Below are positions 1-46,492 of a DNA stretch of 46,492 nt, in pieces (the first letter of the stretch is position 1; every line of letters begins with the position of its first letter). Below the pieces are notes generated by a model. It saw nothing but the letters and a program-made list of their open reading frames with translations. It had not been told where the DNA came from and did not search any database. This DNA is from an uncultured Croceitalea sp. (GTDB lineage: Bacteria > Bacteroidota > Bacteroidia > Flavobacteriales > Flavobacteriaceae), in contig CALEYA010000046.1 of the NCBI GenBank assembly GCA_937926215.1, positions 1 to 46,492 on the forward strand, read 5' to 3'. A program made the translations under genes and the position numbers.

Positions 1-430
1 TAAGTTGAAGGGCGAGTTCTACTTTGGATTTTGTTGGACGTTGCATAAAAAGGAACAAGATCAAAACCCCTGCTACGGTTAAAAAAAGCAGATTCCCCGT
101 GGTAGAAAACCATACCAAATTTAATATTGCCGGACCTTCCAAAAGTGCATACTTCACAAGGGACGCCTGTTGAAAGCCTGCTAATTTTTTTCCTAAGGTT
201 TCTTTTTGTACGGCAGCTTTAGTGAAAATTTTAAACATAAAGTTCGCTGCAAAAATACCTACCAACCCTATTACCGGAAAGACATAGATGAAAATATCAT
301 CATCAAGGCTGGCATTTGTGGTAAGGGTAGTGGTACTATAAAAAAATACTGCCATCGCTAAAGGCGCGAGGGTCATGCCTAAATGAAGTATGGAAATTGT
401 TTTTAAGTACTTACGCGGTGTTGTTGTCAT
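1..430 (-). CDS. Hypothetical multi-pass membrane protein, 3' end outside window
   Basis: Minus-strand frame starting at ATG 430 is open to the window edge (MTTTPRKYLKTISILHLGMTLAPLAMAVFFY...); hydrophobic segments; not in the ORF track because it is truncated. Confidence 0.6.
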   Translation of the reverse strand, partial: MTTTPRKYLKTISILHLGMTLAPLAMAVFFYSTTTLTTNASLDDDIFIYVFPVIGLVGIFAANFMFKIFTKAAVQKETLGKKLAGFQQASLVKYALLEGPAILNLVWFSTTGNLLFLTVAGVLILFLFMQRPTKSKVELALQL

Positions 431-604
431 ATGATATGTTAAAAAGTATGGCGCATTCCCTTAGGATATTTGCCTTCAAATTTGCTTTGCCGGGTAAATT
501 TATAAATAATAAAACTTGCCGAAACAGGCCTTTCTATATTCCTGCTTCATAAAATACGGACTTGTCTTTGAAGGAGGCCAATAGATACCGTACCTTGTAC
601 GTAA

Positions 605-1021
605 TTGATCCATAGTCTTAAAATAACCGAAACGAATCGTTTGAAAACAAAGTCCGCTCAAAAAATAATTTTTGTCTACAATGCCAATTCCGGCACCAGG
701 AACGCTATCATGGATAGCATGCACAAAGTCTTTAGTCCTTCCACCTATGAGTGTAGTTTGTGCGATATTACCTTTGGTGTTGTTAGTGAAAATCGGACCT
801 GGAAAAAGTTTAGACAAGAAAGTGGGCACAGCATGGTCTTTTTACACAAAGATGAATTCGCAAAAAAATATGCCAGTAAGTTTGGCTATAAGTTTGATTT
901 TCCAATTGTGCTAATAGAAGGTGGTAATGGGTTGGAAGTGCTCATAACAACAAAAGAGCTGAACGGATTAAAGACCGCTGGAGGGCTAATCCGTTTACTT
1001 AAGGAACGGGTTTCAAAATAA
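605..1021 (+). CDS. Conserved hypothetical protein
   Basis: 138-aa ORF with a conserved-looking core (IIFVYNANSGTRNAIMDSMHKVFSPSTYECSLCDITFG). Confidence 0.6.
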   Translation: MIHSLKITETNRLKTKSAQKIIFVYNANSGTRNAIMDSMHKVFSPSTYECSLCDITFGVVSENRTWKKFRQESGHSMVFLHKDEFAKKYASKFGYKFDFPIVLIEGGNGLEVLITTKELNGLKTAGGLIRLLKERVSK

Positions 1022-1035
1022 TCGGTTTTCGGATT

Positions 1036-1644
1036 TTAACCCTTTTGCATTTGCCCATTTATATTTTCAATAAAGGATAGCAGTTCCTCTTTTCCGGTTC
1101 GCTTGGTGGAGGATGTCACAAAATGCGTAGGGGCTTCTTCCCATGCCGTTTCCAAAAGTGTATTTAGATAATCGGTTACCTGCTTTTGGATTACGGCAGG
1201 TTTAAGTTTATCCGCTTTGGTGAAAATTATGGCGAATGGAATACCGTTGGTGCCCAACCACGCCATGAAATCCATATCTACGGGCTGTGGTGCATGTCTA
1301 ATGTCTATCAATACAAAAGCGCATACCAATTGTTCCCGTTTTTCAAAATAGGCCGTAATGTATTTTTGAAAGGTCTTCTTTTCCTTTTTGGAGACCCTAG
1401 CATACCCATAACCGGGTAAATCTACCAAAAACCAGTTGTCGTTTATTTTAAAGTGATTGATGAGCTGGGTTTTTCCAGGTCTACCGGAAGTCTTGGCCAA
1501 AGACTTTTTATTGGTCAACATGTTGATCAAGGAAGATTTGCCAACATTGGACCGTCCAATAAAAGCATATTCCGGTAGTGCCGCTTTAGGACATTTGTCC
1601 ACATCGGAGTTACTCATTATAAATTCTGCGGAAGTTATTTTCAT
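1036..1644 (-). CDS. engB: Ribosome biogenesis GTP-binding protein EngB/YsxC
   Basis: GRSNVGKSS P-loop, GKTQ, DLPGYG and TKADK motifs; start probably the internal Met (MKITSAEF) rather than 1671. Confidence 0.9.
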   Translation of the reverse strand: MKITSAEFIMSNSDVDKCPKAALPEYAFIGRSNVGKSSLINMLTNKKSLAKTSGRPGKTQLINHFKINDNWFLVDLPGYGYARVSKKEKKTFQKYITAYFEKREQLVCAFVLIDIRHAPQPVDMDFMAWLGTNGIPFAIIFTKADKLKPAVIQKQVTDYLNTLLETAWEEAPTHFVTSSTKRTGKEELLSFIENINGQMQKG

Positions 1645-1733
1645 GGCTTGGAAATTAACCTTTGGAACCATAAAGTTAGCCTTCCTAGGCTAAATTGATA
1701 TCCAAATGTGATAGCTTTTGCTTTACATCAAAG

Positions 1734-2495
1734 TTAGAAGTCACGCTTTACCAACCAAGCGTCAAGGATACTGTTAAACGTTTCCGGATGCTCCATCATT
1801 GGGGCATGGCCACATTTCTCGATCCAGAACAATTCGGAATCTGGTAGCAGCTCATGGAATTCCTTGGCCACCTTGGGCGGGGTAACGTTATCATTCTCTC
1901 CCCATATAATACAAGTTGGTGTTGGCATCTTGGGGAGGTCCTTTGCCATATTGTGCCGTATGGCACTTTTTGCAATGGCAAGGGTCTTTACCAGTTTCAT
2001 ACGGTCATTGACGGTTGCAAAAACCTCGTCCACGATTTCCTTTGTAGCTACCGTAGGATCATAAAAAACGTCTTGGGCCTTTTTCTTTATGAATTCATAA
2101 TCCCCCCGCTTGGGATAACCATCGCCCATGGCACTCTCGTAGAGGCCGGAGCTGCCGGTAATGACCAAGGCCTTGACCATTTTTGGAAACATCTTGGTAT
2201 GTAAAAGGCCAATATGACCACCAAGGGAATTTCCTAAAAGGATAACATCTTCCAGTCCTTTATGCTCAATGAACTTCTCTAAGAATTTAGCAAAGTTCTT
2301 GACCGTGGTCTTGATCATGGGCATATCATAAATAGGAAGTTCGGGCACCAAAACTTTATAGCCCTTCTTTGGAAAATAGCTAGTAACACCTTGAAAGTTA
2401 CTTAAGCCACCCATAAGACCATGCAATATGATAATGGGCTTCCCCTCACCAATTTCAATGTAGCGGAATTTACCTTCCTCTATAATTTCTTCCAT
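1734..2495 (-). CDS. Alpha/beta hydrolase
   Basis: HGLMGG oxyanion region, GNSLGG nucleophile elbow and C-terminal GHAPMMEHPE. Confidence 0.9.
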   Translation of the reverse strand: MEEIIEEGKFRYIEIGEGKPIIILHGLMGGLSNFQGVTSYFPKKGYKVLVPELPIYDMPMIKTTVKNFAKFLEKFIEHKGLEDVILLGNSLGGHIGLLHTKMFPKMVKALVITGSSGLYESAMGDGYPKRGDYEFIKKKAQDVFYDPTVATKEIVDEVFATVNDRMKLVKTLAIAKSAIRHNMAKDLPKMPTPTCIIWGENDNVTPPKVAKEFHELLPDSELFWIEKCGHAPMMEHPETFNSILDAWLVKRDF

Positions 2496-2519
2496 TTAAG
2501 ATAGTTCGGTCAAGAACGG

Positions 2520-2527
2520 CAAATATA
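2520..2527 (-). promoter_or_regulatory. Bacteroidota -7 promoter element TATATTTG upstream of the hydrolase gene
   Basis: CAAATATA on + (TATATTTG on -), matches TAnnTTTG, about 25 nt upstream of the ATG. Confidence 0.5.
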
Positions 2528-2695
2528 GGTATTTAATGGAATCCTAGTGTCTTTCCTTGCAAGTTGCCCAATCCTATATTTTTCATACCAAAAACGACCA
2601 TTTTTTAGTCGAAGTGGGAAATGGAATCCCATTTTTGCATTTCTGGTGGTAAATTTGACCAAAAATCTTTTATTTTTATTAACATTTTAAAATTC

Positions 2696-2715
2696 GTGGT
2701 AAAATGTGGTAATAA
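2696..2715 (+). promoter_or_regulatory. Tandem GTGGTAA repeats, putative MraZ binding site
   Basis: GTGGTAAAAT followed directly by GTGGTAATAA, 10-bp period, just upstream of mraZ; further single copies at 2646 and 2614 (GTGGGAAAT). Confidence 0.55.
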
Positions 2716-2721
2716 TATTTC

Positions 2722-2729
2722 TATATTTG
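2722..2729 (+). promoter_or_regulatory. TATATTTG -7 element of the dcw operon promoter
   Basis: Exact TAnnTTTG match 27 nt upstream of the mraZ start. Confidence 0.55.
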
Positions 2730-2755
2730 AGTTATAGAAAGTAAACAAACTGATT

Positions 2756-3226
2756 TTGAACATCTTCTTCTTCGGGACATTCAACTGCAAGGCGGATGCA
2801 AAAGGGCGTATTATGCTCCCCATTGCATTGCGCAAACAGATGGAGTCTGTCATAAAAGAAGGGTTCTATGTAAAAAAATCATATTACAAAGAGTGCTTGG
2901 AGCTTTATCCCGCGCAGGAATGGATAAAGATCAATGACGAATTGGATCAGAAGAGCAGGTATGATGAAGAGGTGGATGATTTTATCCGAATGTTTACCAC
3001 AGGATTGCGCCAAGTGGATTTGGATAATACGGGAAGGCTGTTGATTCCCAAGGAAGTTATGGCCATGGCCAATATTAAGAAAGAGGTCAAGATTTCCCCA
3101 ATACGAAAGCATTTGGAAATTTGGGACGTGGATATTTATAACAAAGCCATTGAGGCTACCAAGGAGCGTAAAAAAGAATTGGCCAATAAGGTAATGCTGG
3201 GCAAAACCGAAGAGGATGTATCATAA
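2756..3226 (+). CDS. mraZ: Transcriptional regulator / division protein MraZ
   Basis: FGTFNCKADAKGRIMLPIALRKQ is typical MraZ; first gene of dcw; apparent TTG start. Confidence 0.92.
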   Translation: MNIFFFGTFNCKADAKGRIMLPIALRKQMESVIKEGFYVKKSYYKECLELYPAQEWIKINDELDQKSRYDEEVDDFIRMFTTGLRQVDLDNTGRLLIPKEVMAMANIKKEVKISPIRKHLEIWDVDIYNKAIEATKERKKELANKVMLGKTEEDVS

Positions 3227-4109
3227 TCCGGTATTGCTCCAAGAGTCGGTCGATGGGTTGTCAATCAAGGAAAACGGAATATATGTGGATGTCACCTTTG
3301 GTGGTGGCGGCCATTCCAAGGAAATATTAAACAGACTGGGACCTAACGGAAAGCTATTCGCTTTCGATCAAGATGAAGATGCACAGGCAAACCGTATCGA
3401 TGACGACCGTTTTGTGTTAATACAAGAGAATTTTAGGTTTTTAAGGCAGTTTTTAAAGTTCTATGGCATTTTAGAAGTTGATGGAATCTTGGCAGATTTT
3501 GGGGTTTCCTCGCATCAGTTCGATCAAGCGGAACGCGGTTTTTCCACCAGGTTCGATGCGGATTTGGATATGAGAATGAGCAGAAAGAACGAGCGTTCTG
3601 CCCATGATGTGGTAAACAACTACAGTTTGGAAGCATTGGTCCGCATATTTAAGGAGTATGGGGAATTGCGATCGGCTTATCCTATGGCAAAAGCCATATT
3701 GCAGGCTAGGGAAGGGCAACCGATCAATACTACCGAGGAACTCAAAAAAAGCATAGCGCCTTTGTTGCCCAAAATGAAGATGAACAAAATTTTGGCACAG
3801 GTGTACCAAGCCATACGTATTGAGGTGAACGATGAGATAGGGGTGTTGAAATCCTTTTTGGAGCAAACGGCGGAGATGGTTAAAAAAGAGGGTAGACTTA
3901 GCGTAATCAGTTACCATTCCTTGGAAGATCGTTTGGTCAAGCGCTTTATTAGGGAAGGTAAGTTTGAGGGCCAGGCGGAAAAGGATTTTTATGGTAACGT
4001 CACGGTTCCCTTTAAAAAGGTAGGCGGGCTTATTGTACCATCAGCAGATGAAATAGCAAAAAATAACCGGGCTCGGAGTGCTAAACTCCGCATAGCGACC
4101 AAAGTATGA
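3216..4109 (+). CDS. rsmH: 16S rRNA (cytosine(1402)-N(4))-methyltransferase
   Basis: YHNPVLLQESVDGL, DVTFGGGGHS, DFGVSSHQFD; dcw position. Confidence 0.95.
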   Translation: MYHNPVLLQESVDGLSIKENGIYVDVTFGGGGHSKEILNRLGPNGKLFAFDQDEDAQANRIDDDRFVLIQENFRFLRQFLKFYGILEVDGILADFGVSSHQFDQAERGFSTRFDADLDMRMSRKNERSAHDVVNNYSLEALVRIFKEYGELRSAYPMAKAILQAREGQPINTTEELKKSIAPLLPKMKMNKILAQVYQAIRIEVNDEIGVLKSFLEQTAEMVKKEGRLSVISYHSLEDRLVKRFIREGKFEGQAEKDFYGNVTVPFKKVGGLIVPSADEIAKNNRARSAKLRIATKV

Positions 4110-4110
4110 T

Positions 4111-4455
4111 TTGGGGTCAAAAAACGAGAAAATGAAAGTAAAAAAAGGAATACTGGACATTTTAAAAGGGAAATTTTTGGTGAGTGGCGACGCTCCTAAA
4201 AATTGGCTCTTTCTCTTTTTTGCATCCTTTCTGGCGGCCATGATGATTTCTAGCAGTCACCATGCCGATAAAAAAGTACATGAAATCGCACAACTCAATG
4301 AGAAGGTACGTGGCCTTCGCAGCGAGTTTGTAGAGACAAGGAGAAGCCTGCAGCAATTGAAATTGGAATCCAATTTAAAAAAGGCCATTGCGGACCAAGG
4401 TTTGAAACCTTCCTTAAATCCACCACAAAAAATCGTAATCAAGAGTAGGGACTAA
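4111..4455 (+). CDS. ftsL: FtsL-like division protein
   Basis: Small protein with one TM segment and a coiled coil between rsmH and ftsI; start may be ATG at 4132. Confidence 0.75.
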   Translation: MGSKNEKMKVKKGILDILKGKFLVSGDAPKNWLFLFFASFLAAMMISSSHHADKKVHEIAQLNEKVRGLRSEFVETRRSLQQLKLESNLKKAIADQGLKPSLNPPQKIVIKSRD

Positions 4456-6464
4456 TGGCCATCACCGAAAAACATATCATGAGTAGGCTTTACCTCATTG
4501 CAGGCGGACTTTTTCTGTTCGCTGTTGGGGTGGTGGTAAAGTTGGTGGACATCCAAATGGTGAAAGGCACCGAGTATAAAGAGCTTGCCACACGAAAAAT
4601 GGAAAAAATGTTTACCATAGAGCCTAATCGTGGTAACATCTATGCAGATGACGGTAGTCTTTTGGCCGCTTCGGTCGCTAAATATGAGATTCGTTTTGAT
4701 GCCAATACCGTAAAAGAGGAACATTGGCAAAAATATATGACCCCGCTTTGTGATTCCCTGGGCGTTCTCTTTAATAAACCTTCGTCCTATTATCGGCAAA
4801 TGCTTAGAAAAGCGCGTGCCAATAAAAACGGCTATAAGCTTATTGCCCGCAATGTAGGGTATTTGGAATATGCGAGAATGCGGAAGTTCCCACTTTTTAG
4901 ATTAGGGCCCAATAAAGGTGGATTTATTGAAAAGCATCGCGTAGTGCGGGATTATCCATTGGGTAAGATTGCCGCCCGTAGTATTGGGTATGAGCGTGTG
5001 GACGAGAAAGGACATTACACAAGAGTGGGCCTGGATGGTGCCTTTGGGGTAAACTATCTTAGGGGGCATGAGGGAAAACGCCTCAAACAAAAAAGTGCCG
5101 GGAGCCAATGGAAGCCAGTTGGTTTTGACAATATTGTGGAACCGCAAGACGGAAGCGATATCGTGACCACCATCAATACCAATATGCAAGATATTGCGCA
5201 TCATGCGCTGCTAAAGCAATTGGAATACTACAAGGCTGATCATGGTTGTGTGGTGGTGATGGAAACTAAGACCGGTGCTATAAAAGCAATTTCAAATCTC
5301 GGTCGCACCAAAGAAGGAAAATATTACGAGCGTCTAAACTATGCGGTTGGAGAATCCAGTGAACCGGGTTCCACCTTTAAATTAATGTCCATGGTGGCGG
5401 CACTTGAGGATCAAGTGTTGGATACCAGTACCGTAGTGGATACGGAAAAGGGCCGCTGGAAAATTTATGATCGTACGGTTAGGGATTCCAGATGGGGTGG
5501 TTATGGTGAGATTAGTATGGCCAAAGCATTTGCGGTGTCTTCCAATACCGCTTTTGCCAAAATGATTCATGAAAATTATAAGGAGAATCCAGAAGTTTAT
5601 GTAAAACGGCTTATGAATATGGGCTTGCATAAAGATTTGGACCTTCCTATCATAGGTGAAGGCAAACCGGTAATACGTTATCCTGGGGACAAAGGCTGGT
5701 CTGGAATTTCCTTGGCGTGGATGTCCCATGGCTATGAGGTTTCCATGACGCCTTTACAATTATTGACCTTTTATAATGCCATTGCCAATGATGGCGAAAT
5801 GGTACGTCCCCTGTTTATCAAACAGGCCAAGGTGGGTAATAAGGTAATCAAGGAATTTTATAAGGATGTGATCAATCCGTCCATATGTTCCAAGGAGACC
5901 TTGAACAAAGTGCAGCAACTTTTAAAGGATGTGGTGAAGAAAGACTACGGTACCGGTAGCGGACTGTACTCCAAGAATTTCTCCATGGCAGGCAAAACGG
6001 GAACCGCACAAAAGAACTATGTGACCAAAGACCCGGAAAAGCTGCAATACATTTCATCCTTTGCAGGCTATTTTCCTGCCGATAATCCCAAGTATTCCTG
6101 TATCGTGGTGATTCACGAGCCGGATAGGGAGGTCGGGATTTACGGTGCGGATGTTGCCGGGCCGGTATTTAAATCCTTGGCAGAGAAGATACATATTACC
6201 TCGCCAGTGGTGGACAAAGTAGTGCCGGAACATCCAAAAAAAGAACAGGTAGAGAATGCTTTTCAGAAGTATTACGGAATTGCCCAAAAACAACTTCCTA
6301 CCATGCCCAACCTAAAAGGAATGTGCGGTATGGATGCCATTGCCATTTTGGAAAACCTTGGCGTAAAAGTAGAGGTGAAGGGCAATGGTAAGGTAGAAAA
6401 GCAATCCGTTAAAGAAGGAACCAAGATTAACCAAGTAGATAAAATCGTCCTACAACTATCATGA
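4455..6464 (+). CDS. ftsI: Penicillin-binding protein / peptidoglycan D,D-transpeptidase FtsI with C-terminal PASTA domain
   Basis: EPGSTFKL (SxxK), SSNTAF (SxN), GKTGTAQ (KTG) motifs; C-terminal MPNLKGM...LENLGVKVEVKG PASTA-like. Confidence 0.93.
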   Translation: MAITEKHIMSRLYLIAGGLFLFAVGVVVKLVDIQMVKGTEYKELATRKMEKMFTIEPNRGNIYADDGSLLAASVAKYEIRFDANTVKEEHWQKYMTPLCDSLGVLFNKPSSYYRQMLRKARANKNGYKLIARNVGYLEYARMRKFPLFRLGPNKGGFIEKHRVVRDYPLGKIAARSIGYERVDEKGHYTRVGLDGAFGVNYLRGHEGKRLKQKSAGSQWKPVGFDNIVEPQDGSDIVTTINTNMQDIAHHALLKQLEYYKADHGCVVVMETKTGAIKAISNLGRTKEGKYYERLNYAVGESSEPGSTFKLMSMVAALEDQVLDTSTVVDTEKGRWKIYDRTVRDSRWGGYGEISMAKAFAVSSNTAFAKMIHENYKENPEVYVKRLMNMGLHKDLDLPIIGEGKPVIRYPGDKGWSGISLAWMSHGYEVSMTPLQLLTFYNAIANDGEMVRPLFIKQAKVGNKVIKEFYKDVINPSICSKETLNKVQQLLKDVVKKDYGTGSGLYSKNFSMAGKTGTAQKNYVTKDPEKLQYISSFAGYFPADNPKYSCIVVIHEPDREVGIYGADVAGPVFKSLAEKIHITSPVVDKVVPEHPKKEQVENAFQKYYGIAQKQLPTMPNLKGMCGMDAIAILENLGVKVEVKGNGKVEKQSVKEGTKINQVDKIVLQLS

Positions 6465-7924
6465 AGTTGCTAAAAGACATATTGTATGGAGTAGGGCTCA
6501 CCGCGGTAAACGGGGACACCAATGTGATGGTGAATGCTGTCCATTTTGATTCCAGAAAAGTGGCGATGGATGATGTTTTTATTGCAATAAAGGGCTTGAC
6601 CACCGATGGACATGGTTATATAAAGAACGCCATTGATCAAGGGGCAAAAGCTATCGTTTGTGAAGAAATGCCGGCATTGGTTGTCAGCGGGATTACCTAT
6701 CTGCAAGTAAACAATGGGAATAAGGCCTTGGCCATTATGGCTTCTAATTTTTACGAAGTCCCCTCAAAAAACCTCAAGTTAGTTGGTGTCACAGGGACCA
6801 ATGGAAAAACTACGGTATCCTCGTTATTGTACAGTCTGTTTAAAAAGGCAGGCTATAAAGTAGGCTTGATTTCTACGATTAAGATTTTGGTGGATGAAAC
6901 CGAATATAAAACTACCCATACCACTCCAGATGCACTAACGATCAATCGTTATTTACACCTTATGAGCCAAGAAGGGGTGGAGTATTGTTTTATGGAGGTC
7001 AGCTCCCATGGAATACATCAAAAAAGAGCGCAAGGCCTACATTTTGAAGGGGCCATTTTTACCAACCTCTCCCATGATCATCTGGATTACCATAACACTT
7101 TTGCGGAATATAGGGATACGAAAAAACAGCTGTTTGACGGCCTGTCAAAAACCGCTTTCGCCCTAACCAATCTGGACGATAAGAACGGTATGGTCATGTT
7201 GCAGAATACAAAGGCAAAAAAGTATACGTACGCCTTAAAATCTTTTGCGGACTATAGGGGACAACTTTTGGAAAACCAACTAAATGGGCAACTACTTAAG
7301 ATTGATGATAATGAATTGTGGTCCAGGTTAATAGGGGATTTTAATGCCTATAATGTATTGGCCATATATGCCACGGCAGACCTATTGGGCTTGGAAAAGT
7401 TGGAGATTTTAAGGTTGGCCAGTGAACTTGAAAATGTGGACGGTAGGTTCCAGTATTTTATATCGAAAAAGAAAATTACGGCAATAGTTGATTATGCCCA
7501 TACACCGGATGCGCTAAAAAATGTGTTGACTACAATTAACACATTGAGGACTGGAAATGAAAACGTCATCACCGTAGTGGGGTGTGGTGGTGATCGTGAC
7601 AGGTCTAAGCGTCCGGTTATGGGTCATATCGCTTCAGAAATGAGCAATCAGGCCATTTTTACGTCGGATAATCCCAGGTCAGAAGAACCTGAGGTTATTA
7701 TTGAAGAAATGGAGGCAGGGGTAGAGGCGCAGAATGTAAAGAAGGTGCTGTCCATTGAGAACAGAAAACAGGCTATCAAAACGGCTTGCAAATTGGCTGT
7801 TCCAAACGATATTATCCTTGTGGCGGGAAAAGGCCATGAGAATTATCAAGAAGCAAAAGGAAAACGTGTGGACTTCAATGATTTTAAGGAAGTGAAAGAA
7901 GCACTGGAACAAATTGGAAAATAA
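6461..7924 (+). CDS. murE: UDP-N-acetylmuramoyl-L-alanyl-D-glutamate--2,6-diaminopimelate ligase
   Basis: GVTGTNGKTT, TTPDA, DYAHTPDAL, DNPRSEEP motifs. Confidence 0.95.
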   Translation: MKLLKDILYGVGLTAVNGDTNVMVNAVHFDSRKVAMDDVFIAIKGLTTDGHGYIKNAIDQGAKAIVCEEMPALVVSGITYLQVNNGNKALAIMASNFYEVPSKNLKLVGVTGTNGKTTVSSLLYSLFKKAGYKVGLISTIKILVDETEYKTTHTTPDALTINRYLHLMSQEGVEYCFMEVSSHGIHQKRAQGLHFEGAIFTNLSHDHLDYHNTFAEYRDTKKQLFDGLSKTAFALTNLDDKNGMVMLQNTKAKKYTYALKSFADYRGQLLENQLNGQLLKIDDNELWSRLIGDFNAYNVLAIYATADLLGLEKLEILRLASELENVDGRFQYFISKKKITAIVDYAHTPDALKNVLTTINTLRTGNENVITVVGCGGDRDRSKRPVMGHIASEMSNQAIFTSDNPRSEEPEVIIEEMEAGVEAQNVKKVLSIENRKQAIKTACKLAVPNDIILVAGKGHENYQEAKGKRVDFNDFKEVKEALEQIGK

Positions 7925-7999
7925 TTGAGAGCGGATTCCTAAGACGATGCCATCATTTGGGATCGCTAGGGTTGTCGTTAAAGTCTTTATAAAGCAAAC

Positions 8000-9220
8000 A
8001 TGTTATACTACCTATTTCAATATTTAGAACAACAGTACCAGGTGCCTGGCGCGGGACTCTTTGAGTTCTTGACCTTTCGCGCAGCGCTATCCGTGCTTTT
8101 GTCCTTAGTGATTGCCATGGTATACGGAAAACGCATTATTCTTTTTTTACAGTCGAAACAGATTGGCGAGAGCATTCGCGATTTAGGATTGGAAGGCCAA
8201 CAGAAAAAGGCGGGAACGCCAACCATGGGCGGTTTAATTATCATTTTGTCCACGCTTATTCCCGTACTACTTTTTGCGGATATCATGAACATCTATGTGG
8301 TATTGCTCATAGTGACCATGCTTTGGATGGGCGTCATTGGGTTCATAGATGACTATATAAAAATCTTTAAAAAGGATAAGAAAGGCTTAAAGGGCAGGTT
8401 TAAGGTTATTGGGCAAGTTGTACTGGGCCTTATCGTTGGTGTGGTGTTGTACATGCATCCAGAAGTGACCATGAAGGAAAAGGATGGTACCCGAATTACG
8501 GATGATTTTAAGGTAGAACGTGTTATTGGAAAAGAGAAAAAAGCACTACGGACCAATGTACCCTTCTTTAAGAACAACGAATTGGATTATGCGGATTTCA
8601 TTGCATGGGCAGGTGAAGGGGCGGAGGATTATGCTTGGCTCATCTTCATTCCCGCGGTTATCCTAATTGTTACGGCAGTTTCCAATGGTGCCAATTTAAC
8701 GGATGGTATTGATGGGCTTGCGGCAGGTTCGTCGGCCATTATCGTATTGACCCTCGGGATTTTTGCGTGGGTTTCCGGGAACATTCAGTTTTCGGACTAT
8801 CTCGATATTTTTTACATCCCTCGCGTGGGGGAATCGGTGGTTTTTATAGCTGCCTTTGTTGGGGCCTTGGTGGGGTTCCTTTGGTACAACGCTTTTCCCG
8901 CCCAAGTGTTTATGGGAGATACCGGAAGCTTGACCATTGGGGGTGTTATTGCGGTCATTGCCATAATCGTTAGAAAAGAATTATTGATCCCTATTTTATG
9001 CGGAATTTTCTTTGCGGAGTCCATTTCCGTAATGCTACAGGTCGGTTATTTCAAACATACCAAACGCAAATACGGGGAAGGAAAACGTATTTTTTTAATG
9101 GCGCCTTTACACCACCATTATCAAAAGAAATTATATCATGAAAGTAAGATCGTAACCCGCTTTTGGATTATAGGAATTTTGCTGGCCATTGTTAGTATAG
9201 TGACCTTAAAAATACGCTAA
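8000..9220 (+). CDS. mraY: Phospho-N-acetylmuramoyl-pentapeptide-transferase
   Basis: [34 protein letters not shown] motifs. Confidence 0.95.
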
Positions 9221-9221
9221 C

Positions 9222-10556
9222 ATGCAGCGACTGGTCATTCTTGGTGGCGGCGAAAGTGGCGTGGGAACGGCCATTTTAGGGAAACAAAAAGGGTATGATG
9301 TTTTTGTTTCCGATAAAGGAAAGATTAAAGAAGACTATAAAAAAGTTCTTGAACATATTGAGATTGATTGGGAAGAAAACCAACATACGGAGGCAAAGAT
9401 CTTAAATGCCGATGTCGTTATGAAAAGCCCTGGGATACCGGATACGGTGCCTTTGGTAAAACAATTGCTGGCTGATGGAATTCCAATACTATCGGAGATT
9501 GAGTTTGCATCACGCTATACGGATGCTACACTGATTGGTATTACGGGAAGCAATGGAAAAACGACAACGACCATGCTTACACATCATTTGGTAAAAGACG
9601 ATTTGCCAAATACCGGCATGGCGGGCAATATTGGCGATAGTTACGCTAAGATGGTGGCAGAAAAGGCATACGACCATTACGTGTTGGAGATTAGCAGTTT
9701 TCAGTTGGATGGTGTGGTCAATTTTAAACCAAAGGTGGCTGTAATAACAAACATCACACCAGACCATTTAGATCGTTACGAATACCGATTTGAAAACTAT
9801 ATCGCCTCCAAATTCAGGATTGCTATGAATCAAGATAGCAGTGATTACTTGATATACGATGCCGATGATGAAGTGATCGTAAACTGGTTAGAGGAACATC
9901 CCGTTCAATCCAAATTAGTACCGTTCTCGCTACGGAACAAGCAAGAATATGGTGCATGGTTAGATAATGAGACAATTAGAATACAATTAGAACATAAAAC
10001 TTTGAAAATGAGTACAGATTTTTTAACCCTAGAAGGCCAACATAATGTAAAGAATGCCATGGCTGCTAGCTTGGCTTCGCACTTGGTCAATGTAAGAAAG
10101 GAGACCATTCTTCAAAGTATCCAATCCTTTCAAGGTGTTCCGCACCGACTGGAAAAGGTTTTGAAAATAAACCACGTCCAATACATCAACGATTCCAAAG
10201 CTACCAATATCAATGCGGCCTATTATGCATTGGAGGGTATCAAAAAACCAATTGTTTGGATCGTAGGTGGCGTGGATAAAGGTAACGACTACCCAGAACT
10301 CATGCCTTTGGTGCGTGAAAAAGTAAAAGCGATTATTTGCTTGGGGGTGGACAATACCAAATTGATGGAAACCTTTGGGAACGTAGTGGATATTATGGAA
10401 CAAACGATGTCCATGGACGAAGCGGTAAAAATGGCCTATAAAATGGCAACACGGGGTGATACGGTTTTGCTTTCGCCCGCCTGTGCCAGTTTTGATCTGT
10501 TCGATAACTATGAAGATCGTGGAAATCAATTTAAAAAAGCAATCCAAAAATTATAA
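9222..10556 (+). CDS. murD: UDP-N-acetylmuramoylalanine--D-glutamate ligase
   Basis: GITGSNGKTTTT, NITPDHLDRY, NDSKATN motifs. Confidence 0.95.
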   Translation: MQRLVILGGGESGVGTAILGKQKGYDVFVSDKGKIKEDYKKVLEHIEIDWEENQHTEAKILNADVVMKSPGIPDTVPLVKQLLADGIPILSEIEFASRYTDATLIGITGSNGKTTTTMLTHHLVKDDLPNTGMAGNIGDSYAKMVAEKAYDHYVLEISSFQLDGVVNFKPKVAVITNITPDHLDRYEYRFENYIASKFRIAMNQDSSDYLIYDADDEVIVNWLEEHPVQSKLVPFSLRNKQEYGAWLDNETIRIQLEHKTLKMSTDFLTLEGQHNVKNAMAASLASHLVNVRKETILQSIQSFQGVPHRLEKVLKINHVQYINDSKATNINAAYYALEGIKKPIVWIVGGVDKGNDYPELMPLVREKVKAIICLGVDNTKLMETFGNVVDIMEQTMSMDEAVKMAYKMATRGDTVLLSPACASFDLFDNYEDRGNQFKKAIQKL

Positions 10557-10559
10557 GAA

Positions 10560-11762
10560 GTGCTGGCACTGTTAAAAAACTTAAAGGGAGATCGGGCTAT
10601 ATGGGGCATTGTGGCCTTACTGGCCTTGTTTTCATTTTTACCGGTGTATAGCGCGAGTACCAATTTGGTCTATGTAAAGGATACGGGTACGGCAGTAGGA
10701 CATTTGGTAAAACACGGTGTGCTGTTGTTTTTGGGTTTTATGATCATTTTTGCGGTGCATAGGGTGCCAACGCACTACTTTAAAGGACTTTCCCTTATTG
10801 CATTGCCCATCGTCCTAATTTTATTGGGCTATACCCTTACCGTGGAGACCAATATTGGGGGTGTTAGTGCCAACAGATGGATCAAGATTCCGTTTGTGGG
10901 CATCCCATTCCAGACATCGACCTTGGCGTCCGTGGTTTTAATGATTTGGATTGCCCGTTATTTAAGTAAGATACGGGATACCAAGATAACCTTTCAAGAA
11001 AGTCTTTTGCCTTTATGGCTCCCCGTGGCTTTGGTGGTGGGATTGATTTTGCCTGCCAACTTTTCTACAGCGGCCATTGTTGGACTTTTGGTGATGATTT
11101 TGTGTTTTCTGGGCGGATACCCCTTAAGGTATTTATTGGCAATTACCGGAACCGGTTTGGTACTGGCCGGAATGTTTCTCTTTGTGCTATTTAAGACTCC
11201 AGAAGTCCTGCCGGATCGTGCGGGGACTTGGAAAAGCAGGATCGACACCTTTTTGCATCCTGAAGAAGCGAGCGCAGATGCCATGCGACAGGCAAATTAT
11301 GCCAAAATGGCCATTGCGGAAGGCGGACTGTTTGGAAAGGGTGCGGGAAAAAGTGTGATCAAGAACAGCCTCTCCCAAAGTGAATCGGATTTCATTTTCG
11401 CCATTATTATAGAAGAGTACGGACTGGTCGGAGGCATAGGACTCCTATTTTTTTACATGCTGTTGCTGTTTAGGATCGTCGTAGTGGCAAACTCTGCCAA
11501 AACGGTTTTTGCAAAGCTTTTGGTCATTGGGGTGGGATTGCCCATCGTTTTTCAGGCCTTTATCAATATGGGCGTGGTGGTGCAGTTGTTTCCAACCACG
11601 GGTCAGCCCCTTCCTTTGATAAGTATGGGCGGGACGGCAATTTGGATGACCTGTTTGGCCATTGGTATCGTATTGAGTGCAAGTGATAAAAAACAAGAAG
11701 CGCCGGATGCGCTTAACATAGATGAGAATAACCCTTTAGAAGTATTGAGTGGACAATTATAG
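10560..11762 (+). CDS. ftsW: Lipid II glycosyltransferase FtsW (SEDS)
   Basis: SEDS membrane protein; [32 protein letters not shown] start; dcw position. Confidence 0.93.
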
Positions 11763-12861
11763 GTTTATACTTTCTGGAGGGGGAACGGGCGGACATATTT
11801 ATCCCGCCATTGCCATCGCAAACGAATTAAAGCGTAGGTTTCAAAATGCCGAGTTTTTGTTCGTGGGGGCGAAGGATAAAATGGAAATGGAAAAAGTGCC
11901 ACAGGCAGGATATCAAATTGAGGGCCTTTGGATAAGTGGATTACAACGGAAGCTTACGGTAAAGAACCTGATGTTTCCCATAAAATTGATAAGTAGTTTG
12001 TTAAAGGCACGTAACATAACAAAACGGTTCGATCCCCATGTCGCCATCGGCACGGGCGGATTCGCTAGTGGCCCGTTGTTGCGGACCGCAGCGGTTAAAG
12101 GTGTGCCTTGCGTACTGCAAGAACAAAATTCCTTTGCAGGGATAACCAATAAACTGTTGGCGGGAAAAGCGGAAAAAATATGTGTCGCCTATGACAATAT
12201 GGAACGTTTTTTTCCAAAGCAAAAAATAGTCAAGACCGGCAATCCGGTCCGGGCAGATTTGGTACACATCAAAACAACCAAAAAAGAAGCTTTGGAAGCC
12301 TATGGTTTTTCAAATAGGGCACCGGTGTTATTGGTTTTAGGAGGTAGTTTGGGGGCTAGGCGCATCAACCAACTTATTGAAAAAGAGCTGCCCTATTTTG
12401 AGGAATTGGGGATTCAGGTACTCTGGCAATGCGGCAAGTTGTATTATCAAGAATATAAAAAGCACCAATCAGAAAAAGTTAAGGTGCACGCGTTCTTAAA
12501 TACCATGGATGCCGCCTATACAGCGGCGGACATGATTATTTCAAGAGCGGGCGCAGGTTCGGTCTCGGAATTGTGTTTGGTAGGCAAGCCGACCATTTTT
12601 ATTCCATCGCCAAACGTTGCGGAAGACCACCAGACCAAAAATGCCGAAGCCTTAACAAACAAAGAAGCAGCCCTTATGCTCAAGGAAAAGAACTTGGATG
12701 CCGATTTTGAAAGCATGTTCGAGGCAATGTACAAGGATAAGAGTAGACAGGACAAACTTTCGGAAAACATCAAGAAACTGGCACTCCCACGAGCCACGGA
12801 ACATATAGTAGATGAAATAGAGAAGTTGTTAAAAATGATAAAACCTCAAATTAAAAACTAG
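11749..12861 (+). CDS. murG: UDP-N-acetylglucosamine--N-acetylmuramyl-(pentapeptide) pyrophosphoryl-undecaprenol GlcNAc transferase
   Basis: [35 protein letters not shown] motifs; overlaps ftsW by 14 nt. Confidence 0.95.
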
Positions 12862-12869
12862 AACCTAAA

Positions 12870-14222
12870 GTGAAACTGAATACCATACATAACGTTTATT
12901 TTGTTGGCATTGGAGGCATAGGTATGTCAGCCATTGCCAGGTATTTTCAGTTTGTGGGCAAGCAGGTAGCGGGATATGACCGCACCAAAACCCCAATAAC
13001 TACAGATTTGGAAAGCTTGGGTATTCAAATACATTATGAAGATAATGTAGACTTGATTCCCGTATCCTTTCAAGATAAAGCAAACACTTTGGTAGTCTAT
13101 ACTCCTGCGGTTTCAGATTTGCATACGGAGCTTTGCTATTTTAAAAACAATGGTTTTGAAGTTCAAAAACGCTCCCAAGTTTTAGGGATAATCACAAAAG
13201 ATACCTTTTGTTTGGCGGTTGCCGGCACCCATGGTAAAACAACCACTTCCAGTATTTTGGCGCATTTGCTCAAGGAAACAGGCACCCCCTTGATTGCTTT
13301 CTTGGGTGGTATCTCAGAAGATTTTAATAGCAATTTTTTATTGGAGGGTACTGATTATGCGGTTGTTGAAGCAGATGAGTACGATAGGTCTTTTTTACAA
13401 CTAACGCCCAATGTGGCTTGTATAACCTCTATGGATGCCGACCATTTGGATATCTATGGGACGGATACGGAACTTAAGAAGTCGTTTAAAGCATTTGCTG
13501 GCCAAATAAAGTCTGGTGGAACATTGGTCGTTCGCAATGGACTTCCTATTGATGGGATCTCCTACGGGATCGAGGATGCTTCGGACTATTGTATAAAAAA
13601 TTTGAGAATTGAGAACGGCACTTATGTGTTCGATATTCGAACGCCCAAAACGATGCTTACCCAAATACGGTTCAACAAACCCGGGCAACATAATTTGCTC
13701 AATGGCCTAGCGGCTTTTGCCATGGCGGAACAGGTAGTGAAAGAGCCGGAAGGTTTAATACGGGCGTTGGAAACCTTTAAAGGGGTAAAACGTCGGTTTT
13801 CATATCAAGTTAAAACGGAAGACTTCATTTTTATTGATGATTATGCACATCATCCAACGGAAATAGATGCGGTATATCAAGCAGTAAACGAAATGCATCC
13901 TGGTAAAAAGGTAACCGTAGTTTTTCAGCCCCATCTGTTTTCCAGGACCAAGGATTTTGGCGAAGCTTTTGCTAAAAGTCTTTCCAAGTTTGATGAGATA
14001 TTGCTGCTGGATATTTATCCAGCTAGGGAAAAGCCCATTGCAGGTATAACGGCAAGGTGGTTGTTGGATATGATGGATAACCCGAATAAAAGATTGGTGG
14101 AAAAAGCGGACTTGTTGAAGGAAGTGACAAAAAGCGAACCAGAGGTTTTGATTACCCTGGGAGCAGGGGATATTGGTCTGGAAGTCGAAAAAATTAAAAG
14201 GGAATTGGAACATGCAAATTAA
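12870..14222 (+). CDS. murC: UDP-N-acetylmuramate--L-alanine ligase
   Basis: GIGGIGMSAIAR, AGTHGKTTTSS, DDYAHHPTEI motifs. Confidence 0.95.
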   Translation: MKLNTIHNVYFVGIGGIGMSAIARYFQFVGKQVAGYDRTKTPITTDLESLGIQIHYEDNVDLIPVSFQDKANTLVVYTPAVSDLHTELCYFKNNGFEVQKRSQVLGIITKDTFCLAVAGTHGKTTTSSILAHLLKETGTPLIAFLGGISEDFNSNFLLEGTDYAVVEADEYDRSFLQLTPNVACITSMDADHLDIYGTDTELKKSFKAFAGQIKSGGTLVVRNGLPIDGISYGIEDASDYCIKNLRIENGTYVFDIRTPKTMLTQIRFNKPGQHNLLNGLAAFAMAEQVVKEPEGLIRALETFKGVKRRFSYQVKTEDFIFIDDYAHHPTEIDAVYQAVNEMHPGKKVTVVFQPHLFSRTKDFGEAFAKSLSKFDEILLLDIYPAREKPIAGITARWLLDMMDNPNKRLVEKADLLKEVTKSEPEVLITLGAGDIGLEVEKIKRELEHAN

Positions 14223-14931
14223 TTGGAACTACATAAAAATTAGCGTCCTGATCGTTGTAGTCATTGGCCTTTACGGTTTCGCCGATTACAGGAGCAAGGG
14301 CCGGGAAATACAGGAAATACAGATTAAGTTTTTGGGAGACAACAACTTGTATTTGACAGAGGATGCGGTTAATAAATTGTTAATACAAAATTACGGACCG
14401 GTAAAAAATAGGGCAAAAGAACAAGTAGTTTTGAACTCCATAGAAGAGGTCATAAAGGCTAACCCTATGGTAAAAAGTGCCCAAGTTTATTGCTCCATTA
14501 AGGGGGGAGTTATTTCAGAAATCGTTCAACGAAAACCTATAGGAAGGGTTGAAGGCATCTCCAAATTTTATTTGGATGATACGGGAAAACGCATGCCGAT
14601 GTCGCGATACCATTCGGCTAGAGTTCCCATTATCACGGGTAAGATTACGGGGAAAAGCCTAGAGGATGCGTATGTTATTTTGGATTTCATCAATAAGGAT
14701 GATTTTTTACGAAAGAACGTAATAGGCATCCATGTGGAAGAAGAAGGAAAGTACCAATTAAGGTTCAGGGTTGAAAATTTTGTAGTGAATTTGGGTGGCG
14801 TGCAAAACTTGGACGAGAAGTTTAAAAATTTCATGGCCTTTTACGTAAAGGCGACCAAGGACAATACTTTAGAGGAGTATGGTATAGTAAGTTTAGAATT
14901 TAATAACCAAGTGGTTTGCACCAAAATATAA
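14212..14931 (+). CDS. ftsQ: Cell division protein FtsQ
   Basis: Single N-terminal TM, POTRA-like region, between murC and ftsA; probable start MQINWNYIK inside the 14173 ORF. Confidence 0.85.
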   Translation: MQINWNYIKISVLIVVVIGLYGFADYRSKGREIQEIQIKFLGDNNLYLTEDAVNKLLIQNYGPVKNRAKEQVVLNSIEEVIKANPMVKSAQVYCSIKGGVISEIVQRKPIGRVEGISKFYLDDTGKRMPMSRYHSARVPIITGKITGKSLEDAYVILDFINKDDFLRKNVIGIHVEEEGKYQLRFRVENFVVNLGGVQNLDEKFKNFMAFYVKATKDNTLEEYGIVSLEFNNQVVCTKI

Positions 14932-14935
14932 AGGT

Positions 14936-16276
14936 ATGGAACAAGGTAATTATTCAGTTGGATTAGATATTGGGACCACAAAGATCGTGGCCATAATAGG
15001 GAAGGAAAACGAATACGGCAAAATTGAGATCTTAGGGACCGGAAAGTCCAAGAGTCTTGGGGTACACCGTGGTGTGGTCAATAATATTACACAGACCATT
15101 TCTTCCATTCAGCAGGCGGTGGAGCAAGCGGAGATTGATGCTGGCCTTAAAATAGGACCGGTAGTAGTAGGTATCGCGGGACAACACATACGAAGTCTAC
15201 AGCATAGCGACTACATTACCAGACCGGATGCGGAAGAGGTTATCAATGATGCCGATTTGGATAAGCTTTGTAACCAAGTATATAAGTTGGTGATGCTTCC
15301 CGGCGAGGAAATTATCCATGTGCTCCCACAAGAATATAAAGTAGATGGTCAGTCTGAAATAAAGCAGCCTATTGGAATGTACGGTGGTCGTTTAGAAGCC
15401 AATTTCCATGTAGTGGTGGGGCAAGTGACTTCCATCAAGAATATTGGCAGATGCATCAAGAGTGCCGGATTGGACTTAGGTAATATTACTCTGGAACCTT
15501 TAGCATCGGCAGAAGCCGTTTTAAGTCAAGAAGAAAAAGAAGCCGGGGTAGCCCTAATCGATATCGGTGGTGGTACCACGGACTTGGCCATTTTTAAGGA
15601 CGGCATCATTCGCCATACCTCCGTGATTCCATTTGGGGGTAACGTCATCACGGAAGACATCAAAGAAGGTTGCTCCATCATAGAAAAGCAAGCGGAATTA
15701 TTGAAGATTAAATTTGGTTCCGCATGGCCGGGTGAAAACAAGGACAATGAGATTGTTTCCATCCCTGGACTAAGGGGACGGGAACCCAAAGAAATCACGC
15801 TAAAAAACCTTTCTAAAATTATCCATGCAAGGGTAGTGGAAATCGTAGAGCAGGTCTATGTTGAAATCAAGAACTACGGACATGATGAGCAGAAAAAGAA
15901 ACTCATTGCAGGTATCGTACTTACAGGTGGCGGTAGTCAACTGAAGCACTTAAAGCAATTAGTAGAGTACATTACAGGGATGGATACCCGCATAGGATAT
16001 CCCAACGAACATCTTGCCGGGGATTCCGATGAGCAGATCGCAAGTCCTTTGTACGCCACGGCCGTTGGTTTGTTGATGAACGCTTTGGAGACCGATGCCA
16101 AGCAACCGGAAATGGAATTGAAAACAGTACCCCAGGAAGGGAAGGAAGAAAAAGCACTGGTTGAAGAAACCGCGGGAATGGCAGGCGCTACTGCGGGAAC
16201 GGCAGGGAAAGAACGTAAATCCATTTTTGATAAATGGTCGGAAAAACTAAAGGATTTTTTGGATAACGCAGAATAA
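14936..16276 (+). CDS. ftsA: Cell division protein FtsA
   Basis: GLDIGTTKIVAIIG, IDIGGGTTDLAIF, GIVLTGGGSQL actin-fold motifs. Confidence 0.95.
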   Translation: MEQGNYSVGLDIGTTKIVAIIGKENEYGKIEILGTGKSKSLGVHRGVVNNITQTISSIQQAVEQAEIDAGLKIGPVVVGIAGQHIRSLQHSDYITRPDAEEVINDADLDKLCNQVYKLVMLPGEEIIHVLPQEYKVDGQSEIKQPIGMYGGRLEANFHVVVGQVTSIKNIGRCIKSAGLDLGNITLEPLASAEAVLSQEEKEAGVALIDIGGGTTDLAIFKDGIIRHTSVIPFGGNVITEDIKEGCSIIEKQAELLKIKFGSAWPGENKDNEIVSIPGLRGREPKEITLKNLSKIIHARVVEIVEQVYVEIKNYGHDEQKKKLIAGIVLTGGGSQLKHLKQLVEYITGMDTRIGYPNEHLAGDSDEQIASPLYATAVGLLMNALETDAKQPEMELKTVPQEGKEEKALVEETAGMAGATAGTAGKERKSIFDKWSEKLKDFLDNAE

Positions 16277-16301
16277 AACACACCCACATAAATATAGCAC
16301 C

Positions 16302-18272
16302 ATGAGTAAGAACGCAGAATTTGACAACATTTCTTTTGATTTGCCAAAGAATAAGAGCAACGTTATAAAGGTTATTGGCGTTGGAGGAGGTGGTAGTAAT
16401 GCCATTAACCACATGTTCCAATCCGGTATCAACGGCGTAGATTTTGTTATCTGTAACACGGATTCCCAAGCATTGGAGAATAGTTCAATTCCTAATAAGA
16501 TACAATTGGGGGTTTCATTGACCGAAGGTTTGGGTGCGGGTGCGGACCCAGCTGTTGGTGAACAGGCGGCCATGGAAAGTATGGAGGAGATAAAGGGGAT
16601 GTTGGAGCATACCACAAAAATGGTATTCATTACTGCTGGTATGGGTGGCGGAACGGGTACTGGTGCTGCCCCAATTATTGCCCAAGTAGCAAAAGAGCTT
16701 GGCGTTTTGACCGTGGGTATCGTTACGACGCCTTTTCAATTTGAAGGCGGGCCAAGATGCAAACAGGCGCAAGCGGGTATAGAAAAACTGCGTGGCAATG
16801 TAGATTCCCTTATTGTTATCAACAACAATAAGTTGCGGGATATTTATGGGAACTTAGGCTACAAAGCAGGCTTTTCAAAAGCGGATGAAGTATTGGCAAC
16901 CGCAGCTAAGGGAATTGCGGAAGTCATTACCCACCATTACACCCAAAATATTGATTTACGGGATGCAAAAACGGTATTGTCCGATAGTGGGACTGCAATC
17001 ATGGGCTCATCCATTTCCTCTGGATCTGGTCGCGCCAATGAGGCAATAACGAAAGCCTTGGATTCCCCTTTACTTAATGACAATAAGATTACAGGTGCCA
17101 AAAACGTATTGTTGCTGATTGTTTCCGGTAGCCAAGAGATTACTATTGATGAGATTGGTGAAATCAACGACTTTATCCAATTGGAAGCAGGTCATAGCGC
17201 AAACATCATTATGGGTATCGGGGAAGATGAAAGCTTGGGCGACTCCATTGCCGTAACGGTAATTGCGACTGGTTTCAATAGTGACCAGCAAGACGAAATC
17301 ACGAATACCGAGACAAAAAAAATCATCCATACCCTTGAAGACGAGCAGAAAGCGGTACAACATTTAGGTGGTGAAAAGGAAGTGGTAACACCAACCTTTG
17401 AAAAACCGTTGGAAGAACCCGTTATCAAGCATCAATTGGAAGAAGTGGTCGAGGTAGAGCAACCAGAAATTAGCTTGCCGGAAACGGACCTTATCCAAAC
17501 CACCAACTACATTAGGAATTTTAATGTGTTCTATGAAGAGGTGATTCCGGAGGTTGTCGAAGAAAAAATCACGACCTATAATGAGGATGAGTTTATCATT
17601 ATAGAGTCCAAGGATGTATTGAACGATATTGAAGTGGTAGATGCAGAAGTTGTTGCTCCCAGAACCGTGGAGGAAGATCAGTTCGCATTGTCCTTTGATA
17701 TGCCGTTGAACCCACCAAAAGAGGAAGAACCCGCGCAGAATACCGTTGTGTTCGATTTAACCGATAGCGCAAAGGATATTGAAGTTAAGGAGTACGTGGA
17801 GGTAAGTCCGGTATTGGAATATCAAAAAGAAGGGGAAACCCGCTATGATTTAGAGGAGTACATGGAGCTTGAAAACAAGCTTACCGGTGCGCGCTCGGTT
17901 GCGGAAACCCACGAGCCTAAACTGATGGATGACGAATTGGTCTTTGAAAAAAGGACTATTGCTCCAGAGGCACGTGCCGAAGGCGAAGGTTCTGGAGATG
18001 CCAAGGACCCTTTTAATAGCTCTTTGAACGAAATTCTTAAGGATCGTGCCGACGAAAGAAAGAAGAGCCTTAAAAATTTCAATTATAAATTCCAGAACAG
18101 CCGTAAGAGCATTGACGAAATAGAAAAACAGCCCGCTTACAAGCGTCAAAATATTGAATTGGACGAAGGGCCAAAAGAGCAAAAAGTTTCTAGAATGAGT
18201 TTGGGAGAGGACAGTAATGATGAAGTACAACTGCGTTCAAACAACTCGTTCTTGCATGATAATGTTGATTAG
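16302..18272 (+). CDS. ftsZ: Cell division protein FtsZ with long acidic C-terminal extension
   Basis: GVGGGGSNAINHM, GGGTGTGAAP tubulin signature; 656 aa with about 300 residues after the GTPase core. Confidence 0.95.
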   Translation: MSKNAEFDNISFDLPKNKSNVIKVIGVGGGGSNAINHMFQSGINGVDFVICNTDSQALENSSIPNKIQLGVSLTEGLGAGADPAVGEQAAMESMEEIKGMLEHTTKMVFITAGMGGGTGTGAAPIIAQVAKELGVLTVGIVTTPFQFEGGPRCKQAQAGIEKLRGNVDSLIVINNNKLRDIYGNLGYKAGFSKADEVLATAAKGIAEVITHHYTQNIDLRDAKTVLSDSGTAIMGSSISSGSGRANEAITKALDSPLLNDNKITGAKNVLLLIVSGSQEITIDEIGEINDFIQLEAGHSANIIMGIGEDESLGDSIAVTVIATGFNSDQQDEITNTETKKIIHTLEDEQKAVQHLGGEKEVVTPTFEKPLEEPVIKHQLEEVVEVEQPEISLPETDLIQTTNYIRNFNVFYEEVIPEVVEEKITTYNEDEFIIIESKDVLNDIEVVDAEVVAPRTVEEDQFALSFDMPLNPPKEEEPAQNTVVFDLTDSAKDIEVKEYVEVSPVLEYQKEGETRYDLEEYMELENKLTGARSVAETHEPKLMDDELVFEKRTIAPEARAEGEGSGDAKDPFNSSLNEILKDRADERKKSLKNFNYKFQNSRKSIDEIEKQPAYKRQNIELDEGPKEQKVSRMSLGEDSNDEVQLRSNNSFLHDNVD

Positions 18273-18308
18273 TAGTGTGTTAATAGTTAGCGTTCGTTAA
18301 GAACGTCT

Positions 18309-18341
18309 AAACCCGAAAGTAAGCAGATTACTTTCGGGTTT
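18309..18341 (+). terminator. Rho-independent terminator after ftsZ
   Basis: Perfect 14-bp stem AAACCCGAAAGTAA / TTACTTTCGGGTTT with 5-nt loop followed by TATTTTTTAT. Confidence 0.85.
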
Positions 18342-18374
18342 ATTTTTTATCTTCGCAGTCCAAAAAAATAGGTT

Positions 18375-18827
18375 ATGGGTTTGCAAGAAAGCGTAATGAC
18401 AGAAATGAAAGCTGCTATGAAAGCTAAGGATACTGTGGCTTTGGAATCGTTGCGAGCTATAAAGTCAGCTATTTTATTGGCACAGACGGAAAAGGGCGGT
18501 GGCGATGGATTGTCTGAGGAAGAAGAAGTGAAATTGGTACAGAAACTAGTAAAGCAACGTAAAGATAGTGCTGCTATTTTTACGGAACAAGGCAGGGATG
18601 ACTTGGCAGGGCCGGAATTGGCACAAGTAGCTGTAATCGAAAAGTTTTTACCCGAGCAACTCACGGAAGAGGAAATTGAAAAAGTGGTGGTACAGACCAT
18701 TGACGCAACCGGAGCAACGGGAATGAAGGATATGGGTAAGGTAATGGGTATGGTCTCTAAGGAATTGGCAGGGCAAGCAGACGGAAAGACCATTTCCAGC
18801 ATAGTAAAGGCAAAATTAAGTTCATAA
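18375..18827 (+). CDS. GatB/YqeY domain-containing protein
   Basis: MGLQESVMTEMKAAMKAKDTVALESLRAIKSAI and C-terminal GMKDMGKVMGMV...ADGKTISSIVKAKL. Confidence 0.92.
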   Translation: MGLQESVMTEMKAAMKAKDTVALESLRAIKSAILLAQTEKGGGDGLSEEEEVKLVQKLVKQRKDSAAIFTEQGRDDLAGPELAQVAVIEKFLPEQLTEEEIEKVVVQTIDATGATGMKDMGKVMGMVSKELAGQADGKTISSIVKAKLSS

Positions 18828-18829
18828 AT

Positions 18830-18882
18830 AAATGGCCACGTAGCTCAGCTGAATACCTGCCTGCCGGCAGGCAGGGAGCACT
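18830..18882 (+). pseudogene. Truncated tRNA-Arg 5' half interrupted in the D-loop by a 20-bp palindrome
   Basis: AAATGGCCACGTAGCTCAGCTGAATA identical to 19131-19156, then CCTGCCTGCCGGCAGGCAGG, then GAGCACT (rest of D-stem) before homology ends. Confidence 0.85.
18856..18875. repeat. 20-bp perfect palindrome CCTGCCTGCCGGCAGGCAGG, copy 1
   Basis: Sequence equals its reverse complement; inserted between GAATA and GAGC of the tRNA D-arm. Confidence 0.95.
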
Positions 18883-18890
18883 TTAAAAGT

Positions 18891-19157
18891 ATGATATATT
18901 GTTTTTATGCTTTAAGGAGTGAGAAAGATGGACGCATTTACAAAGGGATTTCGAAAGATGTGGATCAACGTTTGAAATGGCATAATGAGGGTAAGACCAA
19001 ATCGACTAGAGGGTATCGTCCTTGGAATTTGGTTTATATTGAAAAAGTAGGCAGTCTTGATACTGCCTTGTCAAAAGAAAAGTTTTATAAGTCCGGTATT
19101 GGACGTGAAATATTGAAAGAATTAATTAAAAAATGGCCACGTAGCTCAGCTGAATAG
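18891..19157 (+). CDS. Stand-alone GIY-YIG nuclease (YhbQ/URI-like)
   Basis: MIYCFYALRSEKDGRIYKGISKDVDQRLKWHNEGKTKSTRGYRPWNLVYIE...ALSKEKFYKSG: FYA...YKG version of GIY...YIG, conserved R and E. Last 23 nt overlap the tRNA. Confidence 0.88.
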   Translation: MIYCFYALRSEKDGRIYKGISKDVDQRLKWHNEGKTKSTRGYRPWNLVYIEKVGSLDTALSKEKFYKSGIGREILKELIKKWPRSSAE

Positions 19158-19208
19158 AGCACTGGATTTCGGCTCCAGCGGTCGGGGGTTTGAATCCCTC
19201 CGTGGTCA
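19135..19208 (+). tRNA. tRNA-Arg, anticodon TCG (19169-19171)
   Basis: Cloverleaf: acceptor GGCCACG/CGTGGTC, D-stem GCTC/GAGC, anticodon stem CTGGA/TCCAG with loop TTTCGGC, T-stem GGGGG/CCCTC with loop TTTGAAT, discriminator A; CCA not encoded. Confidence 0.93.
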
Positions 19209-19214
19209 CTACAC

Positions 19215-19247
19215 AGAGGCTGTCTAAAAAGGCAGCCTCTTTTTTTT
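19215..19247 (+). terminator. Rho-independent terminator downstream of tRNA-Arg
   Basis: AGAGGCTG / CAGCCTCT stem followed by a run of T. Confidence 0.85.
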
Positions 19248-19313
19248 GGTTTAGTTGGAAATAGGATTTTAAATTATACTTGGTTTATGATTACCATACC
19301 TGTCTGTTTTCAA

Positions 19314-19393
19314 CTGAATACCTGCCTGCCGGCAGGCAGGGAGCACTGGATTTCGGCTCCAGCGGTCGGGGGTTTGAATCCCTCCGTGGTCAC
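19314..19393 (+). pseudogene. Truncated tRNA-Arg 3' part, D-loop interrupted by the same palindrome
   Basis: CTGAATA + CCTGCCTGCCGGCAGGCAGG + GAGCACTGGATTTCGGCTCCAGCGGTCGGGGGTTTGAATCCCTCCGTGGTCAC; the 53-nt 3' part is identical to 19157-19209. Confidence 0.9.
19321..19340. repeat. 20-bp perfect palindrome CCTGCCTGCCGGCAGGCAGG, copy 2
   Basis: Identical to 18856-18875, in the identical D-loop context; extends to a 34-bp direct repeat (18849-18882 and 19314-19347). Confidence 0.95.
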
Positions 19394-19427
19394 GAATAAA
19401 TAAAAAAACTCTGTGTCAAATCAAGCT

Positions 19428-19462
19428 CGCTTGAATTTGTAATCAGGGTTTTTTTATTTTCA
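19428..19462 (+). repeat. 35-bp direct repeat copy A
   Basis: CGCTTGAATTTGTAATCAGGGTTTTTTTATTTTCA; 34/35 identical to 19527-19561. Confidence 0.85.
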
Positions 19463-19526
19463 AAGCGGAGCTTTGTAGGGAAAGACGAAGTCAATCCCTG
19501 AATAAACTAAGATTGATTTGAGCGTT

Positions 19527-19561
19527 CGCTTGAATTTGTAATCAGGGCTTTTTTATTTTCA
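19527..19561 (+). repeat. 35-bp direct repeat copy B
   Basis: CGCTTGAATTTGTAATCAGGGCTTTTTTATTTTCA. Confidence 0.85.
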
Positions 19562-19727
19562 GCACAAAGCGTTTTTTGGGAAAAAGGAGTATTCCAGTTA
19601 ATGTTCTTTTTTGGTATTCTTTTGTCTTCTAATCGGAGAATCAGAACTATTGCCAGTACCCGTTTACCTTTCCCTTAGTTACTTTGCCAGTTTTCATACG
19701 GTCTGGTGGCAATATAAGTATGCTTAC

Positions 19728-20753
19728 CTATGGCATAAACGAAGAATCCCTTACAATAAGATTCGTTTTTATGGCAACGGTACGGGTGGCAATATCCTCT
19801 TTTGGGTTTTCTATCTCATCGATCAGATAATCAACTGCGGTCTTGCCAATAAGGGCGCCGGGCTGATCTACGGTAGTAAGGCTTGGGTGTACTATGGTAG
19901 AATGTAAGGAATTGCTAAAGCCAACCACGGCAATTTCGCCGGGTATGGCCACTTTAAACTTATGCAACGCTTTGATAACCCCAATGGCGGCACTATCGGT
20001 AATAGCAAAGATAGCATCCGGTCGTTCCTTGAGGCTTAACAATACGTTGGCCAACATTTTACCTTTATCCAAGGAAATATCTTCAGTACTCAGAATAATT
20101 TTATCATCAACTGGAATATTATGGTCGCGCAAAGCCCTTAAATAACCTTCAAAACGTTTTTCAGAATTAAACGAACGCTCGGTCTCCTTAATGATGGCTA
20201 TTCTACTCCTTCCAAGATTTATCAAATGTTCAACAGCGTTGTAGGCTGCTTCTTCTTCATTGATTACAATTTGTGTACAGGGTATTTTGCTGGAGACCTT
20301 ATCAAAAAGTACAAGGGGAATGCGTTGGAGCATATCGAGTATGGTGTTAACCGACTTCGTTTTTCTGGCCAAGGCCATCAATATACCATCAACGCCAAAC
20401 TGCATCATGGTTTCCAACATCTTGCTTTGCTGTATTTCATCGTTTCTAGACTCGGAAATAATGACCCGGTACCCCAAATTTTCACTTTCTTCCAGAATGC
20501 CTTTAAGTATGGTAGTCGTAAAATAATGGGAAATATTGGGAACGATAACCCCTAATATATGGGTGCGGTGACTTCGAAAACCCTTGGCAAATAGATTTGG
20601 GGAATAGTGGAGTTTGGTGGCAAGCCGCTTTACCTTTTCCCGTGTGGCCGTGCTGATATCCGGGTGGTCGTTCAATGCTCTGGAAACAGTGGAAATTGAT
20701 AAATCCAGCTCTTTAGCAAGTGCTTTAAGGGTAACATTCGGCTTTTTGTTCAT
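19728..20753 (-). CDS. LacI/GalR-family transcriptional regulator
   Basis: MNKKPNVTLKALAKELDLSISTVSRALNDHPDISTATREKVKRLA HTH plus periplasmic-binding-like effector domain; start set to 20753 because the ORF extension to 20822 covers the operator. Confidence 0.95.
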   Translation of the reverse strand: MNKKPNVTLKALAKELDLSISTVSRALNDHPDISTATREKVKRLATKLHYSPNLFAKGFRSHRTHILGVIVPNISHYFTTTILKGILEESENLGYRVIISESRNDEIQQSKMLETMMQFGVDGILMALARKTKSVNTILDMLQRIPLVLFDKVSSKIPCTQIVINEEEAAYNAVEHLINLGRSRIAIIKETERSFNSEKRFEGYLRALRDHNIPVDDKIILSTEDISLDKGKMLANVLLSLKERPDAIFAITDSAAIGVIKALHKFKVAIPGEIAVVGFSNSLHSTIVHPSLTTVDQPGALIGKTAVDYLIDEIENPKEDIATRTVAIKTNLIVRDSSFMP

Positions 20754-20796
20754 ACCCGTAAATTTAGAATAAAATTGATTTCCGCAACAAAGTATC

Positions 20797-20820
20797 GCAA
20801 ACGTTTTCGCAAACGTTTGC
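20797..20820. promoter_or_regulatory. LacI-family operator(s) GCAAACGTTT-TC-GCAAACGTTTGC
   Basis: Perfect 12-bp palindrome GCAAACGTTTGC (20809-20820) preceded by a 10-nt match GCAAACGTTT (20797-20806), between divergent lacI-like and TBDT genes. Confidence 0.8.
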
Positions 20821-20937
20821 ATAGAGTATTCTTAAAAAAAAGGATGTTTTGATTGGATATTTGAAATATTTTAGATTCAAAATTAGAGATATCATATTCT
20901 AGTTGGATAAATAAATTAACAATTAACGAACTCAATT

Positions 20938-23604
20938 ATGAAAAATTTACTTTTTGCGGTTATGTCCCTGCTGCTTTTTGGCAACATAAACGCGCAAACC
21001 ACAATTACAGGTACCGTGGTAGATGAAGCCGGCCTTCCCGTCCTTGGGGCAAACATTCTTATCACTGGAAGTACAGAAGGGACTACTTCGGATTTTGACG
21101 GTAATTTTTCCCTCACGACCAATCTTACCGGGAGCCAAACGATTAGGGCATCTTTCATTGGTTTTACCCCAACGGAACAAACGGTGGATTTAAATGGCAG
21201 TGCCATCAACTTGGATTTTGCCCTTCAAGAGAGTGGGCAACAATTGGATGAGGTTGTCATTACCGCCTCCAGTACCTTTAGGTCACAGAAACAGGCACCT
21301 TTGTCCATTAGTTCCAAAAAGATAGCGGAAATAACCAAACTCTCCGCTAATAGTCAGGCGGATATCCTTAGGGATGTGCCGGGAATCACTGCAGAAGGTG
21401 GAGGCGGGGAAACCGCTACCAATTTATTTGTGCGGGGATTACCCTCAGGGGGACAATTTGTTTTTAATCCATTGCAATATGATGGTTTGCCTTTGACCAG
21501 TACTTTTGGTTTGAACTCTTCTGCCCATGATGTATATGCCAGACCGGATATCGGTTTTAAAGGCGTAGAATTCGTTAGGGGTGGTGCAGCGGTGCTTTAT
21601 GGCGCTGGTTCGGTTGCGGGTATCATCAACTACACCAGTAAGACCGGGGATACCAATCCTGGTAATATCATTAATCTTGAATGGGGCAGTCGTGGTAGAT
21701 TCAAAACCGATTTCTATTCCGGCGGACAATTAGGTGGCGAGGATTCCAATACCTTTTACGCGTTTACCGGCTTTGTACGTACGGATCAAGGTCCCATTGT
21801 AACCGATCTGGTGACACGCGGTGCCCAATTTAGGGGTAATATCAAAAAGCGTTTTGAAAATGGAACCTTTACACTTTCTGGGCAGTTCATCAATGATCGC
21901 GCGCAGTTTTTCCTCCCTCTTCCTTTGGAGGGCGGCAGTAGGGACCGTATTGCCGGTAATGACGGTGAGGCCGTTGAACAACTGCTGACGGGAGAATTGG
22001 AAGAGACTTCCTTTTTAACGCCCGGAGGCGTTTATGAAAGCCCTATCGAAGATGGCGTATTTACCAAAGGGGGCTATTTGCTAGCGGATTTCTTGTATAA
22101 CTTTAGTGATAATCTTAGGTTTAAGTCAAAAGTAAAATATGCGGATTACCAACACAGTTTTGCACTTTATGTTGGTGGTAATGGAAATTTTGGTAACCCC
22201 ATAACCTTATCCGACTACGTTGCGGAGATCGCTCCGGACAATACCGGTTTTGATGCTACGTACCAGAGTGGAAGTGGTGCGCAGATCAATGGCAGTGATC
22301 TTGTTGTAGAGAACTTGCATGTTGATAGAATACGTCCAACCACGGACTACTCCGGTGAAGCAAATCTTATCTACAGTTCCCTTAATGGAAACCATACTTA
22401 TACTTTGGGAACCTTCTTGTCCAGGACAGAAGCGGAGGATGTCAATTTTCAGTACCGGGTATTGTCGGAATTTAACAACGCTCCCAGACTGGTCAACCTT
22501 AGTTATACCAATGCGGTCGGGGAGAACGTCATCTACTCCCAAGGTGGGGTTTATAATAGGATTGGGCAGACTTCCAATAGATTTTTGTCCCAAAGTAGAA
22601 GAGCTTTTTATCTAACGGATGAAATGGTTTTTGATCGCTGGCGTTTTGATGTTGGGGTCCGTATTGAATCCACCGACGGGGTATTCAAGGATGGAGGCCT
22701 AGAAGAATCCACGGTTTATGACAATACGGAACTTACGGATGAGCTTAGAAACGTACGCTTTGCGGACGGTACTTTTAACACCGCCGAAATACGTGATACG
22801 GATTGGGCAGTATCGCTTGCAGGCTTATATGAACTAACGGAGACCACCAATCTTTACGCAAATTTCTCTAGAGGTTTCTTTTTTCCACAGCAACGTGGCT
22901 TTGTACCGGTACCCGGTATACGGGAATCCAATTATGAGGCAGAGACCATTATACAAGGGGAACTAGGGGCAAAATTTGGTAGTTCCAAATTTTCCGGTTC
23001 CGTGGCAGGCTATTTTGTAAATCTCAATGATCGTATTCGAATAGATCAAGCTATTGTGGGTGGTGATTTGGTAGACCAGGCCAGAAGCGAGCAAAGTACC
23101 CGTACCTTTGGTTTGGAAGCCACCTGGAACTATAGATTCTCCAAAGCATTCAACCTAAATGGTACCTTCACCTTTCAAGACCATCAAATTAGTACTAACG
23201 AGACTACCAACTTGATTACGTCCGAAGTTTCTACCATTAACGAGGGTAACGAAATTGGTAGGCAGCCCAATCTTTTAGGCACCATAGGCCTCAATTATGA
23301 TGACAACGATTTTGACGCCAACTTTACACTAAACCATACAGGGAGCAAGTTTACGGACGACTCCAATAATGTAGAGCTAGATGCAATAACCATTGCCAGA
23401 TTAGGGCTTGGGTATACCATTAGAACAGAAGATGTGAATTCCGTTAGACTAGGTTTTTCCATTTTCAATCTGTTCGATAGTGCTGGACTTACAGAGGGTA
23501 ACCCAAGAGCAGGTATCGCAGGCCAATCCGCTGATGGTGATTTCTTCTTTGGAAGACCCATTTTACCCAGAAGATTTTTCCTTACGGCAACATTTAATTT
23601 TTAA
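20938..23604 (+). CDS. TonB-dependent receptor with N-terminal carboxypeptidase-regulatory-like domain
   Basis: Signal peptide, ITGTVVDEAGLPVLGANILITGSTEGTTSDFDGNFSL, plug VFVRG-like motif, C-terminal F (RRFFLTATFNF). Confidence 0.93.
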   Translation: MKNLLFAVMSLLLFGNINAQTTITGTVVDEAGLPVLGANILITGSTEGTTSDFDGNFSLTTNLTGSQTIRASFIGFTPTEQTVDLNGSAINLDFALQESGQQLDEVVITASSTFRSQKQAPLSISSKKIAEITKLSANSQADILRDVPGITAEGGGGETATNLFVRGLPSGGQFVFNPLQYDGLPLTSTFGLNSSAHDVYARPDIGFKGVEFVRGGAAVLYGAGSVAGIINYTSKTGDTNPGNIINLEWGSRGRFKTDFYSGGQLGGEDSNTFYAFTGFVRTDQGPIVTDLVTRGAQFRGNIKKRFENGTFTLSGQFINDRAQFFLPLPLEGGSRDRIAGNDGEAVEQLLTGELEETSFLTPGGVYESPIEDGVFTKGGYLLADFLYNFSDNLRFKSKVKYADYQHSFALYVGGNGNFGNPITLSDYVAEIAPDNTGFDATYQSGSGAQINGSDLVVENLHVDRIRPTTDYSGEANLIYSSLNGNHTYTLGTFLSRTEAEDVNFQYRVLSEFNNAPRLVNLSYTNAVGENVIYSQGGVYNRIGQTSNRFLSQSRRAFYLTDEMVFDRWRFDVGVRIESTDGVFKDGGLEESTVYDNTELTDELRNVRFADGTFNTAEIRDTDWAVSLAGLYELTETTNLYANFSRGFFFPQQRGFVPVPGIRESNYEAETIIQGELGAKFGSSKFSGSVAGYFVNLNDRIRIDQAIVGGDLVDQARSEQSTRTFGLEATWNYRFSKAFNLNGTFTFQDHQISTNETTNLITSEVSTINEGNEIGRQPNLLGTIGLNYDDNDFDANFTLNHTGSKFTDDSNNVELDAITIARLGLGYTIRTEDVNSVRLGFSIFNLFDSAGLTEGNPRAGIAGQSADGDFFFGRPILPRRFFLTATFNF

Positions 23605-23644
23605 ATAGCTAAAAAAAAAGTTTAAGTTAGTTTTTTAGTTCAAG

Positions 23645-23675
23645 GATGCACCGGCCAATGCTTCGCCGGTGCATC
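23645..23675. other. Intercistronic hairpin between TBDT and glycoside hydrolase genes
   Basis: Perfect 11-bp stem GATGCACCGGC / GCCGGTGCATC; no long T-run. Confidence 0.8.
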
Positions 23676-23691
23676 TTAATATAATAGGTAT

Positions 23692-25017
23692 ATGACTGTA
23701 GAAAGCGCGGAATTAATAGATAGGGCCATAAAGATTTTGGACAACAATTTTCAGGACGGGGGATTTACGATTCCTAGTAAAGGCCTCTATCCGTTTCAAT
23801 GGAAATGGGATTCGGGTTTTATAGCCCTTGGCTTTGCCCACTATAATATGGATAAGGCAAAGAAGGAAATACGGACCCTTTTAAATGCCCAATGGGGAAA
23901 TGGTTTTATACCTCATATTGTTTTTCATAACGATAGTGACACCTATTTTCCGGGGCCGGATTTTCATCAATCCCACCTCCATCCTTTGGCATCAAAAGAG
24001 TACCGATCTACGGGAATGACCCAACCCCCTGTTTTTGGTTTTATCTTGGAACAGTTGCTTAGAATCGCTGAAGATAAAGACGATATTTTGCAATTTATTG
24101 GTAATCAAATAGATAAAATATATAAAAACCACGAGTATTTTTATACGAACAGGGATCTAAATGGTGATGGACTGGCCTATATCTACCACAATTGGGAATC
24201 TGGCACGGACAACTCCCCCTTATGGGATGATATCTGGCAGACGATGAATCCGCCCGAATATACTTTTGAAAGGCGGGATACTACCCATGTTGATGCTTCC
24301 CAAAGACCCTCTAACCGGGAATATGATCATTATTTGCATATCATAGAAATTGCCAAAACGTACAATTATGAGGATGCTAGAATTGCGGAACACTCGCCTT
24401 TTTTGGTGTTGGATCCCCTTTTTAACGCTATGCTCATCAAGTCCAATGAATCCTTAATAAATTTATATACCCTCTTGGGAAAGGGGCAAAAAGAGATCGA
24501 TCAGCTAAAAAAATGGCAAGCTTTAAGTATAGAAGGCCTGAACACCAAGTTGTACAATGAGGAATTGGGTGCTTATGTGCATTATGATTTACGTAATGAT
24601 AGGCAATTGCCGTATGTGTGCTCTTCATCCTTTGCCCCTTTGTTTTCAATGGCCCCCAGTAAGATTATTGCTAAGAGACTTGTGGAGACCATGATGGAAA
24701 AGTTTGGTGGGGAAGACCGGTATTTATGTGCCTCCTTTGATCCAACCCATGAGAGGTTCAATCCCAAAAAATATTGGAGGGGTCCGGTTTGGATAAACAT
24801 GAATTGGATCATCTACCAAGGACTTAAAAAACAAGGTTTTGACGAACTTGCCGCACGGATAAAGTCTGATTCCTTGGCACTTATTGAGCGCAATGGATTT
24901 TTTGAATATTTTGATGCCAGAAAAGAAAACCCAGATGGGGACATGAGCGGTTATGGCGGAAATAACTTTTCTTGGAGTGCCGCTTTGTTGATCGATTTTT
25001 TAAAGCAAAATGACTAA
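23692..25017 (+). CDS. GH63/MGH1-like glycoside hydrolase, candidate mannosylglycerate or glucosylglycerate hydrolase
   Basis: 441 aa single-domain (alpha/alpha)6-type enzyme: FQWKWDSGFIALG, HNWESGTDNSPLWDD, RGPVWINMNW, GGNNFSWSAALLID; genomic link to glycerate kinase. Confidence 0.75.
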   Translation: MTVESAELIDRAIKILDNNFQDGGFTIPSKGLYPFQWKWDSGFIALGFAHYNMDKAKKEIRTLLNAQWGNGFIPHIVFHNDSDTYFPGPDFHQSHLHPLASKEYRSTGMTQPPVFGFILEQLLRIAEDKDDILQFIGNQIDKIYKNHEYFYTNRDLNGDGLAYIYHNWESGTDNSPLWDDIWQTMNPPEYTFERRDTTHVDASQRPSNREYDHYLHIIEIAKTYNYEDARIAEHSPFLVLDPLFNAMLIKSNESLINLYTLLGKGQKEIDQLKKWQALSIEGLNTKLYNEELGAYVHYDLRNDRQLPYVCSSSFAPLFSMAPSKIIAKRLVETMMEKFGGEDRYLCASFDPTHERFNPKKYWRGPVWINMNWIIYQGLKKQGFDELAARIKSDSLALIERNGFFEYFDARKENPDGDMSGYGGNNFSWSAALLIDFLKQND

Positions 25018-25618
25018 TACGCCATGCATGTTCGATTTTGAAAAAGACTATGTGTTGGAGAATGATCGCGTAAGATTGGCGCCATTGGTCCACGATGACA
25101 TACGTAGGTTGAACATCATTGCCCAAGAAGATAATCTTTGGACGTATTTTTTAGGAAGCTCCAATGGAAAAGACAACTTTGAAGCTTATGTTAAGGATGC
25201 CCTGAGCTATCGAGAGCATAAGAAAGCGTACGCTTTTTCAATATTTGACAAACAGACGGACAATTACGTAGGCAGCACCCGTTTTTTTGATTTTGAGATA
25301 TCCCTCAATACCGTAAGACTGGGTTATAGTTGGATTGGCCGAAAGTCCAGGGGTACGGGAATCAATAGGAACAGTAAATTTTTAATGTTTGAATTTGCCT
25401 TTGAGCATATCGGCTTTGAAAGGATCGGTCTGGGCGCCCACGCAGAAAATACGGTAAGCATACAAGCCATGAAAAGCTTGGGATGTAAACAAGAAGGAAG
25501 CATAAGGAACCTTTTCCCGTCCATCCATTCCCAAGGTCGTTCGGATGCTGTTTTATTGGGTATGTTAAAAGAAGAATGGCTGCTTTTTGCCAAAGATGAA
25601 TTAAAAAATCGTTTATGA
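25010..25618 (+). CDS. GNAT-family N-acetyltransferase (RimJ/RimL-like)
   Basis: RVRLAPLVHDDIRRL..., GYSWIGRKSRGTGINRNSKFLMFEFAFEHIGFERIGLGAHAENTVSIQAMKSLGCKQEG. Confidence 0.88.
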   Translation: MTNTPCMFDFEKDYVLENDRVRLAPLVHDDIRRLNIIAQEDNLWTYFLGSSNGKDNFEAYVKDALSYREHKKAYAFSIFDKQTDNYVGSTRFFDFEISLNTVRLGYSWIGRKSRGTGINRNSKFLMFEFAFEHIGFERIGLGAHAENTVSIQAMKSLGCKQEGSIRNLFPSIHSQGRSDAVLLGMLKEEWLLFAKDELKNRL

Positions 25619-27219
25619 ATTATTTGGATTATATCATAATCATCGTATATCTCATTGGTTTTTTGGGCCTGGGGTATTTTTTTAAGGAGAATAAGACTTC
25701 TGGGGATTATTTCCTTGGAGGCAGGAGTATGGGCTGGTTTCCATTAAGTTTATCCACTATGGCAACGCAGTTGTCGGCCATTAGTTTTATTTCTGCCCCG
25801 GCATTTGTAGGTTTAAAACAAGGTGGGGGGTTACAATGGCTCACCTATGAATTTGGAGTGCCCCTAGCTATGGCTTTTTTGTTGATAGCCCTAATACCTA
25901 CCTTATATAAATCCGGGATAGTAAGCGTTTATGAATATTTGGAAAAGCGTTTTGATGCTTCCTCACGTTTATTGATAAGTTTTGTTTTTCAAATAAGCAG
26001 ATCGGTCGCTACTGGGGTCATGGTGTATACCATGGCGTTGATTCTGCAGGCAACGGTCGGGATTGATTTCTGGGTTTCCATTTTAATTATTGGGGTCATT
26101 ACCTTGGTCTATTCCTTTCAAGGGGGTATGAAAGCAGTAATCTGGGGGGATGTCGTACAGATGATCATACTGTTTATGGGGATTATTATATGCCTCATCT
26201 ACGGATTGAGTGAAATTGGCGGGTTTGAAAATTTCTTAACGCAAGTGGACAAAGAACGACTTACCGCTGTTGACTTTTCTAAATGGGGTTTTAGCAATGC
26301 GGACGGTACTGATGAATTTGGATTTTGGCCCATGGTCATTGGGGGGTTCTTTTTGTACGCTTCTTATTACGGTACGGACCAAACACAGTCCCAAAGGTTG
26401 CTTTCTGCGGATGGTATGCCAACTATTAAGAAGTTACTGTTGGCCAATGGCCTGTTCCGTTTTCCTTTGACGCTCACCTACTGCATTATGGGGTTGGTAT
26501 TGGGAACCTTATTGATGTCGGATATTGGCTTTCAAGAAGCTATGGATGTTACGTATAACGCTAATTTGGATTCCTTGGAAGGTAAAAAAGCGGATTTAAT
26601 GGTTCCTGTTTTTATTGTGCATTACCTCCCCAATGGCGTTATCGGTATTTTGATCGTGGCCATCATGTCCGCGGCCATGTCTTCTCTAAGTTCTACCGTC
26701 AACTCACTTTCCGCAGTTAGTATGGAAGATTTTGTAAAACGGTTCCGTCCGGAAATCAGCGACAAAAAATATGTGCAGAATTCCAGAATGCTATCACTTT
26801 TTTGGGGTCTGGTATGCCTGTCCCTCGCATTTTTTGCCGGAAGCATCGAAGGCACTGTGATTGAGGTCATCAATAAAATAAGCTCTGTGTTCTATGGTCC
26901 AATTTTGGCTGCCTTTATGCTCGCTATCCTTACGAAAAAAACACACGCCTTAGGTGCCAATGTAGGTATCGTGGTAGGTGTTTTGCTAAACATATACCTT
27001 TGGTTGTATGTTCCCCAAATATTTTGGTTTTGGTGGAACGCCATAGGCTGCTTGGTAACTATGATAGTCGCTATGGTGGTCAGCGCGCTTATCAAACAAA
27101 AGATAAATGATGGGATCGAGGTAGTCTACTATAAAGGGAAAAAAGAAATGCTGTTGTTGGGAAGTTTCTTTATAGTAATCGTTATCCTAAGTATCCTATT
27201 GCCAGAGCTGTTGAATTAG
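25615..27219 (+). CDS. Sodium:solute symporter (SSS family)
   Basis: Multi-TM; NKTSGDYFLGGRSMGWFPLSLSTMATQLSAISFISAPAFVG and later SSS signature region. Confidence 0.92.
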   Translation: MNYLDYIIIIVYLIGFLGLGYFFKENKTSGDYFLGGRSMGWFPLSLSTMATQLSAISFISAPAFVGLKQGGGLQWLTYEFGVPLAMAFLLIALIPTLYKSGIVSVYEYLEKRFDASSRLLISFVFQISRSVATGVMVYTMALILQATVGIDFWVSILIIGVITLVYSFQGGMKAVIWGDVVQMIILFMGIIICLIYGLSEIGGFENFLTQVDKERLTAVDFSKWGFSNADGTDEFGFWPMVIGGFFLYASYYGTDQTQSQRLLSADGMPTIKKLLLANGLFRFPLTLTYCIMGLVLGTLLMSDIGFQEAMDVTYNANLDSLEGKKADLMVPVFIVHYLPNGVIGILIVAIMSAAMSSLSSTVNSLSAVSMEDFVKRFRPEISDKKYVQNSRMLSLFWGLVCLSLAFFAGSIEGTVIEVINKISSVFYGPILAAFMLAILTKKTHALGANVGIVVGVLLNIYLWLYVPQIFWFWWNAIGCLVTMIVAMVVSALIKQKINDGIEVVYYKGKKEMLLLGSFFIVIVILSILLPELLN

Positions 27220-27230
27220 AAAACTGTAAA

Positions 27231-28355
27231 ATGAACTTTGTACTTGCCCCGGATAAGTTTAAAGGTTCCCTTACCGGGAGCCAGTTTTGCGATGCTGTGG
27301 CATTAGGGATCCAAAGGGCACTGCCCCAAGCGAACATCATTCGAAAACCCTTGGCAGATGGAGGGGACGGTACCCTTGAGGTCGTACAAAAGTATTTGGA
27401 TGCATCTACCGTGGAGGTTTCGGTTTCCGATCCCTTATTTCGACCGATTACGGCCACCTACCTATATGCCCAGGAAAAAAGGATTGCCTTTATAGAAATG
27501 TCCGAAGCTTCCGGGTATAAGCTGTTAAAAGAAAGCGAGCGGAATTGTTCGGTGACCACGTCCTTGGGAACGGGAACGCTTATTAAAGATGCCCTAAACC
27601 GCGGTGCAATACAGATCATACTTGGAATAGGGGGTAGCGCTACAAACGATGGTGGTATGGGGGTCGCGGTTGCCTTGGGCTATCAATTTTTAGATAAAGA
27701 CGGAAAGCAACTTTCCCCCATCGGGGAGAATTTGGAAAAAGTACATCGCATCCAAACAACACATGTAGATGCCAGATTGGCCAAAGCAAACGTTAAGGTT
27801 GCTTGTGATGTAAGTAATCCTTTTTATGGACCGGATGGCGCTGCTTTTGTTTATGCGCCGCAAAAAGGGGCCACCAAAACAGATGTAATGCATTTGGATA
27901 AAGGGTTAAAACACTTTGCCGGCATTGTGCAAAACTCATTTGAAACGGACGTACAAGAAATTCCCGGTGCCGGTGCCGCAGGGGGGCTAGGAGGCGGGGC
28001 CGTGGTTTTTCTTGGGGCGTCCTTAACATCAGGTATCGACTTCATAAAAGAGATCGCCAATTTTGATGCCGCAATAGGCCATGCGGATTGGATAATTACC
28101 GGGGAGGGAAAATTGGATGCGCAGACCTTATCCGGTAAAACCATTGCGGGTGTGGTGGCATCAGCAAAGAATCAAGATATTCCCGTGGCCGCACTATGCG
28201 GGTTGGTAGAAATTCCAAAAGAAGTGCTACAAGCTTCCGGAATCTTATATGCCGTTGGAGTTTCAGAAGGTATTACGGATATGGATATCGCCTATAGGGA
28301 TGCCACTAAAAACCTGGAGGAAGCGGCCTATCGTTTCGCCAAAACCCTCACTTAG
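27231..28355 (+). CDS. Glycerate kinase (type I, GarK/GlxK-like)
   Basis: MNFVLAPDKFKGSLTGSQFCDAVALGI, PLADGGDGTLEV, GIGGSATNDGGMG, GEGKLDAQTLSGK. Confidence 0.94.
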   Translation: MNFVLAPDKFKGSLTGSQFCDAVALGIQRALPQANIIRKPLADGGDGTLEVVQKYLDASTVEVSVSDPLFRPITATYLYAQEKRIAFIEMSEASGYKLLKESERNCSVTTSLGTGTLIKDALNRGAIQIILGIGGSATNDGGMGVAVALGYQFLDKDGKQLSPIGENLEKVHRIQTTHVDARLAKANVKVACDVSNPFYGPDGAAFVYAPQKGATKTDVMHLDKGLKHFAGIVQNSFETDVQEIPGAGAAGGLGGGAVVFLGASLTSGIDFIKEIANFDAAIGHADWIITGEGKLDAQTLSGKTIAGVVASAKNQDIPVAALCGLVEIPKEVLQASGILYAVGVSEGITDMDIAYRDATKNLEEAAYRFAKTLT

Positions 28356-29331
28356 AAATAGAAGTAGCCTTTTTCTCTAGAATAGCATCAATAATCATGG
28401 GCGCATGTATCCGGGAATTCTCTATAAACCATTTGTGGGTTTCCATACCACCGCAAATAACCCCAGCGAGGAAAAGTCCATTAATATTACTCTCCATAGT
28501 ACTTGGATCATAATTAGGCAGTTTTTTTTCATCCTTGGATAACTGGATGCCCAATTGCTCCAAGAAGGTAAAATCCGGTTGATAGCCCGTAAGGGCCAAT
28601 ACAAAATCATTGGGAACACGTTGGATTCCGGATGGGGTATCCATCAAGATTTCGTGGGTTTTGATTTCCGTAATAGTACTATTGTAATAGGCGGTAATGC
28701 TGCCTTCCTCAATCCTATTGATAATATCTGGGCGTACCCAATATTTTACCCGTTTCCCCACTTCGGGACCCCTGATGATGAGACTGACCTCGGCTCCCTT
28801 ACGCCAACATTCCAAGGCGGCATCTATAGCGGAATTGCTGGCCCCAACGATGGCCACTTTTTGACCGGCATAAAAATGGGGGTCTTTGTAATAGTGGGAT
28901 ACTTTGGGCAAATCCTCGCCGGGAACATCCAAAAGATTGGGTAAATCATAAAAACCCGTGGCAAGGACCACATTTTCTGTACTGTAGCTTGTCTTGGACG
29001 TTTTTACTTCAAAGCTTCCCGATGCGTTGGAAATTCCCTTGACCTTTTCAAAGAGATGGATGTTCAATTTGTTTGCGGTAACAATCCTTCGGTAGTATTC
29101 CAATGCCTCATCCCGTTTGGGCTTGGCTTCTTTGCTTATGAACGGAATGCCATCAATCTCCAATTTTTCCGAAGAGGAGAAGAACTGCATGTTCGTAGGG
29201 TAGTTAAAGAGGGAATTGACAATAGGGCCTTTCTCTAAAATAACATAGGAAAGCCCTTTTTTTTGAGCCTCCAAACCACAGGCAATGCCAATGGGCCCGC
29301 CACCTACTATTACAACATCCAGTACTTCCAT
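28348..29331 (-). CDS. YpdA/BdrA-like putative bacillithiol disulfide reductase
   Basis: VVIVGGGPIGIACGLEAQKKGLSYVILEKG, FSSSEKLEIDGIPF, second dinucleotide motif VAIVGASNSAIDAALE. Confidence 0.88.
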   Translation of the reverse strand: MEVLDVVIVGGGPIGIACGLEAQKKGLSYVILEKGPIVNSLFNYPTNMQFFSSSEKLEIDGIPFISKEAKPKRDEALEYYRRIVTANKLNIHLFEKVKGISNASGSFEVKTSKTSYSTENVVLATGFYDLPNLLDVPGEDLPKVSHYYKDPHFYAGQKVAIVGASNSAIDAALECWRKGAEVSLIIRGPEVGKRVKYWVRPDIINRIEEGSITAYYNSTITEIKTHEILMDTPSGIQRVPNDFVLALTGYQPDFTFLEQLGIQLSKDEKKLPNYDPSTMESNINGLFLAGVICGGMETHKWFIENSRIHAPMIIDAILEKKATSISK

Positions 29332-29333
29332 AA

Positions 29334-29993
29334 TTAGGCCGTAATTGCTTTAAGTTCTTTGATGGTTTGGGTTGGATTATCGCTTTTAAATACAAAACTT
29401 CCGGCAACCAAAACGTCGGCTCCGGCTTCAACAAGTCGTTTCGCGTTTTTGGAAGAAACACCACCATCTATTTCAATTAGGGTAGTAGCTTCTTTTTTGG
29501 TGATGATCGCTTTGAGGTCCCTTACTTTGTTGTAGGTGTTCTCAATAAAGGATTGCCCACCAAAACCAGGGTTTACGCTCATTAAGCAAACCACATCGAT
29601 ATCTTGGATACAATCTTCCAATAACTGCACCGAAGTATGCGGATTAAGGGCTACCCCGGTAAGCATACCCTCATTACGAATGGCTTGAAGCGTCCTATGG
29701 AGGTGCGTACACGCCTCATAGTGCACTGTAAGTACTTTGGCACCCAAGTCCGCAAAAGTCTTGATATAACGGTCGGGATCTACAATCATCAAATGCACAT
29801 CCAAAGGTTTGGTAGCATGTTCTGAAATTGCTTTTACCACAGGCATGCCATACGATATGTTTGGAACGAATACACCATCCATCACATCAATATGGTGCCA
29901 GTCCGCCGTGCTTTGGTTTACCATTTCCACATCACGTTGTAGATTCCCAAAATCTGCTGCCAATAGTGATGGTGCAATCTTTACCGTACCCAT
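29334..29993 (-). CDS. rpe: Ribulose-phosphate 3-epimerase
   Basis: APSLLAADFGNL, HIDVMDGVFVPNISYG, VNPGFGGQSFI, EIDGGV. Confidence 0.95.
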   Translation of the reverse strand: MGTVKIAPSLLAADFGNLQRDVEMVNQSTADWHHIDVMDGVFVPNISYGMPVVKAISEHATKPLDVHLMIVDPDRYIKTFADLGAKVLTVHYEACTHLHRTLQAIRNEGMLTGVALNPHTSVQLLEDCIQDIDVVCLMSVNPGFGGQSFIENTYNKVRDLKAIITKKEATTLIEIDGGVSSKNAKRLVEAGADVLVAGSFVFKSDNPTQTIKELKAITA

Positions 29994-30016
29994 TTATCTT
30001 ATTTTTTTAGACGCTA

Positions 30017-30024
30017 CAAAAGTA
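30017..30024 (-). promoter_or_regulatory. TACTTTTG -7 element upstream of rpe
   Basis: CAAAAGTA on +; TAnnTTTG on -; about 24 nt from the ATG. Confidence 0.45.
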
Positions 30025-30043
30025 CGGAATAGAACAGATACCC

Positions 30044-30502
30044 TTATACGCTTTTGTAGCGTTGTCTTAATCCTTCGTAGAGGACAATGCTCACTGCATT
30101 TGCTAGGTTTAAACTACGGATGTGTTCACTATACATAGGAATTTTGTATAGATCTTTATTGTTTTCCGTCATAGTGGAAGATAGGCCAACGGACTCTTTT
30201 CCAAAGACTAGGAATATATCATCCTCAAAAGGAATTTTCCAATGGTTTTTGGTTGCATGACTGGAAAAATAAACAAGATTTTTATCGGAATGTTTGATCA
30301 TAAATTCTGCAAGGTCTTCATAAATGAAAACAGAGAGGTGCTGCCAATAATCCAATCCGGCTCTTTTTAGTCTTGAATCGGTTAATTCAAACCCGAACGG
30401 TTTAATTAAATGTAAGTGAGAACCTGAGGCAAGGCATAACCTTCCAATATTACCGGTATTATTGGGTATTTCCGGCTCTACAAGAACAACGTTAAAAGCC
30501 AT
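30044..30502 (-). CDS. trmL: tRNA (cytidine(34)-2'-O)-methyltransferase
   Basis: NVVLVEPEIPNNTGNIGRLC, LVFGKESVGL, SLNLANAVSIVLYE (SPOUT). Confidence 0.92.
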   Translation of the reverse strand: MAFNVVLVEPEIPNNTGNIGRLCLASGSHLHLIKPFGFELTDSRLKRAGLDYWQHLSVFIYEDLAEFMIKHSDKNLVYFSSHATKNHWKIPFEDDIFLVFGKESVGLSSTMTENNKDLYKIPMYSEHIRSLNLANAVSIVLYEGLRQRYKSV

Positions 30503-30724
30503 TTAACTTTCTTTTGATTTTAGATGAAGATACAACTGCTCTACCTTTTCCCTGGCCCACGGTGTTCTTCGTAAGAATTTTAAGCTCGACTTTATGGACG
30601 GGTCGCTTTTAAAGCAGTTGATATTGATTTGATTGGCCAAGTAGTCCCAAGAATAGGCCTCCGTAAGCTCTTCTAAGATAGTTGCTAATGTAACCCCGTG
30701 CAAAGGATTGTTGGCTTGTTCCAT
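30503..30724 (-). CDS. VF530/DUF2132 family small protein
   Basis: [62 protein letters not shown]. Confidence 0.88.
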
Positions 30725-30800
30725 GATTCTGGGTTAAGAGTGAACAGATTAATACCTAAATGGTGTTGTACTAAATGAACCTTAAGGTTATAAAATGAAA

Positions 30801-30825
30801 AAACTCCGGTAATCAGCCGGAGTTT
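30801..30825 (-). terminator. Terminator of rpoD
   Basis: AAACTCCGG / CCGGAGTTT 9-bp stem, T-run on the minus strand. Confidence 0.8.
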
Positions 30826-30936
30826 ATTCATCAATCAAAAAACGAACAGTCATGATAAACTGTTGTAGTGTACTAAATTACAATTTTCCTGCCAAAAAAA
30901 CAATTTAAGGTTTATTTAACTGTAATTTATTGGATA

Positions 30937-31800
30937 TTAACCCAAATATGTCTTCAAAATCTTACTCCTAGAAGTATGCTTTAACCTACGGATTGCTTTT
31001 TCTTTAATCTGACGTACGCGTTCCCTTGTTAAATCAAAAGTCTCCCCTATTTCTTCCAAGGTCATGGAATGTTGCCCTGCAAGGCCAAAGTACAAACGAA
31101 TGACATCTGCCTCCCTTGGGGTCAAGGTTTCCAAGGCACGCTCAATTTCGGTACGTAAGGATTCGTGTAAAAGTTCCTTATCAGGATTTGGCGATTCACC
31201 GCTTCGTAATACATCATATAAATTGGAATCCTCACCATCAATTAGCGGAGCGTCCATAGATACATGGCGACCGGAGTTTTTAAGGGATTGTTTTACGTCC
31301 TCTACGGTCATGTCCAATTCTTTTGCAATTTCTTCGGCAGAAGGCATACGTTCGTGTGCTTGCTCCAAAAATGCAAAAGTCTTATTGATTTTATTGATAG
31401 ACCCAATCTTGTTCAACGGCAATCGCACAATACGGGATTGCTCTGCCAAGGCTTGCAAAATGGATTGACGAATCCACCAAACGGCATAGGAGATAAATTT
31501 AAATCCCCTAGTTTCATCAAAACGTTGTGCTGCTTTAATAAGACCAAGATTACCTTCATTGATCAAATCCGGTAAGGTTAACCCTTGGTTTTGGTATTGC
31601 TTGGCCACGGAGACCACGAACCTTAAGTTGGCTTTGGTCAGTTTTTCCAATGCAATTTGATCACCTGCCTTTATACGCTGTGCCAACTCCACTTCCTCAT
31701 CCGCAGTAATCAAATCTACCTTTCCAATTTCCTGCAAATACTTGTCTAAAGATGCGGTTTCCCTATTGGTTACCTGTTTTGTAATCTTAAGTTGTCTCAT
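30937..31800 (-). CDS. rpoD: Primary sigma factor RpoD/SigA
   Basis: [46 protein letters not shown] and region 4 [22 protein letters not shown]. Confidence 0.95.
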
Positions 31801-31914
31801 CTAAATTTCTCCTTCAAAATTAAATTTTAGAGCATGTGCTCATATACTTATACGTAATAAAACGTAAAAAGTTACAATTTGGTAAAATTAGTTGGGATTA
31901 TTTTTTGTAACTAA

Positions 31915-31950
31915 AAAGCCCCTGTAGGCAAATTTGCGTACAAGGGCTTT
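31915..31950 (-). terminator. Terminator of pnp
   Basis: On -: AAAGCCCTTGTA ... TACAGGGGCTTT stem with nested GCAAATTTGC, followed by TTAG. Confidence 0.65.
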
Positions 31951-31972
31951 CTATTTTTAATGGGAATTGGTG

Positions 31973-34192
31973 TTAATCCCTTCTTGGTTTTCTATCGCGA
32001 CTGTCCCTTCCACCACGACGATCATTACCTCTACGATCGTTACTTCTTGGCGGACGTTCTACATAACCTTCCGGTTTGGGTAACAACGCTTTTCTAGATA
32101 CTTTATCCTTACGGGTCCTGGCATCTAAACCAAAGTATTTCACATCAAAGACATCACCCATGTTTACCACATCCGAAACATTTTCGGTGCGTTCCCATGC
32201 CAATTCCGATACGTGGAGCAATACTTCGTTCCCCGGGGCGTCCATGTATTCCACGACCGCACCAAAGTCTAGCATCTTAATTACCTTTACCTCATAAACA
32301 CTGCCAACCTCAGGCTTAAATAAGATAGAATCTATCTTTGCCATTACGGCATCGATACCTTTACTACCTACACCTAAAATTTCAACAATACCTTCTTCAG
32401 TAACTGGATCTTCGTTGATAACGATAGTCGTTTCAGTTTCCTTTTGCATTTCCTGAATCACTTTTCCTCCAGGTCCGATCAACGCTCCAATAAATTCATT
32501 AGGAATACGTCTTGATACCATTGTTGGTGCATGCTCTTTTACGTCTGGGTTTGGAGCTGCAATAGTATCCGTAAGTTTTTCCAGAATATGCAAACGACCT
32601 TCTTTGGCCTGTATTAAGGCATTTACCAAAATTTCGTAAGAAAGTCCTTTTACTTTTATATCCATTTGACAGGCGGTGATACCTTCTGCCGTTCCGGTTA
32701 CTTTAAAATCCATATCCCCAAGGTGATCTTCATCTCCCAAAATATCGGACAATACAGCATATTTACCGGAATCTGCATCGGAAATCAATCCCATGGCAAT
32801 ACCGGAAACCGGTTTCTTTAGTTGTACCCCTGCATCCATCAATGCCATGGTCCCGGAACAAACCGTTGCCATAGAAGAAGAACCGTTGGATTCCAATACT
32901 TCGGAAACCACACGTACAGTGTACGGACAGTCTTCTGGGACCATTCCTTTTAAGGCACGTTGCGCCAAGTTTCCGTGACCGACTTCCCTACGGGATGTTC
33001 CACGGATAGGTCGTGCTTCACCCGTTGAAAATGGGGGAAAGTTATAATGCAAGTAGAAACGCTCTTCCCCTTCAAAGGAAGGCATATCTATTTGGTTGGC
33101 TTCCCTTGAAGTTCCCAAGGTTACCGTTGCCAAGGCTTGGGTTTCCCCACGTGTAAAGATGGCAGAACCGTGTGTAGAGGGTAAATAATCTACCTCACAC
33201 CAGATAGGTCTGATCTCATCCGTCTTACGGCCATCCAAACGTAATCCTTCATTTAAGGTTAGGTCACGGACAGCGGCTTTCTCGGCCTTATAGAAATACT
33301 TGGAAATCAATCCGCTGTATTCTTCTTGCTCTTCCTCGCTGAAAGAAGCGATGATATCTTCTTTTATTTCTGAAAAAGCGGCACTACGTTCGTGTTTTGC
33401 AGAGCCTGCTTTTGCTACGGCATATACTTTATCGTACGCAAGGTCATGTACCTTTTTGGCCAATTCCTCGTCTTCACGTTCCGGCTCATACTCACGTACT
33501 TCTTTTCTGCCAAACGCTTCTGCCAAACGCATTTGCGCGGCACATTGTTCTTTGATCGCCTCATGGGCAAATTTGATGGCTTCCGTCATTTCCTCTTCGG
33601 AAATTTCATCCATCTCACCTTCTACCATCATTACAGAATCTGCAGAGGCACCGATCATCATATCGATATCGGACTCTAGCAATTGCGCCCTGGTAGGATT
33701 AATAACGAATTCCCCGTTTACACGACCCACCCTAGCTTCGGAAATGGCGCATTCAAAAGGAAAATCGGACAATTGGATGGCTGCTGAAGCGGCTAAACCT
33801 GCCATGGCATCCGGCATAACGTCCTCGTCATGGGACATTAATTGGATCATCACCTGGGTTTCAGAATGGTAATCCTTTGGGAAAAGCGGACGTAAAACAC
33901 GGTCCACCAAGCGCATGGTCAATACCTCACCATCGCTAGGTCTTGCCTCCCTTTTGAAAAAACCACCGGGATATCTACCCGCAGCGGCAAATTTTTCGCG
34001 ATAGTCTACCGTAAGTGGAAGAAAATCAACATCACTTTGTTTGTAGTTGGATACTACCGTACATAATAACATGCACTTTCCAGATTGGACAACAACAGAA
34101 CCATGTGCCTGTTTTGCCAATTTTCCGGTTTCGATAGAGATTTCCCTACCATCACCTAGGTCTATGACCTCTTTAAAAGTTTTTGGAATCAT
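31973..34192 (-). CDS. pnp: Polyribonucleotide nucleotidyltransferase
   Basis: RNase PH repeats, KH ([10 protein letters not shown]) and S1 domains, basic [15 protein letters not shown] tail. Confidence 0.95.
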
Positions 34193-34386
34193 AAAATTGT
34201 TTCTTGTCTTTGTCCGTAATTGGAAAAGACGTGTTAAACATTTGGTCTACCGCCATCCGGACGGTCGGGTTGTGTTGTTGTGTGTGCGCAAGGCACTGAC
34301 CAATGAAAAACTGAATGTAGCTTTTTGTTTGCCCCAAAATAGTTTGAGGACTTTATAAAATGCCAAAACTGAATTTGGCGTAAAAA

Positions 34387-34409
34387 TATGGGAGCCAAAG
34401 GCTCCCATA
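34387..34409 (-). terminator. Terminator of rpsO
   Basis: Perfect 10-bp stem TATGGGAGCC / GGCTCCCATA, 3-nt loop, T-run on minus strand. Confidence 0.85.
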
Positions 34410-34412
34410 ATC

Positions 34413-34682
34413 TTATTTTCTAATACCAAGATCTTTGATCAAAGTACGGTACTTTGCTATATCTTTTTTCTTTAAATAATCCAATAAAGAACGACGCTTA
34501 CCTACCAAACGTACTAAAGAACGCTCTGTGTTGTAATCTTTGTGATTCCTTTTTAGATGTGTTGTTAAATGGTTGATGCGATGCGTGAACAGCGCAACTT
34601 GACCCTCTGTGGAGCCAGTGTTCCCTTCGGAACCGCCGTATTTCTTGAAAATATCGGCTTTCACTTCTTTGCTTAAATACAT
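34413..34682 (-). CDS. rpsO: 30S ribosomal protein S15
   Basis: GSTEGQVALFTHRINHLTTHLKRNHKDYNTERSLVRLVGKRRSLLDYLKK. Confidence 0.97.
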   Translation of the reverse strand: MYLSKEVKADIFKKYGGSEGNTGSTEGQVALFTHRINHLTTHLKRNHKDYNTERSLVRLVGKRRSLLDYLKKKDIAKYRTLIKDLGIRK

Positions 34683-34736
34683 TCCAATATTGTTTTAAAT
34701 GATTTTTATGTATCTGACTGTCTTTCAATCAGGCCG

Positions 34737-34744
34737 CAAAGATA
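34737..34744 (-). promoter_or_regulatory. TATCTTTG -7 element upstream of rpsO
   Basis: CAAAGATA on +. Confidence 0.45.
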
Positions 34745-34923
34745 CTTCGTTTTCTTGAAAGAAAAAATAACACCCCAAATTAAACCTTTTGTATCCTTTT
34801 TAGGTCATAGTAAGCAAACGTTTGAAATTGTTTACCGGTAAGCATAAATAAAGACCTACCAAAAATCGGTCTTTAACCATGAAAGCCAAAATGGCCAAGT
34901 CGAATACCTTAAAATTTTAAAAG

Positions 34924-35802
34924 ATGAAAAAGAATAGAAACCTATGGAGTAAGAACCTGTGGCTATTAGCCGGAATTATGTTACTGGGAGCATGTAGTAA
35001 CGAGGAAGATGAAGCGGCCCCGCTTGACATTCCCCCCACGGATGCCGTAATCACGACGGCTGAACTGCAAATAAGCGATGAATCCGAAATGATTTCAGAA
35101 GAAGTGGGCACTATAGCGGAAGATTTGTACAGTGCCGATCAAATTATGGCGCTTTCCAATGCAACCTACCGATCGGACTACTTGCCGGATTGTGTGGAAA
35201 TAACTACCGTGTTGACGGATACAGCCAGGGAAAAAACCATTGACTTTGGGGAAGGATGCGAATTGCGGAACGGCAATGTACTTTCTGGTACTATTGTAAT
35301 GAGTTACGCTAGGGATATGTCCATGGCACAAGTGACCATCACCGTGGATTTGCAGGATTTTACCTTTAACGATGTTGCCGTTGAAGGGGGAATAAGCATT
35401 GTTCGTATGCGCAGCAACCCCAATGGAAATCCACAGGCTGTGGCCAATGCCAATTTTGATGCCACTTGGCCCGATGGGGAGACAGCATCCTTTTCTGGGA
35501 CAAGGACCCGGGAATGGATCGAAGGTTTTGGAAACGGTTTTTGGAGGGACAACGTTTTCTTGATTACAGGGAATAGAACTTTTGTCAGTAAGGCAGGAAA
35601 TACCTTTACCAAGGAAATCACCAGCCCTTTACGAAGGGAACTATCGTGTCGGTTTATTGTGAGCGGTGTATTGGAAATCAGCCGATTTGATAACACGGCT
35701 TCCTTGGATTTTGGCGATGGAAGTTGTGACGCCAAGGGAATATTGACCAAACCGGATGGAACAATGGAAGAAGTTTTCTTGAGAAGGTTTTTGAACAACT
35801 GA
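34924..35802 (+). CDS. Hypothetical lipoprotein
   Basis: Lipobox LLGACSNEED; no family recognised. Confidence 0.75.
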   Translation: MKKNRNLWSKNLWLLAGIMLLGACSNEEDEAAPLDIPPTDAVITTAELQISDESEMISEEVGTIAEDLYSADQIMALSNATYRSDYLPDCVEITTVLTDTAREKTIDFGEGCELRNGNVLSGTIVMSYARDMSMAQVTITVDLQDFTFNDVAVEGGISIVRMRSNPNGNPQAVANANFDATWPDGETASFSGTRTREWIEGFGNGFWRDNVFLITGNRTFVSKAGNTFTKEITSPLRRELSCRFIVSGVLEISRFDNTASLDFGDGSCDAKGILTKPDGTMEEVFLRRFLNN

Positions 35803-35869
35803 AGGCCAAGGAAACCTAGAGGATTTACATGTCGATTGCCGGTCAGCTAATGATTGGCAATTGCCTTTT

Positions 35870-36397
35870 CTAAAAAGCACAGTTATCAGGCAAGGGTTGT
35901 TGATCGGCAAGGTCCGAAGCAAAACCAGCAGCTGCGTCAACCGTTTGAAATCCGTTGGAGACGGAACCTTTCATGACTTTTGTTCCATAGCCCGTCGTAT
36001 TCATATGGCCCCTCACATATACCTCTGTATCTTCTTGAATGGAAACGGAGCCCCCGGAACGGGTAAAAGGTTGTTCGTTTACATGGCTATGGGCCAAAAT
36101 TCTTCGGTACAATAAGCTGCCATCGGCATCCAAAACTTCCCACCAATCGGCGTATTGGTCACAACCGGTATCCGGACTTGAAAGGGTTACGCTAAAGGTA
36201 TAATTGCCTTCACTACCGCTCGTACTTACTGCGGTCACCACGGCAAAGCCTTCTTCCGTTGCTGACGTCGTTTCTTCTTCCTCTTCTTGGATTATAGTGT
36301 TGGTATCGGTATTTGTATCGCTGGAACTACAGAAGGTGAATGAACCAAGGACCAAAAAAATGGGGAGAACTAAAATATAAATCGAGGGGCGTTTCAT
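35870..36397 (-). CDS. Hypothetical lipoprotein
   Basis: N-terminal hydrophobic segment followed by FCSSSDTNTDTN; low-complexity E/T linker. Confidence 0.7.
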   Translation of the reverse strand: MKRPSIYILVLPIFLVLGSFTFCSSSDTNTDTNTIIQEEEEETTSATEEGFAVVTAVSTSGSEGNYTFSVTLSSPDTGCDQYADWWEVLDADGSLLYRRILAHSHVNEQPFTRSGGSVSIQEDTEVYVRGHMNTTGYGTKVMKGSVSNGFQTVDAAAGFASDLADQQPLPDNCAF

Positions 36398-36767
36398 GCT
36401 GTTTTTTGCTTCAAATTACTAAATATCCACAAATGAAGGTATCACGACACCTAGATTTGGCAGAGATTTAATACAACTCATCCTTGTTTTCCGGGTAAAA
36501 AATTTGAACAAACCTAGTTTCCTTGGTATATCTTAATCCGCCGTTATTTCAACAAACCGATTCCTTGCTTTCAAAAATCGGACCCAGCCCTCGCCATGAC
36601 CTTAAAAACTTTTCAAAATAGCATCGTTTTCAGTGCTTTTCAAAAGAAGTCTTACGTCCATTGTCTAAAAGCGCAGCGGTCTTTTGTCATTAACCGGGCA
36701 CTACAGATAAATAATACGTCATTGGAAACGCTAAGACCCACAAAGAAATAGGTACTTGGGTAGCCGT

Positions 36768-37634
36768 CTATACCTCGCTTCTAACGGGTTGGTTCTGAAT
36801 CAAATCGATATACAAATTGACCTTTCTTTTTAAATCACGTCTATGGGTAATAAAGTCTAAAAAGCCGTGTTCCTTTACAAATTCCGAAGTCTGAAAATCG
36901 TCGGGAAGTTCCTTGCCCGTAGTATCTTTCACTACACGTGGACCGGCAAAACCGATCAATGCCCCCGGCTCCGATATATTGATATCCCCCAACATAGCAT
37001 AAGATGCCGTGGTGCCACCCGTAGTGGGGTCGGTACATAAAGAAATATACGGTAGTTTGGCCTCTGCCAACTGCGCCAACTTTGCGGAAGTCTTGGCCAA
37101 CTGCATCAAAGAAAGGGCGGCTTCCATCATACGGGCCCCACCAGATTTGGAAATCATTAAAAAGGGCACTTTCTTCTTTTTGGCCATATCAATCGCCCTA
37201 GCGATTTTTTCACCAACTACACTTCCCATAGACCCACCAATAAAGCTAAAGTCCATACAGGCGATGACCAAATCCTTGCCCATGGATTTACCAATGGCTG
37301 TCCGTACGGCATCGTTGAGGCCGGTTTTGGCTTTGGCAGCTTTTAAGCGATCGGAATATTTCTTGGTGTCCACAAATTTCAAGGGGTCTTTGGACGTTAG
37401 CTTTTCATCCAATTCCTTGAAGGTATTGTCATCAAAAAGAATCTCAAAATATTCTTTGCTCCCAATACGTACGTGGTAGTCATCTTCTGGACTTACGTAA
37501 AAGTTTTTGGCCAAATCTTCAGATTCCACAATTTTACCCGTGGGGGATTTGTACCACAAACCTTTGGGTGTGTCTTTCTTTTCCTCAGTAGCGGTTTGTA
37601 TTCCCTTTTCTTTTCTTTTGAACCAAGCTGTCAT
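36768..37634 (-). CDS. accD: Acetyl-CoA carboxylase carboxyltransferase subunit beta
   Basis: [73 protein letters not shown]. Confidence 0.95.
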
Positions 37635-37652
37635 AAAACTGGGGGATTTTGG

Positions 37653-38720
37653 TTAAAGCGTATTGATGTTGTTCAAATCTTCAAAAGCCTTCTTTAAACG
37701 TTCTACAAAGGTTTTTTCACCTTCGCGTAACCAAACCCGTGGGTCGTAAAATTTCTTGTTCGGAGAATCGGCACCATCTGGATTTCCGATTTGCGCTTTC
37801 AAATAGTCTTGCTTATTGCCCATATAATCTCGTATTCCGGACATAAAGGCATATTGCAAATCGGTATCGATGTTCATTTTGATCACCCCGTATCCAATAG
37901 CTTCCCTAATTTCTTCTACTGTGGAACCGGAACCGCCATGGAAAACGAAATCAATGTGGTTGTGTTCTACACCATATTTTTCAGAAACGAATTCTTGAGA
38001 ATTCTTCAAGATTTTTGGGGTAAGGCTAACATTACCGGGTTTATACACCCCATGTACATTACCAAAAGCCGCTGCAACGGTAAATTTTGGACTTACCTTG
38101 GAAAGCTCCTCATAGGCATAAGCCACTTCTTCTGGCTGTGTGTATAGTTTGGAACTGTCCACATCTGTATTGTCCACACCATCTTCTTCACCACCGGTGA
38201 CACCTAATTCAATTTCTAGGGTCATGCCCATTTTGGACATGCGCTCCAAATAGTTTTTACAGATTTCTATGTTCTCTTCAATAGGTTCCTCAGACAAATC
38301 TATCATGTGGGAACTGTACAACGGTTTTCCGGTTGCCTTAAAATGGGCCTCACTGGCATCCAAAAGGCCATCTATCCATGGCAACAATTTCTTAGCGCAA
38401 TGGTCCGTGTGCAAAATTACGGTCGCCCCATAGGCCTCTGCCATTTCATGCACATGTTTGGCACCGGCAACGGCGCCTAAAATTGCGGCATTTTGGTTTT
38501 CATTGGAAAGTCCTTTACCCGCGTTGAACTGCGCCCCACCATTAGAAAATTGAATGATGACAGGAGAATTAAGTGCAGCGGCAGTTTCTAAAACGCCATT
38601 AATGGTGTTGGAACCAATAACGTTTACGGCCGGCAATGCAAACCCTTTTTCTTTCGCAAAATTGAATATAGCTTGTACTTCATCGCCAGTAGCAACACCC
38701 GGCTTAATATTGTGAGACAT
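37653..38720 (-). CDS. fbaA: Class II fructose-bisphosphate aldolase
   Basis: AVNVIGSNTINGVLE, TDHCAKK, ELGVTGGEEDGVDN, FHGGSGS; start MSHNIKPG at 38720. Confidence 0.95.
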   Translation of the reverse strand: MSHNIKPGVATGDEVQAIFNFAKEKGFALPAVNVIGSNTINGVLETAAALNSPVIIQFSNGGAQFNAGKGLSNENQNAAILGAVAGAKHVHEMAEAYGATVILHTDHCAKKLLPWIDGLLDASEAHFKATGKPLYSSHMIDLSEEPIEENIEICKNYLERMSKMGMTLEIELGVTGGEEDGVDNTDVDSSKLYTQPEEVAYAYEELSKVSPKFTVAAAFGNVHGVYKPGNVSLTPKILKNSQEFVSEKYGVEHNHIDFVFHGGSGSTVEEIREAIGYGVIKMNIDTDLQYAFMSGIRDYMGNKQDYLKAQIGNPDGADSPNKKFYDPRVWLREGEKTFVERLKKAFEDLNNINTL

Positions 38721-38753
38721 GATTGTTGTCGGTTTATGGTTTAAATCAAGCAA

Positions 38754-38761
38754 CAAAAGTA
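38754..38761 (-). promoter_or_regulatory. TACTTTTG -7 element upstream of fbaA
   Basis: CAAAAGTA on +, 34 nt upstream of the ATG, inside the over-extended ORF. Confidence 0.45.
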
Positions 38762-38776
38762 ATAAAATAATTAGGC

Positions 38777-41371
38777 TTAAAAAGGATAATTGATACCGAT
38801 GTTAAAGACGGCCTCGCTCAATCTAAAGTTGGTAAACCATCGGTCAGAAATATCCAAGGCGGGATTGTAGGTTTTAAGGCCCATATCTGCCCTAAAAATG
38901 AAATACGTAAAGTCGTATCGAAGGCCAAAACCCGTTCCCAAGGCAAGATCGCCCAAGGATCCAAAACCGTTAAAAGTGGCGTCCCTGTCTTCAACGTTGT
39001 CAAAAACGTTCCAAATATTTCCGGCATCGGCAAAGAGCGCCCCTTTGATATCACCAACAATAGGGAAGCGGTATTCCAAATTAAAGGCAAGCTTAAAGTT
39101 GGCTTCGTTAAAATCATTAAGGCTTTGCGTACGTCCCGGTCCAAGGCTATATACGTTCCAAGCACGGTTATCATTGGAACCCCCGGCAAAGTAACTGCGT
39201 ACAAAGGGAATGTTGTCCGCATTGCCATAGGGTACGGCCAAACCAACAAAACTGTGGAAGGCCAATACGTTCTGGGTTCCGGATCGCCAATGTTTTATAA
39301 AGTCAAAATCCGCTTTAAGGTATTGCGAAAAAGGTACCCCAAAGATCAAGCGCTGTCCCGTTTCCGGGTTTATTTCAAAGGGAATAACATTGGAGGCCAG
39401 CGCCAATAGGTTACCGGCACTTTCCCCACGGATGCGATATTGATAAAAACTACGATCGGAAATCCCCTGTTTGTTGTCTTTTTGATAGGTGAAATTGGAC
39501 GTAAAAATGAGGTTGTTCTGTGTTAACCTAGTTTGGCGTTCCCGAATGCTTCGCACCTGAGCCAGGTCATCTTCCGTAATGTTGAACCCCGGTTGGCTTA
39601 CCGCATCGATAAAATTATTGGCCCCATCAGGAATTCGTAATTGAAACGGATCTGTATCATCATCAACGGTATCAAAAAAATCGGCTAGTTCTGGAAACTC
39701 CGATGGGTCTTGAAATCCATCTGCAATAGCATCCAGATTATCAAAGGTATTGTTGAACTGATTAAAGAAATCATTCACATCAGAATTGTTGACGAACTCC
39801 AGATTGATCAGTTCCAAGCTGTTTTTTTGGGAATCCGATGGCGACCAATTGTACCCTAATATGGTATTAAAGGTCTGCCGGTCCAATCCTAAATTCCTTT
39901 GAAAGTTGGCACCAATGGACAATCTGGTCTGTGGCAACATATAGTAAGGAATAATGTTTTCGGTATTAACAGGAAACCAGATTCGCGGAAAAACCAAATT
40001 GAGGTCTCCACCAAATTCCGAAGTTATATTTCCCTCGGACAGCGCATCATTCAATAAACCTATGGAACCACGCACAGAGAGGCTCAGATTTTCCGCACCC
40101 CCAAAAACATTACGGGTTACCACACTGGCGTTAAAGGCAGTACCCACCAATTGGATATTGGAACGCGAAAGTTCCAAAGCGGTATCCAAAGAGTATTTAG
40201 GCCTTGGGGCAAGAAAGATATTGGCTACTAAGGAGGAGGCATCCGGGGATTCATCAAATTTAATGGAGGGATACTTAAAAGTGTTTAAGTTATTGATTTG
40301 CCGGTTGGTGCGTACATAATTCAAATCGCTATAGATACTATCCTGTTCTAAAAAGATAGCATCCGTTAATGCTTTTGGCTTGTATTTTAGCTTGTCCTTA
40401 AAGTAAATGGTATAATTTTTATAGTCTACCGAGTTTAAGGAATCCACTTCACTATTAAATTGGTAGTCCGCAAAAATGTTGATTTTCTTAAACCTGCTTA
40501 TGGTATAGGGCTGTAAGGGAACACTGTCTGCCGTGCTTTCACGGTTCTTTATGTTTAAACGGATGTTCATTTTTTGGTCATCTGTTACTAAGGCAGTATC
40601 CCGTTCAATGGTATAGTTGATGGAGCTTTCCTGAAAATTATAGACCCCAGAATTTCTAAAGAGTTTTGTAATCCGTTGACGCTCGGCACTAAACTTTTCC
40701 AAATCAAATTGGTCACCTGTATTCACCAAACTCTGACTTTTTTTTGTCGTAAAAATGGAATCCAGTTCCGGTGCCGCAATGGCCTTGGTAACACTATCCA
40801 AATAGTAAGGTTTCCCCAAATCTACATAATAGGCCAGTTCAGCCCGTTTCTTACGTTTGCCGGGGACAATCTCATAACGGGTTATATTGTTAAAATAGCC
40901 TTTGCTCCCATAATACCCTTCCAAGCGTTCTAAGGATTTTCTGGTTTTTGTGGTGTCTATAATAGCGGGGACTTCTCCAATACGCTTAAAAAAATTGCTG
41001 TATCCTTTTACAAAAAAAGATTGGCCAAGGCGTTCTTTTTGTTTTTCGGATAAGAAATTGTTCAACCGTTTTTCCCGTTTTGGTTTTCGTTCCAGCCAAG
41101 CTTGGTATAAAGAATCGGGATTTTCCTTTGCTAGATTGTAAAGGTTTAGGCGTAACGGATACCCTAGAAGTGTTGTATTAGGTTTTTGCGATAAAAGACC
41201 TTTGACTTTTTCGTCCTGCACCTTGGTACTGTCCGCATAGACCGTATTCTTGGATAGGAGCAGTTCTCCATCGCCTACTTTTTTTAGCGCGTTGCATGAT
41301 ACCAGGACCAGTATTGCCGATAATAAACCTATTTTTGTCCTATATCTTTTAAGCACCAAGCGAAGCTTCAT
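38777..41371 (-). CDS. BamA/TamA-family outer membrane lipoprotein (TamL-like)
   Basis: Lipoprotein signal LSAILVLVSCNALKKVGDGE, POTRA-like region, C-terminal surface-antigen barrel ending in F; start MKLRLVLKRY at 41371. Confidence 0.88.
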   Translation of the reverse strand: MKLRLVLKRYRTKIGLLSAILVLVSCNALKKVGDGELLLSKNTVYADSTKVQDEKVKGLLSQKPNTTLLGYPLRLNLYNLAKENPDSLYQAWLERKPKREKRLNNFLSEKQKERLGQSFFVKGYSNFFKRIGEVPAIIDTTKTRKSLERLEGYYGSKGYFNNITRYEIVPGKRKKRAELAYYVDLGKPYYLDSVTKAIAAPELDSIFTTKKSQSLVNTGDQFDLEKFSAERQRITKLFRNSGVYNFQESSINYTIERDTALVTDDQKMNIRLNIKNRESTADSVPLQPYTISRFKKINIFADYQFNSEVDSLNSVDYKNYTIYFKDKLKYKPKALTDAIFLEQDSIYSDLNYVRTNRQINNLNTFKYPSIKFDESPDASSLVANIFLAPRPKYSLDTALELSRSNIQLVGTAFNASVVTRNVFGGAENLSLSVRGSIGLLNDALSEGNITSEFGGDLNLVFPRIWFPVNTENIIPYYMLPQTRLSIGANFQRNLGLDRQTFNTILGYNWSPSDSQKNSLELINLEFVNNSDVNDFFNQFNNTFDNLDAIADGFQDPSEFPELADFFDTVDDDTDPFQLRIPDGANNFIDAVSQPGFNITEDDLAQVRSIRERQTRLTQNNLIFTSNFTYQKDNKQGISDRSFYQYRIRGESAGNLLALASNVIPFEINPETGQRLIFGVPFSQYLKADFDFIKHWRSGTQNVLAFHSFVGLAVPYGNADNIPFVRSYFAGGSNDNRAWNVYSLGPGRTQSLNDFNEANFKLAFNLEYRFPIVGDIKGALFADAGNIWNVFDNVEDRDATFNGFGSLGDLALGTGFGLRYDFTYFIFRADMGLKTYNPALDISDRWFTNFRLSEAVFNIGINYPF

Positions 41372-41396
41372 AAAAGTCAAAATTACGGGATTATAT

Positions 41397-42122
41397 ATGG
41401 TTAGCAAAAACCAACTTAAACTCATAAAAAGCTTACATCAAAAAAAGTACCGAAATCAACGACAATTATTTTTTGTTGAAGGTATTAAAACGGTGAACGA
41501 ACTGTTGGGCAGTGATTTTAAGCCCTACTTGATTTTAGCTACGGCTTCACAAAGAGACCATCTGAATTATACCGATGTTTTGGAAATTTCGGAACCGGAC
41601 CTAAAAAGCATTAGTGCATTGCATACACCTAACGGTGTGTTAGGCGTTTTTGAAATTCCCGAACAGGAAGATACCAAGCTCAAAGGATGGGTTTTAGCAC
41701 TGGATTCCGTGCAAGATCCCGGCAATTTGGGAACGATTATCAGGCTGTGCGATTGGTTTGGAATACAACAACTCCTTTGTTCCCACGGAACCGTAGATTG
41801 TTACAACCCCAAAACACTGCAGGCCACCATGGGTTCCATAACCCGCGTACAGGTTAGGTATACCGATTTGAAAACGGTCATACAAACGACTAACATTCCT
41901 GTGTATGGTGCTTTTATGGACGGGGAAAGCATGCATCAGGCAGACTTGCCCAATGAGGGTATATTGGTATTGGGTAATGAAGCCAATGGTATTTCCGGAT
42001 CCATAGCGCAATTGGTTGCTAAAAAAGTCAGTATTCCACAATTTGGGGAGCCCTATACGGAAAGTTTAAATGTAGCTACCGCTACGGCCATCTTATTGGC
42101 CCAGATTAGGCGACCCAAATAA
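41397..42122 (+). CDS. TrmH-family (SpoU) RNA 2'-O-methyltransferase
   Basis: QRQLFFVEGIKTV, LDSVQDPGNLGTIIRLCDWFG, VLGNEANGIS, ESLNVATATAILLAQ; start MVSKNQLKL at 41397. Confidence 0.92.
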   Translation: MVSKNQLKLIKSLHQKKYRNQRQLFFVEGIKTVNELLGSDFKPYLILATASQRDHLNYTDVLEISEPDLKSISALHTPNGVLGVFEIPEQEDTKLKGWVLALDSVQDPGNLGTIIRLCDWFGIQQLLCSHGTVDCYNPKTLQATMGSITRVQVRYTDLKTVIQTTNIPVYGAFMDGESMHQADLPNEGILVLGNEANGISGSIAQLVAKKVSIPQFGEPYTESLNVATATAILLAQIRRPK

Positions 42123-42153
42123 AAGCCTTTTGCTTCCTCTATGGAATTGGCCT

Positions 42154-42852
42154 CTATTCAAAGGTGAAATTGATAAAAATACCGCGGGTTCGCAGTGCGT
42201 TGATATTTCCGGTCCATGGGCTGTTGGGGTCCTCATCCGGGACCAATTCGTTAGTTAGCGCAAAAACACCGCGTATGGAAGGGGTGAATTTGAAGAATTC
42301 CGTGTAAAAATCAATTCCGAAACCCAGTTCATAGCCAAAAACCGCTTGTTTGAGTCGAAACTCACCACTGCTGTTATCTTCCAAACTGTCTTCCTTTGAG
42401 CCTAGGTTAGTAGCCGCATAACCCCCACCGATAATAAAAGGTTTAAAGTTGTTGAACCTTCGGGTGCTTACTTTTAGCAATAACGGAAATCGAATATAGG
42501 TAGAGCGCACTTCCCGAATAGCATCATTGGCATTATCAAAACCTGGGAAACCAAGATTTCGTTGCGTATAAAGTAATCCCGGTTCAAAGCGTAAATCCAA
42601 AAACTCGTTCAACCGTAATTCGCCAAGTACCCCAACGTTAAAACCATAGGTCTGCTCGACCAATACGTCTTGACCAATATCATTTTGGAACTCAAATTGA
42701 AAATCATAGCGGTTGAAACCCAAGTAATACCCAAAGTTAATAGGCTTCTTGTCCTCATTCTGTATATTGAGGATAGGGTCTTTCCTAAATTGTGCATGTA
42801 AAGTACCACCGGCCATAGCAACCAGCGCAAACAAAAACAGAATGTTTTTCAT
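42154..42852 (-). CDS. porT: PorT family protein (type IX secretion-associated)
   Basis: Signal peptide then FRKDPILNIQNEDKKPINFGYYLGFNRYDFQFEF; beside ubiE/menG. Confidence 0.88.
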   Translation of the reverse strand: MKNILFLFALVAMAGGTLHAQFRKDPILNIQNEDKKPINFGYYLGFNRYDFQFEFQNDIGQDVLVEQTYGFNVGVLGELRLNEFLDLRFEPGLLYTQRNLGFPGFDNANDAIREVRSTYIRFPLLLKVSTRRFNNFKPFIIGGGYAATNLGSKEDSLEDNSSGEFRLKQAVFGYELGFGIDFYTEFFKFTPSIRGVFALTNELVPDEDPNSPWTGNINALRTRGIFINFTFE

Positions 42853-42856
42853 TTAA

Positions 42857-43585
42857 TTATTTTGAAGCTACATAAATTGTCGCCACCCCAAATGTTTGGG
42901 GCTTGTGTTCTATAGCTATAAACCCAATTTTGGACAAAATATTGTTGAAAGCTTCGCCATAAGGAAATACGGCAGCGGATTCGGACAAGTACCTATAGGC
43001 GGATCTGTCCTTTGAAAATAGCTTCCCCACAAGGGGTAATACAAATTTCGTATAGAGCTTGTACCCTTGTTTAAATGGGGTTTTTGTAGGAATGGAGGTT
43101 TCCAAAACGGCAAAGGTGCCTTTTGGGCGTAACACCCTATAAATTTCCGCAAGGCCCTTTTCCAGGTTCTCAAAATTTCTAACGCCAAAGGCAACGGTAA
43201 TGGCATCAAAGGAATTGTCTTCGAAAGGAAGGTTTTCACTATCCCCAACGACCATTTCTATGGTATTTTCAAGATTTTTTTGTGCAATTTTATCCTTTCC
43301 AACGGCCAACATCCCTTTGGAGATGTCCAAGCCTACGATGCGTTTCGCCCCGGTAGCTGCCATAGCAATGGCCAAATCCCCGGTTCCTGTGGCAATATCC
43401 AAAATACTATTGGGGCTACCCGCCGCAATACGTTTGACTACGCGCTTGCGCCATTTAACGTCTATACCCAAAGAAATTACGCGGTTAAGACCGTCATAAT
43501 TCCCGGAGATAGTATCGAACATTTGGGTTACTTGGGCCTTTTTACCTAATTCAGAATCTTTATAAGGCCTAACGGGCTCTGGCAT
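42857..43585 (-). CDS. ubiE: Demethylmenaquinone methyltransferase
   Basis: [47 protein letters not shown]; start MPEPVRPYK at 43585. Confidence 0.93.
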
Positions 43586-43600
43586 CTTGCAATTTTTTTG

Positions 43601-43608
43601 CAAAGATA
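43601..43608 (-). promoter_or_regulatory. TATCTTTG -7 element of ubiE
   Basis: CAAAGATA on +; 16 nt upstream of ATG 43585. Confidence 0.5.
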
Positions 43609-43761
43609 CAACAACCCCAAAAAGATGGGAATGCGCAGAGAGTTTAAAATAATGTGTAATTTTGGCGAAAGGTTATAAAGCATGATGGGAGACAGTCATT
43701 TAGAGACAGGCCCAACTTTTCTTTCCGATTTCAAAACGAGTTGTGACTTATTATTTAGGTA

Positions 43762-45111
43762 ATGAAGATAATCATCGCAGGTGCAGGTGAGGTAGGTTTT
43801 CATTTGGCAAAACTATTGTCTTATGAAGCCCAAGAGATTACATTGATCGATTCGGATAAGGAAAGTCTTTCCTATGCGGATAGCCACTTGGATATCCGGG
43901 TGCTAAGGGGCGATGCCACTAGCATTGCGGTCTTGCAGGATGCCAAAGTAGAAGCTTGCGATTTGGTCATTGGCGTTACCGCCTCGGAAACCACCAATAT
44001 TACGCTATGCCTCTTGGCAAAGCAATTGGGAAGCAAACGGACCATTGCACGGATTTCCAACACGGAATTTATAGACAACAAAGAACTTATTAGGTTTGAG
44101 CAATTGGGTATCGATGAATTGATTTCCCCAGAGGAGTTGGCGGCTACGGAAATACAATTATTGCTCAATCAATCCGCTTTTAATGATACTTATGAGTTTG
44201 AGGAGGGCCTTTTGACCATGGTGGGGGTGTTTCTGCCCAAAACCGCTCCCTTTGTAGGTAAAATGGTCAAAGAAGCGGCCACTATTTTCCCGGAACTTCA
44301 TTTTATGCCCATAGCACTGCAACGCATGGGAACCCAATATACGTTGATTCCAAGGGGGGACACCGTTTTTAAAGAAGGCGATCAGGTCTATTTTATCACT
44401 TCCAAAGGCGGGGTAGAGGAGTTGTATAAATTGACGGGAATGCAGAAAAAGCAGATCAAGAACGTTATGATCCTTGGTGGCAGTAAGGTCGGTTTTAAGA
44501 CCGCCCGCGATCTTTGTGCCAATAAGTTTAATGTAAAACTGATTGAAAAGGATAAGGAAAAGGCCTTTGATATTGCCGATGACCTTCCCAACGCCCTTAT
44601 TATCAATGGCGATGGTAGAAATGTGGAGTTGCTGGAGGAAGAAAGTTTGGAATCCATGGATGCGTTTATCGCCGTCACCGGAAATTCCGAAACCAATATC
44701 ATGTCCTGTTTGGTAGCCAAATCCAAGAACATCAAAAAGACCATTGCCTTGGTAGAGAATATGGATTACTTTCAGCTTTCACACTCCATAGGCATTGATA
44801 CCTTGATCAACAAAAAGCTGTTGGCGGCCAACAATATTTTTAGGTATATCCGCCGTGGAGAGGTATTGGCATTAACCCGCTTGAACAACCTTAATGCCGA
44901 AATTCTTGAATTTGAGGTTAAATCCACCTCTGCCGTAAACGGCGAGATCATCAAAGAACTCGATTTTCCTCGCGAGGCCATTATCGGTGGGGTCATTAGG
45001 GACGGTAAAGGCATTATTGCGCTAGGGGATTTTAAGATAACCCAAGGAGATAAGGTAGTAGTCTGTAGTTTGCCAAAGGCCATTCCAAGAATTGAAAAGT
45101 TATTTCTCTAA
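43762..45111 (+). CDS. trkA: Trk potassium uptake system NAD-binding protein TrkA
   Basis: MKIIIAGAGEVGFHLAKLL and second NAD-binding core VMILGGSKVGFKTARDL. Confidence 0.95.
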   Translation: MKIIIAGAGEVGFHLAKLLSYEAQEITLIDSDKESLSYADSHLDIRVLRGDATSIAVLQDAKVEACDLVIGVTASETTNITLCLLAKQLGSKRTIARISNTEFIDNKELIRFEQLGIDELISPEELAATEIQLLLNQSAFNDTYEFEEGLLTMVGVFLPKTAPFVGKMVKEAATIFPELHFMPIALQRMGTQYTLIPRGDTVFKEGDQVYFITSKGGVEELYKLTGMQKKQIKNVMILGGSKVGFKTARDLCANKFNVKLIEKDKEKAFDIADDLPNALIINGDGRNVELLEEESLESMDAFIAVTGNSETNIMSCLVAKSKNIKKTIALVENMDYFQLSHSIGIDTLINKKLLAANNIFRYIRRGEVLALTRLNNLNAEILEFEVKSTSAVNGEIIKELDFPREAIIGGVIRDGKGIIALGDFKITQGDKVVVCSLPKAIPRIEKLFL

Positions 45112-46492
45112 TGACGACCTTCAATTTTAGAATTATACTTCATATCATGGGTCTGCTGTTACTCTGTAATGGTGGTTTTATGTTGTTAGCGGCATTTGTT
45201 AGCGGCATTTATAAAGACGGTGCTACCTTGGATATTACCATGGCGGCCATAGTGACGCTGCTGGTAGGGGTTATGGCCATGTTTTATACGCGAGGGCACC
45301 GCAAGGAGGTGCAGCGAAAAGAGGGATACATTATTGTCACCTTTGGCTGGTTGATCATGTCCATTTCCGGGGTATTGCCTTATATATTTTCTGGGACCAT
45401 TCCCAACATTACCAATGCTTTTTTTGAGACCATATCCGGTTATACCACTACTGGGGCTTCCATTCTTAATGATATTGAATCCTTGCCCAAAGGCATTCTT
45501 TTTTGGAGGAGCCTTACCCATTGGATTGGGGGAATGGGCATTATAGTGCTGGCAATAGCCATTCTTCCATTGCTGGGCATTGGGGGAATGCAGCTTTTTG
45601 CGGCCGAGGCTCCCGGGCCCGGAGGCGATAAATTACACCCGCGGATTACGGATACTGCCAAACGGTTGTGGTTGATTTATGTGGGCTATACGGTGGCAGA
45701 AACCATCTTACTAAAATTGGCCGGGATGTCTTTTTTTGATGCCATCAACCACGCTTTGGCTACACTTTCAACCGGAGGGTTTTCCACAAAGAATGCTAGC
45801 GTAGCGTTTTGGAACGATCAACCCCTAATACAGTACATTATTATTGTATTTATGTTTTTGGCGGGCACCAATTTTGTCATGAGCTATTTTGCCTTTACCG
45901 GAAAGGTACAACGGGTACTTAAGGATGAGGAGTTTAGGGTGTATTCGCTATTTATCATTGGCTTTACGTTAGTCGCCATGTTTATTGTTTGGCTGCAGGC
46001 AGACGTAGCCGTGTCCGACTATCACCCACAGGTCTTTGGTGCGGTGGAGAGTGCCTTCCGTCATGCCTTGTTTCAGGTGTTGGCCATTGTAACCACTACC
46101 GGATTCGTGACGGCGGATTTTACCAATTGGACCCCGTTTTTGACGGTCTTCTTTTTTGGGTTGATGTTTTTAGGAGGCTCTGCCGGTTCCACCTCTGGGG
46201 GAATTAAAGTGGTCCGTCATTTATTGATCATCAAAAACGGTTTATTGGAATTTAAGCGCACCTTACATACCAATGCCATCATTCCCGTGCGCTACAACAA
46301 CAAAACGGTTACGGAGCATATTGTATACAACATCATTGGCTTTTTTGTCCTCTACATGCTGCTGTTCATCATTGGCGCATTGGTGTTGGGATTTTTAGGC
46401 CTGGACTTTGAGTCTGCTGTTGGTGGTGCGGCCTCCTCTTTGGGGAACGTTGGACCCGCTTTGGGCGATTTGAATCCCGTTGTGAATTTTAG
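45111..46492 (+). CDS. trkH: Trk potassium transporter membrane subunit TrkH, truncated by window end
   Basis: Frame open from ATG 45111 to the edge (MTTFNFRIILHIMGLLLLCNGGFMLLAAFVSGIYKDG... TISGYTTTGASI... TTTGF ... GSAGSTSGGIK); overlaps the trkA stop by 1 nt. Confidence 0.93.
   Translation, partial: MTTFNFRIILHIMGLLLLCNGGFMLLAAFVSGIYKDGATLDITMAAIVTLLVGVMAMFYTRGHRKEVQRKEGYIIVTFGWLIMSISGVLPYIFSGTIPNITNAFFETISGYTTTGASILNDIESLPKGILFWRSLTHWIGGMGIIVLAIAILPLLGIGGMQLFAAEAPGPGGDKLHPRITDTAKRLWLIYVGYTVAETILLKLAGMSFFDAINHALATLSTGGFSTKNASVAFWNDQPLIQYIIIVFMFLAGTNFVMSYFAFTGKVQRVLKDEEFRVYSLFIIGFTLVAMFIVWLQADVAVSDYHPQVFGAVESAFRHALFQVLAIVTTTGFVTADFTNWTPFLTVFFFGLMFLGGSAGSTSGGIKVVRHLLIIKNGLLEFKRTLHTNAIIPVRYNNKTVTEHIVYNIIGFFVLYMLLFIIGALVLGFLGLDFESAVGGAASSLGNVGPALGDLNPVVNF

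Follow-up and report, generated by a model that had tools for sequence, protein, structure and literature searches.

In this study, a window of 46,492 nucleotides from an uncultured Croceitalea sp. (the whole stretch of DNA analysed) was investigated, and the arrangement observed at its tRNA-Arg(TCG) gene is probably that of a minimal, homing-type selfish element, in which a free-standing GIY-YIG nuclease gene inserts in a tRNA gene and regenerates its target. The element is about 300-465 bp long and holds one ORF of 80-90 codons, which has an intact tRNA on one side and, on the other, a broken duplicate of that tRNA, usually with a palindrome. As judged from the sequences compared, the predicted nuclease, arriving on foreign DNA, would break an element-free tRNA gene, and the break would be repaired on the element by recombination via the tRNA halves. 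Since the element would bring along a duplicate of the displaced tRNA part, an intact tRNA would be rebuilt beside the dead remnant, and the host would retain a working tRNA. The same trick, with one enzyme lineage per tRNA kind, appears in more than 100 bacterial genomes. The original prediction, which read the window locus as a mobile cassette that supplies an intact copy of its own target, is supported in substance by our sequence comparisons.

The window locus reads, from left to right on the forward strand, yqeY, a 22-nt tRNA 5' part, a palindrome, 7 nt of tRNA, the GIY-YIG ORF, the intact tRNA, a hairpin, and a 5'-incomplete tRNA-Arg with a palindrome in its D-loop. The yqeY gene (18375-18827; Pfam YqeY PF09424, 154 bits; syntenic in relatives) lies outside the element and serves as the locus marker. 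The left tRNA-Arg remnant, comprising the 5' 22 nt up to the D-loop (18834-18855), is identical to 19135-19156 and stands where empty sites have the intact tRNA. It is followed at the D-loop junction by the perfect 20-nt palindrome CCTGCCTGCCGGCAGGCAGG (18856-18875), which recurs at other tRNA remnants, and by GAGCACT (18876-18882), 7 nt of tRNA sequence that match 19157-19163; in relatives, the corresponding tRNA stretch measures about 6-22 nt. The nuclease ORF of 88 aa (18891-19157), with a single predicted catalytic domain, has its stop codon within the single intact, restored tRNA-Arg(TCG) (19135-19209; ARAGORN; Rfam tRNA, 61.8 bits), and a terminator-like hairpin, GAGGCTG..CAGCCTC-T8, was read from the sequence 3' of this tRNA (19216-19247). 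Farther right come TCAACTGAATA, the window-specific start of the right-hand remnant (19310-19320), a second copy of the palindrome (19321-19340), and a perfect second copy of the 53-nt 3' part of the tRNA-Arg (19341-19393, identical to 19157-19209), after which the ancestral downstream flank GAATAAAT... matches the empty sites of relatives. Two direct repeats span these parts, namely the 26-bp AAATGGCCACGTAGCTCAGCTGAATA at 18830-18855 and 19131-19156 (spacing 301) and the 34-bp CTGAATA-CCTGCCTGCCGGCAGGCAGG-GAGCACT at 18849-18882 and 19314-19347 (spacing 465), the latter extending to 38 nt if one mismatch is allowed. The repeats, palindrome, ORF and intact tRNA thus lie where they had been placed before, and both earlier "deletion" readings, by which removal of either repeat unit leaves one tRNA-Arg, are textually right.

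The exact 20-nt palindrome has four copies in the 3.2-Mb genome, all four inside tRNA remnants, and the arrangement also recurs in relatives; it is thus not due to chance. The 3' half of tRNA-Arg(TCG) was found in the genome only at the intact copy and the remnant (the assembly is 92% complete), so the restored tRNA is apparently the sole tRNA-Arg(TCG) of this genome. No Rfam intron match indicating a group I intron was obtained in 18600-19600, and the nuclease is the only recognisable ORF in the unit, with no integrase of the kind that marks tyrosine-recombinase integrative elements. Downstream of the tRNA-Arg, at 19398-19590 of the window, we also observed a long inverted repeat, AAATAAAAAAACTCTG..CAGGGTTTTTTTATTT, around TCAAATCAAGCTCGCTTGAATTTG, and 99 bp farther on a direct repeat of 78% identity; nested hairpins of a similar kind lie 3' of tRNA-Arg at four other loci (L013, L026, L032 and L052).

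The order yqeY to tRNA-Arg(TCG) is conserved across Flavobacteriaceae, and the empty allele, with a single intact tRNA, was found at this locus in four congeners (G002, G003, G005 and G007) and in most other genera. These empty-site alleles at the orthologous locus bear out the earlier mobile-element reading. Filled sites were detected in five genomes, namely the window genome (G000), G001, G004 (Croceitalea dokdonensis), G025 and G026, with two tandem units in G025, and the presence of the element among congeners is patchy. In all the filled sites, the tRNA 5' part stops at one common position in the D-loop, and then come a palindrome, about 6-16 nt of tRNA, the ORF and the intact tRNA. The palindromes differ among these sites (CCTGCCTGCCGGCAGGCAGG, CCTGACTGCCGGCAGGCAGG, CCCGCCCGTACC...GGGCGGG and CCTGCCGGCCGGCAGGCAGGCAGG), and the element proteins of G000 and G001 share only about 47% identity, suggesting that the insertions at this D-loop position were separate events. 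The palindrome copy on the right of the window locus (19310-19393) is absent at the same locus of relatives, and it is therefore secondary and outside the common plan; the second, two-palindrome unit of the original prediction is present in the window but peculiar to it.

The restored tRNA has the sequence of the empty-allele tRNA, and no sequence basis for its protection from cutting was seen, so the rule of homing that insertion destroys the target does not obviously hold here. A visibly foreign tRNA half, the clinching evidence in Allomyces mtDNA, was not seen among the elements compared. A foreign origin of the restored half was considered at tRNA-Phe, where alleles differ between filled and empty congeners; as the displaced remnants carry the allele of the restored copy, no clearly foreign part emerged, and the comparison speaks neither for nor against it.

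The 88-aa product matches the Pfam GIY-YIG family PF01541 with 51.9 bits (cut-off 22.6) and no other Pfam family, and residues Y6, Y17, G19, R27, H31 and E63 are invariant in 24 relatives. The AF2 model of the product (pLDDT 95.7) is a bare GIY-YIG domain; among solved structures it comes nearest to UPF0213 BH0048 and Slx1 (E 9e-4, rmsd 1.5 A), then to I-TevI; the window protein accordingly has the domain, the catalytic Tyr/Tyr/Arg/Glu and the fold of the GIY-YIG superfamily. Ka is 0.19 and Ks 2.5 between the window ORF and a Croceitalea homologue, and Ka lies well below Ks for most element-protein pairs compared, indicating that the nuclease ORF is under purifying selection. The PHROGs homing-endonuclease families gave weak matches to about half of the clade, NCBIfam has no family for the window protein, a tblastn search with it against 50,697 phage records returned no match, and a phage or good plasmid vehicle for the element was looked for and none was found, which weighs against the homing-type reading.

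Six small GIY-YIG ORFs were detected in the window genome. Besides the window ORF, three adjoin an intact tRNA (Met, Pro and Met) and one lies in a tRNA-Asp remnant, mostly with palindrome-bearing remnants, and the sixth (L005) belongs to a different clade. Further copies of nuclease plus palindrome at tRNAs, which had been anticipated from the window, are thus present in its own genome and in many others. Protein similarity gave ten loci in named genomes, from Croceitalea, from one bin each of Chitinophaga and Omnitrophota, and from several candidate-phyla bins, and every one of the ten is next to a tRNA gene or a tRNA remnant. In a tree built only from the sequences of 108 small GIY-YIG proteins of relatives, two clades were recognized with support 95; most members of the first are tRNA-adjacent or in arrays beside a tRNA, against 0 of 55 near a tRNA in the other. 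In a larger set, chosen by similarity to known members and not at random, 108 of the 189 proteins of the tRNA clade are encoded no more than 150 nt from a tRNA on their own strand, with no antisense case, compared with 1 of 61 in the sister clade. The tRNA clade adjoins genes of about 17 isotypes, and within the candidate phylum sampled, 23 of 32 members lie at most 1 kb from a same-strand tRNA or tmRNA, again with none antisense. At E <= 1e-10, a threshold that possibly admits some members of the neighbouring clade, matches were obtained in 159 of the 247 sampled Bacteroidota genomes (about 100 at E <= 1e-20) and in 137 of the 191 genomes of the sampled candidate phylum, with up to 21 per genome. 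These genomes are mostly drafts and metagenome bins, and repeats of such kind are where assemblies fail.

The tRNA isotype follows the protein tree, with 31 changes on the tree of 84 proteins compared with a shuffled mean of 62 (minimum 55). When the nearest protein was sought only in a different host family, which removes host kinship, the isotype was the same in 46 of 101 cases, against 8.3 in shuffled data (maximum 18 in 500 shuffles), which indicates that lineages keep one tRNA kind across families; a few of the "different family" pairs are actually related, owing to unmatched names and codes, and the picture is unchanged. Such fidelity is expected under a target-specific nuclease, and equally if the tRNA part of the element guides recombination. 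An ordinary tandem tRNA duplication followed by decay, with a resident nuclease gene caught between the copies by chance, would agree with the near identity of remnants and intact copies and with the ability of arrays to grow by unequal exchange, but it fails to explain one protein clade at about 17 isotypes with strict co-orientation, isotype-specific lineages, a junction palindrome and empty sites, and it is hardly credible as the origin of these loci.

Two layouts of the element were recognized. In type U, the layout of the window, a 5' tRNA remnant with palindrome precedes the ORF and the intact tRNA, while type D begins with the intact tRNA and its terminator, continues with the ORF, and ends in a palindrome-bearing 3' tRNA remnant that has a terminator of its own. 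An automatic search located an insert-bearing tRNA remnant in 101 of 113 ORF-tRNA pairs, of which 84 were kept once they had been inspected. In 45 of these 84 inserts, there was a perfect inverted repeat whose arms measured at least 7, compared with 1.5% of shuffled sequences and 4.5% of random windows, and a minority of remnants has no clear palindrome. The insertion points of type U fall at tRNA positions 20-23, in the D-loop, in 23 of 37 cases, and those of type D range from the D arm through the T arm, with the anticodon arm and variable region among the sites used. The junction at a single D-loop point, as first proposed, stands for every filled tRNA-Arg site, and the nuclease may cut or recognise the tRNA D-arm, as was proposed with it, but members of the family use several sites, of which the D-loop is just the most frequent. 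Between the remnant and the tRNA half that the element carries, the sequence is mostly the same.

The units also occur in tandem, with as many as eight in one array and 82-99% identity where measured, and many contigs end in arrays. They may arise by repeated insertion or by unequal exchange at the restored copy. Arrays would also suit a host or phage-defence role, in which the unit would raise tRNA dosage or repair tRNA genes that had been damaged, as in the case of SegB and phage T6, given that SegB drives tandem amplification of tRNA plus segB according to the excerpts of PMC13096335; but the arrays examined multiply the ORF and the dead remnant, not the intact tRNA, and this role, which also sits badly with the patchy presence among congeners, is very unlikely. 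Under the homing-type reading, loss of the ORF would leave scars. In the window genome, a tRNA-Asn remnant (L001) and tRNA-Thr remnants (L004, with several 3' fragments in a row) bear palindromes without a nuclease ORF and look like scars or non-autonomous copies, and downstream of tRNA-Phe (L319, G000:C118) there is a decayed 3' fragment of this tRNA that has no ORF but a duplicated terminator, apparently an old scar. The sole tRNA-Leu(CAA) found in congener G007 (L106 / L265, G007:C162) has a 20-nt D-loop palindrome but lacks nothing else; either the insertion is tolerated by this essential tRNA, or the assembly is chimeric here, the contigs being repeat-rich and draft. Moreover, palindromes of 32 nt in tRNA-Ala D-loops are 31/32 identical between two phyla, namely CCCGCCCGAACGTACCGTTCGGTACGGGCGGG and CCCGCCCGAACGTACCGTCCGGTACGGGCGGG, from a Doudnabacteria bin (L192, tRNA-Ala TGC) and a member of Flavobacteriaceae (L228, tRNA-Ala GGC).

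Some members of the clade sit at other genes. Two (L069 and L234) are found at the start of an NAD-dependent epimerase-like gene, a name that rests on its GGAGFIG motif; the displaced piece ends ...TGGAGF or ...TGGAGFI within the motif GGAGFI, the gene start is rebuilt behind the ORF (MNILVTGGAGFIGSNL...), and the junction of L234, CGGGATTTATCCCG, is again a hairpin. Four others (L114, L189, L200 and L294) adjoin tmRNA genes, with remnants of the tmRNA 3' end in L189 and L200. These cases indicate that the logic is to rebuild the interrupted gene and is not peculiar to tRNAs.

Plain homing does not require a palindrome, and in other genomes the palindrome also occurs away from tRNAs, both of which count against the homing reading; as a guess, it might kill the remnant as a tRNA and as a target, or be bound by the nuclease. 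Alternatively, the palindrome itself could be the active unit, with a structure-specific, Slx1-like nuclease cutting the hairpin or cruciform at its cognate palindrome and the break leading to copying of the palindrome, the ORF and neighbouring DNA, so that tRNAs would be incidental and selection would keep the cases with a spare tRNA. The folds of UPF0213 BH0048 and Slx1, closer to the model than I-TevI, agree with this, and so does the palindrome class, which tracks the 84-protein tree (25 changes against a shuffled mean of 48 and minimum of 40). Flavobacteriaceae and two bins, one of Chitinophaga and one of Parcubacteria, have the same 20-mer at tRNAs with proteins only about 50% identical, and all 21 genomes with this 20-mer hold clade members compared with 138 of 226 without it (Fisher 7e-5, confounded by taxonomy). 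The ORF-less, palindrome-bearing remnants (L001 and L004) and the position of the sister clade between REP-like repeats fit as well. Isotype-specific lineages, by contrast, are unexpected if tRNAs are incidental, a clear palindrome is missing from that minority of remnants, and dispersed palindrome copies show no preference for hairpin loops. We regard this palindrome-centred explanation as unlikely, yet it stays alive through the Slx1-like fold, the conservation of the palindrome across phyla and the link between 20-mer and clade. With regard to the palindromes themselves, two generalizations were rejected: an exclusive link to tRNAs, as the palindrome also lies away from tRNAs in genomes other than that of the window, and a general insertion into hairpin loops, as none of 44 dispersed copies had an enclosing stem of at least 6.

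Small GIY-YIG ORFs of the sister ("N") clade are not located at tRNAs but are flanked by copies of REP-like repeats. At its locus in the window genome (L005:1381-1912, G000:C132), an 88-nt repeat has three copies in the genome, two flanking the ORF (G000:C132:4631-4718 and 5075-5162) and one solo (C157:18879-18966). Among 60 sister-clade loci, flanking repeats of at least 35 bits were direct at 31 and inverted at 15, against 5 and 3 of 51 controls. It is tentatively possible that short palindromes and small GIY-YIG nucleases belong together in a single, general system of mobilisation in bacteria, in which each nuclease lineage acts on its cognate palindrome; such a system would parallel RAYT/REP and be active across Bacteroidota and candidate phyla. 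As part of this tentative joint reading, one clade might have become a specialist that colonises and rebuilds genes for tRNA, tmRNA and now and then a protein, and the sister clade might spread REP-like intergenic repeats.

If the homing-type reading is right, the element would be among the smallest selfish elements known and very common, and would show a parasite living in essential single-copy tRNA genes by bringing the missing piece. Many tRNA fragments, tandem ORFs for small nucleases and breaks in assemblies that are so far unexplained in these groups could be put down to it, and it would suggest a source of palindromic repeats in bacteria without RAYTs and offer a large natural set of nucleases with different tRNA-gene targets for the study of how GIY-YIG specificity evolves.

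With reference to known systems, REP/RAYT resembles the element in that a small nuclease gene goes together with short palindromes that are dispersed and also occur solo, but RAYTs are HUH tyrosine transposases, and the protein found here is a GIY-YIG nuclease and not an HUH (Y1) transposase as in RAYT/REP and IS200/IS605. Integrative elements at tRNA genes likewise keep the tRNA whole, the element bringing the missing part; unlike them, the present element has no integrase, is only about 300-465 bp with a single ORF, and renews 5' as well as 3' parts. The UPF0213/YhbQ-type and Slx1 nucleases, with a single GIY-YIG domain, are closest to the window protein in fold and sequence; they are host proteins, unlike the element, and no report of their mobility or association with tRNA genes was found. 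In the open-access papers searched, no prior description of the element was found, which is not proof of novelty.

Closer parallels are the mobile ORFs (mORFs) with C-terminal duplication of fungal mitochondria, known from atp6 of Allomyces macrogynus and from atp6, atp9, cox2 and nad3 of Glomus, which regenerate the gene they interrupt and of which the Glomus atp9 mORF is a GIY-YIG (PMC3630166). As in our element, a free-standing endonuclease ORF lies between the regenerated gene part and the displaced native part, the host gene is functional, and element-less alleles exist (PMC3630166). Our loci share the duplicated gene part with one copy rebuilt, one displaced and the ORF between, and L069 and L234 extend this to protein genes. 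The mORFs differ in that they target protein genes of mitochondria and bring in a part whose foreign origin is visible (PMC3630166), whereas the element occupies bacterial chromosomal tRNA genes (also tmRNA and, twice, the epimerase gene), has 80-90 codons and a junction palindrome, and renews the 5' or the 3' part. SegB of phages T4/T6, according to the excerpts of PMC13096335 (original study PMC2330249), is a free-standing GIY-YIG homing endonuclease encoded among tRNA genes, with tandem arrays of nuclease and tRNA and homologues near many isotypes, and the element is similar in its insertion at or near the target, with element-free alleles in one genus, and in the tRNA association of its clade. 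SegB cleaves inside tRNA genes (same excerpts), an activity that we infer for the element. SegB resides in phages and not in chromosomes, and those excerpts describe neither a palindrome-bearing tRNA remnant nor regeneration of the target. By analogy, the element may be seen as uniting the mORF and SegB ideas in bacterial chromosomes and adding to them a palindrome at the junction.
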